Part shown: in pieces, positions 1-64,000 of the stretch
Numbering within the stretch: position 1 is the first letter of the stretch
Layout: each line of letters starts with the position of its first letter
Source: a bacterium
Lineage (GTDB): Bacteria > Planctomycetota > UBA1135 > UBA2386
Assembly: GCA_024743115.1 (NCBI GenBank)
Contig: JANSXC010000015.1
Coordinates: 62,001 to 126,000, forward strand
Direction of reading: 5' to 3'
Length of the DNA: 64,000 bases
The notes under the pieces: generated by a model
Database searches by the model: none
The model's input: only the letters and a program-made list of their open reading frames with translations
What the model was told of the DNA's origin: nothing
Position numbers and translations under genes: made by a program

Positions 1-1551
1 GCCACGGCCATGGACATCATGCACATGCCGGGTGGCAACGGGCGCCGGCTGTGGTTCGCCAGGGAACGGTGGTCTTCGGCCAGCGATGCCGACATCTGGA
101 TGTCGCGGTCCGACGACAACGGCAACAACCTCGTGTCCGTCTTCAACGACATCTCCGCAACGTGGTCGACTACGGGCCCGAGCCTCGGTCGGCACCAACG
201 AAGTGGTTACGCCCTGCTAGCCTTCGCGCGGCACTTCAGCAACGACCTGCGCCGGATTCGGCTGCACCGCCACGAGCGCAATGACTTCACTCTGAATCAA
301 TCCGTATTCTTCGTGGACACCGGAGTGGATCACGGTTGGCGCCCTGACGTCGCCATCGAGCTGGATCCCCTCGCGCCGCGTTTCCTGCTCGTCGTTTTCC
401 AGGTCGAGGATGACGGTGTGACGTTCTCCGAGTCACAGACGAGCGAGATCAAGGCGGCGCTCGTCGACCTCAACAACGAGGCGGCGGGCTCGCCGTTCGA
501 GATCGCGACGTCCAGTCTGGAGGACTTCGAGCGGCCAACGATCGCGGGCAACGAGAGCGGGAGCGCCGAGTTTGCCGTCGCGTATCAGGTCATCGGCAAT
601 ACCACGAGTCCGCATCGGGACTGGGATGTCCAGATGCGACGAACCGATCGCTCGGGCACCTTGTCGGCGGCTTGGACGACGGGGTTCCGTTCCGGCTATC
701 ACGAACTCGCCCCGCGATTGGCCGGCCACGACGAACATGTCGTGCTAGCGTTCACGCGGGCTGATCCGGCGGACGTTGGTCCGCGCCCGACGAGCAGGAA
801 CGGCGACCGTATCCTGGCCCACTCGATGTCGTGGGGCGGTGGCTCCTGGTCCTCGCTGCACACTGCAGTGCACGACGTGCAGCAGGATCCGCGGCTCGAG
901 CTGAATGGCCTGGGCTTCGATCGGGCGACGCGGAGCCATGCGGTCATGGCGTTCCGGAGTACCGCGACCGAGAACATCTATCTGCGGGTGCTCGGCTATC
1001 GAATGCAGCAAGTCACGGCCGAGGTCGTGCATTTGTCCGGCGGCAATCCGACGAGTGCGGGTGTGGTCGCGTACGACGCGAGTGCAGACGACTACCTGGT
1101 CGCCTACGGCGTCGACACGGCGTTCTATCCTGCCAACGTCGATCGCTATCAGCACGTTGCAGCGCCATTGCCGACGACGGGCGGCCTCGGCTGCAGCGCG
1201 GCCTCGTTCAGTTGGATCGGCAGCCAGCTCATCGGCGATGAAGACTGCCGCGTTCGGTTGGACGGACTGTCCAACGGCGCGCTCGGAACCGTGCTGGTCG
1301 GGCTCACGCCGATCAACCAGCTGATTACCGGAGTCCCCGTGGTGCAGCCCGGTTGTTGGTTGAACGTGCCGAACACGGGCGCTGGCGCGCTGGGCACGAT
1401 GCCGTTCGGGTTCGGCCCGACGCTGCTCTACGACTTTGACCTGCCCGAGTGGCTGCCGCCGCTGACCCTCTACTTCCAGGGTGTGCACTTCGACGCGGCG
1501 AACACCACCGTGGTCACGACCGAGCGCTTCGCCGTGCCGGTCGTGAAGTGA
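1..1551 (+). CDS. Secreted hypothetical protein, 5'-truncated by window edge; paralog of the next gene
   Basis: ORF open to the window start (codons before ATG at 10 have no stop). Aligns to aa ~255-768 of the 1643-3949 product (ISATWSTTGPSLG/ITASWSTIEPSLG, WRPDV, VAYQVIGN, GFGPT...FQGVHFDAA). Confidence 0.8.
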   Translation, partial: ATAMDIMHMPGGNGRRLWFARERWSSASDADIWMSRSDDNGNNLVSVFNDISATWSTTGPSLGRHQRSGYALLAFARHFSNDLRRIRLHRHERNDFTLNQSVFFVDTGVDHGWRPDVAIELDPLAPRFLLVVFQVEDDGVTFSESQTSEIKAALVDLNNEAAGSPFEIATSSLEDFERPTIAGNESGSAEFAVAYQVIGNTTSPHRDWDVQMRRTDRSGTLSAAWTTGFRSGYHELAPRLAGHDEHVVLAFTRADPADVGPRPTSRNGDRILAHSMSWGGGSWSSLHTAVHDVQQDPRLELNGLGFDRATRSHAVMAFRSTATENIYLRVLGYRMQQVTAEVVHLSGGNPTSAGVVAYDASADDYLVAYGVDTAFYPANVDRYQHVAAPLPTTGGLGCSAASFSWIGSQLIGDEDCRVRLDGLSNGALGTVLVGLTPINQLITGVPVVQPGCWLNVPNTGAGALGTMPFGFGPTLLYDFDLPEWLPPLTLYFQGVHFDAANTTVVTTERFAVPVVK

Positions 1552-1642
1552 AGTCGACCCCAACCCGAGCAAGTGAGACGAGCCGGGTCGTCGTGCAACA
1601 AGGGAGCGCGGCGGCTCGGTTCCATTCCGAGGAGGACCATCC

Positions 1643-3949
1643 ATGAACTCAATCATCCATTCGACTCGCTTCGTCGGCGCGATCATCGTCGCGTTGCTCG
1701 GATGCGTGACGGCACAAGACGCGCGGCCGGCGTCGACGAGGCTCTCCGGGTTCGGGCCGCATATCGTGCCGATCCATACCCAGGCATCGGACGAGGGGGT
1801 CGAGTACGGGATCTGGGGAGCGGGGCGGCGATACAAGGTGTCGTTCCACGACGGCATGACGTTCGTGCCGTACCTCGGGCGCGACTACCCGGTCGCGCAG
1901 TCACTGCAGTGGCGGACGCGGTCGGTGCGGATCGGCGAACACCTGCTTTACGAGCGCCAGGGGGCGCCACAATTGACCCATACCGACGAGCGGGCCGAGT
2001 TCGATCTCGGTGCGATCGTCGAGGCCTACGACCTGCGGGCCGACGAGGTCGAGCAGACCTTCGTCATCGCCGAACGACCGGCGGAAGCCGGTGACCTCGT
2101 CGTGACTGGAGTCGTGGAATCCGCGCTTGCAGGGCGGATGGAGCAGCCCGGCGGGCATGCAGCGATCGAGTTCGTCGACAGCGAGGGGCGGCCCATCGCG
2201 AGTTATGGTGCCGCGACGGCCATCGACGCACGGGGGCGCCGGCAGGCCATGACGACGACGATCGAAGGTGACGTGGTTACCCTGCGGCTCGATCGCGAAT
2301 GGCTCGAAGCGGCGGCTTTCCCGCTCGTCGTCGATCCCCTGCTCGGCGTGCTGTACAGCTGGACGGGTTTGGCCTTCGACGAGACCGATCTGCTGCGCAC
2401 CACGGTTGGCGTCTCGCACAACATCTGGCACGTCGCGACCTACTGGACGTCGCAAACGGACGCGGATCTGCGGCTGCAGCGAACGAGTGACAATGGCGTA
2501 GGGGCGGCGTGGATGTACACCGACATCACGGCGTCGTGGTCGACGATCGAACCGAGCCTCGGGCAGCACCGCGGCGACGTCTCGGTGCTCGCCGCGTTCT
2601 CGCGTCATTTTCACGGCAGCAATACGCGACGGGTGCGCTTCCACAAGCACTCGATCGCCGTGCTCGCGCAGCAGACGCACTGGACAGCGATCGATGTCGG
2701 GGGCAACCAATCTTGGCGACCGGACGTCTCGAGTAGCCTGCATCCCCAGGCACCCAACCAGCTGCTCGTGGTCTTCCAGCAGGAGAACCTGAGCACCTTC
2801 GCGCCGACGTTGACGAGCCACGTCCGCGGTTCGTTGGTCGATCTCGCTGGCAACGGCACGGCCGGGACCACGTTCCCGATCGCCGACGCGCCAGGCGAGG
2901 ACAATGAGCGCCCTGACGTCGGCATGATCCGTACGGGCGGACCGTGGACCGTGGCCTATCAGGTCATCGGCAACAGCCCGCTAGTGAGCCCGCACCTCGA
3001 TTGGGATGTCGAGATCTGCCGCGTCGATCGACTCGGCAACGTTTCGGCTCCGACGCGGGTGCTCAGTTCGGTCCACGCGCACGAGATCGCGCCGCGCGTC
3101 GGCGGCTTCGACGACCGTTTCCTGATCGTGTTCGCGTCCGGGGACGTAGCCGAGTTGGGGGGGCGGCCGGATTCTCCACTCGGTCGACGGATCGGTCGGC
3201 GGGGCTACGAATGGGCCGGCGGAACCCTGTCTTCGCCCGGTGCGACCTGGTTGGCTCCGGCCAGCGGATCGTCGGAGTGGGAACTGACGGGCGTCGCGAT
3301 GGACAGTCGTTCGGGCAGTCACCTGCTCGTGAGCATGATCGATCGGACACGGCAGGATGTCTGGATGCGCCTGTGTCATTGGGGTGGCGCCAGTCTGGGG
3401 GCCTTCGTCGTGGAGGCTTTGCCCGCATCGAGTCGAGCTTTCGGTGGCGCCGTGGCGTTCGATGCGAGCGCCGGGCGCTTCCTCATCGGGTTCACGGAGC
3501 GCACCCTCACGAGCACCTGGAACCATGTCGAGCTCTACGCTGGCACCCCAGCGCCAGCGCCGATCGACACCGGTCCGAGCTGTGGCTCACCCGCACAGGT
3601 CGAATGGGCCGGCAGTCAGTTCCTCGGCTCGGAGGATTGCGGCGTGCAGCTGACTGGCGTTCCCAACGGCGCGCTCGGGGTCGTGGTCGCGGGCCTCGCG
3701 CCGTTCTCCGCGCCGCTCGCCGGCGTGCCGCCAGTCCATCCGGCTTGCTGGGCCCTCGTCCCGAACACCGGCGCGACCTCTCTGGGCGCCCTGCCGTTCG
3801 GTTTCGGACCGACGATCACGACGAGTCTGCCGCTGCCGTGGCAGCTGGGCCCCATGTTCTTGTTCTTCCAGGGTGCGCACTTCGACGCCGCCGGGAACAC
3901 GGTCTACACGACGCAGCGGCTCGAGGTTCAGGTCGTGCGCTACCAGTAG
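1643..3949 (+). CDS. Secreted hypothetical protein (768 aa) with conserved C-terminal module
   Basis: Long ORF with N-terminal hydrophobic signal; paralogous to upstream ORF. Confidence 0.85.
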   Translation: MNSIIHSTRFVGAIIVALLGCVTAQDARPASTRLSGFGPHIVPIHTQASDEGVEYGIWGAGRRYKVSFHDGMTFVPYLGRDYPVAQSLQWRTRSVRIGEHLLYERQGAPQLTHTDERAEFDLGAIVEAYDLRADEVEQTFVIAERPAEAGDLVVTGVVESALAGRMEQPGGHAAIEFVDSEGRPIASYGAATAIDARGRRQAMTTTIEGDVVTLRLDREWLEAAAFPLVVDPLLGVLYSWTGLAFDETDLLRTTVGVSHNIWHVATYWTSQTDADLRLQRTSDNGVGAAWMYTDITASWSTIEPSLGQHRGDVSVLAAFSRHFHGSNTRRVRFHKHSIAVLAQQTHWTAIDVGGNQSWRPDVSSSLHPQAPNQLLVVFQQENLSTFAPTLTSHVRGSLVDLAGNGTAGTTFPIADAPGEDNERPDVGMIRTGGPWTVAYQVIGNSPLVSPHLDWDVEICRVDRLGNVSAPTRVLSSVHAHEIAPRVGGFDDRFLIVFASGDVAELGGRPDSPLGRRIGRRGYEWAGGTLSSPGATWLAPASGSSEWELTGVAMDSRSGSHLLVSMIDRTRQDVWMRLCHWGGASLGAFVVEALPASSRAFGGAVAFDASAGRFLIGFTERTLTSTWNHVELYAGTPAPAPIDTGPSCGSPAQVEWAGSQFLGSEDCGVQLTGVPNGALGVVVAGLAPFSAPLAGVPPVHPACWALVPNTGATSLGALPFGFGPTITTSLPLPWQLGPMFLFFQGAHFDAAGNTVYTTQRLEVQVVRYQ

Positions 3950-4053
3950 CGTCGACACGCGGCGGAAATCCGAGGTCGCCGTGACGCGCGGCCGGAGAGG
4001 GCGTCCTTCCGGCGCCAGGACTCTGGCCACCGCTCACCTTCGCGTCAAACGTC

Positions 4054-5280
4054 ATGCTTCGACTCTTCCGATCGTCCGTCTTCTCGGCTCTCGCGACCCT
4101 GAGCCTGCTCGCCACGGCGAGCCAGCAGCTCCCGGCGCAGGACAACATCCTGATCTTCGGCAACAGCATCCTGTTCGGGCCGACGGCGGGGTATCTGACC
4201 GATCTCGTGACCCAGACCGGGGCGCCGACGCCCAACGTCGTTCCGGCGCTGTATGCGAACGGCACGACGACCAACTACGTCAACAACCAGGGTCTGATCG
4301 GGTCGAGCTTGCCGGCGGGGCAGAGCTGGGATGCGATGATCGTGCAGGGTGGCACGCTCGAGACGACGGACTTCATGGGGCAGCCCGCGGCGTTCCAGAC
4401 CAACATGCTGACGCTCGCGAACACCTACTTCGCGCACAGTCCACAGGGTTTGTTCGTCGGTCACGAGACCGGCGCCGATCATCCCAACAGCTCGCGTTAT
4501 CCGAGCTGGTTCGACGATGCTGCAGAGTGGCTCTCGTTCCCGCAGGCGGCGTACGCGGAAGCAGCGGCGGCCATCGACGAAGCTCATCCGGGGGCGCCTG
4601 ACGTCCGCATCGCGAAGCAGGGAACGTGCTGGGCCAACACGATCGGCTACGGCTTCCTGTTCTACGAGTCGGACCTGCATCACCTGAGCACGCGCGGCAA
4701 GGTGCTCGTTGCCTGCCTCTACTACATCGCGATCTATGGCGGCCGCATCGAGGACATTCCGATCGACTTTGCGAGTTCGACGCCGCTCGTCACGCGCCTG
4801 CTCGCAGACGGCATCGACGAAACGCAGTGGGATCGCATCGTCGGCTACGCCGACCGCTCACAGCCGCGTGACTCACGGCCGTTCCCCGGCAGCGACAGTG
4901 ACTTCCAGATGCGGGTCGGTATCAACGCGAACGTCACGAACCTGACGTCGACGAAGACGGCGACTGCGGGGGATACCGTGAACATCCGGCTGATCTCGCC
5001 GCTCGACGCCAACGAGTCGGCGCCGGCGGGTGTGTTCTACCAGTGGCTGCCGACGGGCGCCCTCCCGAACGCCGGCTCGATCCCCGGGCTGCAGCTCGAT
5101 CGCTCGCTGATGGTGTCATGGTTCTCGGTTCCGGATCTGACCGGTGGCGTGGTGACGCAGACCATCCCGAACGGCATGGCGGGCATGAGCCTCTGGATCC
5201 AGGCCACGAGTCGTGGGCCGGTGGGGTCGACGCAGTTCCCGCTCGCGCTCAGCGACGCGCAGGTGATCGAGATCCAGTAG
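4054..5280 (+). CDS. Secreted SGNH-hydrolase-like protein
   Basis: Signal peptide, ILIFGNSI block near N-terminus and ESDLHHLS (DxxH-like) block; 408 aa. Confidence 0.6.
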   Translation: MLRLFRSSVFSALATLSLLATASQQLPAQDNILIFGNSILFGPTAGYLTDLVTQTGAPTPNVVPALYANGTTTNYVNNQGLIGSSLPAGQSWDAMIVQGGTLETTDFMGQPAAFQTNMLTLANTYFAHSPQGLFVGHETGADHPNSSRYPSWFDDAAEWLSFPQAAYAEAAAAIDEAHPGAPDVRIAKQGTCWANTIGYGFLFYESDLHHLSTRGKVLVACLYYIAIYGGRIEDIPIDFASSTPLVTRLLADGIDETQWDRIVGYADRSQPRDSRPFPGSDSDFQMRVGINANVTNLTSTKTATAGDTVNIRLISPLDANESAPAGVFYQWLPTGALPNAGSIPGLQLDRSLMVSWFSVPDLTGGVVTQTIPNGMAGMSLWIQATSRGPVGSTQFPLALSDAQVIEIQ

Positions 5281-5382
5281 CGCCGCTGGGTCGGTCATGC
5301 ATGGCCCGGGCGGGCGGCAGATTCTGCGAACGCTGCGGCGGGAACTCTCGCTTCCCGGTGTGAGCCCCTGCTCGCACATCCC

Positions 5383-7884
5383 ATGACCAAGATCACTACC
5401 TGTGCGGCCGCGCTGTCGGCTGCGTTCCTGTTGTCCCCTGTGTTGCTCGCCCAGGACGTGGCCTGGGCCTGGGTCGCACCCGGCTCCCAACCCGCGACAT
5501 TCGTCCCGGCGCAGTCCTGGCAGTATTCGTCGACGGGTTCGACGATCACGGTGACGCGTGACGCGTCGCAGGCCAATCGGTTCACGGTGCGGGTCCCGGG
5601 AATGACCGCGATCGGTGGCGTCGTGCACGCCACGGCCCATGGCGGCAACCATACGGCCGTCGTGAACAGTTGGAGTTTCCTGAGCGGTGAGCTGCGTGCG
5701 ACGATCGAGTTGTTCACGCCACTCGGTGGGCCCGCGGACAACGCGAACTTCTCGTTCTCCTACGAGAAGGAGGGCGACCCGGATGCGCGGCAGGCTCACA
5801 TGTGGGCCAACAATCCGACGGCCGCGTCCTACACGCCGGCAACCGCCTATCTCTGGAACGGCAATCGCGCGAATCCGACGATTACGCGCGCTTCGACGGG
5901 GGTCTACTCGGTGCTGTTGCCGGGGCTCGCCAACAACAGCACGCACCGCGGGCATGTCCAGGTGACGCCTTGGGGTAACTCGCTCGTGCGCGCCAACGTC
6001 GCGGGTTGGACCAACTCCGGTAATGACCTGGTCGTGACGGTTCGCACCCATGCGCCTGGTGGTGTGCTCGCCGACTCCGCCTTCGTCCTGTCGTACAACG
6101 AGACCGCGGTGCCGATCGACCCCAACGAGGGTTCGGGTTCGCACGTCTTCGCCAACTTCGCGACGGCGGAGAAGTACTCACCGCTTGCGACGCATCGCTT
6201 CAGCAATGGGCAGAACGGCCCGCCCGGGGCGGAGACGGTCGAGCGGGTCGGCATTGGCCAGTACATCGTGAGGCTGCCGAGCGTCGTCGGAGCGGTTAGC
6301 TCGAACGCGCAGGCTACGACCTACGGCTTCTCGAACTACTACGCGACGATTCGCAGCTGGAACAACGATCCGTGTGGCGGCGCGCGAGTGCGCGTCGAGA
6401 CCTACACGAACATCGGTGCGCCCGTCGATACCCGCTTCGTGCTGCGCTACATGACGAACCGTCCGGCGGTGCAGCCCGATATCGCCTGGGCGTGGTGCGT
6501 GCCCGGCAACTCGACGGGCACGTTCACGCCGTCCTCGAGCTATCAGTACACGAGTAACGGCACCACGATCACGGTGACCCGGAACAGCACGACGCCGAAT
6601 GTCTACACGGTCCGGATTCCCGACATCGCACCGGTCACCGGTGGCTCGTTCCATGCCTGCTCCTGGGGCGGCAACCACACGACGGTGATCAACAGCTGGA
6701 TCCGTTCAGGGGACGACATCGTCGCCACCGTCGAGACGTTCACGCCGTCGGGCGTGCCGATCACGACCGGCGCATTCAACATCTACTACCGCTTCGGCGG
6801 CAGCAGTGAGGCGCGAGAAGCCTACTGCTACGCCAACCAACCGAGTGCCGCGAGCTACACGCCGCCGGCCACGTGGTCCTGGAACGGCGATCGCGGTGCG
6901 CCGATTGTCACGCGATCCGGCCCGGGCACGTATCAGGTCCGGTTCCCGAACCTTGGCTCGACGAGTGGCGAGGGTGGCAACGCACAGGTGTCGCCCCATT
7001 CGTTCGGAATGCTGCGCGCGAAGGTGACGTCCTGGTTCACGAGCGGTTCCGACGTTCTCGTCAATGTCGCGACCTACAACGCCGCGGGCAACCGCATCGA
7101 TGGCCGTTTCGTGTGCAGCTACAACGAGGTCGCTTCGCCGATGCCGATCGGCCGTGGCTCCGGCGCGCACGTCTGGGCCAACAATCCGACGGCCGCGACC
7201 TACACTCCGAACGCGACCTACACGGACAGCAACGGCACGCTCGGCCCGGACAATGCCGAGACGATCACCCGCCTCGGCAACGGCCGCTACCGCGTGCATC
7301 TGCCCAACGTCGCGCCTTCGGGCAGCTCGACCGTGCAGGTCACGGGTCACGGTTCGAGCCCGACGTTCGCGCGGGTCGAATCCTGGGTTGGGGGCTCGCC
7401 GACCGGCACCTATGTCACGGTTCGCACGTTCAATGCGAGCGGCGTCTCGACGGACGCGACGTTCTCGTTGTTCTACCTCACGGATCGCCCGGCGGTCGAA
7501 TCCGCGACGAACACGTCGATCGGCACCAGTTGTAACGGCATCAGTCTCGCCGCAGCGACCCGCCCTGTGCTCTGTCAGGACTGGCTGCTCGATGTCGGCA
7601 ACGTTCCGGCCAACGCCGTGCTCGGCTTCATCCAGCTCGACCTGACGAACCCGAACTTCACGATCGGTTCCCAGGCGCCCGGCTGCACGATCTACACCAA
7701 TGGTGCAGTCACGGTGTTGCTGTTCCTGCCGATTGGTCGACCCGCGTTCCGCCAGTTCATCCCGAACGACCCGGGGCTGATCGGGGTGTCGCTCTACGCC
7801 CAGGGTGGCGCGTTCGTGCCTGGCCTCAACGCCTACTCGCTCGCCGCGAGCAATGGCGTGCGCGGCACGATCGGCGACTACTGA
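5383..7884 (+). CDS. Secreted repeat protein with six ~110-120 aa units arranged as two triplets, plus C-terminal module
   Basis: 833 aa ORF, signal peptide ending LLAQ, internal repeats visible by eye (ANNPTAASYTP, GGNHTAVVNSW/GGNHTTVINSW). Confidence 0.85.
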   Translation: MTKITTCAAALSAAFLLSPVLLAQDVAWAWVAPGSQPATFVPAQSWQYSSTGSTITVTRDASQANRFTVRVPGMTAIGGVVHATAHGGNHTAVVNSWSFLSGELRATIELFTPLGGPADNANFSFSYEKEGDPDARQAHMWANNPTAASYTPATAYLWNGNRANPTITRASTGVYSVLLPGLANNSTHRGHVQVTPWGNSLVRANVAGWTNSGNDLVVTVRTHAPGGVLADSAFVLSYNETAVPIDPNEGSGSHVFANFATAEKYSPLATHRFSNGQNGPPGAETVERVGIGQYIVRLPSVVGAVSSNAQATTYGFSNYYATIRSWNNDPCGGARVRVETYTNIGAPVDTRFVLRYMTNRPAVQPDIAWAWCVPGNSTGTFTPSSSYQYTSNGTTITVTRNSTTPNVYTVRIPDIAPVTGGSFHACSWGGNHTTVINSWIRSGDDIVATVETFTPSGVPITTGAFNIYYRFGGSSEAREAYCYANQPSAASYTPPATWSWNGDRGAPIVTRSGPGTYQVRFPNLGSTSGEGGNAQVSPHSFGMLRAKVTSWFTSGSDVLVNVATYNAAGNRIDGRFVCSYNEVASPMPIGRGSGAHVWANNPTAATYTPNATYTDSNGTLGPDNAETITRLGNGRYRVHLPNVAPSGSSTVQVTGHGSSPTFARVESWVGGSPTGTYVTVRTFNASGVSTDATFSLFYLTDRPAVESATNTSIGTSCNGISLAAATRPVLCQDWLLDVGNVPANAVLGFIQLDLTNPNFTIGSQAPGCTIYTNGAVTVLLFLPIGRPAFRQFIPNDPGLIGVSLYAQGGAFVPGLNAYSLAASNGVRGTIGDY
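5455..7500 (+). repeat. Two tandem ~1023-bp triplet repeats (A-B-C / A'-B'-C') inside the CDS
   Basis: DVAWAWVAPG at 5455 and DIAWAWCVPG at 6478 (341 codons apart); B/B' = ARQAHMWANNPTAASYTPATAYLWNGNR / AREAYCYANQPSAASYTPPATWSWNGDR; C/C' = GSGSHVFANFATAEKYSP / GSGAHVWANNPTAATYTP. Confidence 0.85.
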
Positions 7885-7902
7885 GCCGCGGTCGCGGCTC
7901 AG
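7881..7902. terminator. Perfect 10-bp inverted repeat at the convergent gene end
   Basis: ctgagccgcg-gt-cgcggctcag, overlapping the stop codon of the 5383 gene; no T-tract follows. Confidence 0.4.
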
Positions 7903-7988
7903 ATCAATGTCACACCGGATCGCGTTCGTGGAATAGCCCGGGGACGTGAGGCCGGCGGCCGTGTCGAGCGCGAGGCCGAGGGCGGTCG

Positions 7989-9160
7989 CTACTTCGACAG
8001 ATCGAACGCGATCAGGTTGAGGTCGGGTGAGTCGTTGCGCAGCGCCTGGGTCAGCAGATAGCCGCGGTCGCCCGCGACAGCAACGGTCGGTGGGTTCCCG
8101 AGTGTGCCGTGGCGGCGACGTTGCCAGATCCATGCGAGTTCGCCGTTCGTCGATACGCGGGCGGCCCACGCGCTCGCAGCGTCGTTGTTGCCGTCGTAGG
8201 CGGAACCGCCGATCAGCCAGCCCCGATCGCCGATCGAGCCGACGCCCGAGATCACGGTTTCCTTGCCGAGGCTGACCTCTTTCTGCCACTGGATCGCGCC
8301 GCCCTTGTCGCAACCGATGAGCAGGCCGCGGCGATCGCGGAACGGGCCGATCGATGCCGTGCAGAGCAGGTTGCCGTTCGGTAGCTCGGCGATCCCGGTC
8401 AACGCCACTTCGGCGATCGCCCCGAGAGTGATGGCGCGCGGTTCCTGGCCGAGCTTGAAGTGGACGATCTCGTGCTGGCTGTCGACGCTGCCATGGCGTT
8501 CCCCGTAGCTCACCGCCAGCAGGATCGAGCCGTCCGCGCGGAGCTGCCCGGTGCCGCCGACGTACGCGTTCTTGCCGGGGTGTTCGTGCAGGATCTCCGT
8601 CGGGGCGGTCAGGTCGGAAGCGAAGTGCAGGGCGTGGACGCGATACCCGTCGTCGCCTGACCAGCACCCGAAGATCCATGCGCCATCGTCATGGACGAGG
8701 CCGTCGTAGCTGCTGAGGACCGGCAGGGCGCCGACGTCAGTCGCGGGTTTGTCTGCCGTCAGGTCGCCGCGCAGCCGGAAGGCGCGCGTGGAATCACGTT
8801 CGCCCGGCGTGTGGAGCGAGCCGTAAGCGACGAACCCAGCCGCGCGATGGCCGACGCAGATCGTCTCTTCGAGCTTCGGCGGTGCGAGCAGGTTGCCGAG
8901 ATCCGTGGTTCGGGCCGCGATCTGCTGGCCGTCCTTCGCGACGCGAACGAACGTGAGATCTTCGGTCGTCGGTTCGCCGAAGTCGTTCTTGGCCTTTCCG
9001 ACGATCAGGAGTTCTCCGTTCGGCGCGACCGCGAGCGCGGAAGACTCCTCGTTCCCGGGCGTGTCGTAGGCGTTGTCGAAGAGAACGAAGCGATTGCCGT
9101 CAGGGGCGCCACAGCTGGCGAGGAGGAGCAGGAGGGGGGCGGTTCGGTAGGTCGGTCGGG

Positions 9161-9164
<4 letters not shown>
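7989..9164 (-). CDS. Lipoprotein, hypothetical, propeller-like
   Basis: Start MTRPTYRTAPLLLLLASCGAPDG (lipobox LLASC); overlaps rtcR stop by 4 bp (9161-9164). Confidence 0.75.
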
Positions 9165-10762
<1,598 letters not shown>

Positions 10763-10891
10763 GAAGATAAGGAACGATACTAGAGGAGCGTCTCGTGCGA
10801 TCCCGCTGGATTGTTGGCAGGAGTGCGTGGATGACCACAACGAGTTTATGCAAAGGGAGTTATGGGTAACCAATTGCAAATCTTGAAGGTC

Positions 10892-10907
10892 TGGCACGGC
10901 AACTGCT
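10892..10907 (+). promoter_or_regulatory. Sigma-54 (-24/-12) promoter for rtcB operon
   Basis: TGGCACG-GCAA-CTGCT (consensus TGGCACG-N4-TTGCW, one mismatch; GG-N10-GC spacing kept), 47 nt upstream of rtcB ATG and opposite rtcR. Confidence 0.8.
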
Positions 10908-10953
10908 CAAGGGCGGACAGTTCCCGATTCTCCATTCCAAGAGGACTGCTGCC

Positions 10954-12183
10954 ATGACGACCAAGACCTACCGCGAAATCTCGACCGACCACGTGCCCAT
11001 CAAGGCGTGGATCGACGGCGTCTACGCCGAGGACAACGCGATCAAGCAGCTGCGCAACACCGCGCAGATGCCGTTCATCTTCCGTTGGGTCGCCGCGATG
11101 CCCGACGTGCATGTCGGCATCGGTGCGACCGTCGGGAGTGTGATCCCGACGAAGGGGGCGATCATCCCGGCCGCCGTCGGGGTCGATATCGGTTGTGGAA
11201 TGATCGCCCAGCGCACTTCGATGCGCGCGGACCAGCTACCCGATGATCTGCTCGGAGTTCGCGTCGCGATCGAGGCGGCCGTGCCGCACGGCTGGACCGA
11301 TCGCGGCGGTCGCAACGACAAGGGTTCGTGGCAGGACGTGCCCGATGGCGTGCGCGCAGCGTGGGCCGAACTCGATCGCGGCTACCGCAACATCGTCGAC
11401 AAGCACCGTGCAATCGATCGCGGCAAGACGATGGGGCACCTCGGCACGCTGGGCTCGGGCAACCACTTCATCGAAATCTGTCTCGACGAGAACGACGAGG
11501 TGTGGGTGATGCTGCACAGCGGATCGCGCGGCGTAGGCAACCGCATCGGTCGCTACTTCATCGAACGCGCTCAGAAGGACATGCGGACGCATATCCGCAA
11601 CCTGCCCGACAAGGACCTGGCGTACTTCGAGGAAGGCGCCGAGCACTTCGACGACTACGTGGCTGCGGTCGACTGGGCGCAGGAGTTCGCGCGCATCAAC
11701 CGCGAGATCATGATGCAGAACGTTCTCGCCGCGCTGGCGGCGCGGCCAGATCTGCCCGATTTCACGGTCGATCGCCAGACGGCGGTCAACTGTCACCACA
11801 ACTACGTGCAAAAGGAAACGCACTACGACACCGAGGTCTTCGTGACCCGCAAGGGCGCCGTGTCCGCACAGCGTGGACAGCTTGGCATCATTCCGGGTTC
11901 GATGGGGGCGCGGAGTTACATCGTGCGCGGTCGCGGCAACTCGGAGAGTTTCTGCTCGTGCAGCCACGGCGCGGGTCGTGTGCACTCGCGGTCGAAGGCC
12001 AAGAAGCTGTTCACGCTCGACGACCACATCAAGGCGACCGAGGGTGTGGAGTGCCGTAAGGACGAAGGTGTGATCGACGAGATTCCGATGGCGTACAAGG
12101 ACATTGACCGGGTGATGGCGGCACAGGCCGATCTCGTCGAAGTCGTGCACACGCTGCGGCAGGTCGTTTGCGTCAAGGGGTGA
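10954..12183 (+). CDS. rtcB: RNA-splicing ligase RtcB
   Basis: AAVGVDIGCGM, GTLGSGNHFIEI, LHSGSRGVGN, NCHHNYV, GSMGARSYIVRG, CSHGAGR motifs. Confidence 0.96.
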   Translation: MTTKTYREISTDHVPIKAWIDGVYAEDNAIKQLRNTAQMPFIFRWVAAMPDVHVGIGATVGSVIPTKGAIIPAAVGVDIGCGMIAQRTSMRADQLPDDLLGVRVAIEAAVPHGWTDRGGRNDKGSWQDVPDGVRAAWAELDRGYRNIVDKHRAIDRGKTMGHLGTLGSGNHFIEICLDENDEVWVMLHSGSRGVGNRIGRYFIERAQKDMRTHIRNLPDKDLAYFEEGAEHFDDYVAAVDWAQEFARINREIMMQNVLAALAARPDLPDFTVDRQTAVNCHHNYVQKETHYDTEVFVTRKGAVSAQRGQLGIIPGSMGARSYIVRGRGNSESFCSCSHGAGRVHSRSKAKKLFTLDDHIKATEGVECRKDEGVIDEIPMAYKDIDRVMAAQADLVEVVHTLRQVVCVKG

Positions 12184-12578
12184 TGACGATGGCCAGTGAA
12201 AGAAGTGAAGAGCTGCGCGGCAGCATCCTGTTCTACCGCCGGGGTCTCGATCTCCTGCTCGGCCGACTGGTCCAGCAGGCGATCGAACTCGGCGCGCTCG
12301 AGGCCGAATACGGTCACCCTCATCGGGCCGCGAGGCGTCGTCTGTTCGACGACTGGCGGCTCGTCCGATCCGCGATGGCCGCCATCTGGCCCCATCGGGA
12401 GGCGTCCCAGCTGACCGCGATCGAGGAGCTGCTCGTCGGTTTCGAGCTCGCGGACGGCGGCGAACTGCCCGGTGATCGCATGCGAATGCGGGTCGCGTTC
12501 TACACCCTCTATGAGTTCTTCCTCGACGTTGCTGTCGAGATGGACACGATGATCCGACGAAGCGCGGAGACAGCATGA
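12183..12578 (+). CDS. Conserved-position hypothetical helical protein between rtcB and rtcA
   Basis: MTMASERSEELRGSILFYRRGL...; start overlaps rtcB stop (TGATG) and end overlaps rtcA start (ATGA). Does not resemble archease. Confidence 0.75.
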   Translation: MTMASERSEELRGSILFYRRGLDLLLGRLVQQAIELGALEAEYGHPHRAARRRLFDDWRLVRSAMAAIWPHREASQLTAIEELLVGFELADGGELPGDRMRMRVAFYTLYEFFLDVAVEMDTMIRRSAETA

Positions 12579-13597
12579 TCGTCATCGATGGCAGTGCAGG
12601 CGAAGGCGGCGGGCAGATCCTGCGCTCGGCGCTGACGCTGTCGGGTTGCACGGGGCAGCCGTTCGTGATCCGCAACATCCGCGGCGCGCGGCGGAAGCCG
12701 GGTTTGATGCGGCAGCACCTGACCTGCGTGCTCGCCGCGCAGCAGATCACCGACGCCGATGTGCTGGGTGCCGAGGTCGGATCGCAGATGCTGACGTTCC
12801 AGCCGAGTGGCAAACTTCGTGGCGGCCGCTACGAGTTCGCGATCGGCACGGCGGGCAGTACGACCCTCGTATTGCAGACGATCTGGCCGCTGCTGGCGCA
12901 GGCTTCCGAGGCGAGTACCGTGACGATCACTGGTGGGACGCACAACCCCGGTGCGCCGCCGTTCGAGTTCCTCGCGAGCTCGTTCGCCCCCGTGCTGCGG
13001 CGGCTCGGTATCGCGCTCGAAGTCGAGCTGGCGAGCATCGGCTTCGCGCCCGCGGGAGGCGGTCGGATCGTGGCGTCGGTCGCCCGCAGTGATGCGGCGA
13101 CCGGGCGCTTCGAATGGCTCGAGCGCGGCGATGTGATTTCGCGGCGGGCGACGGCCGTGCTCGCGAACCTCAGTGCGAACATCGGTCGGCGTGAACTCAA
13201 CGTTGTGCGCAAGAAACTCTGTTTCGGCGACGCGGAGCTCGAGCTGACGGAGCCCGAGCGGGTCGTCGGCCAGGGCAACGTGCTGACGATCGAGCATCGC
13301 TTCGCGACGGGTGTGCACGTCGCGACCGGTTTTGGTCGGATCGGCGTCACGGCCGAGCGCGTTGCCACGAACGCCGTGGGCGAGGTGCGGCGCTGGCTCG
13401 CGGCCGAGAACGCGCCGGTCGGCGAGCACCTGGCGGATCAGCTGCTGATGCCGCTGGCGCTTGCTGCCGGTGGCACGTTTCGAACGTGTGAACCGACCGA
13501 GCACACGCGCACGAATGCCGAGCTCGTCGAGCGCTTCACCGGTCGGTCCATCCGCATCGAGGGGGACGGTCCGTCGTGGCTCGTCGATGTGTCGTGA
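12575..13597 (+). CDS. rtcA: RNA 3'-terminal phosphate cyclase
   Basis: IDGSAGEGGGQILRSALTLS, GTAGSTTLVLQTIWP, PAGGGRI, GTFRTCEPTEHTRTNAELV. Confidence 0.95.
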   Translation: MIVIDGSAGEGGGQILRSALTLSGCTGQPFVIRNIRGARRKPGLMRQHLTCVLAAQQITDADVLGAEVGSQMLTFQPSGKLRGGRYEFAIGTAGSTTLVLQTIWPLLAQASEASTVTITGGTHNPGAPPFEFLASSFAPVLRRLGIALEVELASIGFAPAGGGRIVASVARSDAATGRFEWLERGDVISRRATAVLANLSANIGRRELNVVRKKLCFGDAELELTEPERVVGQGNVLTIEHRFATGVHVATGFGRIGVTAERVATNAVGEVRRWLAAENAPVGEHLADQLLMPLALAAGGTFRTCEPTEHTRTNAELVERFTGRSIRIEGDGPSWLVDVS

Positions 13598-14434
13598 TCA
13601 GTAGCGCAGCGTCGCCGTCACGAAGAAGTGGTCGCTGGGCCATCGCCCGTCGGCGTCGGGGGCAGTGAGGATCGCGGCGTCCACGGTCACGACGTCGTCC
13701 GTTGCGAGCACGTAGTCGATCTTGGCGCCGGTCGTCTTGCCGCGGAACCCGCCGAACGTGCCGACCGTCGTCGCGTCCGGATGGATGTCGCGGAACGTGT
13801 CGTGCAGCCCGGCAACGTCGAGAGCGAGAAGCGGCGGACTGTTCTCGCCCGTGTTCAGGTCGCCGAGCACGAGGTGGGGGCCAGGTGCAGACGCGACCCG
13901 TTGCGCCAGCAGTTGGGCGCTCTTTAGGCGTGCCTGCTTGCCGCGGTGATCGAAGTGCACGTTCCAGACGGTGAGTTCGCGACCGTGCGCGCGCGATCGT
14001 ACGCGAGCCCAGGTGCAGATCCGCGGCAGTGCGGCGTCCCAACCGACCGACGCTACGACCGCCGGCGTCTCGCTGAGCCAGAAGTCGCCGTGCTCCACAA
14101 TGTCGAATGCGCGCGAGTCGATGTAGAGCGCCGCGTGTTCGCCGCGATCGCCGCCGTCGCGTCCCACGCCGACCTGCCGATGATGCGGCAGGTGCTGCGC
14201 GAGGAACTCGAGCTGGAATGCGAGCGCCTCCTGCACCCCGAGAATCTCCGGGGCCTCGGCGACGATCGTGCTCGCGACCAGATCGCGTCGCAGCGGCCAC
14301 GCGTTGTCGCCGTCGCGCGCGGTGCCGTAGCGAATGTTCGCGCTCATTGCGTCGAAGTCGACGTGGCTCACGCAGCTGGTGCCGAGGAGCAGCAGCAGTC
14401 CGATCGTCGGCAGTTTGGTCCGGTTCGAGGGCAT
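13598..14434 (-). CDS. Endonuclease/exonuclease/phosphatase family protein (putative lipoprotein)
   Basis: SANIRYGTARDG, ILGVQEA, VWNVHFDHRG, LVLGDLNTGE, KIDYVLATDD, WPSDHFFVTATL. Confidence 0.88.
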   Translation of the reverse strand: MPSNRTKLPTIGLLLLLGTSCVSHVDFDAMSANIRYGTARDGDNAWPLRRDLVASTIVAEAPEILGVQEALAFQLEFLAQHLPHHRQVGVGRDGGDRGEHAALYIDSRAFDIVEHGDFWLSETPAVVASVGWDAALPRICTWARVRSRAHGRELTVWNVHFDHRGKQARLKSAQLLAQRVASAPGPHLVLGDLNTGENSPPLLALDVAGLHDTFRDIHPDATTVGTFGGFRGKTTGAKIDYVLATDDVVTVDAAILTAPDADGRWPSDHFFVTATLRY

Positions 14435-14476
14435 GGTGTCAGCGTAGCTGGTTCCCTACACTCGATCGTTGCCGCT

Positions 14477-15013
14477 ATGGAATCCGGACGAGGCGCGCCG
14501 AAGGACAACGAGTTGGCCGCGATGTTCGAGCGGTTGTACGGTCGGCTGCAGGCGCGGGCCGGGTCACTGCTCGCGGGCGAGCGGCGTGGGCATACGCTCG
14601 AACCCTCGGCGCTGCTGCACGAGGTCTACGTTCGCCTCGAGGGCAGCACCGGGCTGCACTGGCGCAGCCCGACACACTTCGAAGCGCTGACGGCACGAGT
14701 CATGCGCCAGGTGCTCGTCGATCACGCCAAATCGGCGGCGCGCCAGAAGCGGGGTGGTGGGGCGACGCGGGTTACGCTCGCGGAGACGCTGGTCGCGGGC
14801 GATGCCGGGCTGGAGATCGAACTCCTCGCGTTGCACGAAGCACTCGAGCGGCTCGCGGCCAAGGACTCGCGCGCTGCTGACGTGCTCGAGCTGCGGCTGT
14901 TCTCGTCGATGACGGTGCGCGAGGTCGCGACCGCGCTCGAACTTTCGTACGACGAAGCCAAGAACGACTGGCTCTACGCCCGCGCGTGGATCGCGCGTGA
15001 GCTCCGGCGATGA
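14477..15013 (+). CDS. ECF-type RNA polymerase sigma factor
   Basis: LEPSALLHEVYVRL...FEALTARVMRQVLVDHAKSAARQKRGGG...VLELRLFSSMTVREVATALELS; start set at MESGRG. Confidence 0.88.
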   Translation: MESGRGAPKDNELAAMFERLYGRLQARAGSLLAGERRGHTLEPSALLHEVYVRLEGSTGLHWRSPTHFEALTARVMRQVLVDHAKSAARQKRGGGATRVTLAETLVAGDAGLEIELLALHEALERLAAKDSRAADVLELRLFSSMTVREVATALELSYDEAKNDWLYARAWIARELRR

Positions 15014-17136
15014 GCGCTTCGCGTCCGTCGGCGAAAGAGGTCTTCCTGGCAGCGCGGGAGCGATCGGAGGCTGAGCGCGAGACCGTCGTCCATGCCGCGT
15101 GTGGCGGCGATGCGGAGCTTGCGGCGGAGGTGTTCGAGCTGTTGGCCTTCGATGAGTCGTTCGAAGGTGGTGACAATGCTCTCGGCATGGAGGTCCGTGA
15201 CCCCCTGATCGGGGAGCAGATCGGCGGCTTCCGGATCGAGGCGGGTCTGGGCAGCGGCGGGATGGGCACCGTCTACGTCGCGACTCAGCAGCAACCGAAG
15301 AGGCGGGTCGCGCTCAAGATCCTGCGTCGGATGGCCAATACGCCGATCGTCCGGCGGCGGTTCCAGAACGAGTCCGACCTGCTTGCCCGGCTGTCGCATC
15401 CGGCGATTGCGCAGGTCTTCGAAGCCGGCACGCTTGAGACCCATGGCGACGCGGTGCCGTTCATCGCGATGGAGCTCGTGGTCGACGCCTTGCCCATCAA
15501 CGAGTACTCCGACCGGCGGCGTCTGTCGATTCGTGAGCGGATGGCGCTGCTGGCGACGGTTTGCGACGCCGTGCAGCACGGTCATCAAAAGGGCGTGATC
15601 CACCGCGATCTCAAGCCCGATAACATCCTCGTCGATCGCGATGGCGCCGCGAAGTTGATCGACTTCGGCATCGCGCGCGTGATCGATACCGGGACGTTGC
15701 TCGATACGCTGCAGACGGCACCCGGCCAATTGCTCGGGACCGTGGCCTACATGTGTCCCGAGCAGCTCGGTGGCAGCGGTGACGATCTCGACGTGCGAGG
15801 TGACGTCTACTCGCTGGGGGTCGTGGCCTACGAACTCGTGACCGGGCGGTTGCCGATCGATCCGGTGGGGGACTCGTGGGTCGAATCGCTCAGCCGGATC
15901 GCGCGTGAAGAACCCGCACCCGCCAGTTCTCACGGCGCCCACATCCCTGCGATTCTCGATCCGATCCTCGCGCGTGCACTGGCCAAGTCCCGGGAGCGGC
16001 GGTACGAGTCGGCCGCCGCGTTCGGCAGTGACTTGCGAGCGATGGTTGCCGGCCGCCCCGTCGTGGCGAAAGCGCCGGGGCCTCTGCAGCGCGGCGCGCT
16101 CTGGGTCGCCGATCATCCGTTGGCCGCGACCGTCGCGCTCTGCCTGCTGCTCGTTCTGACCGTTGCGGTTTCGCTGTGGTCGGTCGCGAGCTACTACGCG
16201 ATGACGCCGTTCGCGCTGCGATACGATCCGAACGCGCGCAGCGTACTGCTCGAATCGCGGTCCGGTGCCGAACTGTTCCGTTGGTCCGACCGCATCGCCG
16301 GTGATGCACACCTGGTTCGGCTCGGGCCGAGCGGTCGACGGTTTGCACTGCTGCAGTCGTCACCGTTCGATCCCGGTGGCCGATCGATCGGTCAGGTGAG
16401 CTGCTATCCGATCGATCCCCCGTCCGCGCACCCGTTGTGGACGACGGCGGTCGAACTCGAGCCGCTCGAGTCCAAGATGCAGCAAAACCCGCAGTGGGCG
16501 CTCGCGACCGAGATCGTCGAGCCAATGGATGTCTTCGAAGAACTCGCGGGCGACGAACTGCTCGTGGTCCAGCGGCTGGTGCCGGGCGATTTCGTCACGA
16601 TCCGGGTGTTCGATGGCGAGGGGCGGCTGCGTTTCGCGACGTATCATCGGGGCGGCGTCAATTCCGTGACCCGGATCCCCGGGTCCCCGCAGCTCGTGTT
16701 CACCGCGTTGCACTCGGAGAACACGTGGCGGGAGCTCGGTCACGACGGCGGCGACTATCCGGTCGTGGTGTTCGCGATCCAGCCCCGCGATGGTCATCGC
16801 GGCCCGCCAGCTGGCCTCGCCGAGAACCGGCAGGTGAAGGACCCGACCGTGAGCTGGTATCGCTGGTTCGGCCCGACGGCGGTCCTGGCCGGCGCGCCGG
16901 CATTGCGTGGCGCGGTCAATCCGGCGCTCGGTCGCGATCGGGCCGGGCGGTTCGAGCTCAAGATCGTGCTTGCGGATACCGGGCCGACGCATCGGTGCCT
17001 GGTCTCCTGGCTGGTCGATGGTGCCGGCGAGCAGCTGCACTGCTACCCCTATGATGTCTACAAGTCGGGTCGCATCGAGGGCTTGCCGCCGATTGCCGAG
17101 GGTCGCTTGTTGCCGCTGGCCGACCTGCCGCGGTGA
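15010..17136 (+). CDS. Membrane Ser/Thr protein kinase with extracytoplasmic C-terminal domain
   Basis: GSGGMGTVYVA, VALKIL, HRDLKPDNILVD, IDFGIARV, TM near aa 370; 4-bp overlap with sigma factor gene. Confidence 0.92.
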   Translation: MSASRPSAKEVFLAARERSEAERETVVHAACGGDAELAAEVFELLAFDESFEGGDNALGMEVRDPLIGEQIGGFRIEAGLGSGGMGTVYVATQQQPKRRVALKILRRMANTPIVRRRFQNESDLLARLSHPAIAQVFEAGTLETHGDAVPFIAMELVVDALPINEYSDRRRLSIRERMALLATVCDAVQHGHQKGVIHRDLKPDNILVDRDGAAKLIDFGIARVIDTGTLLDTLQTAPGQLLGTVAYMCPEQLGGSGDDLDVRGDVYSLGVVAYELVTGRLPIDPVGDSWVESLSRIAREEPAPASSHGAHIPAILDPILARALAKSRERRYESAAAFGSDLRAMVAGRPVVAKAPGPLQRGALWVADHPLAATVALCLLLVLTVAVSLWSVASYYAMTPFALRYDPNARSVLLESRSGAELFRWSDRIAGDAHLVRLGPSGRRFALLQSSPFDPGGRSIGQVSCYPIDPPSAHPLWTTAVELEPLESKMQQNPQWALATEIVEPMDVFEELAGDELLVVQRLVPGDFVTIRVFDGEGRLRFATYHRGGVNSVTRIPGSPQLVFTALHSENTWRELGHDGGDYPVVVFAIQPRDGHRGPPAGLAENRQVKDPTVSWYRWFGPTAVLAGAPALRGAVNPALGRDRAGRFELKIVLADTGPTHRCLVSWLVDGAGEQLHCYPYDVYKSGRIEGLPPIAEGRLLPLADLPR

Positions 17137-17225
17137 ACTGCGGATCTTTCTCGATTTCCGGCCCCATCGGGCCTGCCGATGTCGCGTCGCTCATGGGTGC
17201 CTTTGCCCTCTGACTCGCGACCGAC

Positions 17226-18380
17226 ATGAACCAACACCTTCCCGCTCTCTCTCGCTGCTCGGCTGGCCGTACGGCATCGCTGGCAATTCTGATCGCTCTC
17301 GGCTTCGCCTCTGCCGGAGTCTCGCAGACCCCGGTGCAGTTCGGGGATGCGGCGCGCATTGCCAACATCACGAGCCCCAACCAGAGCGATACCTACTTCT
17401 TCTCCGGTACGCAGGGCGACACGCTGCGGGTTACGTTCAGCAGCCAGAATTCGGGGTATCCGAGCTACTCCTACTACCACCAGCTCGAGGTGCGGCAGGG
17501 CACGACCGTGATCGGCAACGCGATTGCCGGGCTCGGAACGGAGACCGTGTCCCTGCCGAGCACCGGCTACTACACGCTGCACGTTCGCGCGCAGAACAAC
17601 CAGTCCACCGGTTGGTACGGATTCAAGATCGATCGCGTGAACGACCCGATCGGTGCCGATCGGATGGCGCTCGATTGGAATCTCGAAGGTTCGTTGACGA
17701 GCGTGGCCGACTTCGCGACCTATCGCATTCGAGCCGTGGCGGGCAGTCAGGCGCAGTTGACGTTCACGAGCCAGAACAGCGGCTATCCGAGCTACACCTA
17801 CTACCACTATGCCGAATTGCTCGCTGACGACGGCACGCAGGTCGCCGTAGTGCAGGGTGACGGTTCGGCGCCCGTCACGTTTACGGAGACCGGCGTCTAC
17901 ACGCTGTTCGTCGCCGCCCGGAACTGGCAGAGCGCTGGCTGGTACGCCGCCGCGCTCGAATGCCAGTCGTGGCCGGTCGTGGCTTGCGACGATGTCGCGC
18001 ACAGCAGCAACTACGGCGAAGGGCTGGCCGGAACCAACGGCGTGCCGACCCTGACGACCGCGGCGCCGCCGCAGGTTGGAGCGCTGCTCGATGTCCAGGT
18101 CGGTAACTCCGCCGGGCAAACGACCACGGCGTTGCTGCTCATTGGCCTGAGCTCCGCCAACGATCCCCTGGCCGGTTACGGGGGCACGATCCTCGTCGCC
18201 AACCCGAGCCTGACCGTGCTTTCCGGGATGCCATCCTCGGGCAGCAGCCTGCAGTTCCCGCTCCCCAACGACTCGCTACTCCTGGGCCTCGGCTTCGCAG
18301 CCCAGAGCCTCGTCGTCGACGCGGGTGCCGCCAACGGGTTTGCGTTCTCGCGCGGCCTGCTCGTCCTGCTCGGCAACTGA
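17226..18380 (+). CDS. Secreted protein with two PPC-like beta domains and C-terminal module
   Basis: Signal peptide; duplicated SQNSGYPSYSYYHQLE / SQNSGYPSYTYYHYAE. Confidence 0.8.
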   Translation: MNQHLPALSRCSAGRTASLAILIALGFASAGVSQTPVQFGDAARIANITSPNQSDTYFFSGTQGDTLRVTFSSQNSGYPSYSYYHQLEVRQGTTVIGNAIAGLGTETVSLPSTGYYTLHVRAQNNQSTGWYGFKIDRVNDPIGADRMALDWNLEGSLTSVADFATYRIRAVAGSQAQLTFTSQNSGYPSYTYYHYAELLADDGTQVAVVQGDGSAPVTFTETGVYTLFVAARNWQSAGWYAAALECQSWPVVACDDVAHSSNYGEGLAGTNGVPTLTTAAPPQVGALLDVQVGNSAGQTTTALLLIGLSSANDPLAGYGGTILVANPSLTVLSGMPSSGSSLQFPLPNDSLLLGLGFAAQSLVVDAGAANGFAFSRGLLVLLGN

Positions 18381-18413
18381 GTCGCGGCGCGGCGAGCGCG
18401 TCGGTTTTGGGGC

Positions 18414-18442
18414 CGGGAGGCGCGTTGCTTCGGCGCCTCCCG
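18414..18442. promoter_or_regulatory. 10-bp perfect hairpin upstream of DUF4287 gene (terminator or leader structure)
   Basis: cgggaggcgc-gttgcttcg-gcgcctcccg, ends 17 nt before the ATG at 18460. Confidence 0.45.
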
Positions 18443-18459
18443 TAGGCTGGCGTTCCATC

Positions 18460-19023
18460 ATGAAGAACGCCGATGACGCCACCGCGACCATGATCGCGAA
18501 CCTGAAGGAGAAGACCGGTAAGACGCTCACGCAGTGGTTCGCCGTCGTGAAGAAGAGCAAGCTCGGTAAGCACGGCGAGATCGTGAAGCACCTCAAGGGC
18601 GATCACGGCATGACGCACGGCTATGCCAATCTCGTCGCGCATCAGGCCCTCGGTTCGGCCGCGGCGACGCTGAAAGAGACGACCGACCTGGTAGCGACGC
18701 AGTACTCCGGCAAGAAGGCTGGGCTGCGCCCGATCTACGATTCTCTGGTCAAGAAGATCGAGAAGCTGGGCAAGGACGTCGAGCTGTCGCCCAAGAAGGC
18801 CTACGTGAGTCTGCGGCGCAGCAAGCAGTTTGGCCTCGTTCAGCCCTCGACTGCGACGCGCGTCGATCTCGGTCTCAACATCAAGGGCAAGAAGCCGGAT
18901 GGCCGTCTCGAGGCCTCGGGCAGCTTCAATTCGATGTGCACGCACCGAGTTCGGATCGAGTCGGTCAAGGACATCGACAAGGAGGTCGTGGGCTGGTTGA
19001 AGGAGGCCTATGAGCTGGCGTGA
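18460..19023 (+). CDS. DUF4287/DUF5655-domain protein
   Basis: MIANLKEKTGKTLTQWFAVVKKS...HLKGDHGMTHGYANLVAH then DUF5655-like SPKKAYVSLRRSKQFGLVQPST. Confidence 0.8.
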   Translation: MKNADDATATMIANLKEKTGKTLTQWFAVVKKSKLGKHGEIVKHLKGDHGMTHGYANLVAHQALGSAAATLKETTDLVATQYSGKKAGLRPIYDSLVKKIEKLGKDVELSPKKAYVSLRRSKQFGLVQPSTATRVDLGLNIKGKKPDGRLEASGSFNSMCTHRVRIESVKDIDKEVVGWLKEAYELA

Positions 19024-19664
19024 TCTTGCCGCGCCGCGTGTCGGGCCTCGGGTGTCGGAAACCGGCGGAGGAAGAACTGCGCGAATGGTCCGACGCTGAG
19101 CGCGAACCACGCCGTGCCGAGGCCGATCGATCCGCCGAGCAGCATGCCGATGAGCAGGACCGTGACTTCGATCGCGGTGCGGACCTTCCAGGTCGTGAAG
19201 CCGCGTTTGCTCAGGCCCGTCATGATCCCGTCCCGTGGCCCGGGGCCGAGGCCGCCGCCGATGTAGAGGCCCGAGGCCAGACCGACGATCAGTGGGCCGA
19301 GTGCACACAATGTGATTCGGGCGGCGAGGCTCTCGGGGCGGTCGAGCCAGGTCATCGTGGTGTCGACGGCGACCCCGATGAGGATCGCGTTGAGCAGGGT
19401 GCCGAGTCCAACCTGTTCGCGCAGCGGCACGAACGCCGCGACGATCGCGATGCCAACGATGATGATCACCGTGCCGAGGCTCAGGTCCATGGTCTGTGCC
19501 AGGCCCTGGTGGAACACGTCCCATGGCGGCACCCCGAGATCGGCCTGGACCATGAGCGCGATGCCGGTGCCGAACAGCCAGAGGCCCGCGATCACCTGTG
19601 GCAGCCGGCGCAGGGTCTCGCGCCACGGCAGCACGAGGAGGAGCGGTTTGCGTTGGCTTGTCAC
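19008..19664 (-). CDS. YczE/YitT-like integral membrane protein
   Basis: ADLGVPPWDVFHQGL...GLGPGPRDGIMTGL...GGSIGLGTAW; likely GTG start just after the sulfatase stop. Confidence 0.75.
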   Translation of the reverse strand: MTSQRKPLLLVLPWRETLRRLPQVIAGLWLFGTGIALMVQADLGVPPWDVFHQGLAQTMDLSLGTVIIIVGIAIVAAFVPLREQVGLGTLLNAILIGVAVDTTMTWLDRPESLAARITLCALGPLIVGLASGLYIGGGLGPGPRDGIMTGLSKRGFTTWKVRTAIEVTVLLIGMLLGGSIGLGTAWFALSVGPFAQFFLRRFPTPEARHAARQDHASS

Positions 19665-19677
19665 GGCGTGGCTGTGG

Positions 19678-21096
19678 CTAACGGGGTCGCCGCACGGTGG
19701 CCCGGATGCGTTCGAGGCGCGCGACGACCTTCGGATGTCGAAGCCAGAGGTTGTTCGTTTCGCCGGGGTCGGCTTCGAGGTCGTAGAGCTGGCCACGTGG
19801 ACCGTTCTGTTCGGGCTCGACGCGTCGCGGATTCGAGAAGCCGCCCGAACCGAGATGGCTGATGAGCTTCCACTTGCCCTCGCGCACGACGGCGGCGTTG
19901 CTCTTGAGCACGGTGTGTTGTCGTGAATTCTTCGCGTTCGGGTCACGCAGCACGGGCAGCAGGCTGTGGCTGTCCTCGCCCGCGCCTTCGGGAAGAGGCT
20001 GGCGGCACACATCCGCGCACGTGGCGAGCAGGTCCGTGAAGCAGATCGTCGCACGGGCCGTCGTGGCCGCCGGGACCACCCCGGGCCAGCGCACGACGAA
20101 CGGCATGCGGTGACCTCCTTCCCAGCTGTCGCTCTTCATGCCGCGCCATGGGCCGGTCGAGGAGTGCCCGAGGCGTGCGACGTCATGTGGATACCACACC
20201 GGCCCGTTGTCCGAAGTGAAGACGACGAGTGTGTCTTCCGCCTGGCCGTTGCGTTCGAGCGCGGCGAGCAACCGACCGATCTCGTCGTCGACCTGGGTGA
20301 CGAAGTCGCCATACATCGCCGCGTCGCTTCGGCCCTCGGCCGCCGCGTTCGGCAGCCAAGGCGTGTGCGGCGCGGCGAGCGCGACATACAGGAAGAACCG
20401 CTCGTCGCTGTCGCGCTGAGAATCGAGGAACGCCGCAGCCTCGCGGCCGAATCGTGGCAGGACGTCTGCGTGGTCGAAATCGGGCGCGATTTTGCCCGCC
20501 CGCCAAAACGCCCCTTGGATCGTGGACCATCCCGGTGAGTTGTTGGTCGCGACGTTGCCCGTCGGTGGCGCCACCGGTTCGCGGCCGCGGATGTAGTAGT
20601 AGGGCGGAATGTCGAGCGAGGCGTGGATGCCGAAGAACTCGTCGAAGCCGCGATCGAGGGGGCCGCCACGTAGCGCCTCACCGGCAGGGCTGGGGCCACC
20701 GTCGAAGCCGAGGTGCCACTTGCCGACCATCGCGGTCGCATAGCCCTGATCGCGCAGGAACGATGCGAGTGTGACCTGCTCCGGCCCGATGATCGCGCGC
20801 TGGCCGACCGGGAACCGTCCGATTCGTGCGGGGTAACGTCCAGTCAGGAGCCCGTAGCGCGACGGCACACACCACGCACCCGGCGAGTGCGCATCGACGA
20901 ATCGCATGCCCTCGGCCGCGATTCGGTCGATGTGAGGCGTCGGAATCTTCGAGTCCGGATTGAAGCAGCGCGGATCGCCGTAGCCCATGTCGTCGGCGAG
21001 GATCACGACGATGTTGGGCGGGCGGCGCAGATCCTCACGGGGTGTGGCGCAGGCCGCGATGAGCGTCAATGGGATCGCGATGACCAGGCGCCTCAT
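19678..21096 (-). CDS. Sulfatase (arylsulfatase family)
   Basis: NIVVILADDMGYGD, SPGAWCVPSRYGLLTGRYP (C-x-P-S-R formylglycine signature), GKWHLG, FTSDNGP. Confidence 0.93.
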   Translation of the reverse strand: MRRLVIAIPLTLIAACATPREDLRRPPNIVVILADDMGYGDPRCFNPDSKIPTPHIDRIAAEGMRFVDAHSPGAWCVPSRYGLLTGRYPARIGRFPVGQRAIIGPEQVTLASFLRDQGYATAMVGKWHLGFDGGPSPAGEALRGGPLDRGFDEFFGIHASLDIPPYYYIRGREPVAPPTGNVATNNSPGWSTIQGAFWRAGKIAPDFDHADVLPRFGREAAAFLDSQRDSDERFFLYVALAAPHTPWLPNAAAEGRSDAAMYGDFVTQVDDEIGRLLAALERNGQAEDTLVVFTSDNGPVWYPHDVARLGHSSTGPWRGMKSDSWEGGHRMPFVVRWPGVVPAATTARATICFTDLLATCADVCRQPLPEGAGEDSHSLLPVLRDPNAKNSRQHTVLKSNAAVVREGKWKLISHLGSGGFSNPRRVEPEQNGPRGQLYDLEADPGETNNLWLRHPKVVARLERIRATVRRPR

Positions 21097-21177
21097 GTTG
21101 CACTGGTGTAGCGGCTCGATCGCGGCACGCCTACGAATAGTCGTTGTGCGTCGCTCGCAGCGGCTGCCGGCGGCTGC

Positions 21178-21852
21178 TCAGAAGCAGGCGCCGAAGCCGA
21201 GGCCGTAGAAGAACGAGCCGTTCTCGAACGCGTTGTCGATCCGATCCGACGAGCGGAACGTGAAGCCATACTCGGCGCCGAGCTGCAGGAACACGTCGGG
21301 CTTGATGAAGTACTTGATGCCGAGTTCGGGGCCGGCCGTCATCGTCTCGGTCACCGAGTCGCCGTAGATGTAGCCGATGTTGATGCCGAGGTAGGGGGTC
21401 ACCTGCGGTACGACGTTGGCTTGCGGGAAGTGATAGTCCGCGACGAGTCGGGTCGCGCCGTCCCAGAGATCGTTGCCGTCCGCTGCGGCCTTGTTCGCGG
21501 AGACGTTCTGGCGCACCGCGAGCAGCAGGCGCTCGGTGACGTAGTAGCCGACCGAGCCGGCGAGCTGACCGCTCCCGGCGCGAAATCGTTCGTCGCTCGT
21601 GCCCGCGCCTTGCATGGTGATCTCGAGCCGGCTCTTGGTGTTCCGACGGTTCTCGGGGCGGATCACCGACGAGCCCTGCGGGGTGGGGCGAACAGGTTCT
21701 GGGGCACTGGAGCGTGACCCTGGCGCGGGCGCCGGACTGTCGGCAACGAGGTCGCTCCAGGCAACGGTCGCCGGCTGCGGCGCGCGACTGGCGCACGCCG
21801 TCAGTCCGGCGGCGAGGACGTAGAGCGAGCGCCTGACGAAGCGAGATTTCAT
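21178..21852 (-). CDS. Outer-membrane beta-barrel-like protein
   Basis: Start MKSRFVRRSLYVLAAGLTAC; C-terminal YLGINIGYIYG...GPELGIKYFI...YGLGFGACF alternating pattern. Confidence 0.65.
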   Translation of the reverse strand: MKSRFVRRSLYVLAAGLTACASRAPQPATVAWSDLVADSPAPAPGSRSSAPEPVRPTPQGSSVIRPENRRNTKSRLEITMQGAGTSDERFRAGSGQLAGSVGYYVTERLLLAVRQNVSANKAAADGNDLWDGATRLVADYHFPQANVVPQVTPYLGINIGYIYGDSVTETMTAGPELGIKYFIKPDVFLQLGAEYGFTFRSSDRIDNAFENGSFFYGLGFGACF

Positions 21853-22003
21853 GGCGTCACACCACAGCGTCTCGCGGGCCGGAGGCAAGCATCGAACGCG
21901 GCTTACTTCGCGGCCTACACTCGCCTTTCGGGCGGTCGGAATGCCGACTCCCGAGCGACCGGGCTGCGCTCTGCCCTCAGACCCGGTCGCTGCGGTCGCG
22001 CCA

Positions 22004-22416
22004 CTACCGGAACGCGAAGCCGATCGTGATCTGACCACCAGGCTGGGTGATCGGCGAGCCGGTCGGCCACATCAGCAGGCCGCTGGGCGCGCCGTACCTC
22101 GCCGGCCCGGCGCCGACCGTGAACCTGAGGTCGTCGAGGCCGAGCAGCACCGCATCGGCAGGCCGTTGACCACGCCAAACGTGACGGCTTTCAGGCTCGG
22201 GGTCCTTGTCGTCGGAGCGACCTTCCTGCCACAGTTGCGCGACAGCATCTCGTGTTCCATCTCACTGCCGGAGTCGAAGACCCGGACACCGTTGGTCGTC
22301 CAGATCGAGAACGAGCGGCCGTCGCCTTCGTTCGCGGTCGCGAGGTGCTCGACGCCGTTGACGGTGACGGTCGTGATCGCGTCGGGCATGTACAGCCCGA
22401 GCACCGGCCAGTTCGA
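22004..22416 (-). pseudogene. Degenerate fragment of a choice-of-anchor-I-like secreted protein
   Basis: NWPVLGLYMPDAITTVTVNGVEHLATANEGDGRSFSIWTTNGVRVFDSGSEME then frameshift near NGLP|DAVLLGLDD...ITIGFAFR-stop; apparent internal deletion between ANEGD and GRSFSIW. Confidence 0.65.
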
Positions 22417-22525
22417 ACTCGCCGCGGAACGTGATGCACCGCAGATCGGAGTGCGTTGAGGTTGCTGTGCCGCCGCTGGCGGACAGACTGAAATCCGCTG
22501 GCCTGCCCGTCGTTGTTCGGTGGTC

Positions 22526-23527
22526 ATGAAGATCGTGCTGCCCGGTGGCTCCGGACAGGTTGGCACCGTCCTGGCCCGTTGCTTTCACGATGATGGCCAT
22601 GAGGTCGTCGTGTTGAGTCGTGCGCTGTCGGCCGGACCTGGTGCTTCGCCTGGCGCGTCGAAGTGGCGAGTCGTGTCGTGGGACGCGAAGAACGCCGGCG
22701 CCTGGCACCGCGAGATCGATGGTGCGGACGTCGTGGTCGGCCTCGCGGGGCGCTCGGTCGATTGCCGTTACCACGATCGCAACCGTCGGCTGATCATGGA
22801 TTCGCGGGTCGATTCGACGCGCGCGGTCGGGGCGGCGATCGCGGCGGCCAGCCGACCACCGCGTGTCTGGTTGCAGGCCAGTACCGCTACGATTTACGCG
22901 CATCGATTCGATGCACCGAACTCGGAAGCCGACGGCATCCTCGGTGGGGACGAGCCTGGCGTGCCGGACACGTGGCGGTTTTCGATCGATGTCGCCAAGG
23001 CGTGGGAAGCAGCCGCCAAGTCGTTCACATTGCCACGAACGCGACTCGTGCTGATGCGTTCGGCGATGACCATGAGTCCCGATCGCGGCGGCATCTTCGA
23101 TGTGCTGCTGCGGCTCGTGCGATTCGGTCTCGGCGGTTCGCCCGGTGACGGTCGGCAGTTCGTCTCGTGGATTCACGACCGCGATTTCGTGCGCGCCGTG
23201 CGCTGGCTCATCGAGCGTGATGACTGCGCCGGCCCGGTCAATCTCGCGGCACCCGAACCGCTGCCGTTCCGCGAGTTCCTGCGCGAGCTGCGGGGGGCGT
23301 GGGGAGCGCGCTTCGGCCTGCCGGCCACGCGGTGGATGCTCGAACTCGGTGCGTTCGTCCTGCGCACGGAGACCGAACTCGTGCTCAAGAGCCGGCGTGT
23401 CGTCCCTGGCCGATTGCTTGATGCCGGCTTCGCGTTCGAGTTTCCGGAATGGCGCGCGGCCGCAGACGATCTCTGCCGTCGATGGCGGGATCGGTTGCGC
23501 GGAATCCCTGACGCGCCGACCGACTGA
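22526..23527 (+). CDS. TIGR01777-type NAD-dependent epimerase/oxidoreductase
   Basis: MKIVLPGGSGQVGTVLAR, VVGLAGRSVDCRYHDRNRRLIMDSRV, WLQASTATIYAHR, PVNLAAPEPLPFREF. Confidence 0.88.
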   Translation: MKIVLPGGSGQVGTVLARCFHDDGHEVVVLSRALSAGPGASPGASKWRVVSWDAKNAGAWHREIDGADVVVGLAGRSVDCRYHDRNRRLIMDSRVDSTRAVGAAIAAASRPPRVWLQASTATIYAHRFDAPNSEADGILGGDEPGVPDTWRFSIDVAKAWEAAAKSFTLPRTRLVLMRSAMTMSPDRGGIFDVLLRLVRFGLGGSPGDGRQFVSWIHDRDFVRAVRWLIERDDCAGPVNLAAPEPLPFREFLRELRGAWGARFGLPATRWMLELGAFVLRTETELVLKSRRVVPGRLLDAGFAFEFPEWRAAADDLCRRWRDRLRGIPDAPTD

Positions 23528-23597
23528 ATCGCTGACCGATGACAGCGTCGCCTGGCCTTCGGGGTGACGGGCCGCGCTGACGGGCCGGCGGAGCGCC

Positions 23598-25262
23598 TCA
23601 TGGCCGCAGGAACGGGATGAAGATCCGGCTCTGACGGCGGAGGCGCTCGAGTTGTTCAGGCGACAGGCCGAGGCCGTGCGCCATCTCGCGCATCAAGTCG
23701 ACCTGCAGCGTTGCCGCGGTCCGGATCCGCTCGATGTGAATGCGCGAGTTGCGGTCGTAGTCGTCCATCGGGCGGTCGAGCCAAAGCGCCGGCCAGCGCG
23801 AAACCCAGCGCTCGATCATCGGGCGCAGCACTTCGGTCTGCGAGTCGGTCAACCCCAGTTCGCTTGCGTAGCCGCTGCTCGCACGCTGTGCGAGCGCCGC
23901 ACGATCCGCGACCTCGAGAACGCGGTTGTTCTTGCTCCACTGATAGCCCGACCCGAAGGGGTCGATCCCCGCGCGCTCCCCGAGCTCACCGAAGGACAGC
24001 ACGGCTTCCTGTTCTGGTCGCAGCATGCGTCGCTGCTCGGCGATGCAGCGGTGCTGCATCTGGATCTCGTCGACGGCACGTTCGAGATCCATGGTGTCCG
24101 GGCCGTAGCCCGCCCGCCTGGCCGCGTCCTCGGCGACGTAGCGCTGACCGATGTCCGTGAGCCAGCGGCGCTGGGTCTCGTCGAGCGGCATGCCGGCGGC
24201 GGCCATCGCCGAATGGAACAGGTTGGTCATGATCGCGGGGTGATGAATCTGGGCCGCCACCGTCACGCCTGGCACGCCGTCTTCGAGGGTCGAGGCGAGC
24301 TGCTCGAACAACGTACTCTCGCAGCGATCGGCCGTGGCCTGCAGTTCCATCGGCACGGGCTCGCCCGCAGCGCGGAGCAACTCGATCTGCTTCTGAACGT
24401 CGAGGTACCCGGTGACGGCCGTACCGACCGTCTGCCAGTCGACGGCTGCGAGTCGTGAGTCGAAGACCGAACCCGTGGCGATGTCGTCGATCGCGGCCCC
24501 CGCGGGCAGCGGGTCGTCCGGGACCGGTCGGTCGGGCATCGCGGCGGTGCGGTCCTGCAGTTGGTTCTCGAGTTCGGCGATCCGCCGGTGCGCGATCGCG
24601 AGCTCCCGAGCCGAGCCCGTGGCTGCCGCCGGGGTGACGCCCGTGCCGGGAGAGGCGGCGATTACGAGCGAGCCGTCAGGGCCGTCGACCGTCTGGCCAT
24701 CGCCGTACCAGGTTGCTGCGCCGACGAGCGCGGTGACGGTGATCGAGCCGGCGACGAAGCCGCCCGTGAGGGGTTTCCATTCCACGTTCGTTACCTCCAG
24801 ACAGGTTGCCGGCTGCAGTTCGAGCCGGCCGTGTTGATCGAAAGCGATGTGCAGACGCTGTGACGGGGCTGCGACCAGGTGGTCGCCGCGTTGGAGCGGC
24901 AGTGCGAAGCCCCGGTCCGTTGCCGAGACGCTGACGCGCCCTGGTGGCGCCGCGGATTGCCAGGTCAGGGTGCCTTGCATCACGTGGCCCGCGACCCGTA
25001 GTGCCGTGGGAGGCGTGCCATCAGCAGGGAAGTGCAGGTGCCAGAATCCGATCACGCTCGCGGCGACCGCGCCGAGCGCGATTCCGAGAAGGAGCTCCCG
25101 ACGGCCTGACCGACGGCCTGGAGCCAGCCGTGATTCTGCCGGCGACTGCCGCGGCCCGGACTGGACCGCGCTGAGGACACGGTCGGTCAGATCGGTCGGG
25201 CGACGGCTCGCGAGTTCGTCGCGGAGCAGAGTCTCGATGGCGTGATCGAGGGGCTCAGTCAT
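23598..25262 (-). CDS. Membrane anti-sigma/FecR-like regulator candidate
   Basis: N-terminal cytoplasmic helix, TM (ELLLGIALGAVAASVIGFWHL), FecR-like beta region, helical C-terminus; overlaps upstream ECF gene by 8 bp. Confidence 0.6.
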   Translation of the reverse strand: MTEPLDHAIETLLRDELASRRPTDLTDRVLSAVQSGPRQSPAESRLAPGRRSGRRELLLGIALGAVAASVIGFWHLHFPADGTPPTALRVAGHVMQGTLTWQSAAPPGRVSVSATDRGFALPLQRGDHLVAAPSQRLHIAFDQHGRLELQPATCLEVTNVEWKPLTGGFVAGSITVTALVGAATWYGDGQTVDGPDGSLVIAASPGTGVTPAAATGSARELAIAHRRIAELENQLQDRTAAMPDRPVPDDPLPAGAAIDDIATGSVFDSRLAAVDWQTVGTAVTGYLDVQKQIELLRAAGEPVPMELQATADRCESTLFEQLASTLEDGVPGVTVAAQIHHPAIMTNLFHSAMAAAGMPLDETQRRWLTDIGQRYVAEDAARRAGYGPDTMDLERAVDEIQMQHRCIAEQRRMLRPEQEAVLSFGELGERAGIDPFGSGYQWSKNNRVLEVADRAALAQRASSGYASELGLTDSQTEVLRPMIERWVSRWPALWLDRPMDDYDRNSRIHIERIRTAATLQVDLMREMAHGLGLSPEQLERLRRQSRIFIPFLRP

Positions 25263-25791
25263 CGGCGAGTCTCCGTTGAATGCAGGCTCGTAGTCGCGCG
25301 TAGGACCGCTGTAGCAGGCTCTTGACGCCGTGCTCGCTCATGCCGAGATCGCGTGCGATCTGCGAGCGCGGCGCGTCGTCCGCGTAGCGTTGGGTGAGCG
25401 CCCGACGGGCCGCGGGATCCAGCCGCGCGACGCACCGTCGTAGGGCCTCGACGACTCGCTCGCCGTCATCTCGTCGACAGAACCAATCGAATGCCGCCTC
25501 CGCAACGGCCGGCGACACGGTCCGTGTCGCCTGGTCGGCCTGTCGGAGCTTCAGGAACGAGTTGCGCGCGACCCGGCGCAGATAGCCCGCCGCGCCGGCC
25601 TTGCCGAACCGATGCAGGGCGCGGCCGAAGACCGCGACGAAGGTGTCCTGGGTCAGGTCGTCCGCTTCGGCCACGGAGCAACCGAGGAATCGCAGATAGC
25701 GCCAGATCGCCGCCTGGTGCGTTCGCACGAGTTCGGCGAACGCTTCGCGATCGGTCGATTCGGATTCGTCGGCTGGGGAAGGGAGCGCCAT
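25255..25791 (-). CDS. ECF-type RNA polymerase sigma factor
   Basis: AIWRYLRFLGCSVAEADDLTQDTFVAVF...YLRRVARNSFLKLRR-like...DAPRSQIARDLGMSEHGVKSLLQRSYARLR. Confidence 0.9.
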   Translation of the reverse strand: MALPSPADESESTDREAFAELVRTHQAAIWRYLRFLGCSVAEADDLTQDTFVAVFGRALHRFGKAGAAGYLRRVARNSFLKLRQADQATRTVSPAVAEAAFDWFCRRDDGERVVEALRRCVARLDPAARRALTQRYADDAPRSQIARDLGMSEHGVKSLLQRSYARLRACIQRRLADD

Positions 25792-25957
25792 CGGATGCAG
25801 GGCATTCGTGCGCCACGGGAACGCGAGCCGCCGTGCTGGCGCCTGGTCGGTTCGCTTCTCGTCACGCAGGTTCCTAGATCACGCATTTGCTCCGCCGGGT
25901 GCAGGTACTTCGAAAAAGTCCGCGGCGCCGGCCTTCGATCTGGCGGCGGTGTGCCGA

Positions 25958-27103
25958 CTACTGCGTGTGCATCTGCAATGGGTTGCTCACCACGAAGTTG
26001 CTGCCGTCGATCACGCCGACCTGGATGTAGATGTCGATCGGTGCGAACGGCGACGGCAGGCTGAGGCCGAAGTTGGCCTCGCCGGCAGCGCCCGTGAAGA
26101 AGCCGCCCGTGACGAAGACCGGGTTGATCTGAGCCTGGCAAGTGGGCGACGGCAGGGGCAAGGTTCCGGTGCTGCTGCCGAAGGCCAGCACGCCGAACGA
26201 TGTCGTGGGCGCATTGAGCAGGTGCATGCGGACCGCCATGCCGGCTTGAGGTGTTCCCGAACCGTAGAGCAGCGGGATCGCGCCGGCGGTCGTGGCGCAG
26301 CCGGTGCCGTACTGGCGGAAGAACGCCTGTGTGTTCGTCGAGGGTATCCACACCATCCCTTTGACGGTGCCATGGTCGAGCGTAGCCAAGCGGGTGACGT
26401 GACCCGCAGTGGCGATCGTCACGAGTTCGTCGTCGAGGTCCACGCCGAGCAGGTTGCCGCCGGTGAACGACGTCAGCGCAGTGAGTTCGTCGTAGTCGAA
26501 GCCGGCGAGCGGCACGTTCGTCAAGGTGTTCGTGCCGAACGTGTCGATGGTTTCGAAGACCTCGTCGACGTTGGGGGCGCCGAGCCCGGAGGCGTGATAG
26601 AGCAGGAGGTCGTCGGCGAACGCGATCGTCTCGCCGTCATTGCCGTTGCCGAGTGCGGTCACGAGCGTGCTGGCGGCCGTGGCCTTGTCGATCGTGTACA
26701 GCGTTTCCGGCGTGTTGGCACCGTCGCCCGTGACGCCGTAGAGCGTGCCGTCGATCCGGCACGCCAGCCCTGCGAATCGTTCGCTCAGTTGGCCGATGAT
26801 GACGCAGGCGCCGCTGGTCGGGTCGACCGTCGCCAACTGCCGCGCATTGGAGCTGGGGAAACGGGCGGCGAGATACAGCACGCCGGTCGTCGGATCGCGG
26901 GTCAGACCGTTGCACTGGGTCGGCGAGGACGTGCCGGTCGACATCGTGACACTGGACGTCGTGCCGCCGGTCGCGAGGTCGACGGTGCGGAGCTGGTCAT
27001 CGCTGTTCGTGACCGTGTAGAGGAAGTCGCCCTGCGCGAGTGCGGCGGTGGTGAGAGCGATCGTCGCGATCGCGGCGCGGGCAAACGATTCGAGAGTCGG
27101 CAT
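25958..27103 (-). CDS. Secreted propeller-like hypothetical protein with C-terminal module
   Basis: Signal peptide ending ALAQ; FLYTVTNSDDQLRTVDLATGG; C-terminal IDIYIQVGVIDGSNFVVSNPLQM. Confidence 0.78.
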   Translation of the reverse strand: MPTLESFARAAIATIALTTAALAQGDFLYTVTNSDDQLRTVDLATGGTTSSVTMSTGTSSPTQCNGLTRDPTTGVLYLAARFPSSNARQLATVDPTSGACVIIGQLSERFAGLACRIDGTLYGVTGDGANTPETLYTIDKATAASTLVTALGNGNDGETIAFADDLLLYHASGLGAPNVDEVFETIDTFGTNTLTNVPLAGFDYDELTALTSFTGGNLLGVDLDDELVTIATAGHVTRLATLDHGTVKGMVWIPSTNTQAFFRQYGTGCATTAGAIPLLYGSGTPQAGMAVRMHLLNAPTTSFGVLAFGSSTGTLPLPSPTCQAQINPVFVTGGFFTGAAGEANFGLSLPSPFAPIDIYIQVGVIDGSNFVVSNPLQMHTQ

Positions 27104-27250
27104 GGGATCTTCGGTGTTGGGCGGGTTGGGTTGGGCAGTTTGGCCAGATTAGCGGCGCGGCCTCGATGTTGGGCGATCGAGCCATTCTCGGATGGTTGAT
27201 TGGAACGGGCTTCGCCAGCGCACGCGACCAGCTATGGTGCCTCGCCGAAA

Positions 27251-28882
27251 ATGATCACGCTCACGGGGATCGGCAAGCGCCACGGCCATCAAGTTCTGTT
27301 CGTCGATGCTTCGATGCAGCTCAATCCCGGCGAGCGGGTCGGGCTCACCGGGCCGAACGGTGCGGGCAAGTCCACCGTATTCCGGCTCATCGTCGGCGAG
27401 GAGAAGCCTGACGATGGCGCCGTGACGCTCCAGAAGCGGCTGACGATCGGCTACTTCCGGCAGGATATCGGTGAGATGTCGGGGCGATCCGTGCTCGACG
27501 AGGCGATCGCCGGCAGCGGTCGGGTCGGGGAGCTGCACCACGAGCTGGAGCAGTTGCAGCACGACATGGCGGACCCCGACAAGGCGGACGACATGGATCG
27601 GATCCTCGAACGGTTCGGTGAGGTGCAGCCGGAGTACCAGGACCTCGGCGGCTACGAACTCGAGGCGCGGAGTCGTGAGGTGCTGCACGGGCTCGGGTTC
27701 TCGGACGCGCAGATCGACGGCGACGTCGGCGCGCTGTCGGGCGGCTGGAAGATGCGCGTCGGCATGGCCAACGTGCTACTCGGAAACTTCGACGTGCTGC
27801 TGCTCGACGAGCCGACGAACCATCTGGACATCGAGTCGATCCTGTGGCTCGAGCAATTCCTCAAGGGCACCAAGTCCGCGGTGCTGATGACGTGCCACGA
27901 TCGTGACTTCATGAACCGGGTCGTCAGTCGCATCGTCGACATCGACAGCGGCGAGTTCATCTCCTACACAGGCGACTACGACTTCATGGAGCGCGAGCAG
28001 GGTTTGCGCTCCGCGCAGAAGGAAGCTGCGTTCGCGCGCCAGGAAGCGATGATCGCGAAGATGCAGCGGTTCATCGATCGCTTCGGGACGCACGTTGCCA
28101 AGGCGGCGCAGGCGCAGAGTCGGCAGAAGAAGATCGACAAGATCGATCGCATGGAACCGCCGCGGCGGCGGGAGATCGTCGCGTTCCACTTCAAGCAACC
28201 GCCGCGGTCCGGCGAGGACGTCGCGCGGCTCTCGAACGTGAGCAAGGCCTACGGCGAGCACTCGGTCTATCGCGGCTTCGACTTCGAGATCAAGCGCGGT
28301 GAGCGCTGGTGCGTCATGGGCCAGAACGGCTCGGGCAAGACGACGCTGCTCAAGATGGTGGCCGGGGACCTGGCGGCGGATGCCGGGACGGTCAAGCTCG
28401 GCAGCATCAAGCTCGGCTACTTCGCGCAGCAGTCGCTGGACGTCCTCGACCCGGGCAAGTCGGTGTTCGAGGAGGTCGACTCACGGTTCCCGCTCGAGTC
28501 GATCGGCACCAAGCGCGCGTTGCTCGCGGCGTTCCAGTTCTCTGCGGATGACCAGGAGAAGCGCGTGTCGGTGCTCAGCGGCGGCGAACGTTCGCGGCTC
28601 GTGCTTGCGCTGATGCTGTTCGACCCGCCGAACTTCCTCGTGCTCGACGAGCCGACGAACCACCTCGATCTCGTCACGAAAGAGCTGCTGGTGCGCACGC
28701 TGAAGGACTTCGAAGGCACGATGCTGTTCGTGAGTCACGACCGCGGGTTCCTGCGCGGCCTCGCGAACCGCGTGCTCGACGTCAGTGGCTGCGCGGCCGG
28801 CAGCGCGCCGAGCATCTACCCGGGTAGCTACGTCGACTGGGTCGCGAAGACGGGCGTCGAGGCGCCCGGCGTGCACAGTTGA
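27251..28882 (+). CDS. ABC-F family ATPase
   Basis: Two ABC domains: GPNGAGKST, LSGGWKMRV, LLLDEPTNHLD; GQNGSGKTT, LSGGERSRL, LVLDEPTNHLD; no TM segments. Confidence 0.93.
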   Translation: MITLTGIGKRHGHQVLFVDASMQLNPGERVGLTGPNGAGKSTVFRLIVGEEKPDDGAVTLQKRLTIGYFRQDIGEMSGRSVLDEAIAGSGRVGELHHELEQLQHDMADPDKADDMDRILERFGEVQPEYQDLGGYELEARSREVLHGLGFSDAQIDGDVGALSGGWKMRVGMANVLLGNFDVLLLDEPTNHLDIESILWLEQFLKGTKSAVLMTCHDRDFMNRVVSRIVDIDSGEFISYTGDYDFMEREQGLRSAQKEAAFARQEAMIAKMQRFIDRFGTHVAKAAQAQSRQKKIDKIDRMEPPRRREIVAFHFKQPPRSGEDVARLSNVSKAYGEHSVYRGFDFEIKRGERWCVMGQNGSGKTTLLKMVAGDLAADAGTVKLGSIKLGYFAQQSLDVLDPGKSVFEEVDSRFPLESIGTKRALLAAFQFSADDQEKRVSVLSGGERSRLVLALMLFDPPNFLVLDEPTNHLDLVTKELLVRTLKDFEGTMLFVSHDRGFLRGLANRVLDVSGCAAGSAPSIYPGSYVDWVAKTGVEAPGVHS

Positions 28883-28902
28883 TCGGTGGGCTGCGACGCG
28901 GG

Positions 28903-29919
28903 CTAGGACCGTTCCGCGAGGAAGCCCATCGCTTCCTTCACGGCTGCGAGCCGGGTCTCACAGAGCGCCCGCGCCTTCTCGGCTGAGCGATGCAGCACAC
29001 TATCGAGGTAGCCGGTGTCCGCGGCGATCTCGCGGTAGCGTTCTTGCAGCGGCCGCAGGTGGTCGACGATGGCCTCGCCGACGCCGACCTTGAGGTCGCC
29101 GTAGCCCCGCGCTGAGGCGAAATCGGCCAGCACCTCTTCCTCGGTCTTCGCCGTCAGTGCCTGGTAGATCGACAGCAGGTTGCGGACGCCGGCCTTCTCG
29201 GGCGCGTCGCTGAAGATGATCTCGGAGCCGCTGTCGGTCACCGCGCGTTTGCAGGTCTTGATGATCTTCTCGGGGGCATCGAGCAGACCGATCCCGTGGT
29301 GCGGCGTGTCCTTGAGGATGCTCTTGCTCATCTTGTTGGTCGGGTCATCGAGCCCCATGATCCGGGCGCCGACCGTCGGGATGACCGGTTTTGGCAGGCG
29401 GAACGTCTCGCCGTAGAGCTGGTTGAACCGGCCGGCGATGTCGCGCGTGAGTTCGATATGCGCGCGCTGATCTTCACCGACGGGCACGAGATCGGTGTCG
29501 AACAGCAGGATGTCCGCGGCTTGCAGAACCGGATAGTCGAGCAGTCCCGTGCTCACGCTCTCCTGCGTCTGCGACTTGTCCTTGAACTGCGTCATACGCG
29601 TCAGCCAGCCGACTGGCGTCACGCAGTTGAGGATCCAGGCGAGCTCCGAGTGCGCGGTGACGTGCGACTGGATGTAGAGCAGGCACTTGCCCGCATCCAA
29701 CCCGCTGGCGAGCAACAGGCCGAGCGTCTTGCGGCACGCGTCGCGCAGCTGTGCCGGATCCTGATGGATCGTGATCGCGTGCAGGTCGACGACGCAGAGG
29801 ATGTTGAAGCAGTCGTCCTGCGACGCGACCCACTGGCGAATGGCACCGATGTAATTGCCGAGGTGGAGCTCGCCGGTCGGTTGGATTCCGGAGAAGACGG
29901 TCGATTTGGTCGGCGCCAT
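28903..29919 (-). CDS. trpS: Tryptophan--tRNA ligase
   Basis: VFSGIQPTGELHLGNYIGAIRQW, YPVLQAADILLFDTDLVPVGEDQRAHIELTRDIA, KMSKS. Confidence 0.96.
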   Translation of the reverse strand: MAPTKSTVFSGIQPTGELHLGNYIGAIRQWVASQDDCFNILCVVDLHAITIHQDPAQLRDACRKTLGLLLASGLDAGKCLLYIQSHVTAHSELAWILNCVTPVGWLTRMTQFKDKSQTQESVSTGLLDYPVLQAADILLFDTDLVPVGEDQRAHIELTRDIAGRFNQLYGETFRLPKPVIPTVGARIMGLDDPTNKMSKSILKDTPHHGIGLLDAPEKIIKTCKRAVTDSGSEIIFSDAPEKAGVRNLLSIYQALTAKTEEEVLADFASARGYGDLKVGVGEAIVDHLRPLQERYREIAADTGYLDSVLHRSAEKARALCETRLAAVKEAMGFLAERS

Positions 29920-30073
29920 GTTCGTTTTGGCAGCTGCAGTCGGGCCTGGCCGCACCTGCGGCGGGGGAGGAAACGGCGCGGCAACCTAAGTCACGCGAGA
30001 ACTCAGTTCCAGCGATCAGCCGGCCGTTCGCGCTCGCAAGTTGGCCCGCCAGCTGCTTGCTTGGGGGCTCGCA

Positions 30074-30727
30074 ATGGAAACAGCTCAGTCGATTCGAGCG
30101 CGCCGGACGCTCAAGGTTCTCGCCGATCCGGACCGGCCCTTCGCCGAGAACGATGGCTCGATGGCGCCGTTACTCGGCGAGATCCTCGAGACGGCGGGTC
30201 ATGCGCCGTTTCATTTCCGTGCGGCGGACGAGCACCGCGTGGGCGCGTTGTCGTCGGCCGTGCCGTGGCGCTGCCATGCGTTGCTCAGCAGTACATGCCG
30301 CAAGGTGATCGACTGGGCGCAGCGGGAGGAGATGACCGTCGGCAAGATGAACAACATGCTGGCCGCTGCGGACGCCTGCGTCCTCGTGACGTGGTTGCCC
30401 GATCCACCGCGCGACGCGACGGCGGAGCTTGCGTTCCAGGGGTTCGAGCCGACGTTGCGAAACATGGAGCACATCGCGGCAGCGTCGGCTGCGGTCCAGA
30501 ACTTGCTGCTGCTCGCGACCGATCGCGGCTTCTCGAGCTACTGGTCGAGTGGCGGCATGTTGCGTTCCGAGCCGGCCTACGATCTGCTCGGCCTCGATCG
30601 CAAGGAAGTGCTGCTCGGCGCCATCTTCCTCTTCCCGGCCGAGATTGGTGACGCCGATGCCAAGCCGGGGAAGTGGCGCGATGAACGCGGGGCGCTCGAC
30701 ACCTGGTGTCGCACGGTCGAACTCTGA
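30074..30727 (+). CDS. Nitroreductase family protein
   Basis: SIRARRTLKVL start, AADACVLVTW, EHIAAASAAVQNLLLLATDRGFSSYWSSG, GAIFLF. Confidence 0.82.
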   Translation: METAQSIRARRTLKVLADPDRPFAENDGSMAPLLGEILETAGHAPFHFRAADEHRVGALSSAVPWRCHALLSSTCRKVIDWAQREEMTVGKMNNMLAAADACVLVTWLPDPPRDATAELAFQGFEPTLRNMEHIAAASAAVQNLLLLATDRGFSSYWSSGGMLRSEPAYDLLGLDRKEVLLGAIFLFPAEIGDADAKPGKWRDERGALDTWCRTVEL

Positions 30728-30749
30728 TCGAGCCGGCGATGCGGAGGAG

Positions 30750-31991
30750 CTACTTGCGGTGCTTCAGCCGCTTCGTCGCTTTCTTCCACGTGGCTTCCAG
30801 TTGTTCCGGATCGCACGCGAAGGCGTTGCGAAAGCTCTTGGTCTGGCGCGCGACGATCTCCTCGTGAGTCGGTGAGCGCGTGCGCCCGTGGAACGGGTGC
30901 GACATCTCGCGAAGGAACCTGGCCGTCGCCTCACGCCGGGCGTGCAGCAGGTAGTCGACGAGGAACCAGGCCTGGATGTGATCTTCCATGCCGAAGTCCT
31001 GAGGAGTCGCGAGCTGCATCAGTTCCTCGACCGGGCGGAACGCGTCGAACTTGATCAGGCCGAGCGCCCGTTCGTCCCACTTCCAGAACGCCGAGTCCTC
31101 CTGATCGTCTCCGGCGACGTAGACCGGGAACCGTGGATCGACGCGGCGCGCGTAGTAGTGCGCCATGCCGATCTGGATCCACGCCGGCATCTCGTGACCG
31201 TAGGACCGGTAGCCGTTGAGCAGGTTGGTGACGACGTTGTAGACCAGGTAGACATGCAGCACCTGATCGGTCGCCAGCTGGCTGTTGTTGTACTCCTCCG
31301 CCATGACGACGCCGAGGCCGCCGTAGGTCGGGTGGTAGATTCGCGTCGGATAGTCGGTCTCGCGTGGGCTGTATGAGCGAGTGTAGCGCGCGCTGCTGGC
31401 CGTCCGGTGGGTGACCAGGACGGAGAACTTCGCCATCATCCCGAGGTGTGGGCCTTCGCCGAAGTACTTCTCCGGGGCGGTGTCTCCAGGCATCGCGGTG
31501 GCGGGGAAGTCGACGCCCGTGACGCCGAGGTCGCGTTGGACCTCGGCGTAGCAGTCTTCGAGCCGCTGCGCGATCAGGTGCGTGCGCAGCCACGGATCGA
31601 GTCGCCGGGTCGATGGTTTGACCTTCGGCAGGCGCGTGCGCAGGCGCTTGAGCTCGGCCTTGACCTTCTTCTTCCACACCTTGTCGCCGGCCGCGGTCGA
31701 ACACTCCGAGACTGCGCAGCCGATCCGGAAGTGTGCGGTTTCGAGCCAGCAGATCTTCTCGTCACCGAGGAGTGCTTCGACCTCCAGCGAGGTGTGGTTC
31801 TCGCCAAAGGGGAACGGCCCGAGGGACTCGTAGCCTGCCCGCTCGAGCGCCGTCGCATCGCCCCGCGTGTAAGGGTCGCTCGTCGAACCATCCTGGCCTG
31901 CAAGGGTGCCGCCGAGCAACGCCAGCAAAGGCAGCATCGAGAGCCGCCGTCTGGCGGTCGGCCGGGCTGAGGAGCCTTGTCGTTCGCGCAT
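30750..31991 (-). CDS. Exported hypothetical protein
   Basis: Start MRERQGSS with signal segment MLPLLALLGGTLAGQ; 413 aa. Confidence 0.72.
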   Translation of the reverse strand: MRERQGSSARPTARRRLSMLPLLALLGGTLAGQDGSTSDPYTRGDATALERAGYESLGPFPFGENHTSLEVEALLGDEKICWLETAHFRIGCAVSECSTAAGDKVWKKKVKAELKRLRTRLPKVKPSTRRLDPWLRTHLIAQRLEDCYAEVQRDLGVTGVDFPATAMPGDTAPEKYFGEGPHLGMMAKFSVLVTHRTASSARYTRSYSPRETDYPTRIYHPTYGGLGVVMAEEYNNSQLATDQVLHVYLVYNVVTNLLNGYRSYGHEMPAWIQIGMAHYYARRVDPRFPVYVAGDDQEDSAFWKWDERALGLIKFDAFRPVEELMQLATPQDFGMEDHIQAWFLVDYLLHARREATARFLREMSHPFHGRTRSPTHEEIVARQTKSFRNAFACDPEQLEATWKKATKRLKHRK

Positions 31992-32005
31992 CGAGTGATC
32001 AGATC

Positions 32006-33088
32006 CTACGGGAAGATGCCGTCGAGCTCGGCAACCGTGACGAAGACACCGTTGGTGCCCATGAACCAGCCCGAACCGTTGCTGAACGACATGCCCATGT
32101 TGCGCGTCGGGCCGGCTGCGCCGCCGATTCGGGAGCCGGTGCTGTTGCTCGTCACGCTGTCGGCGAGCAGGCCCGAGGCCGCGAGGCCGAAGATCTGGCT
32201 CACGAGTGGGATCCCTTCGATGACCGGGTTGTTGGGCAGCGTCCAGTCGACCTGATTGTAGCCGCCGCCGCCGTTCTCGAACACGAATCGCGAGAGCGCC
32301 GTCGTCGGCAGGTGCCACGTGCACCCGGGGAGGCCGAACGGCGTCAGGTCGGTTGGCTGGGCCTCGAACCCGACCGTCGCGATCGCGAGCGGGAACGCTC
32401 CGACCGACGTAGAGGTGATCGTGTGTGACAGTGCGCCGCCGACGACGACGTTGGTTTCGGATGCTGCCAGTGACAGCGATTCGCCGTTGACCACGCAGCC
32501 CTGCGAGTCGATGTCCTGGGTGAGTCCGGTCACCTGACTGAACCGGAAGTTCACCGCGTCGATGCGATAACCGGACGGCGGTGTCGTCGTGTCATCGGTT
32601 TCCACGACGAGCAGCAGGTTGCCTTGTGCGCCATCGAAGACGTACGGCGTCGTGAACGGAATGTGGATGTCGAACGTGGCCGGCTGCACCGTGAGCGGCG
32701 CGGTCGGGGGCAGAGTGAGTGGACCCTGAAAGACCACCGTAGCGGCGGCCGAGCCGATGTTGCTCGCCGGATCCGCGACCATGCTCGTGGCGTTCGTCAG
32801 CACGGTCCAGGCCGTGACCTTGTAGTTCTTCGTGTAGCCCGGGTTGGTCTGAGACGCCGTGATCTGGCTCTGTCGAAAACGGATGCCCATCACGAGGCCC
32901 TGGCCGAGAGTTACCTGATCGGCGTCGTACAGCAGCTGCATCGCGCCCGTGGTCCGGCCGAACGGGTAGGTGTAGACCAGCGGGCCTTCGACCGCGGCCA
33001 TGCCGGCGGGCAGGACCTTGGTTTGCTGTGCGAGGGTCATCGCGGCGGTCGCGACACAGGCGAGGGCTCCGATAGCGAGGCGGTTCAT
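32006..33088 (-). CDS. Secreted hypothetical protein
   Basis: Signal peptide LACVATAAMTLAQ; 360 aa. Confidence 0.78.
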   Translation of the reverse strand: MNRLAIGALACVATAAMTLAQQTKVLPAGMAAVEGPLVYTYPFGRTTGAMQLLYDADQVTLGQGLVMGIRFRQSQITASQTNPGYTKNYKVTAWTVLTNATSMVADPASNIGSAAATVVFQGPLTLPPTAPLTVQPATFDIHIPFTTPYVFDGAQGNLLLVVETDDTTTPPSGYRIDAVNFRFSQVTGLTQDIDSQGCVVNGESLSLAASETNVVVGGALSHTITSTSVGAFPLAIATVGFEAQPTDLTPFGLPGCTWHLPTTALSRFVFENGGGGYNQVDWTLPNNPVIEGIPLVSQIFGLAASGLLADSVTSNSTGSRIGGAAGPTRNMGMSFSNGSGWFMGTNGVFVTVAELDGIFP

Positions 33089-33292
33089 GCGCAGGACTGT
33101 AGCGATCGCCGTGGCGCCATTGTCTGGGCTGCGTCATTCTCGGGTCCGACGCCCCCGGCAAGTGCCAGGCCAGCGCCGCCCGGACTCCGGTCGAGCGGAA
33201 CTACGACACCGGGGTGCCGGCGTTCGCGGCAGAATGTGAGGTCCGGCGGCGAATCATGACGGATTCGCCGCCGTCGTGCGTCCAGTGTCGCA

Positions 33293-33901
33293 ATGGCAAT
33301 CCGGGCCGACCTGCATGAGCTGATCGCGGCGGCGCAGCGCGGGGATCGCGAGGCGATCGGGCGCCTCTGGGTGAGGTTCCGGCGGTTCGTGGCCAGCGTG
33401 CTGCTCGCGCACGGTGACGCGCGCGAACTCGACGATCTCATGCAGGAGGTCGCGCTGCGGATGACCCGTGGGATCGGTCAGCTGGTCGATCCGAGCAGTG
33501 TACGACCGTGGCTGCGCACCCTCGCGCGCCGGGTCGCGATCGATCGTGCGCGGCGGCAGCTGCGTGTCGTGCGTTCGACCGACGAACTCGACGAGCTGGC
33601 CTGGTACGACGCCGGTCAGCCTCGCGACGACCTCGATGCCGTGCTCACCGATCTCGAGCACATGGCGCCGACCTATCGCGAACCGCTGCTCCTGCGAGCG
33701 GTGGAAGGACTCACGCAACGGGAGATCGCCGACGCCCTCGGGCTGCCGGAGACGACGGTCGAGACCCGGTTGGCGCGCGCTCGGCGGATGCTGCGCGAGC
33801 GCTTCGAATCCGACCGCTGCGGAGCCGAGCGCTTCGCGGCTCAACGAACTGATGAACATGAATCCAGATCCGATGCATCCGTCCGAAGAGCTGTGGATTA
33901 G
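33293..33901 (+). CDS. ECF-type RNA polymerase sigma factor
   Basis: DLHELIAAAQRGDREAIGRLW...ARELDDLMQEVALRM...YREPLLLRAVEGLTQREIADALGLPETTVETRLARARRMLRERF. Confidence 0.92.
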   Translation: MAIRADLHELIAAAQRGDREAIGRLWVRFRRFVASVLLAHGDARELDDLMQEVALRMTRGIGQLVDPSSVRPWLRTLARRVAIDRARRQLRVVRSTDELDELAWYDAGQPRDDLDAVLTDLEHMAPTYREPLLLRAVEGLTQREIADALGLPETTVETRLARARRMLRERFESDRCGAERFAAQRTDEHESRSDASVRRAVD

Positions 33902-34496
33902 TCGCGCGCTCGATCGTCGAGCGAGTGCAGCGGAGTGGCGCGAACTCGACGCGGTAGCGGCGCACGACAGCGGCGTCTGGCTGCGGCTCGCGAACACGTT
34001 GCGGGCCGAGGCCGCGCTGGGCGAACACTTCGCCGCGGCGTTCGGTGATGAACTCTCGACGTCGTTGCCTGCCGGCGTGGCAACGTTGCGCGATGCTCCG
34101 CGCGGGCGGCGGTCGGTTCGTTTGGCCGGGGCGGTGGCCGCGCTGCTTCTGACGTTCGTGGCCGGCTTCGGCCTCGGTACGGGCTCTTCTGATGGCGTCG
34201 CTGGGTGTGTTGACCGTGACGTCGAACTGCCCGCGCCGGCGCCCGGCGCCGAGCAACTGCTTGCCAGTTACCTGCAGGCGGGGCGCGAGTCCGGCCGGGT
34301 GTTGCAGCACCTGCCCCTTCGCACCGTCGCTACGCGGGCGCTGCCGGACGGCGATGGCGTCGAAGTCGTCTTCGTCCGCAGCTTCGTCGAACGCACCCAG
34401 GTCGATCGCGCCGTGACCCTTGCCAACGACGAGCACGGTCGGCCACAGCCGTTGGCGGTCGATCTGACGAACTACTTCCCACCTGCAAACTTCTGA
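33852..34496 (+). CDS. Anti-sigma-factor-like membrane protein
   Basis: Overlaps ECF gene; TM LAGAVAALLLTFVAGFGLG; 214 aa. Confidence 0.65.
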   Translation: MNMNPDPMHPSEELWISRALDRRASAAEWRELDAVAAHDSGVWLRLANTLRAEAALGEHFAAAFGDELSTSLPAGVATLRDAPRGRRSVRLAGAVAALLLTFVAGFGLGTGSSDGVAGCVDRDVELPAPAPGAEQLLASYLQAGRESGRVLQHLPLRTVATRALPDGDGVEVVFVRSFVERTQVDRAVTLANDEHGRPQPLAVDLTNYFPPANF

Positions 34497-34517
34497 ATCG
34501 AAACGAGAGAGGATGAC

Positions 34518-35501
34518 ATGCTGAAGATGACCAAGACCCTTTTGATGCTGGCGACGCTGGCTGCTCCGGCCGTGGCGCAGGATCAGGAACCCGAGGCCAA
34601 ACCCGACACGAGTCGCGGCTCGATCGTGATCGAGCATGGTGGCGATCGCATCGTGATCCGCATCGGCTCGTCGATGCAGCGGCCGGAGGTCGAGATCAAC
34701 GGCGTCGAGCTCGGCGCCGAGGAGTGGCGGGCCGACGGCAAGTCGCGCAAGCTGTCGACGTCGCGCGGCCAGTGGGAGTTCGAGATGACGCCACCGTCGT
34801 TCACTTGGGATATGGCGAACAGGAAGGCGTACGAGAACTTCTATGGGAAGGACTCGCTGGCGCGGGGACTGTCGACGTGGATGGCGCCGACCGCGGGCTA
34901 CGAGGGTATCACGTGGGAGTATCAGCCCGACTGGCAGGCGGTGCCCGGCCAGCAGACCAAGAAACCGCACGTCGGCGTGCAGGTCGTGAGCGTGCCGAGT
35001 GCCCTCGCCGATCATCTCGAACTCGACCCCAAGAGCTGCGTGCTCGTCGCCAGTGTTACCGAGGGTGGTCCGGCCGCAGCGGCGGGGCTGCAGAAGAACG
35101 ACATCCTGATCGGCATCGGTGACGGCGGTGACGAAGCGGGCGCGACCGAGAAGGCGCTGCGCGCGGCCGTGTCGGCGGCAGCGCCCGGAGAGGAACTCGA
35201 GTTCGAGATCCTGCGCCGCGGCGACCGTCGCCGAGTCACCGTCGAGGTCGGCGAGAAACTGGAGTCGGTCTGGGGAGGCTACATTTCGCACTGGCCGGGC
35301 GCGGAGCTGTCGACGCAGTCGCAGTTCGAGTACGTCGGATTGCCCTCGCCGGTCGAGCAGAGCCAATGGCTCACCCTCTGGGACTACGCCAACCGTTGGC
35401 CCGCGCCAACGAAGTCGATCCAGGAGCAGCTCGACGCGATCAAGAAGCAGTGTGAATCGCTGCAGCAGCAGCTCGAGCAGCTGCAGAAGCAGGTCAGGTA
35501 G
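34518..35501 (+). CDS. Exported PDZ-domain protein with C-terminal coiled coil
   Basis: GVQVVSVPSALADHL...VLVASVTEGGPAAAAGLQKNDILIGIGDG; C-terminal QCESLQQQLEQLQKQVR. Confidence 0.8.
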   Translation: MLKMTKTLLMLATLAAPAVAQDQEPEAKPDTSRGSIVIEHGGDRIVIRIGSSMQRPEVEINGVELGAEEWRADGKSRKLSTSRGQWEFEMTPPSFTWDMANRKAYENFYGKDSLARGLSTWMAPTAGYEGITWEYQPDWQAVPGQQTKKPHVGVQVVSVPSALADHLELDPKSCVLVASVTEGGPAAAAGLQKNDILIGIGDGGDEAGATEKALRAAVSAAAPGEELEFEILRRGDRRRVTVEVGEKLESVWGGYISHWPGAELSTQSQFEYVGLPSPVEQSQWLTLWDYANRWPAPTKSIQEQLDAIKKQCESLQQQLEQLQKQVR

Positions 35502-35558
35502 CGGCTTCGCCGCGCCGGCCAGCGAGGTGCCAGGCTGAAACGCCCCGTTGCCTGCCGA

Positions 35559-36581
35559 TCAACTGCCGAGCGTGAGCTGGAGCCCGTTCGAGCTGCTCAG
35601 TGACGTGAGCGCGTTCATCGGCCCGAGTTCCAGCTGGAGGAACTGCAGGTAGAGGTCGAGCCCCGCAAATACGGGAGCGCCGGGAATCGTCCACGAAAAG
35701 CTCGCGGCCCCGTTGCTGGGTAACGCGAGCAACACCGAATCGGTGCTCGCGAGCAGATCGCAGTTTGGCAGCGCGGCCGACGAGAACTGCGACAGCGGCA
35801 GGCCGGGCGACTGGAAGCCGAGGATGGTGAAGCCGAGTGCGCCCGCAGCGAACCCCGTGGCCGTGGCGCCGAAGGCGGTGCCGAGCTGCGGCAGCGAGCC
35901 GGCCGTGAGGTTGAGGGGGCCGGCGGGACCGTTGCACGAGGTCGGCAGCGCCATGACTGCGGCGCTGGCACCAGACCCCGGCGCAAGCAGGCGAGGGTTG
36001 TCGAGGAACGAGGTCTCGACGCCCGCCCAGAAGTCGCCACGAATCCAGACCGCCGTCAGGTTGGTCATGATGGTCGCGAACGCCACGGGCGACACCGCCG
36101 CGCCCGACAGGTCGTCGAACTGCCACCCAGCGCCCGCGGTCAGTGGAATCGAATGGCTCTCCCAGTAGCCCGTCTGGGTCGCCGCGTCGGCGAACGCGTC
36201 GATCACGATCGTCTGGCCCGCACCCTGCAGGATGACGTCAGGGTGCAGGCTGCCGGGGGCCAGGTTGCCCGGCGTAAAGCGGAGGTCGTAGGCGAGGAAG
36301 CCGCCGATGGCCGCCGACTGGTCGCCGAGAAAGGCGCCTGGCGCGGAGAACAGGAACAGGTTGCCGTTGCGATCGGTGCTGAAGATCGAGCCGGTGGGTT
36401 GGCCGAAGACGGTCGAGAAGAACGGCGTGGAGTTCGTGACCACCGTGTCGTAGGGCGGTCCGGGCACCTCGACGACCCCCCAACCCTCGATGCCACTGTC
36501 GAACGAGCTGGCCGGGGCCTGGCCGACCGCGAGGGCTCCCGTCGATGCGGCGAGCAGAAGAAGGACGTGATGCAGATTCAT
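35559..36581 (-). CDS. Secreted protein with laminin-B-like domain and C-terminal module
   Basis: Signal peptide; SSFDSGIEGWGVV...GGFLAYDLRFTPGN...VWIRGDFW...SFLDNPRL; C-term GLDLYLQFLQLE...SSSNGLQLTLG. Confidence 0.75.
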   Translation of the reverse strand: MNLHHVLLLLAASTGALAVGQAPASSFDSGIEGWGVVEVPGPPYDTVVTNSTPFFSTVFGQPTGSIFSTDRNGNLFLFSAPGAFLGDQSAAIGGFLAYDLRFTPGNLAPGSLHPDVILQGAGQTIVIDAFADAATQTGYWESHSIPLTAGAGWQFDDLSGAAVSPVAFATIMTNLTAVWIRGDFWAGVETSFLDNPRLLAPGSGASAAVMALPTSCNGPAGPLNLTAGSLPQLGTAFGATATGFAAGALGFTILGFQSPGLPLSQFSSAALPNCDLLASTDSVLLALPSNGAASFSWTIPGAPVFAGLDLYLQFLQLELGPMNALTSLSSSNGLQLTLGS

Positions 36582-36703
36582 GGGCTGATTCCGTTTCGAG
36601 GAGCAGCGGCAGCGAGCTGGCTCCCGTTCGCGAATTCTACGTCGGATCTGCGCGGCGGTCGGCTTGCGGCACGTCGCCAGGACTTCGTCGTGCTCCGTGC
36701 TGA

Positions 36704-37525
36704 CTAGCGATCGGGGTGTTCGCCCGGCGGTCGGCGGCGATCCGTGATCGCGAGGCCGAGAATCAAGATCGCGTTCTCCCAGAAGTAGATGTCCATGCTC
36801 CATGCGATCCCCGCGTGGAGTGTGATCGCGAACCCGTAGAACGCCCATCGCAAGCGGCGACCGGTGAGGGCCAGCAAGGCGAGGAGTTCCCCGACCGTCA
36901 TCACGACTGCGCCGGCTGCGACTCCACGTTCGGTGCCTGCTCCCCACTCGGCAAGGAGCAGTCCACCATCGAGATTCAGACCCCGGAGCTCGGCGGCGCG
37001 TGTGGCCATGACCTCGAACATCCCGCCTTCCCAGATCCAACTCAGCCCGCCGCTGGCGATTCGACGGGCGCCGATCAAGCTGTAGCCGAGACACAGCACG
37101 AACAAGATCTGCCGGTGGATGCGGCGCGCCACCGTCGTGGTGGACTCGACGACCGGCGCTCCGGACTCGGCCCAGAAGATCAGGCCGGCGGCATACAGCA
37201 TCGCGAGCTCGGCGTGGTTGTCGTAGCTGCAGTCCCGCTTGATCCACTCGATGAGAAGGATCCCGAGCATGGTGCCCGTAGCGAGTGTGGGGTGGACCGG
37301 ACGCAGGACAGCCCGGCAGCACAGCACCACGGTCAGCCAGCGTATCCCGGCCAGGAGCCAGGCGATTCCGGGCACTTGCATCGCGCGAGCGAGGATCCCC
37401 GTATCCCAGGCCTCGACCGGGAGGTCGACCAGTTCTTCGATGGGGCTCAGCGCCAGCGTGATTGCCCAGCATCCGAACACGGCAAGTCGCAGGCCGGTTG
37501 CGGCCGCGGGGTGTCGGCGGGTCAT
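36704..37525 (-). CDS. Polytopic membrane protein, HTTM-like
   Basis: Multiple TMs; YDNHAELAMLYAAGLIF, LALTGRRLRWAFYGFAITLHAGIAWSMDIYFWENAILILGLA. Confidence 0.5.
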   Translation of the reverse strand: MTRRHPAAATGLRLAVFGCWAITLALSPIEELVDLPVEAWDTGILARAMQVPGIAWLLAGIRWLTVVLCCRAVLRPVHPTLATGTMLGILLIEWIKRDCSYDNHAELAMLYAAGLIFWAESGAPVVESTTTVARRIHRQILFVLCLGYSLIGARRIASGGLSWIWEGGMFEVMATRAAELRGLNLDGGLLLAEWGAGTERGVAAGAVVMTVGELLALLALTGRRLRWAFYGFAITLHAGIAWSMDIYFWENAILILGLAITDRRRPPGEHPDR

Positions 37526-38067
37526 CGGAGATCCACCCAAAGCACACGTCGGCCCGGTGGGCTGTCGGTCGCGGCGACGCGGTGAGCCGCGGCCTCACTT
37601 GCCCAGACCTCGACACGAAGTGGTGGTCGCCCGGTGTCTTGCTGCCAGCGGGTCGCGAGCGCTCGCAGCCATTCGGTGATCGGCCCGCGGCCACCGGGGC
37701 TCTTGGCGATCAACTTGCGCAATACGGCGTGAGCGCGCGAGTGGTCGAGGCTCGGATAGATCTCGTCGAGGGCCACGGGCGTCGGTCCCTCGTCGCTGGC
37801 AACGAACACCGTGTAGATCGTCCTGCCATGGCCCGGGCCGACGTACATGTTCCATTGCGCGAACGGGAACACGTCGCGTTGCAGGAGATGAAACAGCAGG
37901 ATCGAGCCAGCCAGCAGCGCGACACCGATCGCGTTGCGATCCATTCGCGGTAAGGCTGATCGCACCGCCGTTGGAATCGGTCTGCCGTCACGTCGACCCG
38001 CGGATCGGTTTGCGAGGACGAGTAGTCCAACGAGGACGAGCAGGCCCGCCTCGATCACGGTCATCAT
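37522..38067 (-). CDS. Membrane-anchored protein, likely partner of the HTTM-like protein
   Basis: Two TMs, then DVFPFAQWNMYVGPG; 4-bp overlap with next gene. Confidence 0.6.
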   Translation of the reverse strand: MMTVIEAGLLVLVGLLVLANRSAGRRDGRPIPTAVRSALPRMDRNAIGVALLAGSILLFHLLQRDVFPFAQWNMYVGPGHGRTIYTVFVASDEGPTPVALDEIYPSLDHSRAHAVLRKLIAKSPGGRGPITEWLRALATRWQQDTGRPPLRVEVWASEAAAHRVAATDSPPGRRVLWVDLR

Positions 38068-38086
38068 GGCCGATCCCAGGCTCGGA

Positions 38087-40441
38087 TCATCGGACGATGA
38101 CGACTAGCTCGGACGGCTGATCCCCGGCTCGGACGTGCCATTCGAGCGGAGTGCGGTTCTTCGCGATCGAGTAGGTGACTCGGTACTGGCCCGGGCGCAG
38201 GCGGGTCGAGAACGTGACCGGCAGGTCGGGTCCGCACTGCACATTGCGCCGGACTGCGACCCCGTCGTCGTTCTGGATGACCAGCAGGCCCTCTTCCGCG
38301 CCGCTCATTTTCTGGGTGCCGGCGAATCGGATCTTTGCCGCGGTTCCGGGCCTGGCCCGGAACGTGACCTTGCTCGGTCCTGCGATGGAACGGCGGACGA
38401 ATTGGTTGGCGAGTCCCATGCCGCGCAGCTCAAACCAGTAGTTGCCTGTCGCGACGGCGAACTCCGGTGGGGTGATGTCCGCGACGGGTTGACTACCGAG
38501 GAACTGCATGTGCTGATCGGAGAGAATGATGATGCCGCTTGGGGGCGTTCCTGCGCTCTCGTCGGCCGGCAGCACCTCGACCGTAACACGGTGTCCGGCG
38601 GGAGGGATGAGGGGCCCGAGGTCGGTGATCTCCCCGCCCTCCACGACCACGTAGTCCATGAGCAACGGCGCCCGACCCGGGCTGGTAGCTCGCACCTGAT
38701 AGACACCGTCCCGAAGTCGTGGGAACTCGAAGCCGCCATCGTTCTCTCGCGTCAGGGCGATGGTCGATTCGTCGGCGGTTGCGGCTGCGTCCAGTCGGTT
38801 GAGGGCGACCTGGGCGTCTGGCGCGGGGCGATCCTTCGAATCGACGACTCGGCCGACGATCGAGCCCGTGGGGATCTCGCGACTCTCGACCGACCATTCG
38901 ATCGGGTCGCTGTCCGTTGCCAGAACCGTGCGATGGGCCGCCTCGATCGTGTCATGTTGCACGGAGAGGCGGATGTCGCCTGGCGCGACGTTGACGATTC
39001 GAAAGCGGCCGTCGTGCTCGGAGTAGACGGTCGTTGCCCAGCCGCCTTCTTCGCTCGTCGTGCGAGCGAGCAGTTCGGCGGTCGCGACCGGCTGACCGTC
39101 CGCGAGGATCGTGCCTTCGATCACGCGGCCGGGCCGAATGGTGATGTCGGCGACGTGGGGCTTCCCCGCGACTGCCTCGAACGTGTATTCGGCCGTACCG
39201 GCGAGGCGGTGGCGGCCTCGCACGGTGACGTTGCCCGGCTCCAGGCCGCTCAGTCGATAGAAGCCGGTCTCGTCGGTCACGTCGCGCGTGTAGTCGAGTT
39301 GACCTTCTTCGCCGAACGACATCAGGGCCTTGCCGAGAAGCTCCCCATTGGCGTCCCGGACATAGCCCTCGATGCTCGCGCCGGCGGACAGGGCCACGTC
39401 TTTGCCCGTGACGACTCCGTGCGTGATGTGGCACTCCGTGTGAGCGGGAGCGAAATCGCGCGCTCGCACACTCATCGGTGCAAGGCCGACTGGGGCACCA
39501 ATCACCAGGTAGCGACCTTCTTCGTCCGTGATCGATTGGCCGGGTAGTGGTGGGCCGCTCTGGCCCATTACCGAAATCGCATCCAGTCGGCCGTTGCCGA
39601 CTCGGACGACGGCGCCAGCGATCGGTTGGCCGTCGGGGCCGCGAACGGTGCCTTCGACGCTGCCCCCAGGCTGCTCGAGGCGAATCGTCCGCTCGAACGC
39701 GCCGGCTTGTTCGCTCTCGAGGTAATGCATTCGAGAGGCGGCATACCAGCGGGCGCGGGCGCCAACCAAGACCGGATTCAGGCCCGTGGCGAAACGGAAC
39801 TGCCCGGACTCGTCGGTACGGCCGACGACGGCTGCTTCTTCGTCGCGCCAACCGAGCGGTGCCGACAGGATCTCCGCATTCGCGATGGGGTTGTCCTGCT
39901 CGTTCACGACTCGAACCGTGACGCGGTTCAGAACCGGCAGGACCATGGTCCAATGAACGACCTGGTTGCGTTCGATCGTGCGGAACTCGGCGTGGACCGC
40001 GAGGTTTCGGTTCGTCCAGACCTTGTAGCGCCCGGGAGTGACAGGCCCGAACTGCACCATGCCCGTCGCATCGGCGATGCCCCGCCGGGCGTACAGCCGT
40101 GCGTCCTCGCCGAATTTGCGGGCGAAGACCACGACGCCGATGGCCGGTTGGTCGTCGTCGTACACCACGCTGACGGACAGGTCGGCAAGACCGGGCGCCG
40201 CGATGCCGCGATTCACGAGCGCTGCATGGTCACGAAGGTTGGGCGCGGCGGACCGAGCCGACTTTCGCGCGTCGTTCGCGCTCCTGGAGATCGAGTTGTC
40301 CGTCGTGTCCTCGGCTGGCGCTTCGGGGCTCGACTTGCCGCCGACCAGGAGCCAAATCAAGAAGGCGGCACAAGCGCCGAGGGCGACAATCCAGGCGCCG
40401 CTGCTGAACCTCGATGACGGGACGTTCTTGGGGTCGGTCAT
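38087..40441 (-). CDS. Large carboxypeptidase-regulatory-like repeat protein with N-terminal TM
   Basis: Start MTDPKNVPSSRFSSGAWIVALGACAAFLIWLLVGG; repeated GxVxDxxGxPxxxAxV / DExGxYxxxGLxPG blocks. Confidence 0.8.
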   Translation of the reverse strand: MTDPKNVPSSRFSSGAWIVALGACAAFLIWLLVGGKSSPEAPAEDTTDNSISRSANDARKSARSAAPNLRDHAALVNRGIAAPGLADLSVSVVYDDDQPAIGVVVFARKFGEDARLYARRGIADATGMVQFGPVTPGRYKVWTNRNLAVHAEFRTIERNQVVHWTMVLPVLNRVTVRVVNEQDNPIANAEILSAPLGWRDEEAAVVGRTDESGQFRFATGLNPVLVGARARWYAASRMHYLESEQAGAFERTIRLEQPGGSVEGTVRGPDGQPIAGAVVRVGNGRLDAISVMGQSGPPLPGQSITDEEGRYLVIGAPVGLAPMSVRARDFAPAHTECHITHGVVTGKDVALSAGASIEGYVRDANGELLGKALMSFGEEGQLDYTRDVTDETGFYRLSGLEPGNVTVRGRHRLAGTAEYTFEAVAGKPHVADITIRPGRVIEGTILADGQPVATAELLARTTSEEGGWATTVYSEHDGRFRIVNVAPGDIRLSVQHDTIEAAHRTVLATDSDPIEWSVESREIPTGSIVGRVVDSKDRPAPDAQVALNRLDAAATADESTIALTRENDGGFEFPRLRDGVYQVRATSPGRAPLLMDYVVVEGGEITDLGPLIPPAGHRVTVEVLPADESAGTPPSGIIILSDQHMQFLGSQPVADITPPEFAVATGNYWFELRGMGLANQFVRRSIAGPSKVTFRARPGTAAKIRFAGTQKMSGAEEGLLVIQNDDGVAVRRNVQCGPDLPVTFSTRLRPGQYRVTYSIAKNRTPLEWHVRAGDQPSELVVIVR

Positions 40442-41481
40442 GACAGTTTCTCGCGATACAGTTTTCGGCCGGCAACCCAGCAGGCCACGAAAGCAAGCGC
40501 TCCCCAGAACCACGGGTTGGAGAGCACAACGGTCGCAGCGCCCGATTGACGGGCGCGATAGAACGCCCGCATCCAGTCTGCGCGGTCCGTCAGATAGCCC
40601 TCGCCGCCGGGTATCACCTGAGTGAGGGCCGAGGTACGGTGATTGAGCAGCATGGCTCCAGGAGGTGGCGAGAACGCAAGTCCCGATCTCCCGGAGTCGT
40701 CGGCAGCCTCGAGCTGACCGGTGAGACGTCGCGTCGTGCCGACTCCGGCCGCGCGGCTCGACGTATCGAGGTGGAACTCTGCTGGCAGCCAGACTCCGTT
40801 CCCCATGTCGCGTAGCGACGGCACGGTGATTCGCATGCTCTCGTTGCCTTCCGGGTCGAACCAGACCCGTTCCAGCAACGCGAAGCCGCGCTCGTGATCC
40901 AGCCGGCACCGGTCGGCGTTCGGCCGTTCCAACACGATGTCGCCGTCGGCAATGCGGCGGATCCGATATCGCGGATCGGCGACGATCGTTTCCAGATCGA
41001 AGACGGACCCTTCGATCTCGGCACAGGGGTAGCGGCCTCGCAGCGGCCAGAGCCCGATCGCCTGGAAGACGGGGCTGTGCCGAATGTCGGTTGGCACGGC
41101 CGGTTCTTCTTCGTGTGACCAGGCGTAGGAGCGCTTGTTGGGCCATGTTGCCAACCACCCGTCCTCGACGATGATCGTCTTCTGGCGCTCTGTCCAATCG
41201 TCCGAGTCGATCCCTCGTTCACCGTGACTCGAGTCGAAGGCCAGGCCGTGGTCGTGATCGAACCAATACGTGTGGCGCATGTAGCCTCCACGCGACTCGT
41301 GCGCCGGCAACGGGAATCGGTACTGCAGCCGCATGACGCCGAGGCGTTGTCTCGCTGCGGCGAGCTGCTGGACGATGGCCTGTCGGTCGGTCTCCCCATC
41401 GGGGTGACCGGCTTGCTCGCGGTCGCCGCCACCGCATGAGCCGAGCGTCGTCAACAAGGTGATCAGGGTCGGGATCGTCAT
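40438..41481 (-). CDS. Hypothetical lipoprotein with C-terminal TM
   Basis: MTIPTLITLLTTLGSCGGG lipobox; C-terminal NPWFWGALAFVACWVAGRKLYREKLS; 4-bp overlaps on both sides. Confidence 0.68.
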   Translation of the reverse strand: MTIPTLITLLTTLGSCGGGDREQAGHPDGETDRQAIVQQLAAARQRLGVMRLQYRFPLPAHESRGGYMRHTYWFDHDHGLAFDSSHGERGIDSDDWTERQKTIIVEDGWLATWPNKRSYAWSHEEEPAVPTDIRHSPVFQAIGLWPLRGRYPCAEIEGSVFDLETIVADPRYRIRRIADGDIVLERPNADRCRLDHERGFALLERVWFDPEGNESMRITVPSLRDMGNGVWLPAEFHLDTSSRAAGVGTTRRLTGQLEAADDSGRSGLAFSPPPGAMLLNHRTSALTQVIPGGEGYLTDRADWMRAFYRARQSGAATVVLSNPWFWGALAFVACWVAGRKLYREKLS

Positions 41482-42194
41482 GACCGTCCTCCGCTGCGCG
41501 CCGTCCAGCCGCCGATGCCGAATCCGAGGAGCGCCAGGCCCAGCACGACGCTCCAAATGGACCAACCGGGCGCCTCGCCGGGTTGGTCCGCCGAGCAGAT
41601 CACGGCGCCGGACCAAACCTGCATCAGGTCCTCGAGCGTGATTTCGGCGGGGATGCCGGTGACACCATCGATCACCGTTGCCGTTCCGGCCGTCTCGTTG
41701 ATTGCGGCGACGGTCACGACCCGTCCACCGTCCAGTCGGTCCTTGGCCACGGGATCGAGGTGCAGGATCACGGGAAGCGCGAGGCGCGGGAGTTCCTCCG
41801 GCGATGCCGCGCCGACTCGGACGGGAAAGCCGAGCTCGTTTGCGGCCGCTGCGACCGTCGCCATGGTTGCGCCGCCTTCGGGAACCTCGACGGCGCGGGC
41901 AACTCGTTCGTAATCCACGTCGTGACCGGCTCCGCGGAGCATGAGGAACAGTGCGTTGGCTCCGGCATTGCGGGCGGTGCGCCAATAGCCCGGCCGTGGT
42001 GAGTGAATCGAATCGTCAGCAGGCGCCGTCAATGGGATGCCGGCAAACAGTGGGCTGCTGGGGGTTTTCGCGGTCGACGGCTTTGCCGCGGATGCTTCGG
42101 CGGCGGTTCGGGTCGGGGCGTCCTGGGCCGTGTTCCCGACAAGGAGCTGCGACCCCACGATGAGCAGGCTCAGCACTCGGATCTGCGATGACAT
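41478..42194 (-). CDS. C39-peptidase-like pseudoenzyme with C-terminal TM
   Basis: NAGANALFLMLRGAGHDVDYERVARAVEVPEGGATMATVAAAANELGFPVRV...LALPVILHL...GTATVIDGVTG...VWSGAVI resembles C39 fold; Cys position is Ala. Confidence 0.65.
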   Translation of the reverse strand: MSSQIRVLSLLIVGSQLLVGNTAQDAPTRTAAEASAAKPSTAKTPSSPLFAGIPLTAPADDSIHSPRPGYWRTARNAGANALFLMLRGAGHDVDYERVARAVEVPEGGATMATVAAAANELGFPVRVGAASPEELPRLALPVILHLDPVAKDRLDGGRVVTVAAINETAGTATVIDGVTGIPAEITLEDLMQVWSGAVICSADQPGEAPGWSIWSVVLGLALLGFGIGGWTARSGGRS

Positions 42195-42254
42195 GACTGG
42201 ATCTCAGTAGGAGGTGCAGCGAGCCATCGTCATGGCTCGCTGCGAATCAGCCGA

Positions 42255-42623
42255 TCACTCGACCGGAACCGCGCAGAACGCGACGTGCTCGAACACGTGG
42301 CTGCAGCCGATGAAGTGCTCACCGTCTTCGGTGCAGTACTTCTTCGTGTCCTCGACGACCCGAGCGTTCTTGACCTCGTCGCCCTTGCGGGCGCCGGGCG
42401 TCGGCCACGGGCAGTGGTGGTTGACGTTGCAGCGGGTGCGCTTCACACCCGGGCAGTCGATGTCGAACGTCGAGGCGACGAAGCTGGGGGCACCAGCGGC
42501 CGTCACGTCGACATTCACGCGCGAGTCGGGGCTGACCGCGCTCATGCACAGCACGCTGACACCAGCGGCGGCGAGAAGAACCGGCGACAAGCACCGGGAC
42601 GAAACAAACTTGGCAAGACTCAT
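42255..42623 (-). CDS. Small exported Cys-rich protein (122 aa, six Cys in mature part)
   Basis: MSLAKFVSSRCLSPVLLAAAGVSVLCMSAVSPDS... with mature C residues in DIDC, TRC, NHHC, KKYC, IGC, AFC; AAGGAAG ribosome-binding site before ATG. Confidence 0.65.
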   Translation of the reverse strand: MSLAKFVSSRCLSPVLLAAAGVSVLCMSAVSPDSRVNVDVTAAGAPSFVASTFDIDCPGVKRTRCNVNHHCPWPTPGARKGDEVKNARVVEDTKKYCTEDGEHFIGCSHVFEHVAFCAVPVE

Positions 42624-42661
42624 AGTCTTCCTTCGTTGGGGTTTGGCAGCCTCGGTGACGA

Positions 42662-43828
42662 TCACCTCAGCTGCCGGACTACGCATGCAGCATGCGTAAG
42701 GGGACAGAGCTGGGCCTTGCACTCAGCCGGGGTGGCTTCGCGCAAGCGTCCCAACAACCAAAGACCCGCCCGTCGAAGCACGTCGTCTTCAACGGACAGA
42801 TCACGGGGGAGGTAGAGCAACGATTCGGCGAGATGGCCGGTCACGAGCACCGATCCGATCTGTTCCGGATCGGACTCTGTCACGGCGGCGTCCGGTTGCC
42901 CGCGCCACCAGGTGTGCGGCCAGCTGCCATCGCTTCGTTGGCTGGCAAGAGCCAGTCGGGTGTGGATCTCGAGGTGGCGGCGCGCACGGTCTCGCGCGGC
43001 GCTGCTCAGTACGGAACGGTCCGCATCGACCCGAACGAGCAAGTTGATCGCGTGGAACAAGTGCGTGCCGCCACACGAAGCTCGGCTGATGTCGCGACCG
43101 ATCAACTCGTCCGCAACGTCGTCGAACCGGAAGATCTCACCGTATCGATTGCGCCAGCTGCCCCGATCGGCCAGGTAGTGCATGGCCGCGATGCACTTCC
43201 ATTCGATCTCACCACGAAAGTCGAACCCCGCGACCGCGTCGGCGAGCACGTCTTCGACCCGATAGACCGTTCCCTTCAGACGAATCGGCGAGTCGAGCGG
43301 CACGCCCATCTCCGCGAGCGACGCAAACACCTGCCCCTGATGCGATTCGCGCATCTTGCCGGCGACCGGATACAGCGGATTGGCGCGGCGATACCGGATG
43401 CCGTAGCGGCTCGGGAAGATCAGCGGAACGCGAAACGCAGCGCGAGCTCGTTCCGCGTGAAAGAACATGTCCAGCAGCTTCGTCGGTTCGACGTCACGGC
43501 TGTCGTCGTCGGCGGTGGCGTGGAGGTCGGTGCCGAGCAACCGCATCGCATGCAGGCAGCCCGAGGGACCGAGTCTCTGTGGTGCGAGTGACGGAAGGAT
43601 CTTGTCGACGAGGGTTTGCCAGTCGGCGTCCGAACATGTGAGCAGGTGACGCCGTTCGGGCTCGATCACGAACGGCGTACCGGTGTCTGCAGCGGAATCG
43701 CTGTCTGCGGCCTGCACTTCCCCGTTGCTGCATCCCCCCGACAGACCGGTGCCGAGGATCAGCATGATCACCAGCGGCGGCCTTACGACCGTCGCAGCGA
43801 ACCAGTTTCGCGAGAGAGTTCGGGGCAT
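42662..43828 (-). CDS. Lipoprotein with alpha/alpha-toroid (terpenoid-cyclase-like) C-terminal region
   Basis: MLILGTGLSGGCSNG lipobox; ARRHLEIHTRLALASQRSDGSWPHTWW...VLVTGHLAESLLYLP. Confidence 0.6.
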   Translation of the reverse strand: MPRTLSRNWFAATVVRPPLVIMLILGTGLSGGCSNGEVQAADSDSAADTGTPFVIEPERRHLLTCSDADWQTLVDKILPSLAPQRLGPSGCLHAMRLLGTDLHATADDDSRDVEPTKLLDMFFHAERARAAFRVPLIFPSRYGIRYRRANPLYPVAGKMRESHQGQVFASLAEMGVPLDSPIRLKGTVYRVEDVLADAVAGFDFRGEIEWKCIAAMHYLADRGSWRNRYGEIFRFDDVADELIGRDISRASCGGTHLFHAINLLVRVDADRSVLSSAARDRARRHLEIHTRLALASQRSDGSWPHTWWRGQPDAAVTESDPEQIGSVLVTGHLAESLLYLPRDLSVEDDVLRRAGLWLLGRLREATPAECKAQLCPLTHAACVVRQLR

Positions 43829-44312
43829 GGCGTCTTCTTCCTGGGCGACATGCAGAGATACGTCCGCGTATTAAGCGCAATCGTCGGTGCGCCGGACCGT
43901 CGCCGCTTCCGCACGGCAAGACGCCGTTGGCCGGCGCGTGTCACAAGAAAACACGTGCCGTCCGTCGATCTCCTGCAAACGCCTGTGGGTGGGTGCGCTA
44001 GGTCTTACCTCTGTCACATGCCATCACGGCTGACTCGCTCGGTCGGCGTGATGACGTGTCCGCGGCTGGCACAAGTCGTGGCGTGGCGGCAGGCGCCCGC
44101 GTGAAAACTTGTTGGCAGACACGACTGCTCTCAATCCGCGCGGTCGTTCTTGCCGAAACCGCGGCGAGGACAGTGGCCCGCCGCTGGGCGTTGTCCTGGC
44201 GAGGTAACTCGGTTCCGCGGGGCTCCCGGCGTGCGCCGCCGTAGTGGCGGGGATGTTCCGGGGCTGGAATGGGCCCGAACGAGCAGCACCAACCTCGCGA
44301 AGGGCGCTGCCG

Positions 44313-44508
44313 CTACTGGCGATAGAGCCCCTTGAGGTCGTCGAGGTGCGTGTCGACGTAGTAGATCGTATGCCAGTCGTCGCTGCCCGCCGGATCCAAC
44401 TTCGACGCGCTTTTGCAGCACGACCACGAAGGCCTCGTGGGCCAGGTCTTCGACCCGGTCGGCGGTCACTCCCAGCACGTAGAGGCAGCGCCGCAACATG
44501 GCCGCGTG
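44313..44508 (-). pseudogene. Remnant of ECF sigma factor region 2, frame-shifted into a second short C-terminal fragment
   Basis: HAAMLRRCLYVLGVTADRVEDLAHEAFVVVLQKR then, in another frame, LDPAGSDDWHTIYYVDTHLDDLKGLYRQ-stop. Confidence 0.45.
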
Positions 44509-44551
44509 TGGCACCTGCCGGCACCGGCCGGATCCCCGTGCTGGCAGTGCG

Positions 44552-46342
44552 CTACTGCTTCCCGATGCAGTAGAGGTGCTCGTGGCCGCGCAGGTAGATC
44601 GCGTCGCCGAGCACGACCATGCTGGCATCGAACGCGTCCTCGAGTTCGTTCGTCGCGACTTCCTCGAACGTGTCGCCGGCCTTGATTACGACGGTCTTGC
44701 CCTCACGCGACGTGAAGTAGACGTGGCCGGCGGCGCCGATCGGGGATGAGTAGATCGTGCGCAGGCCGGGGATGCGCTGGCCTTCGTAGCGCGGCTCGCC
44801 CGTCTTGGCATCGAGGCAGGTCAGGGTCGAGGTGTTGCTGCGGAGGAAGTACAGGTTGCTGCCGTACAGCAGCGCGGAGGGGACGTAGGACGTGCTGCGA
44901 TTGTGCTGCCACAGCATGTGCTTGCTCTCCGTCACGTCGCCTTTGGCGCCGGCCAGCTCGACGGCCTGCAGCATCGCGCCGCGGAAACCGCTCATGAGAT
45001 AGGCGACGCCGTCGTTCACGATCGGCGTCGGTATCGTGTTCACCGTCATTCCCTTGGTGCTCCAGACGACGTCGCCCGTCGCGAGGTCGTAGCCGCGCGA
45101 CGCACCCGTGGCGTTGATGATGACCTGCGGCTTGCCGTCGACCTCCACGATGACCGGGGTCGACCAGCTCGTGACTTCGTCACGCGACTTGCGCCAGAGT
45201 TCCTCGCCGGTGTGTTTGTCGAATGCGGCGATGAACGAGTCGAGCTCGTGATCCCAGTTCATCACGACGTAGTCGCCGTGGATCGCGGGCGAGGTGCCTT
45301 CGCCGAACTCGTTGCGCGTGCGCATGAGGCCGAACTCCTTCGACCACTTCACATTGCCTTCGAGGTCGAGGCAATGCAGGCCGCGGGAGCCGAAGTTCGC
45401 GAACAGGTACTTACCGTCCGTCACCGGCGAGCCCGACGCCTGCGAGCCGGTCCGGTGGCCGGGTTCGTGCGGCACGACACTGTTGACGCTCTGACTCCAG
45501 ACGACCGAGCCGTCCTTGCGATCGAGCGCCATCACGCGGAAATCGTAGAACTTCGTCAGTGGCTCGGGGCCGCGCCGGTTGCCGCCGCGGCGGCGCGGCG
45601 GTCGGCCGGGGCGCTGGCGATTGCCGCCCTGCCCCTGCCGTGGCTGCAAGGGCGGGAGCTTGGGCGCCTCGCCCGCCTTGTCGGTCTCGACCGCGGTCAT
45701 CAGGTAGAGGCGATCGCCCCACGAGATCGGCGTCGAGTGGCCCTTGCCCGGCAGCGCGACCTTCCAGCGGATGTTCAACTCTTCGCTCCAGGTCGTCGGC
45801 GGGTTGCTGTTCGGTGCCTCGCCCGAACCCTTCGGTCCGCGCCACGAGGCCCAGTTACCGACCCCATCCTGGGGTGCGGCAGGCGCGGGTGCGCGCTCGA
45901 GCTTCCCGTACATGTGGCCGCCGTAGTCCTTGCCGGACCAGAGCCCCGCGTAGCGATCACCGTGGATCACGACGCGGGCGCTGTAGGTGCCGAGCATCGG
46001 GATCCCGAGCTTCGTGACCTGGATCGTCGGCGTGTCGCCGGCCCACAGGACATCGACCCCGATCGGTAGCGTGACGTTCTTGTCGTCGTACTGAATCGTC
46101 GCGTCGAACTTCCACTTCTCGTCGCGCAGCTTCTGCGCCCGCTTGATCGTGTAGCTCTCCGCGCGCGGTGGCTTGCCCGAGCCGTCCACCGTGAAGTGGC
46201 CGATCATCTTGCAGCCCGTCATCTGCTCGGCGAACGCCGCTTCGCGCGCGGCGTGTTCCGCGTCCTCGGACTGCGCAATCGCGGCAGCCGTCAAGAGCAG
46301 GGGGAGTACGCCATGCGAACGGACGAGGGTGCGGTGGTTCAT
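44552..46342 (-). CDS. PQQ-binding-like beta-propeller protein, exported
   Basis: WASWRGPKGSGEAPNSNPPTTWSEELNIRWKVALPG...VMALDRKDGSVVW...CLDAKTGEPRYEGQ. Confidence 0.88.
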   Translation of the reverse strand: MNHRTLVRSHGVLPLLLTAAAIAQSEDAEHAAREAAFAEQMTGCKMIGHFTVDGSGKPPRAESYTIKRAQKLRDEKWKFDATIQYDDKNVTLPIGVDVLWAGDTPTIQVTKLGIPMLGTYSARVVIHGDRYAGLWSGKDYGGHMYGKLERAPAPAAPQDGVGNWASWRGPKGSGEAPNSNPPTTWSEELNIRWKVALPGKGHSTPISWGDRLYLMTAVETDKAGEAPKLPPLQPRQGQGGNRQRPGRPPRRRGGNRRGPEPLTKFYDFRVMALDRKDGSVVWSQSVNSVVPHEPGHRTGSQASGSPVTDGKYLFANFGSRGLHCLDLEGNVKWSKEFGLMRTRNEFGEGTSPAIHGDYVVMNWDHELDSFIAAFDKHTGEELWRKSRDEVTSWSTPVIVEVDGKPQVIINATGASRGYDLATGDVVWSTKGMTVNTIPTPIVNDGVAYLMSGFRGAMLQAVELAGAKGDVTESKHMLWQHNRSTSYVPSALLYGSNLYFLRSNTSTLTCLDAKTGEPRYEGQRIPGLRTIYSSPIGAAGHVYFTSREGKTVVIKAGDTFEEVATNELEDAFDASMVVLGDAIYLRGHEHLYCIGKQ

Positions 46343-46465
46343 GGATCGGCCTCCTGGCAGCGCCACTGATACCGTGCGCTACGGGGTCGCGGAAGCGTCG
46401 CACACCGCGCGACTTCTGCGATACGTCTTTAGGACAGGGCCGTCAGCCGTCCGTCGCGAGCGGCG

Positions 46466-47737
46466 TTACTCCCAAGAGAACGCGGTCAGCGTGTGCAGGC
46501 CACGGACGAACAGCTGCCCGTGGTCGACCGCGAGGTGGGCCCAGGTCTCCTCTTCGGTGACCTCGAGGGTGTTGAGGACCTCGAGTTTCTCCGGGTTGGC
46601 CTTCAACAGCAGCAGTTCACCAGCGTCGGTCAGGGCCAGGATGCGGTTACCGTTGGCGACGAGCGACCAGTAGGTGTCACCGAGCGGCGAGCTGATCCAC
46701 GCGGCCTCGCCGGCCTCGAGGTCGACACACGCGAAGCGCTTGCTGCGCAGGTAGAGGTAGGCGTGACCGTCGATGATCACGGGCGACGTCATGTTGCCCT
46801 GCGCGCGGTTGTTCCACTTCTCCTCGACGCCGAACTCTCCTTCGTTGGTCGAGACCGCGAAGTAGTGGGCGCGACCACCGTAGGCCGACGTGAAGACACC
46901 CTGTTTGTATGGCGTTGGCGTCAGGATGTTCATGCCGCGGAACGAGCGGATGTTGATGCCCCAGAGCTCTTTGCCGGTCATGGGGTCGACACCGTGCAGG
47001 CGCGTGCGCCCCTGAACCACGAGTTGCTCGACGCCCTGAATCTCGGTCCAGACCGGCGAGCTGAACGCGCCGGCGGACATCATGTTCTTGCCGCTGTCGT
47101 CGAGGCCGCGCCACAGCGGTTTGCCCGTGGTCTTGTCGAGCTTGATCAGGCCCGCGGCGGTCTGGACATAGACGGCGTCACCGCGCACGAGTGGCGAGCA
47201 GACGAAGCCGAACGGTTCCTTCGGAGTGCCGTAGACGTCCTTGAAGTCGACCTTCCAGATCTCCTTGCCCGACTTCGCATCGAGGCAGACGAGCACGTCG
47301 AGCATGCCAGCGACGTAGAGCCGGCCGTCGTCGAGCGCGGGGGTCGACCGGATCCACGAGCCGTTGCGTGCCGCGAAGAACGGCACCTTCATTGCGCCCT
47401 CCCAGCTGGCCTCCCAGACCTTTTCGCCGGTCTTGCGATCGAGGGCCCAGACGTGCTCGGAGTATTCGTCGACGGTCGCGGTCGTGTAGATCCGCTCCGC
47501 GTCGACGACCGGACCCGAATAGCTCTCGCCGAGCTCGATCTGCCACTGCTGCTCGACGTTCTTCTCGGTCAGAGTCTCGGGCCAGGCCGGGCCGGTGTAT
47601 TGCCCGGTTCGGCTCGGTCCGCGCCACTGGTTCCAGTGGGGTGATCCGGCTGCGGCGGTAGTCGCGACGGCCTGGGCCGGGAGCGCGGTGACGCAAGTAG
47701 CGACGGTACAGACCAGTAGCAGCGAGATTCGTGGCAT
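46466..47737 (-). CDS. PQQ-binding-like beta-propeller protein, exported
   Basis: WNQWRGPSRTGQYTGPAWPETLTEKNVEQQWQIELG...ALDRKTGEKVWEAS...CLDAKSGKEIWKVDF. Confidence 0.9.
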   Translation of the reverse strand: MPRISLLLVCTVATCVTALPAQAVATTAAAGSPHWNQWRGPSRTGQYTGPAWPETLTEKNVEQQWQIELGESYSGPVVDAERIYTTATVDEYSEHVWALDRKTGEKVWEASWEGAMKVPFFAARNGSWIRSTPALDDGRLYVAGMLDVLVCLDAKSGKEIWKVDFKDVYGTPKEPFGFVCSPLVRGDAVYVQTAAGLIKLDKTTGKPLWRGLDDSGKNMMSAGAFSSPVWTEIQGVEQLVVQGRTRLHGVDPMTGKELWGINIRSFRGMNILTPTPYKQGVFTSAYGGRAHYFAVSTNEGEFGVEEKWNNRAQGNMTSPVIIDGHAYLYLRSKRFACVDLEAGEAAWISSPLGDTYWSLVANGNRILALTDAGELLLLKANPEKLEVLNTLEVTEEETWAHLAVDHGQLFVRGLHTLTAFSWE

Positions 47738-47797
47738 GGCAGGGAGTTCGTCCGTTCGGGCCGGGCGGATGCACGCCGGTGCCGGATCGGCGAGGTG

Positions 47798-50700
47798 TTA
47801 TTCGCCCCGGAGAGCGTCCAGCAGCGCCCCGCGGGTGGCGAATGCGCTCGCGAGCCAGACCCAGAACGCGCCGGTGCCGGTGATTGCGCACACGAACAGC
47901 AGCAGCGGCGGCACGGCGATGTCGTCGCGGACGGGCCAGATCGCGAACAGGGCCGCAGCGATGCCGGCGAGCAGCCCGAGCCCGAGGAGCACGCCGTGTT
48001 CGATGGCGACGAGCCGGCGGACAGCGGCGGGCCGGAAACCGATGGCGCTCAGCGTCGCGAGTTCGGCCCGGCGTTCGAGCGCATTGCGCAGCACGACGAT
48101 TCCGAGGCCGGCCGTGCCGAGTAGCAGGCCGAGGCCGCCGAGGAGCTGGAAGATCGCGAGGTAGGTGTTCTGGACGGACTGGAACGTGGCGAGGCGCTCG
48201 CGCGTCGGGGTGAGTTCGAGGCCGATGTCCTGCAGCGCGCGACCTAGCGTGGCGGTGACGGTTTCGACCCGCTCGGGCGGCGTGTCGACGAGGAACATGC
48301 GAAACCCCGACGCGGACGGGAAGCGTCGACGCAGGTGGCGATCGGCGATCAGTAGGTTGCCCTGCAGGATCGAATCCGTGACCGTGCCGACGATGCGCAC
48401 ATCGAACTCGTCGCCCGCTTCATCGCGATAGCGCAGTGAATCCCCGACGGCCTTGTGCAGGCTCCAGGTGACGCTCGCGGCGTCGCCGATCGCGGGCACG
48501 ACGTCGTCGCCGAGATCGTCGTCGAGCAGGTTCCAGGCGCTGGTCGTGGTCGACGTGGTCGACGCTGGCTGCGCAAAACGGAACGCACCGCGGCTCGCGA
48601 GTTGCTGCGGGTCGACGCCGATGAGCCGCGGGTTTTGCGGGCGGTTGAGGTTGAGGCAACTGCCGTCGTCGCCGTCGCGGACGCGCAGCGGCACGATGCT
48701 CGTGTCGGCGAGTTCTTCGTCGTCCAGGCCATATGCCTCGCGGCCGATCGGCGTCGCGAGATCGCGCAGCACGGGCAGCGTCGAGCGGCCGAAGAGCCGG
48801 AAGCCGCCGGTGCCCGATGCGCGCATACCCGGATCCTGCGGCGGTTCGAGCCGGTTGGCCTGCACTGCGACGACGAGGAACGTGCCGCTCGCGAGCAGCG
48901 CGATCGTCGCGAGGCTGCGGCCGGATCGGCGCCCGGTGTTGCGGCTCGCGAGCGCGAGCACGCTCGGCAGCTCCGCGCTCCTCTGGTTGCCGAGGCCCGT
49001 GACGAGACGGCGGCAGAGCAGCAACGCGCCGACGAGCAGCAACGCGCCGGCGCCGAAGAACGTGCCCGCGGCGACGGCCGAGCCGGTGCCCGCCGTGAGT
49101 CCGAGCGTCAGTGCACCCAGCACGGCAGCGGCGGCGAGAACGACGTCGAGGCGCCGCGGTTTGCCGGCCGCATTGGCGGCAACCGCGGCTGTGGCGGTGT
49201 CGTTCGTGCCGTTGAGTAGCTCGAGCACGGGGCGGCGGAATGCCCGTCGCGTCGCGAGGAGGATCGCAAGGAGCGCGGTCGCGACGGCGGCCACGGTGCC
49301 GATCGCGAACGACAAGGGTTCGGTGTGCGCGGTCAGGGTGGTCTGGCCGATCGCGTCGCGCCATAGCGTGTCGAGTCCCGCGATCACGAGATGTGCGTAG
49401 CCGAGCCCGAGCGCGCCGCCGAGGAGGCTGCCGACGATCGCGGTCAGCAACGCCTCGCGCAGGAACTGCCGCCGCACCTGCGCCGGCGTGAACCCGGACG
49501 CGAGGAGCGTGCCGACCTCACCGTGCCGTTGCTCGATCCCGAACACGAACAGCAGCGCGGTGAGGAGCAGGCTTGCGATGATCAGAAAGAAGCTCAGCCC
49601 GAGGAACAGGCCGCCGAAGTCCGTGGCCGGGGCTCCTGCCGCCATGGCCGGTCCGCGCACGTCGCGGAAGAACAGTCCGAGGTCGGCGGGGTCGAGCGTT
49701 CTCGGCAGCTCGGTCCGCAGTCGGTCGCCAGCTGCCAGGGTCGTACGGATCGCCGTGAGGTCGCCGTAGCGGTTCGACCAGAGCTCGCGGCCCTTGGCGA
49801 GCGCGACGAAGGCCTTCGGAGTGCCGCGATGCTCTTCCCAGTAGTCCTGGTCGGCGTCGTCGAGGCGGTTGAGTTCGACTGGGATGCCGGGCTCCCAGTC
49901 GGCGCAGCTCCGGGCTTCGGCGAGTCCGGGGAATGGCGGCATGAGGCTCGGATCGGCGGCCGGGCCCGCGAGTTCCACGATCGCGTGGACCTTCAGTTCT
50001 TGGCGCTGTTCGTCGAACTGCAGGGCCGAGTTCATCACGGAATACGCGAGTTCGATCGCATCACCCGCCTGCACGCGGAGGTCGTCGGCGAGCCAACGGT
50101 TGATCGTGATGCCCGACGTTGCGGCATCACGCGGTGGCGCCAGAGTGTGAACCGCAGCGAGTGGCGCCGCGAGTGCGGCATCGGCGCGCAAGGGGCCGAG
50201 CGCGCTGACCGTCGAGTACGGTGTCGTGCGATCGCCGGCCGTGATCGAGTTGACGAAGTAGGTGAGCACGCCGATCGCGGTTGGGTCGAGCTCGCGGACC
50301 GCAGCGCTGATCGGGGCGTCGAGGAATACGCGTGAACTCGCGAGTTCGCAGACCTCACCACCGGGCAGCGTGCGGATTTCGAGTTCTGCATCGGCCAGTG
50401 TCCAGTGCTTGCGGAGCGCCCGGTCCGCGGCATCGGGGGCGCCGTCGACCGCGAGCAGGTTGACGCGGCTGCCGAGTTCGAGTTCCTCTTGCAGCCACTC
50501 GCGCTGAACGAAGATGTTGAACGGGGGGATCTGGCTCGCCTGCAGGCCGAAGCGCCCGAACTCATCGTCGGTCAGGACGCCGTCGACCGTGATCCGCAGC
50601 GCGAACGCGAGGTCGTCGACCGTCGCCATCGTCGCCTCGCGCGGCATCAGGCTGGGCTTCTCGATGCGCAGAACGACTTCGTCGCCGGCTTCGACACCGA

Positions 50701-51133
50701 GCTGATCGGCGAGCCGCGCATTCACGAGCGCGTGTCCGGGTGGGATGGTCCGTTCGCGGCCGCTCGGGCTCATGGCGAAGAACCGGCGTCCGACGCCGTA
50801 GGCCGCGACGATGCCGGTGCGAGCGGCGCCGTCGGCGCGGTTCGCGACGCCCGGCAGCGCGATGATCGGGACGGCCGTCTGCGCCGGGGCCGCGGTCGTG
50901 AGCCGTTCGGCAAGGGCCTCGGTCACGAAGCGATTGCCGGCCTGTAGCGCCGCATCGATGCGGCCGATGCGTTGCAGGCTTTGCTCTCGCAGGCTCGCGC
51001 GCACGGAGTCGCCGACGGCGAGCGCGCCGACGAGCACCATGGCCGCGCAAGTCACGCCGAGCAGGACGCCGAGCTGCGTGCGCCAGTAGAACCGGAGGCT
51101 CTGCCGCGACAGGCGCCAGCCGTTCATGGTCAT
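47798..51133 (-). CDS. FtsX-type ABC transporter permease (MacB/LolCE-like)
   Basis: 1111 aa, N-terminal TM, large periplasmic region, TM triplets, EQRHGEVGTLLASGFTPAQVRRQFLREALL and ERRAELATLSAIGFRPAAVRRLVAIEHGVLLGLG. Confidence 0.9.
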   Translation of the reverse strand: MTMNGWRLSRQSLRFYWRTQLGVLLGVTCAAMVLVGALAVGDSVRASLREQSLQRIGRIDAALQAGNRFVTEALAERLTTAAPAQTAVPIIALPGVANRADGAARTGIVAAYGVGRRFFAMSPSGRERTIPPGHALVNARLADQLGVEAGDEVVLRIEKPSLMPREATMATVDDLAFALRITVDGVLTDDEFGRFGLQASQIPPFNIFVQREWLQEELELGSRVNLLAVDGAPDAADRALRKHWTLADAELEIRTLPGGEVCELASSRVFLDAPISAAVRELDPTAIGVLTYFVNSITAGDRTTPYSTVSALGPLRADAALAAPLAAVHTLAPPRDAATSGITINRWLADDLRVQAGDAIELAYSVMNSALQFDEQRQELKVHAIVELAGPAADPSLMPPFPGLAEARSCADWEPGIPVELNRLDDADQDYWEEHRGTPKAFVALAKGRELWSNRYGDLTAIRTTLAAGDRLRTELPRTLDPADLGLFFRDVRGPAMAAGAPATDFGGLFLGLSFFLIIASLLLTALLFVFGIEQRHGEVGTLLASGFTPAQVRRQFLREALLTAIVGSLLGGALGLGYAHLVIAGLDTLWRDAIGQTTLTAHTEPLSFAIGTVAAVATALLAILLATRRAFRRPVLELLNGTNDTATAAVAANAAGKPRRLDVVLAAAAVLGALTLGLTAGTGSAVAAGTFFGAGALLLVGALLLCRRLVTGLGNQRSAELPSVLALASRNTGRRSGRSLATIALLASGTFLVVAVQANRLEPPQDPGMRASGTGGFRLFGRSTLPVLRDLATPIGREAYGLDDEELADTSIVPLRVRDGDDGSCLNLNRPQNPRLIGVDPQQLASRGAFRFAQPASTTSTTTSAWNLLDDDLGDDVVPAIGDAASVTWSLHKAVGDSLRYRDEAGDEFDVRIVGTVTDSILQGNLLIADRHLRRRFPSASGFRMFLVDTPPERVETVTATLGRALQDIGLELTPTRERLATFQSVQNTYLAIFQLLGGLGLLLGTAGLGIVVLRNALERRAELATLSAIGFRPAAVRRLVAIEHGVLLGLGLLAGIAAALFAIWPVRDDIAVPPLLLFVCAITGTGAFWVWLASAFATRGALLDALRGE

Positions 51134-51819
51134 GTCGCGATGTCCGCTGGCACGAGTGCGCCGCTCTGCAGCGTGAGCACCCGCTGCATGCGTTGCGCGA
51201 GGCGCTGCGAGTGCGTCACGACGACGAGGGCCACGCCGTGCTGCTCGTTGAGGTTCGTGAGCAGGTCGCCGAGTCGGTCCGCCGACTGTTCGTCCAGTGA
51301 ACCGGTCGGTTCGTCCGCGAGCACCAGTCGGGGCTCGTTGATCAGTGCGCGCACGACGGCGACGCGCTGGCATTCACCGCCGGACAGCTGGGCGGGGCGG
51401 TGGTCGAGGCGGTCGCCGAGTCCGATCTCCGTGAGCAGTTCGCGTGCCCTCGTGGCCGTCTCCGGCCCGGGCTTGCGTTGCGGGTCCGCGAGCGTCGGCA
51501 CGAGTACGTTCTCGAGCGCCGTGCACTGCGGGAGCAGGTGGTGGGTCTGGAAGACGAAACCGAGTTCGCGGTTGCGCAGCGTAGCCATCTGTGCTGTCGA
51601 CAGGTCGCCGAGCTGTTGGCCGGCGACCGTCACCGATCCCGTGGTCGGTGGCAACAGACCGCCGATGATGTTGAGCAGCGTGCTCTTGCCGGAGCCGGAG
51701 GGCCCCAGCACGGCGATGGTCTCCCGGGGACCGACCTCGAGGTCGACGTCTCGCAGCACCTCGGTCGCATCGCCGAAGCGTCGGCCGACGCCACGCAGCT
51801 CGACGAGTCGGTCGCTCAC
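51130..51819 (-). CDS. ABC transporter ATP-binding protein (LolD/MacB-like)
   Basis: LGPSGSGKSTLLNIIGGL, FVFQTHHLLPQCTALENV, LSGGECQRVAVVRALINEPRLVLADEPTGSLD; GTG start; 4-bp overlaps at both ends. Confidence 0.92.
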   Translation of the reverse strand: MSDRLVELRGVGRRFGDATEVLRDVDLEVGPRETIAVLGPSGSGKSTLLNIIGGLLPPTTGSVTVAGQQLGDLSTAQMATLRNRELGFVFQTHHLLPQCTALENVLVPTLADPQRKPGPETATRARELLTEIGLGDRLDHRPAQLSGGECQRVAVVRALINEPRLVLADEPTGSLDEQSADRLGDLLTNLNEQHGVALVVVTHSQRLAQRMQRVLTLQSGALVPADIAT

Positions 51820-52340
51820 TTCGGTGCCTGTTGCGAGGGTGTCGGCCCCGCCGGCTTGGGGCCGCCGCCCGGTGCGGGCTTGTAGAGCGTCACCAGCAGG
51901 CCACCCGTGGCGGCGAGTGCGATGCCCATAAGGAATCGCCAGTCGAGATTCCCGAAGCCACCTGCCGGCGGATGGATCGACATCGCGACGAACGCGTTCA
52001 CGATCGGTGCGCCGGCGAAGATGATCGACATTACGGCCGCCGGATTGCCTTTCGCTCCGAACGCGAGGAGAACGCCGAACGCGCCGATTGCGCCGACCAC
52101 GCCGGCGGCCAGCGACCACGATACGGCCTTTGGTGGCATCGACCACGACGCGCCGGCGAACCAGAGCATCGCTGCCGGCGCGAGGACAGCGATCAGGAAG
52201 TAGGCGATGCCGACCCAGAAGAACGCCTTGTAGCGACCGTTGGTCGGATCGCCCATCGCGACCTGGCCGGTGTGCAGTAGCACGCCGTAGACGCCCCACG
52301 AGACCACGGTGAGCAAGGCGAACAGGATCCAGGTTTGCAT
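51816..52340 (-). CDS. Small DMT/EamA-like integral membrane protein
   Basis: ~5 hydrophobic segments; MQTWILFALLTVVSWGVYGVLLHTGQ. Confidence 0.65.
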   Translation of the reverse strand: MQTWILFALLTVVSWGVYGVLLHTGQVAMGDPTNGRYKAFFWVGIAYFLIAVLAPAAMLWFAGASWSMPPKAVSWSLAAGVVGAIGAFGVLLAFGAKGNPAAVMSIIFAGAPIVNAFVAMSIHPPAGGFGNLDWRFLMGIALAATGGLLVTLYKPAPGGGPKPAGPTPSQQAPK

Positions 52341-52401
52341 GGCGGGAGTCTCGGCCGGGGGGGATGGGGTCGCAAGGTCGAAAACTCGACCGGATCAGTG
52401 G

Positions 52402-53709
52402 TCAGGCGCGCTGACTGGTCGCCACCGTGCGTTCGCAGATCGCGGCGACGCGACCGGCCATGCGTTCGGCGGTGAAGTCGGCGAGGACGGCAGCGCGGCC
52501 CGACTGGCCGAGCTGCGCGGCGAGTTCGGGATCGGTCAGCACCTGCGCGAGTGCATCGGCCAACGCGGCAGGGTCGCCGGGGTCGCAGAGCAGGCCGCCG
52601 CCGGTTTGCTCGAGGATCTCGGGGAACGCGGCATGGCGCGGCTGCACGACCGGCACGCCCATGGCCATCGCCTCGAGGAGGTAGAGCCCGAATGATTCGC
52701 CGTAGAGCGCCGGCACCGAGAGCGCCGACAGCGAGCGCAGGAACTCGACCTTCGCGCTGCGATCGATGTTCGGCAGCAGGTCGACCCGATCGGTGAGCTG
52801 CGCGGTCGCGATCCGTTCGCGCAGGTTGGCGACGAACGCTTCGTCGTCCGGCAGGCAGGCGCCCGCGATGCGGAGCCGCACGTCGGTCAGTTCGGGGCGG
52901 CCGGCGAGTCGAACGAAGGCTTCGACGAGCGTGTGGAGTCCCTTGTCCTCGCACATGCGGGCGAGGTAACCGATCGTGCGCGGCCGGCGTTCGTGGGCCG
53001 GGATCGGGCCGGGATCGAGGTCGCCGCAGTCGATGCCGTTGTACACGACGTTCACGCGTTCGTTCGGCAACTGGAGGCGATCACGCATGACCTCGGCATA
53101 GGACTCGCTGACCGCGACCAGCGCGTCCGCTTCGGTGATGCGCTCGCGCAGGGTCGTCCAGGCCTGTTTTGCCGGCGCTGGCGGCAGTGCGTCCAGGAAG
53201 GGGGCCTCGCCCTGCAAGGTCACGACGATCGGCAGGTCGAGGCGCGCCCGCAGCTCGCGCACGACGCCGACGAGCATCGCGTTGCTTACGATCACAGCAT
53301 CGGGGCGCGGCTGGGAGCCGATCCAGTCGACGAGTTTTCGAACCTCATGGCCCTGGCGCCCCGACTCGCCCCGCAGGATCGAGACCGTGATGTCGCCGAG
53401 GGCGGCTGCGTCGGTCATGCTGCCGCGGCGCGATGCCCAGCGCAGCAGGCCGGGGCGATCGAGCCAGTTGGCGACGAAGCGCGGCAGCAGGCGTGCGAGT
53501 TTGGACTTCTGCTGCAGGTAGACGTTGATGCCGCCCATGAGAACCGGTTGCTCTTCGGGGCCGTCACGTTCGATGACCAGCGGCAGGTACAGCGGTGCGA
53601 CCTCGACGTCGTGGCCGGCCTGGCGCAGCGCGGATGCGAGCGCGATGTCGCGCAGGCAACTGCCGCAGTAGAAGCTGCCGGTGCCGGGGGTGAGCAACAG
53701 GAGGCGCAT
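52402..53709 (-). CDS. Glycosyltransferase family 4
   Basis: LLLTPGTGSFYCGSCLRDIALASALRQAGHDVEV...VNVVYNGIDCGD...ALYGESFGLYLLEAMAMGVPVVQPRHAAFPEIL. Confidence 0.9.
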   Translation of the reverse strand: MRLLLLTPGTGSFYCGSCLRDIALASALRQAGHDVEVAPLYLPLVIERDGPEEQPVLMGGINVYLQQKSKLARLLPRFVANWLDRPGLLRWASRRGSMTDAAALGDITVSILRGESGRQGHEVRKLVDWIGSQPRPDAVIVSNAMLVGVVRELRARLDLPIVVTLQGEAPFLDALPPAPAKQAWTTLRERITEADALVAVSESYAEVMRDRLQLPNERVNVVYNGIDCGDLDPGPIPAHERRPRTIGYLARMCEDKGLHTLVEAFVRLAGRPELTDVRLRIAGACLPDDEAFVANLRERIATAQLTDRVDLLPNIDRSAKVEFLRSLSALSVPALYGESFGLYLLEAMAMGVPVVQPRHAAFPEILEQTGGGLLCDPGDPAALADALAQVLTDPELAAQLGQSGRAAVLADFTAERMAGRVAAICERTVATSQRA

Positions 53710-53712
53710 CGG

Positions 53713-55788
53713 CTACTTGTCCTTCGCGGGAGCCTTCACCGAGTCCCGGGCGGGGTGCGCGCGAAACGCCCAGATCTTCTTGTCGTTGGCGCCCACGACG
53801 ATCATGCCGTTGCTCACCGCGGGGGAGGAGAAGACCGGTTTGCCGATGTCGTAGCTCCAGACCAGCTCGCCGGTCGCGAGGCGGAGCATGTAGAGTCGGC
53901 CATCGCCCGACCCGAAGACCACTTTGTCGCCGCAGATCACGGGGGAGCCGTCGACCTTGCGCCGGGTTTTGAACTTCCAGAGCGGCTTACCGTCCTTGCG
54001 CGACATGCAGTGCAGCTGCTTGTCGCGACTGCCGACCACGACGTGCTCGTCGTCGAGTGCGGGCGACGACACGAAGCCCTGGCGGCGGTTCTTGTACGTC
54101 CATTCGACTTCACCGCTCTCGAGCTGAACGCGCAGGAACTCGTTGCCGTAGTGGCCGAAGTAGGCGCGATCGTCCACGAGAGCGACCGAACCCGCGACCT
54201 GACAGCCTTGGCCGAGATCGATCTTCGTGATGCGCTTGCCGGTCTCCGCGTCGACGAGGTGGAGGCCCGCATCGCACCCACCGAAGACGATCTCGCCTTT
54301 GCCGACCGCAGGCGCGCCGTGAACGTAGTTGTCGGTTTCGTAGCTCCACTGCGACTTGCCCGCGGTGTCGAGGCAGTAGACCGATGCGTCGTAGCTGCCG
54401 ACGACGACGTGTAGCTCGCCGGCCTTCGTGCGGAACCAGTTCGCGCCGCCGAGGATTCGATCCTTGGTTTCGAACCTCCAGCGCAGCTGGCCAGTGGCTG
54501 CGTCGAGCGCGTAGAAGAAGCCGTCCGACGAGCCGATGTAGATGTTGCCCGCGAGATGGAGTGCGGGCGCTTCGACCATGTCGCCGGTTGCGAACGACCA
54601 GCGCTTCTCGCCCGTCTGCAGATCGAGTGCGTAGACCGAGTTGTCGGTCGAGCCGACATAGACGATCCCGTCGACGACGATGGGTGAGGACAGGATCTCG
54701 CCAGCGGTCGCGAAAGACCACGCGAGTTCCGGCACGTCGCCGAGGCTGCCGGCGGCCCGGCCGGCCAGCCCGGGGTCGCCGCGGTAGTGCGGCCAGTCCG
54801 TCGTCGACTTACGAGTCGGGTCCTGCGTGCGTTCAGGGCCCTGGTCGTTGACGAGCCGGAACTCGAACTTGGCGAACAGCTCACGCTGCAAGGCGTCCAG
54901 TTCGGGTTGCGTGACCCGGCCGCCCGCAACTTCCTTGGCGAGGCCGGTGCGGACGTCGGCGAGTCGGGTGACGCGGCGCTCGAGCAGTTCGATGAGGTGG
55001 TAGCCGCGGGGGGACGCGACGGGTGCGGAGACTTCGCCGACGGCGAGCCCGCGAACCGCATCGGCGAAGTCGGGTCCGAAGCGGCGGTAGTTGTACTTCG
55101 GCAGGACGCCGGCAGTGGCGGCGGTGGCGGGGTTTCGCAGGGCCGTCCGAGTGGCGCGGTCGTCACTCTCGCGCAACAGCTCGTCGAACGTCGCGCCGGT
55201 GGCGATTCGCGCGTGCAGCCGCCGCGCGCGATCGAGTGGGGCCTCCGCGCGCGCGGTCGCCACGCTGATGAACACGTGACGCAGGCGAACCCGTACGCCG
55301 TCCTGGCCGTAGCGATGGTCGAACAGCTCGCGGATCGCGGCCGGATCGGCGCGGCGCTGCGCTCCGACGAGGGCTGCCACGCGGAGCTGGCGCAGGGCCT
55401 CGGTGGCGAACCGGGCGCGAAGTGAAGGCTGCGGCGAACGAGCGGACGTGCGTCCGGACGTGAGCAGTCGCCGTGAAGAGGTTGCCAGCGCCAGGGTCGG
55501 CGCCGAGCGGGCCAGTCCACGTTCTTCGCATTCGCGGGCGAGCAGGAAGTCGAACCCGAGCGCGGCGAGCCGCTGCGATGTCGGGCGTAGTCCCGCGAGG
55601 TAGCGCTGGTACGTGCCGCGGTCGAGGTCGCCGACGCGACTCGTCGCCACGATGGTCGAGTCGGAGGGTGTTCGATCGGCGTGAAAGAATGCGTGGGAAG
55701 CGTCCAACGCGGGACGCTGGCCGGTCAGCGCGAGCGCGGACGACAGGAGCGCGGTCGCGAATGGGGTGAGCAGCGGCGCGCCGATCAT
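53713..55788 (-). CDS. Exported fusion: parvulin-type peptidyl-prolyl isomerase + PQQ-like beta-propeller
   Basis: RLRHVFISVATARAEAPLDRARRLHARIATGATFDELL...FADAVRGLAVGEVSAPVASPRGYHLIELLERR, then WPHYRGDPGLAG...YALDLQTGEKRWSF...YALDAATGQLRWRF. Confidence 0.88.
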   Translation of the reverse strand: MIGAPLLTPFATALLSSALALTGQRPALDASHAFFHADRTPSDSTIVATSRVGDLDRGTYQRYLAGLRPTSQRLAALGFDFLLARECEERGLARSAPTLALATSSRRLLTSGRTSARSPQPSLRARFATEALRQLRVAALVGAQRRADPAAIRELFDHRYGQDGVRVRLRHVFISVATARAEAPLDRARRLHARIATGATFDELLRESDDRATRTALRNPATAATAGVLPKYNYRRFGPDFADAVRGLAVGEVSAPVASPRGYHLIELLERRVTRLADVRTGLAKEVAGGRVTQPELDALQRELFAKFEFRLVNDQGPERTQDPTRKSTTDWPHYRGDPGLAGRAAGSLGDVPELAWSFATAGEILSSPIVVDGIVYVGSTDNSVYALDLQTGEKRWSFATGDMVEAPALHLAGNIYIGSSDGFFYALDAATGQLRWRFETKDRILGGANWFRTKAGELHVVVGSYDASVYCLDTAGKSQWSYETDNYVHGAPAVGKGEIVFGGCDAGLHLVDAETGKRITKIDLGQGCQVAGSVALVDDRAYFGHYGNEFLRVQLESGEVEWTYKNRRQGFVSSPALDDEHVVVGSRDKQLHCMSRKDGKPLWKFKTRRKVDGSPVICGDKVVFGSGDGRLYMLRLATGELVWSYDIGKPVFSSPAVSNGMIVVGANDKKIWAFRAHPARDSVKAPAKDK

Positions 55789-56936
55789 GACAACACCGCT
55801 CCGAACAAGTCCCGGAACTCGTGGGGGCCGACCGCACGCGGGTTGTGCTGGGCGGTCCACTGCTCGGCCGCCTCGTCAGCGAGGCCGTCGATGGCAGTGG
55901 TCGGGATCTCGGCGAGCGCATCTTCGAAGCCGGTGCAGGCGATGAGCTCGCGCAGTTGCCCGATCAACGCGGCGACGGCCGCCGTCGTGCCCTGGTCGAG
56001 CCCAACGAGCCCGGCGGCACGGGCGAGCTCGGCGTACTCTCGAGCCGTGGCCGGATCGTTCGCGTTGAACTCGACGACCGTGGGGAGCGTGACGCCTACG
56101 GCCTGGCCATGGACGATCCCGTGGTGCGCGGTCAGCGGATTCGCCATCGAGTGTGCGGCGCCGAGCATGCTGTTCTCGATCGCGACTCCGGCGCAGGCGG
56201 AGGCCCGCAGCATCGCGCTACGGGCAGTGAGATCGTCAGGCGTGGCGAGGACTCTCGGCAGATTGTGGGCCGCGAGCGCGAACGCTTCCCGTGCGAACAT
56301 CGAGGACATCGACGTTCGCACGCGCGTGACTGCGGACTCGACGGCGTGCGCGACGGTGTCGAGTCCGGTGCAGGCGGCGACGAACCGGGGTTGGCTCAGC
56401 GTCAGTTCCGCGTCGAGGATCGCGATTCGCGGCGCAGCCTGGCGGTCGCCGCACGCCATCTTCTGGTGGGTCTCGGCGTGGCTGATCAACGCGAATGACT
56501 GCACCTCGCTGCCGGTGCCAGCGGTTGTCGGGATGGCGATGATCGGCAGCAGCGTTCCGTTGGCCGTGCCGCGGCCGCGATAGTCGCGCATGCGGCCGCC
56601 GCCGGCATGCAGGAAGGCCGCGCCCTTGGCGACGTCGATGCTGCTGCCGCCACCGACGGCCACGATCAGGTCGGTGTCATGTGCGATGGCACGACGGCAG
56701 GTCTCGGCGTCGTTCTCGTCCGGGTTCTCGTTCGCGGCGTCGAACAGTCGCGTCACGATGTTCGAGTTCGCGAGAATCTCGGCGGCAGTCCGCGGGTGTC
56801 CTACAGCCGTCACTCCGGGGTCGGAGACGACGAGCGCGCTGCGTGCGCCGAGCTCTGCTGCCAGCCCGCCGAGGCGCTGGATGGATCCTGGGCCCGACAC
56901 GATGCGAGTCGGCAGCGAGAACTCGCTCGAGCTCAT
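55785..56936 (-). CDS. Iron-containing alcohol dehydrogenase
   Basis: LIVAVGGGSSIDVAKGAA, PIIAIPTTAGTGSEVQSFALIS, MLGAAHSMANPLTAHHGIVHGQAVGVTLP. Confidence 0.93.
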   Translation of the reverse strand: MSSSEFSLPTRIVSGPGSIQRLGGLAAELGARSALVVSDPGVTAVGHPRTAAEILANSNIVTRLFDAANENPDENDAETCRRAIAHDTDLIVAVGGGSSIDVAKGAAFLHAGGGRMRDYRGRGTANGTLLPIIAIPTTAGTGSEVQSFALISHAETHQKMACGDRQAAPRIAILDAELTLSQPRFVAACTGLDTVAHAVESAVTRVRTSMSSMFAREAFALAAHNLPRVLATPDDLTARSAMLRASACAGVAIENSMLGAAHSMANPLTAHHGIVHGQAVGVTLPTVVEFNANDPATAREYAELARAAGLVGLDQGTTAAVAALIGQLRELIACTGFEDALAEIPTTAIDGLADEAAEQWTAQHNPRAVGPHEFRDLFGAVLS

Positions 56937-58372
56937 CCCCAACCTTCGGCGCGCTGGATCGCGCGTCGTTCGTAGAGGAACTCGAACAGGTTGCCTTCGT
57001 GCGGCTGATCCCACTCGACGTGCGAGGTCGGGACCGGGCCGAGGTTGAGGCGGTCGACGTGATGCGAGCGCTGAAGTTCGGCCAACAGGTCGGAATCGCG
57101 CGTGATCGCGGTGACGACGAGGCTCGGGCCCATGTCTTCGACGAGGCGATCGGCCGGGACCTGGACGACGCTCGTGAACGGAAACAGGAACTCCGTGCGC
57201 GCGAGTGGGTGGTCGACGCTGTCGCAGTGCACGACCGTTGGGAGCAGGTAACTCGCGCCATCGAGCGTGCGGGCGCGGTCGCCGTCACGGTGCGCGGCCG
57301 TCGCGTCGCGGGCGCCGCCCGCGGCCAGGCCCTCGTCGATCCTGGCATCGATGAACTCGGCGAACTTGGGGTTCGCGAACGCCGACAGAGTCGCGCCCTC
57401 ATCGGCGGCCGGGCGTGGCGCTCGGGCCGAGAGCTCGGCTGCCAGTGCGTTGGCGATCTCTTCGGCGTGCGCCGTCACGAAGATCGACGATGCGTTCACG
57501 CAGCTTCGGCCGCCGTTGTCCGCGACCGACGCCGCGAGCACCGGCAGGAACTCGCGCCAGTCGTCCGCGACGTCGGGGCCGATCACGACCTTGCTGCGAC
57601 CCGGGCCGTGGATCTCGACCCGCGGATCGTGGGACCACGCTTTGGTCACGGCCTCGTCACCGAAGAGCTGCGTGCGGCCGCAGCGCTCGAGGATCACGCC
57701 GGAGCCCTCGTGATCGGTGGGGTAGAAGCTGAACGCCTCGCGTGGGCAGCCGGCGGCGAGGAACGCCTGCATGATTCGCAGCGGCGTCCACGGTTCTTCG
57801 CGTCCGGGCTTGAGCACGACGGGGATCCCGAGGGCCACCGCCGGCATCCAGATCGAGTTCACCCCCGGCGAATTGCTCGGCAGGATGACGCCGAGCGCGT
57901 TCGTCGTGGGGGCGTAGTGCACCGGCATGTTGCCGTGGTGACCGAAGCCCGTGTCGACGACGCTCGGATCCATGCCGCGGGTCAGGCCGCGCAGGATGTC
58001 AGCCATGCCGTCGAACACGGTGAGAATCTTCTTCATGTTGCGCCGGACGAGCACGTGCGGCAGGCCGCTCGTTCGGCTCAGGGTGGCGACGTATTCGTCG
58101 GGGGTCTGGGTCGCACCCTCACTGTTGAGCGACAGCGTGCCGGTCATGAAGTGCTCGCCCGCGGCCTTGCAGATCGCCAGCAGTTGCTCGGTCGATAGTT
58201 CGCGCAACCGCGCGGCTGCACGATCCTGCTTGCGGAGGTCCCGCTTGATCAAGCCGGCGTTGGCCTGGCTGATCCTGGCGAGAACCTCGCCGTTGTTCCT
58301 GAGCTCGTTCTGGTCGAGGCTCGAGTACTCGGTGCCCTGGCGCAGGACGGGAATGTGTGGCGCGTCGGTCAT
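56933..58372 (-). CDS. Aldehyde dehydrogenase / acyl reductase family protein
   Basis: GVILPSNSPGVNSIWMPAVALGIPVVLKPGREEPWTPLRI, DNGGRSCVNASSIFV. Confidence 0.85.
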   Translation of the reverse strand: MTDAPHIPVLRQGTEYSSLDQNELRNNGEVLARISQANAGLIKRDLRKQDRAAARLRELSTEQLLAICKAAGEHFMTGTLSLNSEGATQTPDEYVATLSRTSGLPHVLVRRNMKKILTVFDGMADILRGLTRGMDPSVVDTGFGHHGNMPVHYAPTTNALGVILPSNSPGVNSIWMPAVALGIPVVLKPGREEPWTPLRIMQAFLAAGCPREAFSFYPTDHEGSGVILERCGRTQLFGDEAVTKAWSHDPRVEIHGPGRSKVVIGPDVADDWREFLPVLAASVADNGGRSCVNASSIFVTAHAEEIANALAAELSARAPRPAADEGATLSAFANPKFAEFIDARIDEGLAAGGARDATAAHRDGDRARTLDGASYLLPTVVHCDSVDHPLARTEFLFPFTSVVQVPADRLVEDMGPSLVVTAITRDSDLLAELQRSHHVDRLNLGPVPTSHVEWDQPHEGNLFEFLYERRAIQRAEGWG

Positions 58373-58380
58373 CGGGTGGC

Positions 58381-59433
58381 TCAGTAAACGCCTTCGACGA
58401 TCTTGGCTGCTTCCTGCCCGAACGGCCGTACCTCCGCGACCCCGTCCCACGGATACGCGTCGCACGGGCGGCGGCGCAACGCCTCGTCGCGCTCGAGGAA
58501 TCGTGGCATGAAGAACTCGCGCGTCATCGTGGTCAGCTCGACGCGGCCCCAGGTGTCGTAGTCGACGAGCTGGTCCGTATTGTCCGGGTCCACGACGCGC
58601 AGCACCGCGCGCGGCTCCGGCGCGTGGTAGGTGATCGAATAGCCATCGGCCTTCAGATCGGGCTTGTGGGCGGCGAGTCCCATCAGCGTGTTGCCGTAGG
58701 TGGGCACGAACTCGACCTCGTCTTCGAGCACCTCCTCGCAGAGGAAGCGCGTGTTCTGTGGGGTCATCGTCGTGCCGCCGCAGAACACGCCCTTGATGCC
58801 GGCCTCGGGGATCGAGAGTCGTTCCCCGAGCTCTTCGAGCAGCTTGGGTGTCGTGAACAGCGCGTTCACGCTGCGCTTCTCGAGAACGGTGACCGCCTGA
58901 TCGATCACGTGCGTCATGTAGGCCTTGGCCTGATCGAACTCCTTGTTCTTGATCAGCTTCTTCACCCAGCGCGGATCGAGATCGACGAAGTAGCACGACG
59001 AGCCGCGGAAGTTGGCGAGGTGTTCGATCGCGAGGCGCAGGCGCCGAGGCCCGGTCGGTCCGACCATGAGCCAGTAGCCACCCGGTGGGAACGCCTCGTC
59101 GCTCAGCGTCGCGGAGAATTGCTCGTAGTCCGTCTTGTAGTCTTCCCAGCCGATGCGCTGTTTCGGCATGCCGGTCGTGCCGCCGGTCTCGAAGATCGTG
59201 AACGGTTTGCCCTCGTAGGCCTTCGGCACCCAGCGTTCGTGCGGCTCGCGGCGCAGCGCCTCACCGTCGAAGTGCGGGAAGCGCGTCAGATCGGCGAACG
59301 ACGTGACTTCCTCTGCCGGATTCCAGCCCGCCGTCTTCGCCCAGTCGAGCCAATAGGGCGTGCCGGTCGCCGGCGAGAAGTGCCAGCGGACGATTTCGCG
59401 GAAGTGCTCGTCGAGGTCGGGATGCGCGGTCAT
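58381..59433 (-). CDS. LuxE-like acyl-protein synthetase / AMP-binding ligase
   Basis: FETGGTTGMPKQRIGWEDY, CGGTTMTPQNTRFLCEEVLEDEVEFVPTYGNTLMG. Confidence 0.75.
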   Translation of the reverse strand: MTAHPDLDEHFREIVRWHFSPATGTPYWLDWAKTAGWNPAEEVTSFADLTRFPHFDGEALRREPHERWVPKAYEGKPFTIFETGGTTGMPKQRIGWEDYKTDYEQFSATLSDEAFPPGGYWLMVGPTGPRRLRLAIEHLANFRGSSCYFVDLDPRWVKKLIKNKEFDQAKAYMTHVIDQAVTVLEKRSVNALFTTPKLLEELGERLSIPEAGIKGVFCGGTTMTPQNTRFLCEEVLEDEVEFVPTYGNTLMGLAAHKPDLKADGYSITYHAPEPRAVLRVVDPDNTDQLVDYDTWGRVELTTMTREFFMPRFLERDEALRRRPCDAYPWDGVAEVRPFGQEAAKIVEGVY

Positions 59434-59470
59434 GCGTGGGGTCGGGCGGGCGGTAGAAGAACCGTGAGGC

Positions 59471-61027
59471 TCAGGCAGGGCGGGAGAAGAACCGTTCGAC
59501 GACGGTCTGACTCGGGGGGCGGGTGAGGAGGCTGACGACGACGAGGGTGGTCGCGGAGGCCGCGAACATGACGGCGACCGGCATCATGCCGAAGACGAGA
59601 TAGTCCTCGCCGCCAGCTTCTCCAGAGTGGCCCGCGAGAGTCGGCTGCAACAACCCGTCGTAGAACAGGATCGCCCACGTCACGCCGGCGACGATGACGG
59701 CTGCGATGGCGCCCGCGGCCGTGACCCGGCGCCAATAGACCGCCGCGACGACGAGCGGGAACAGGCTCGCGAACCCGCTGAAGCACCAGACTGCGAGGTC
59801 GAAGACGTTCGGCGGCGGGAACAGCGACAGCACGTAGGTCAGCGCGACGATCGCGACGATGAACAGCCGCCCGAGCGTGACGCGTTGGGCCTCCGAGAAC
59901 CGGTCGCCGGTGCGGTGCACGACGATGTCATGGGTGAAGATCGTTCCGAGGCAGACGAACTGCGAGTCCAGCGACGACATGATCGCTGCCAGGATGCCCG
60001 CCATCAGCAGTCCGGAGATCCACGGGTTCTTGAGTTGCATGCCGACCATCTTCGCCAGCACGGCGTTGCTGTTGCCGCCCGGCGCCTCGATGCCGGCGCC
60101 CGCAGCCCAGACGCCGATGAGCACGCACGGCGCCCAGACGATCATGATGAACAGCGGGTGGGCGATGACCGTCATGCGAAACGTCTTCGCGCTGCGGGCC
60201 GTCAGCCAGTGCTGAAAGAGATGCGGGAACATGCCGACCGACAGCGGCACGAACATGTAGCTCAAGAACTGCGCGTGGCTGATTTCGCCTTCGCGGGCGA
60301 GCAGCTCGGGGCGGTTGTCGACGACGTTCTGGGTCGCAGTCTCGACGCCGCCGAACGAGCCCGAGATCAGGACGAACGCGAGCACGCCGACCGCCATGAA
60401 GACCATCGTCTGCACGGCGTTGGCGAGAGCCGCGGCGCGCACGCCGCCGGTCAGGATGTAGGCCAGTACGACGAGGCAGATCACGAGTCCAGTGAGCCAT
60501 GTCGGCACGTCCGCGATGCCCTTGACCACCGCGCCGGCGCCCACGATGCCGATCAGCAGGTACGGGATGACCAGGCCGACGAGCACCGGGAACAGCAGTG
60601 TGCCGAGGAGGTTCGACTCGAACCGGGCGCGGAAGAACTGGATCTGCGTGACGAAGTTGAAGCGCTTGCCAATCGCCCAGAGCTTGATCCCGACCAGGAA
60701 GAACACCAGCGAGTGGATGATGCCTGAGGCCGACGCCATGAGGCCGTAGACCCCGATGCCCTTGTCGTACGCCTTGCCGGTCGAACCGACGAGCGCGAAC
60801 GCGGTCATCGTCGTTCCGAACACGCTCATCAGCAGCAGGAACGGGCCGATCGAGCGGCTCGCGACGAAATACTCACCGGCGGACCCGCGCGCTCGTCGGC
60901 TGTTCAGGATGCTGAACAGGAGCAGCGCCGCGAGGTAGATCGCGACGACGATGAGCGGCGTTGAACTCTTCGGCGGCTTCTGCGGCAGAGTGGCGTCGAG
61001 GACCGTGGACAGCAGTTCGGCGATCAT
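59471..61027 (-). CDS. Solute:sodium symporter (SSS family)
   Basis: GEYFVASRSIGPFLLLMSVFGTTMTAFALVGSTGKAY, GLLMAGILAAIMSSLDSQFVCLGTIFTHDIV. Confidence 0.9.
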   Translation of the reverse strand: MIAELLSTVLDATLPQKPPKSSTPLIVVAIYLAALLLFSILNSRRARGSAGEYFVASRSIGPFLLLMSVFGTTMTAFALVGSTGKAYDKGIGVYGLMASASGIIHSLVFFLVGIKLWAIGKRFNFVTQIQFFRARFESNLLGTLLFPVLVGLVIPYLLIGIVGAGAVVKGIADVPTWLTGLVICLVVLAYILTGGVRAAALANAVQTMVFMAVGVLAFVLISGSFGGVETATQNVVDNRPELLAREGEISHAQFLSYMFVPLSVGMFPHLFQHWLTARSAKTFRMTVIAHPLFIMIVWAPCVLIGVWAAGAGIEAPGGNSNAVLAKMVGMQLKNPWISGLLMAGILAAIMSSLDSQFVCLGTIFTHDIVVHRTGDRFSEAQRVTLGRLFIVAIVALTYVLSLFPPPNVFDLAVWCFSGFASLFPLVVAAVYWRRVTAAGAIAAVIVAGVTWAILFYDGLLQPTLAGHSGEAGGEDYLVFGMMPVAVMFAASATTLVVVSLLTRPPSQTVVERFFSRPA

Positions 61028-61269
61028 GCCTCGCTGTCCCCCTCGTCTGCCCATTCTTCGATCCGGGTCGGCCAGGCGAAGCGCACGACCAGCGCCCATG
61101 CGATGGCGGCGCCGATCGAGACCAGCACCTGGAACCACAGGCCGACCGGTACGAAGCCGAACACCAGTGTGCGATCGTTCCAGTTCCAGAAGTCGTAGTG
61201 CAGGATCGCCAGCACCACGACGAGCAACCAGGCCAGGCGGCCCGGTATCGACATCTTTCCGCCGGTCAT
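61024..61269 (-). CDS. DUF3311-like small membrane protein, symporter partner
   Basis: Two TMs, HYDFWNWNDRTLVFGFVPVGLWFQVLVSIGAAIAWALVV; 4-bp overlap with symporter. Confidence 0.7.
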   Translation of the reverse strand: MTGGKMSIPGRLAWLLVVVLAILHYDFWNWNDRTLVFGFVPVGLWFQVLVSIGAAIAWALVVRFAWPTRIEEWADEGDSEA

Positions 61270-61288
61270 GACTCTCCTGCTGCGGACG

Positions 61289-62824
61289 CTATTCGCCCTT
61301 CTTGGCGATTGCGTAGAGGTGGGTGTGGGTCGCCAGGTAGAGCGTGCCGTTGGCCGCGATCGGCGAGCTGTAGATCGGCACGCCGAAGTCGATCTCCTTG
61401 ACCGTCTTCTTGTCGAACTCCTTCGTCGCTGGCGCACTCACGAGGAACCCGTCCTCGATGCCGACGTAGACGCGGCCGTCGACGACGAGCGTGGAGCCCC
61501 AGATGTGAGCGCTCGTGTCGTACTGCCAGTGCAACTTGCCGGTCGCCGCGTCGAAGCAGTAGAGGTAGCCGGAGTAGTCGGCGACGAAGACCATTCCATT
61601 CCAGACGGAGAGGGTCGACAGCGAGCGGTGGATCTTGTCGTAGGACCAGACGAGCTTGCCCTTGCTGTCAACGCAGACGAGGTTGCCGACGCCCTCGCCG
61701 TGCTCGGGATCCTGGCCGATCGCGACGAATACCCGGCCGTCGTGCACGACCGGCGTCGCAAGGACCTCGCTCGGTCCCTTGCTGGTTGCGTACTTGCGCG
61801 GCGTGCCGTCGTCCTTGACTCGATAACGCTTCGGATTGCAGTCGTACTCCCAGGCCTTCTTCAGGATCTTGAAGCCGTCTTCGTCCGGTGCTGGCGTCGG
61901 GTCGAACGCGTAGAGCACACCGTCGGGACCGCCGAAGATCGCAAGCTTCGTGTCCGGAGTCTCGAGCCACGCCGGAGACGACCAGTTGCTGTGGAAGATG
62001 CGCTCACCGAGACCCGAGGCCTCTTCGCCGAGCAGCTTGCCGGTCTTCTTGTCGACCACGATCAGGGACGGCGCGTTCGGCGCTGGCGTCTCGACGTGGC
62101 CGTAGTCGACGCCGTTGCTCGTCGACGTCCAGATCTGATCGCCGACGATCATCACGGAGCAACTCGTGATGTTGTGCGGGAACACACCGCACTCGTCGAT
62201 CATGTTGAGCTTCCAGATGATGTCGGCGTCGGTCTTCTTGACCTCGACGGGCGGCTTGCCGTTGTCGGGGTAGTACTTCGCCTCGTCCTTGAAGGGCCCG
62301 TCGTTGCCGTCGTGCAGCCCCTTGGCGTCGAGGCACATGACCTCACAGCGATTGGTGACGAGGTAGACCCGATCCCCTTCGATGGCGGGCGAACTGCAGA
62401 TGCCGAGGAATTCCCAGTCGCTGACCTTGCCCGTGCCGAGCTTGGGCACGTTGAGCTGCCAGATGAGTTCGCCGGTCTGCTCGTCGAGGCAGTAGACGCA
62501 GGAACGATCGCCCTGGAAACGCGGGTCTCGCGGTACGTCGTTGTTGGTGCCGACGTAGACGCGACCACCGCTCACGGTCGGGTTGCCGTAGCTCTGCGAG
62601 CCGAGCTTCGCGACCCACTTCACGTTCTTCGTGGTCTCGGGGTCGATGTCTTCGCTGTCCCCCTTGAACTGGCCGGGTTCGAACTCGGCCGGGATGCCCG
62701 TGACCCGTGAAACCATGTTGCGGGTCGCGTCACGGCCCCACATGGGCCACTCCTGAGCTGCGGCCGGGGCAGAGAACGTCGCGGCTGCCAGCAGTGCGCA
62801 GGCCGTAGTCGAGAGATCATTCAT
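61289..62824 (-). CDS. PQQ-binding-like beta-propeller protein, exported
   Basis: WPMWGRDATRNMVS...YCLDEQTGELIWQLN...VVDKKTGKLLGEE...CFDAATGKLHWQYD. Confidence 0.9.
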   Translation of the reverse strand: MNDLSTTACALLAAATFSAPAAAQEWPMWGRDATRNMVSRVTGIPAEFEPGQFKGDSEDIDPETTKNVKWVAKLGSQSYGNPTVSGGRVYVGTNNDVPRDPRFQGDRSCVYCLDEQTGELIWQLNVPKLGTGKVSDWEFLGICSSPAIEGDRVYLVTNRCEVMCLDAKGLHDGNDGPFKDEAKYYPDNGKPPVEVKKTDADIIWKLNMIDECGVFPHNITSCSVMIVGDQIWTSTSNGVDYGHVETPAPNAPSLIVVDKKTGKLLGEEASGLGERIFHSNWSSPAWLETPDTKLAIFGGPDGVLYAFDPTPAPDEDGFKILKKAWEYDCNPKRYRVKDDGTPRKYATSKGPSEVLATPVVHDGRVFVAIGQDPEHGEGVGNLVCVDSKGKLVWSYDKIHRSLSTLSVWNGMVFVADYSGYLYCFDAATGKLHWQYDTSAHIWGSTLVVDGRVYVGIEDGFLVSAPATKEFDKKTVKEIDFGVPIYSSPIAANGTLYLATHTHLYAIAKKGE

Positions 62825-64000
62825 TGGGGGTCACCGAGATGTTGTCGAGATAGACGCGGAAGCGGCTTTGTGGCGTGAAGCCGTAGACGCCGGGCGAGCC
62901 GTGGCGGTTGACGCGCGGGACCTGGACCTCGAGCGTCCAGGCTTCGGGTTCGGGCTGATCGCGCTGCCATGCTTTGGCGCGCACGACACCGGAGCCATCG
63001 GGGTTGACGTCGACGCGGCTCTTGAGGGTGTACCAGGTCTTTGGCTGCCACCGGAAGCGCACGCTCTCCTTGAGCAGCTCTTCGTTCGACGTGATCTCGA
63101 GCTTCTGGTGGTTGCCCTTGAGCACGGCGAGGTAGCGCTGGTTGATGATGCCTGGGTTGGACTTGATGCGGCGGTTGCCGTCGGTGCGAACGTCCGCTTG
63201 CACGGTGTAGTTCGCCATGTCCGGGTGCCCGATCATGGTGATCGTGCGTTGGAACAGCGGTCGGTCGAGCGTCCGGGCGAGGACCTTGCTGCCGTCGACC
63301 TCGCGGACCTCCCACTTGAGGTTGGCGCCGATCCAGTGCTGCGGCGGCTTCGCGAACATCGCGCCGGTCTCCTTCGGGTGTGGCGCGAGCCGGTAGTCGT
63401 CGAAGTTCTCGCTGTAGGGCGCGTCCGCGACGATGCGCAGCCTGGCCTGGCCGCTGAGGCCGTTCATGGAGCCCTTCAGGAACCCCGCCATCGGCGTCGC
63501 ATCGCGGGCGACCGTGAGCTTGCCGCTCGCGTCGATCGTGACGCCCGGGGTGAGCTTGCCCGACCAGGTCACGTCGCTGCCGGCCAGATCGTCGACCGTG
63601 CGGCCGAGTTGGTCGACCGAGCGACCGCGGAACTGCACGCTATCGCCCTGGCGGATGACGATGTCGGCCGGAATCACCATCAGGTCGGTCGCGTCGCCGA
63701 CGTCGAGTACCTCCGGTTCCGCCTTCTTCGGGGCAGTCGCGCCACCGGGGCCCGCGAAGCAGTAGAGCGCCGTCGTCGTATGGACGTAGACCCGGCCGTT
63801 GCAGATCGCGGGCGCGCCGAGGCAGTTGCCCTCGAGCTGCAGCTCGGCGGTGATGTCGACGCCCGCATCCGAAGGCTCGATGACGAAGAACTTACCGTTG
63901 TTCATCGGTACCCAGAGCCGACCGTCGCCGTAGGCCGGCGACGCGTGGATCTGGTCGGGCGCGAGCTTCTGGTGCCAGAGCTTCTTGCCGGTGTCGGCGT
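62817..64000 (-). CDS. PQQ-like beta-propeller with C-terminal LamG/jellyroll-like domain; 5' end beyond window
   Basis: ORF stays open past the listed ATG to the window edge (DTGKKLWHQKLAPDQIHASPAYGDGRLWVPMNNGKF); C-term TWYTLKSRVDVNPDGSGVVRAKAW...SRFRVYLDNISVTPN. Confidence 0.82.
   Translation of the reverse strand, partial: ADTGKKLWHQKLAPDQIHASPAYGDGRLWVPMNNGKFFVIEPSDAGVDITAELQLEGNCLGAPAICNGRVYVHTTTALYCFAGPGGATAPKKAEPEVLDVGDATDLMVIPADIVIRQGDSVQFRGRSVDQLGRTVDDLAGSDVTWSGKLTPGVTIDASGKLTVARDATPMAGFLKGSMNGLSGQARLRIVADAPYSENFDDYRLAPHPKETGAMFAKPPQHWIGANLKWEVREVDGSKVLARTLDRPLFQRTITMIGHPDMANYTVQADVRTDGNRRIKSNPGIINQRYLAVLKGNHQKLEITSNEELLKESVRFRWQPKTWYTLKSRVDVNPDGSGVVRAKAWQRDQPEPEAWTLEVQVPRVNRHGSPGVYGFTPQSRFRVYLDNISVTPNE

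Follow-up and report, generated by a model that had tools for sequence, protein, structure and literature searches.

A cysteine-rich protein operon of a Planctomycetota bacterium as a probable derived member of a system of exported C39 proteins and double-glycine precursors

The seven-gene operon analysed here is probably a derived member of a Planctomycetota system in which Cys-rich precursors with double-glycine leaders would be exported by Sec and then matured outside the cytoplasm by a C39 peptidase, the C39 domain of this operon having turned non-proteolytic. ABC peptide exporters are the textbook setting of both double-glycine leaders and C39 domains. The wider proposal, which is considered reasonably likely, is that Planctomycetota possess a two-signal, ABC-independent double-glycine route, and that in at least one lineage the C39 peptidase has become a non-proteolytic partner while the leader eroded in parallel. 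The system is invisible from the window alone (the whole stretch of 64,000 nucleotides analysed, G000:C17:62001-126000) because the window copy lacks both the leader and the active site.

Seven intact ORFs, P0001 to P0007, span positions 36704-43828 of the window (Table 1). The junction spacings in order from P0001 to P0007 are +38, +60, -4, -4, +19 and -4 nt, which confirms the seven minus-strand genes, three 4-bp overlaps and gaps of 19, 60 and 38 nt reported in a preliminary description of this DNA. Convincing matches to curated families were obtained only for P0003 (Peptidase_C39) and P0005 (CarboxypepD_reg). The profile search against curated families matched P0005 to PF13620 with an E-value of 2e-43 over 5 stretches, and its earlier naming as a carboxypeptidase-regulatory-like protein was correct. 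Promoter and terminator scans at the operon gave results near background. Upstream of the operon, a short ECF sigma-factor-like stretch (LYVLGVTADRVEDLAHEAFVVVLQK) is present on the minus strand at 44370-44480; it is possibly a remnant and gave no Pfam match.

Table 1. Genes of the operon and codons at the C39 catalytic columns (positions in the window)
Feature	Position	Strand	Description	Remark
P0001	42662..43828	-	exported alpha-toroid lipoprotein, 388 aa	core gene
P0002	42255..42623	-	Sec-exported Cys-rich protein, 122 aa	core gene; no recognisable double-glycine leader
P0003	41478..42194	-	exported C39-like pseudopeptidase, C-terminal TM, 238 aa	core gene
A77 codon of P0003	41964..41966	-	catalytic Cys column of C39	
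R158 codon of P0003	41721..41723	-	catalytic His column of C39	
P0004	40438..41481	-	LolA-fold (predicted) lipoprotein/exported protein, C-terminal TM, 347 aa	core gene
P0005	38087..40441	-	CarboxypepD_reg repeat protein, N-terminal TM, 784 aa	local accessory
P0006	37522..38067	-	membrane protein with FPFAQWNMY motif, 181 aa	local accessory
P0007	36704..37525	-	multi-TM protein, 273 aa	local accessory

The conservation of the operon was analysed in related genomes. In the single-sequence search of 101 relatives P0003 matched G030, and P0002 matched only itself because the peptide evolves too fast, so that the gene neighbourhood was needed to follow it. The scan of genome contigs recovered the G030 locus only. 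The operon is rare, being found in 2 of the 154 genomes of the window's class, and G030 is the second genome of the window's family that carries it. At this locus (L005) the order of the core is permuted: the Cys-rich exported ORF, the C39-like gene and the lipoprotein lie on one strand with the toroid, which is set apart from them by a small membrane protein of another kind. The identity between the window and G030 is 34% for the Cys-rich protein, 35% for the C39-like protein, 27% for the lipoprotein and 35% for the toroid; P0002 and its G030 counterpart have KYCT..G....GC in common. The G030 copy is intact and has kept the conserved Cys and toroid residues. P0005 is absent from it, its place being held by the unrelated small membrane protein, and no convincing homolog of P0006 or P0007 was found in the 154 class genomes. 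The conserved core thus comprises the toroid, the Cys-rich exported protein, the C39-like protein with TM and the lipoprotein with TM, the other three genes being local; the earlier treatment of all seven genes as one unit did not hold.

The toroid profile matched 39 of 392 genomes of the phylum. The whole core is present at some of these loci (L042, L043 and L061), and the toroid, C39 and most of the remaining core at L092, L155, L156, L157, L158, L160 and L163. The order toroid-peptide-C39-LolA-like is common to the window, L042, L043, L155, L157 and L158. The neighbourhood of peptide, C39 and lipoprotein with the toroid recurs in many other genomes and is more than chance. The preliminary description had named gene neighbourhood as its own refuting test, and Cys-rich ORFs do adjoin C39-like genes in other genomes.

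The active site of P0003 was analysed against the Peptidase_C39 family (PF03412), which it matched with an E-value of 2.1e-7 and 31.2 bits, above the curated cut-off of 22. A77 occupies the catalytic Cys column and R158 the His column, and Asp176 is kept; the label of C39-like pseudoenzyme given earlier was therefore apt. The G030 C39 has Ala for the catalytic Cys and no His, so that both proteins lack the catalytic pair of an active C39. The architecture of P0003 is that of an exported stand-alone C39, with a predicted N-terminal signal-like segment, one C-terminal TM and a positive tail. No other Peptidase_C39 was found in G030 or in G000, the latter searched as a 6.95-Mb draft of 90% completeness, and hence no active C39 can be seen that might act in trans. 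In the C39 tree the window and G030 domains pair (95/89); the deeper nodes are weakly supported, so that an active ancestor of the window domain is indistinguishable from a degenerate tandem one of the kind seen in L042, L043 and L158. These three toroid-type loci (L158:6658-7961, L042:7894-9078 and L043:10612-11949) hold an active C39 and a degenerate second C39, in tandem in one protein or in adjacent genes. A separate case is given by the long gene pairs L117:6051-10040 and L118:6348-10210 of G345, probably of ABC-exporter type, where one C39 is active and that of its neighbour degenerate.

The Cys, His and Asp columns are kept in the C39 domains of distant relatives (72 domains), and the residues are retained in most relatives. 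A hydrophobicity rule, which also lets in a few unrelated ORFs, gave 42 ORFs from 30 genomes as exported C39 proteins with a C-terminal TM. C39 matches within long ABC exporters were left out of the analysis. The mean charge after the C-terminal helix of the exported proteins was +3.0 compared to +1.1 before it. The structure of ComA (5xe8) matched the family profile with an E-value of 5e-12. Fusions of exported C39 to DUF1573 (8/39) and to rhodanese (5/39) were observed, and MauE genes adjoin C39 at some loci. At L113:6430-7656, L114:6577-7800, L177:6700-7773 and L116:5966-7006 one protein joins the exported C39 with TM helices and a rhodanese domain. A MauE gene stands next door in L116 and L105, which points to thiol chemistry on Cys-rich proteins.

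The small neighbours of C39 carry a Sec-like signal followed by a second leader that ends in GG, GA or GS just before the first core Cys. Examples are LSLDQLQAVTGG-GDC at L107, LTNTEMQRVLGG-AC at L176 and VSDSEASALIGG at L155; the L107 leader also gave a weak match, below the family cutoff, to NCBIfam RiPP_CCRG-2. Tandem peptide genes occur at L107, L113, L114 and L115. G[GAS] at no more than 10 residues from the first core Cys was found in 35 of 66 ORFs near C39 and in 8 of 65 controls (Fisher p 7e-7), a contrast that is lowered by obvious spurious ORFs among those picked by the mechanical rule, is raised by some related loci within the set and is partly tied to the data, the rule having been adopted after inspection. 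Shuffles under the same rule gave 16.3 near C39 (maximum 26 of 500) and 8.1 in controls. About half of the mechanically picked C39 neighbours lack the motif, some of them being spurious ORFs. A stricter motif, hydrophobic at both -7 and -4 (15/66 compared to 5/67), missed visible cases and was dropped.

The positional pattern of the leader is independent of the rule on G[GAS] near Cys. With G[GAS] as the sole anchor for the alignment of 30 of these ORFs, hydrophobic residues were present at -12 in 73% (expected 32%) and at -4 in 80% (expected 33%), and acidic or amide residues at -8 in 57% (expected 23%). These enrichments were reached in 0 of 2000 shuffles; position -7 showed no excess of LIVMF. 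The leaders of peptidase-containing ABC transporters (PCAT), which terminate in GG, GA or GS, contact C39 through -4, -7, -12 and -15 (PMC7018657), and the pattern of the Planctomycetota peptides agrees with these leader positions.

The two peptides of the window's family differ from this picture. The best leader score is 4.2 for P0002 and 0.3 for the G030 peptide, both at shuffle level, whereas the other peptides, each left out in turn, have a median of 12.2. A GG, GA or GS end with hydrophobic -4, -7 and -12 is seen in many peptides of related loci and is lacking in P0002. Loss of the C39 residues together with a leader at shuffle level suggests that enzyme and motif have eroded together. 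The erosion is incomplete, as the G030 peptide retains a bare GG although the G030 C39 is dead.

The AlphaFold model of P0001 is an all-alpha toroid (pLDDT 82.6), as the preliminary description had proposed; structural comparison brought up complement thioester domains, transcobalamin and GH105 with E-values no better than 0.04, too weak to make any enzymatic role more than a guess. H93, H163, E207, C252, G254, H256, H332 and H379 are invariant over 20 sequences. Lanthionine cyclase and prenyltransferase activities, considered for the CxGxH and THA motifs, were rejected as the structural matches are too weak. Toroid homologs adjoin C39 in G030 and at no fewer than ten other loci. A second setting of the family is seen at L044-L060, where toroid paralogs (L045:8949-10139, L058:9402-10592 and L060:9294-10508) lie beside Tad-pilus-like genes with CpaB/CpaF-like and Flp-pilin-like small proteins. 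No C39 match stands near these toroid loci among the matches listed, and they were set aside as another branch, their neighbourhoods being largely Tad-pilus-like. P0004, rightly called a lipoprotein with TM, is now refined, by AlphaFold prediction (pLDDT 84.3), to a half barrel of LolA type that carries a C-terminal helix; the predicted model matched the LolA superfamily structure 3buu with an E-value of 8.5e-8 and TMt 0.52. Homologs of P0004 stand beside C39 at many loci.

The presence of a Sec signal and a GG leader on the same peptides, next to an exported C39 without an ABC exporter, suggests Sec export followed by extracytoplasmic processing. The precursor would carry two stacked N-terminal signals, the Sec signal and then the double-glycine leader. 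Sec would export the Cys-rich precursor and the signal would be removed. A separate exported C39, anchored by its C-terminal helix, may then, outside the inner membrane, read the leader and, from motif and architecture, would cut after G[GAS] to release the Cys-rich core. The LolA-fold membrane protein is, from its predicted fold, a likely carrier or holdase, and toroid, DUF1573, rhodanese or MauE-like partners may assist at some loci, the rhodanese and MauE partners through thiol handling. In the window lineage proteolysis would have been lost and the leader eroded while the core operon persists, and the dead C39 most likely serves to bind or tether the Cys-rich protein. The nearest analogue is HlyB, whose C39-like domain holds its substrate without cutting it. 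From the loss of Cys and His, the lack of another Peptidase_C39 and the loss of the leader, we infer a similar shift of the window domain to a non-proteolytic binding role. The maturation role suggested earlier for the Cys-rich protein is thus supported as regards handling by a C39-like partner, since Cys-rich exported ORFs adjoin exported C39 phylum-wide and often have a C39-type leader; the part that made the seven genes one unit is not.

Three other readings were weighed. The window peptide may still be matured by another protease, the C39-like domain merely presenting it; no further C39 domain was found in the genome, and the authors of the FapD study speak of a chaperone role for the catalytically dead C39-like domains found in T1SS (PMC5557850), but the operon is without a protease gene and this reading is judged improbable. 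It is still less probable that the C39 and Cys-rich genes are neighbours for some other reason, with an incidental GG and a C39 that targets the LolA-like partner or a protein elsewhere. Many loci do hold further exported proteins (DUF1573, LolA-like), and the substrate of FapD, a known periplasmic C39, is unproven (PMC5557850); however, the motif exceeds the controls, the -12/-8/-4 pattern is present, and the tandem peptide copies of L107, L113 and L114 retain the motif.

That the window operon is a decaying remnant whose genes drift without function after C39 cleavage was lost is very doubtful. The lost catalytic residues and leader and the rarity of the operon in the class are in accordance with decay, but seven intact ORFs with tight 4-bp overlaps argue against it, as does the G030 copy, which is intact at about 35% identity with its conserved Cys and toroid residues kept.

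The favoured system, with extracytoplasmic C39 maturation, was compared with known ones. It shares with PCAT (ComA, PCAT1, LahT) the C39 fold, the catalytic residues in active relatives and the leader features at -4, -12 and G[GAS]. In PCAT the C39 is fused to an ABC permease and ATPase, whereas P0003 has no transporter or ATPase domain; here a Sec signal is present on the C39 as well as on its substrate, the predicted site of processing lies outside the cytoplasm, the mature parts are larger and Cys-rich, and the window copy is catalytically dead. Relative to the C39-like domain of RTX exporters such as HlyB (3zua), P0003 also has a C39 fold without the catalytic Cys, and the likeness in substrate holding is putative; that domain belongs to an ABC exporter and lies in the cytoplasm, whereas P0003 is exported and stand-alone. 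P0004 resembles the LolA/LolB/RseB superfamily in its predicted fold and differs in its C-terminal membrane helix, its linkage to the C39 gene and the lack of a significant Pfam match by sequence. The closest precedent is FapD of the Pseudomonas Fap amyloid system, a C39 protease whose work in the periplasm depends on its Cys (PMC5557850). Like FapD, P0003 is a Sec-exported stand-alone C39, export being predicted for P0003. The substrate of FapD is unclear and the Fap proteins have no canonical C39 leader (PMC5557850), whereas Cys-rich double-glycine proteins are adjacent here. Where the Fap operon has FapA-F, the genes here are those for the toroid, Cys-rich, LolA-like and CarboxypepD_reg proteins, none for an amyloid, a FapF barrel or the like having been noted, and the C39 has a C-terminal TM. 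A literature search, with most subscription papers outside its reach, gave no description of an exported C39 with GG peptides in Planctomycetota, and the gene system is widespread and apparently undescribed.

A GG leader stacked behind a Sec signal beside an exported C39, phylum-wide, implies a separate maturation route for Cys-rich peptides. Candidate pairs of substrate and protease are present at these loci by the dozen, with clear candidate substrates, whereas the only periplasmic C39 studied so far, FapD, is without a proven one. The window lineage would be a natural case of the change from peptidase to pseudopeptidase alongside erosion of the motif of its substrate. If the proposal is true, an exported, membrane-anchored C39 would mature Cys-rich exported proteins that form a large and diverse class.
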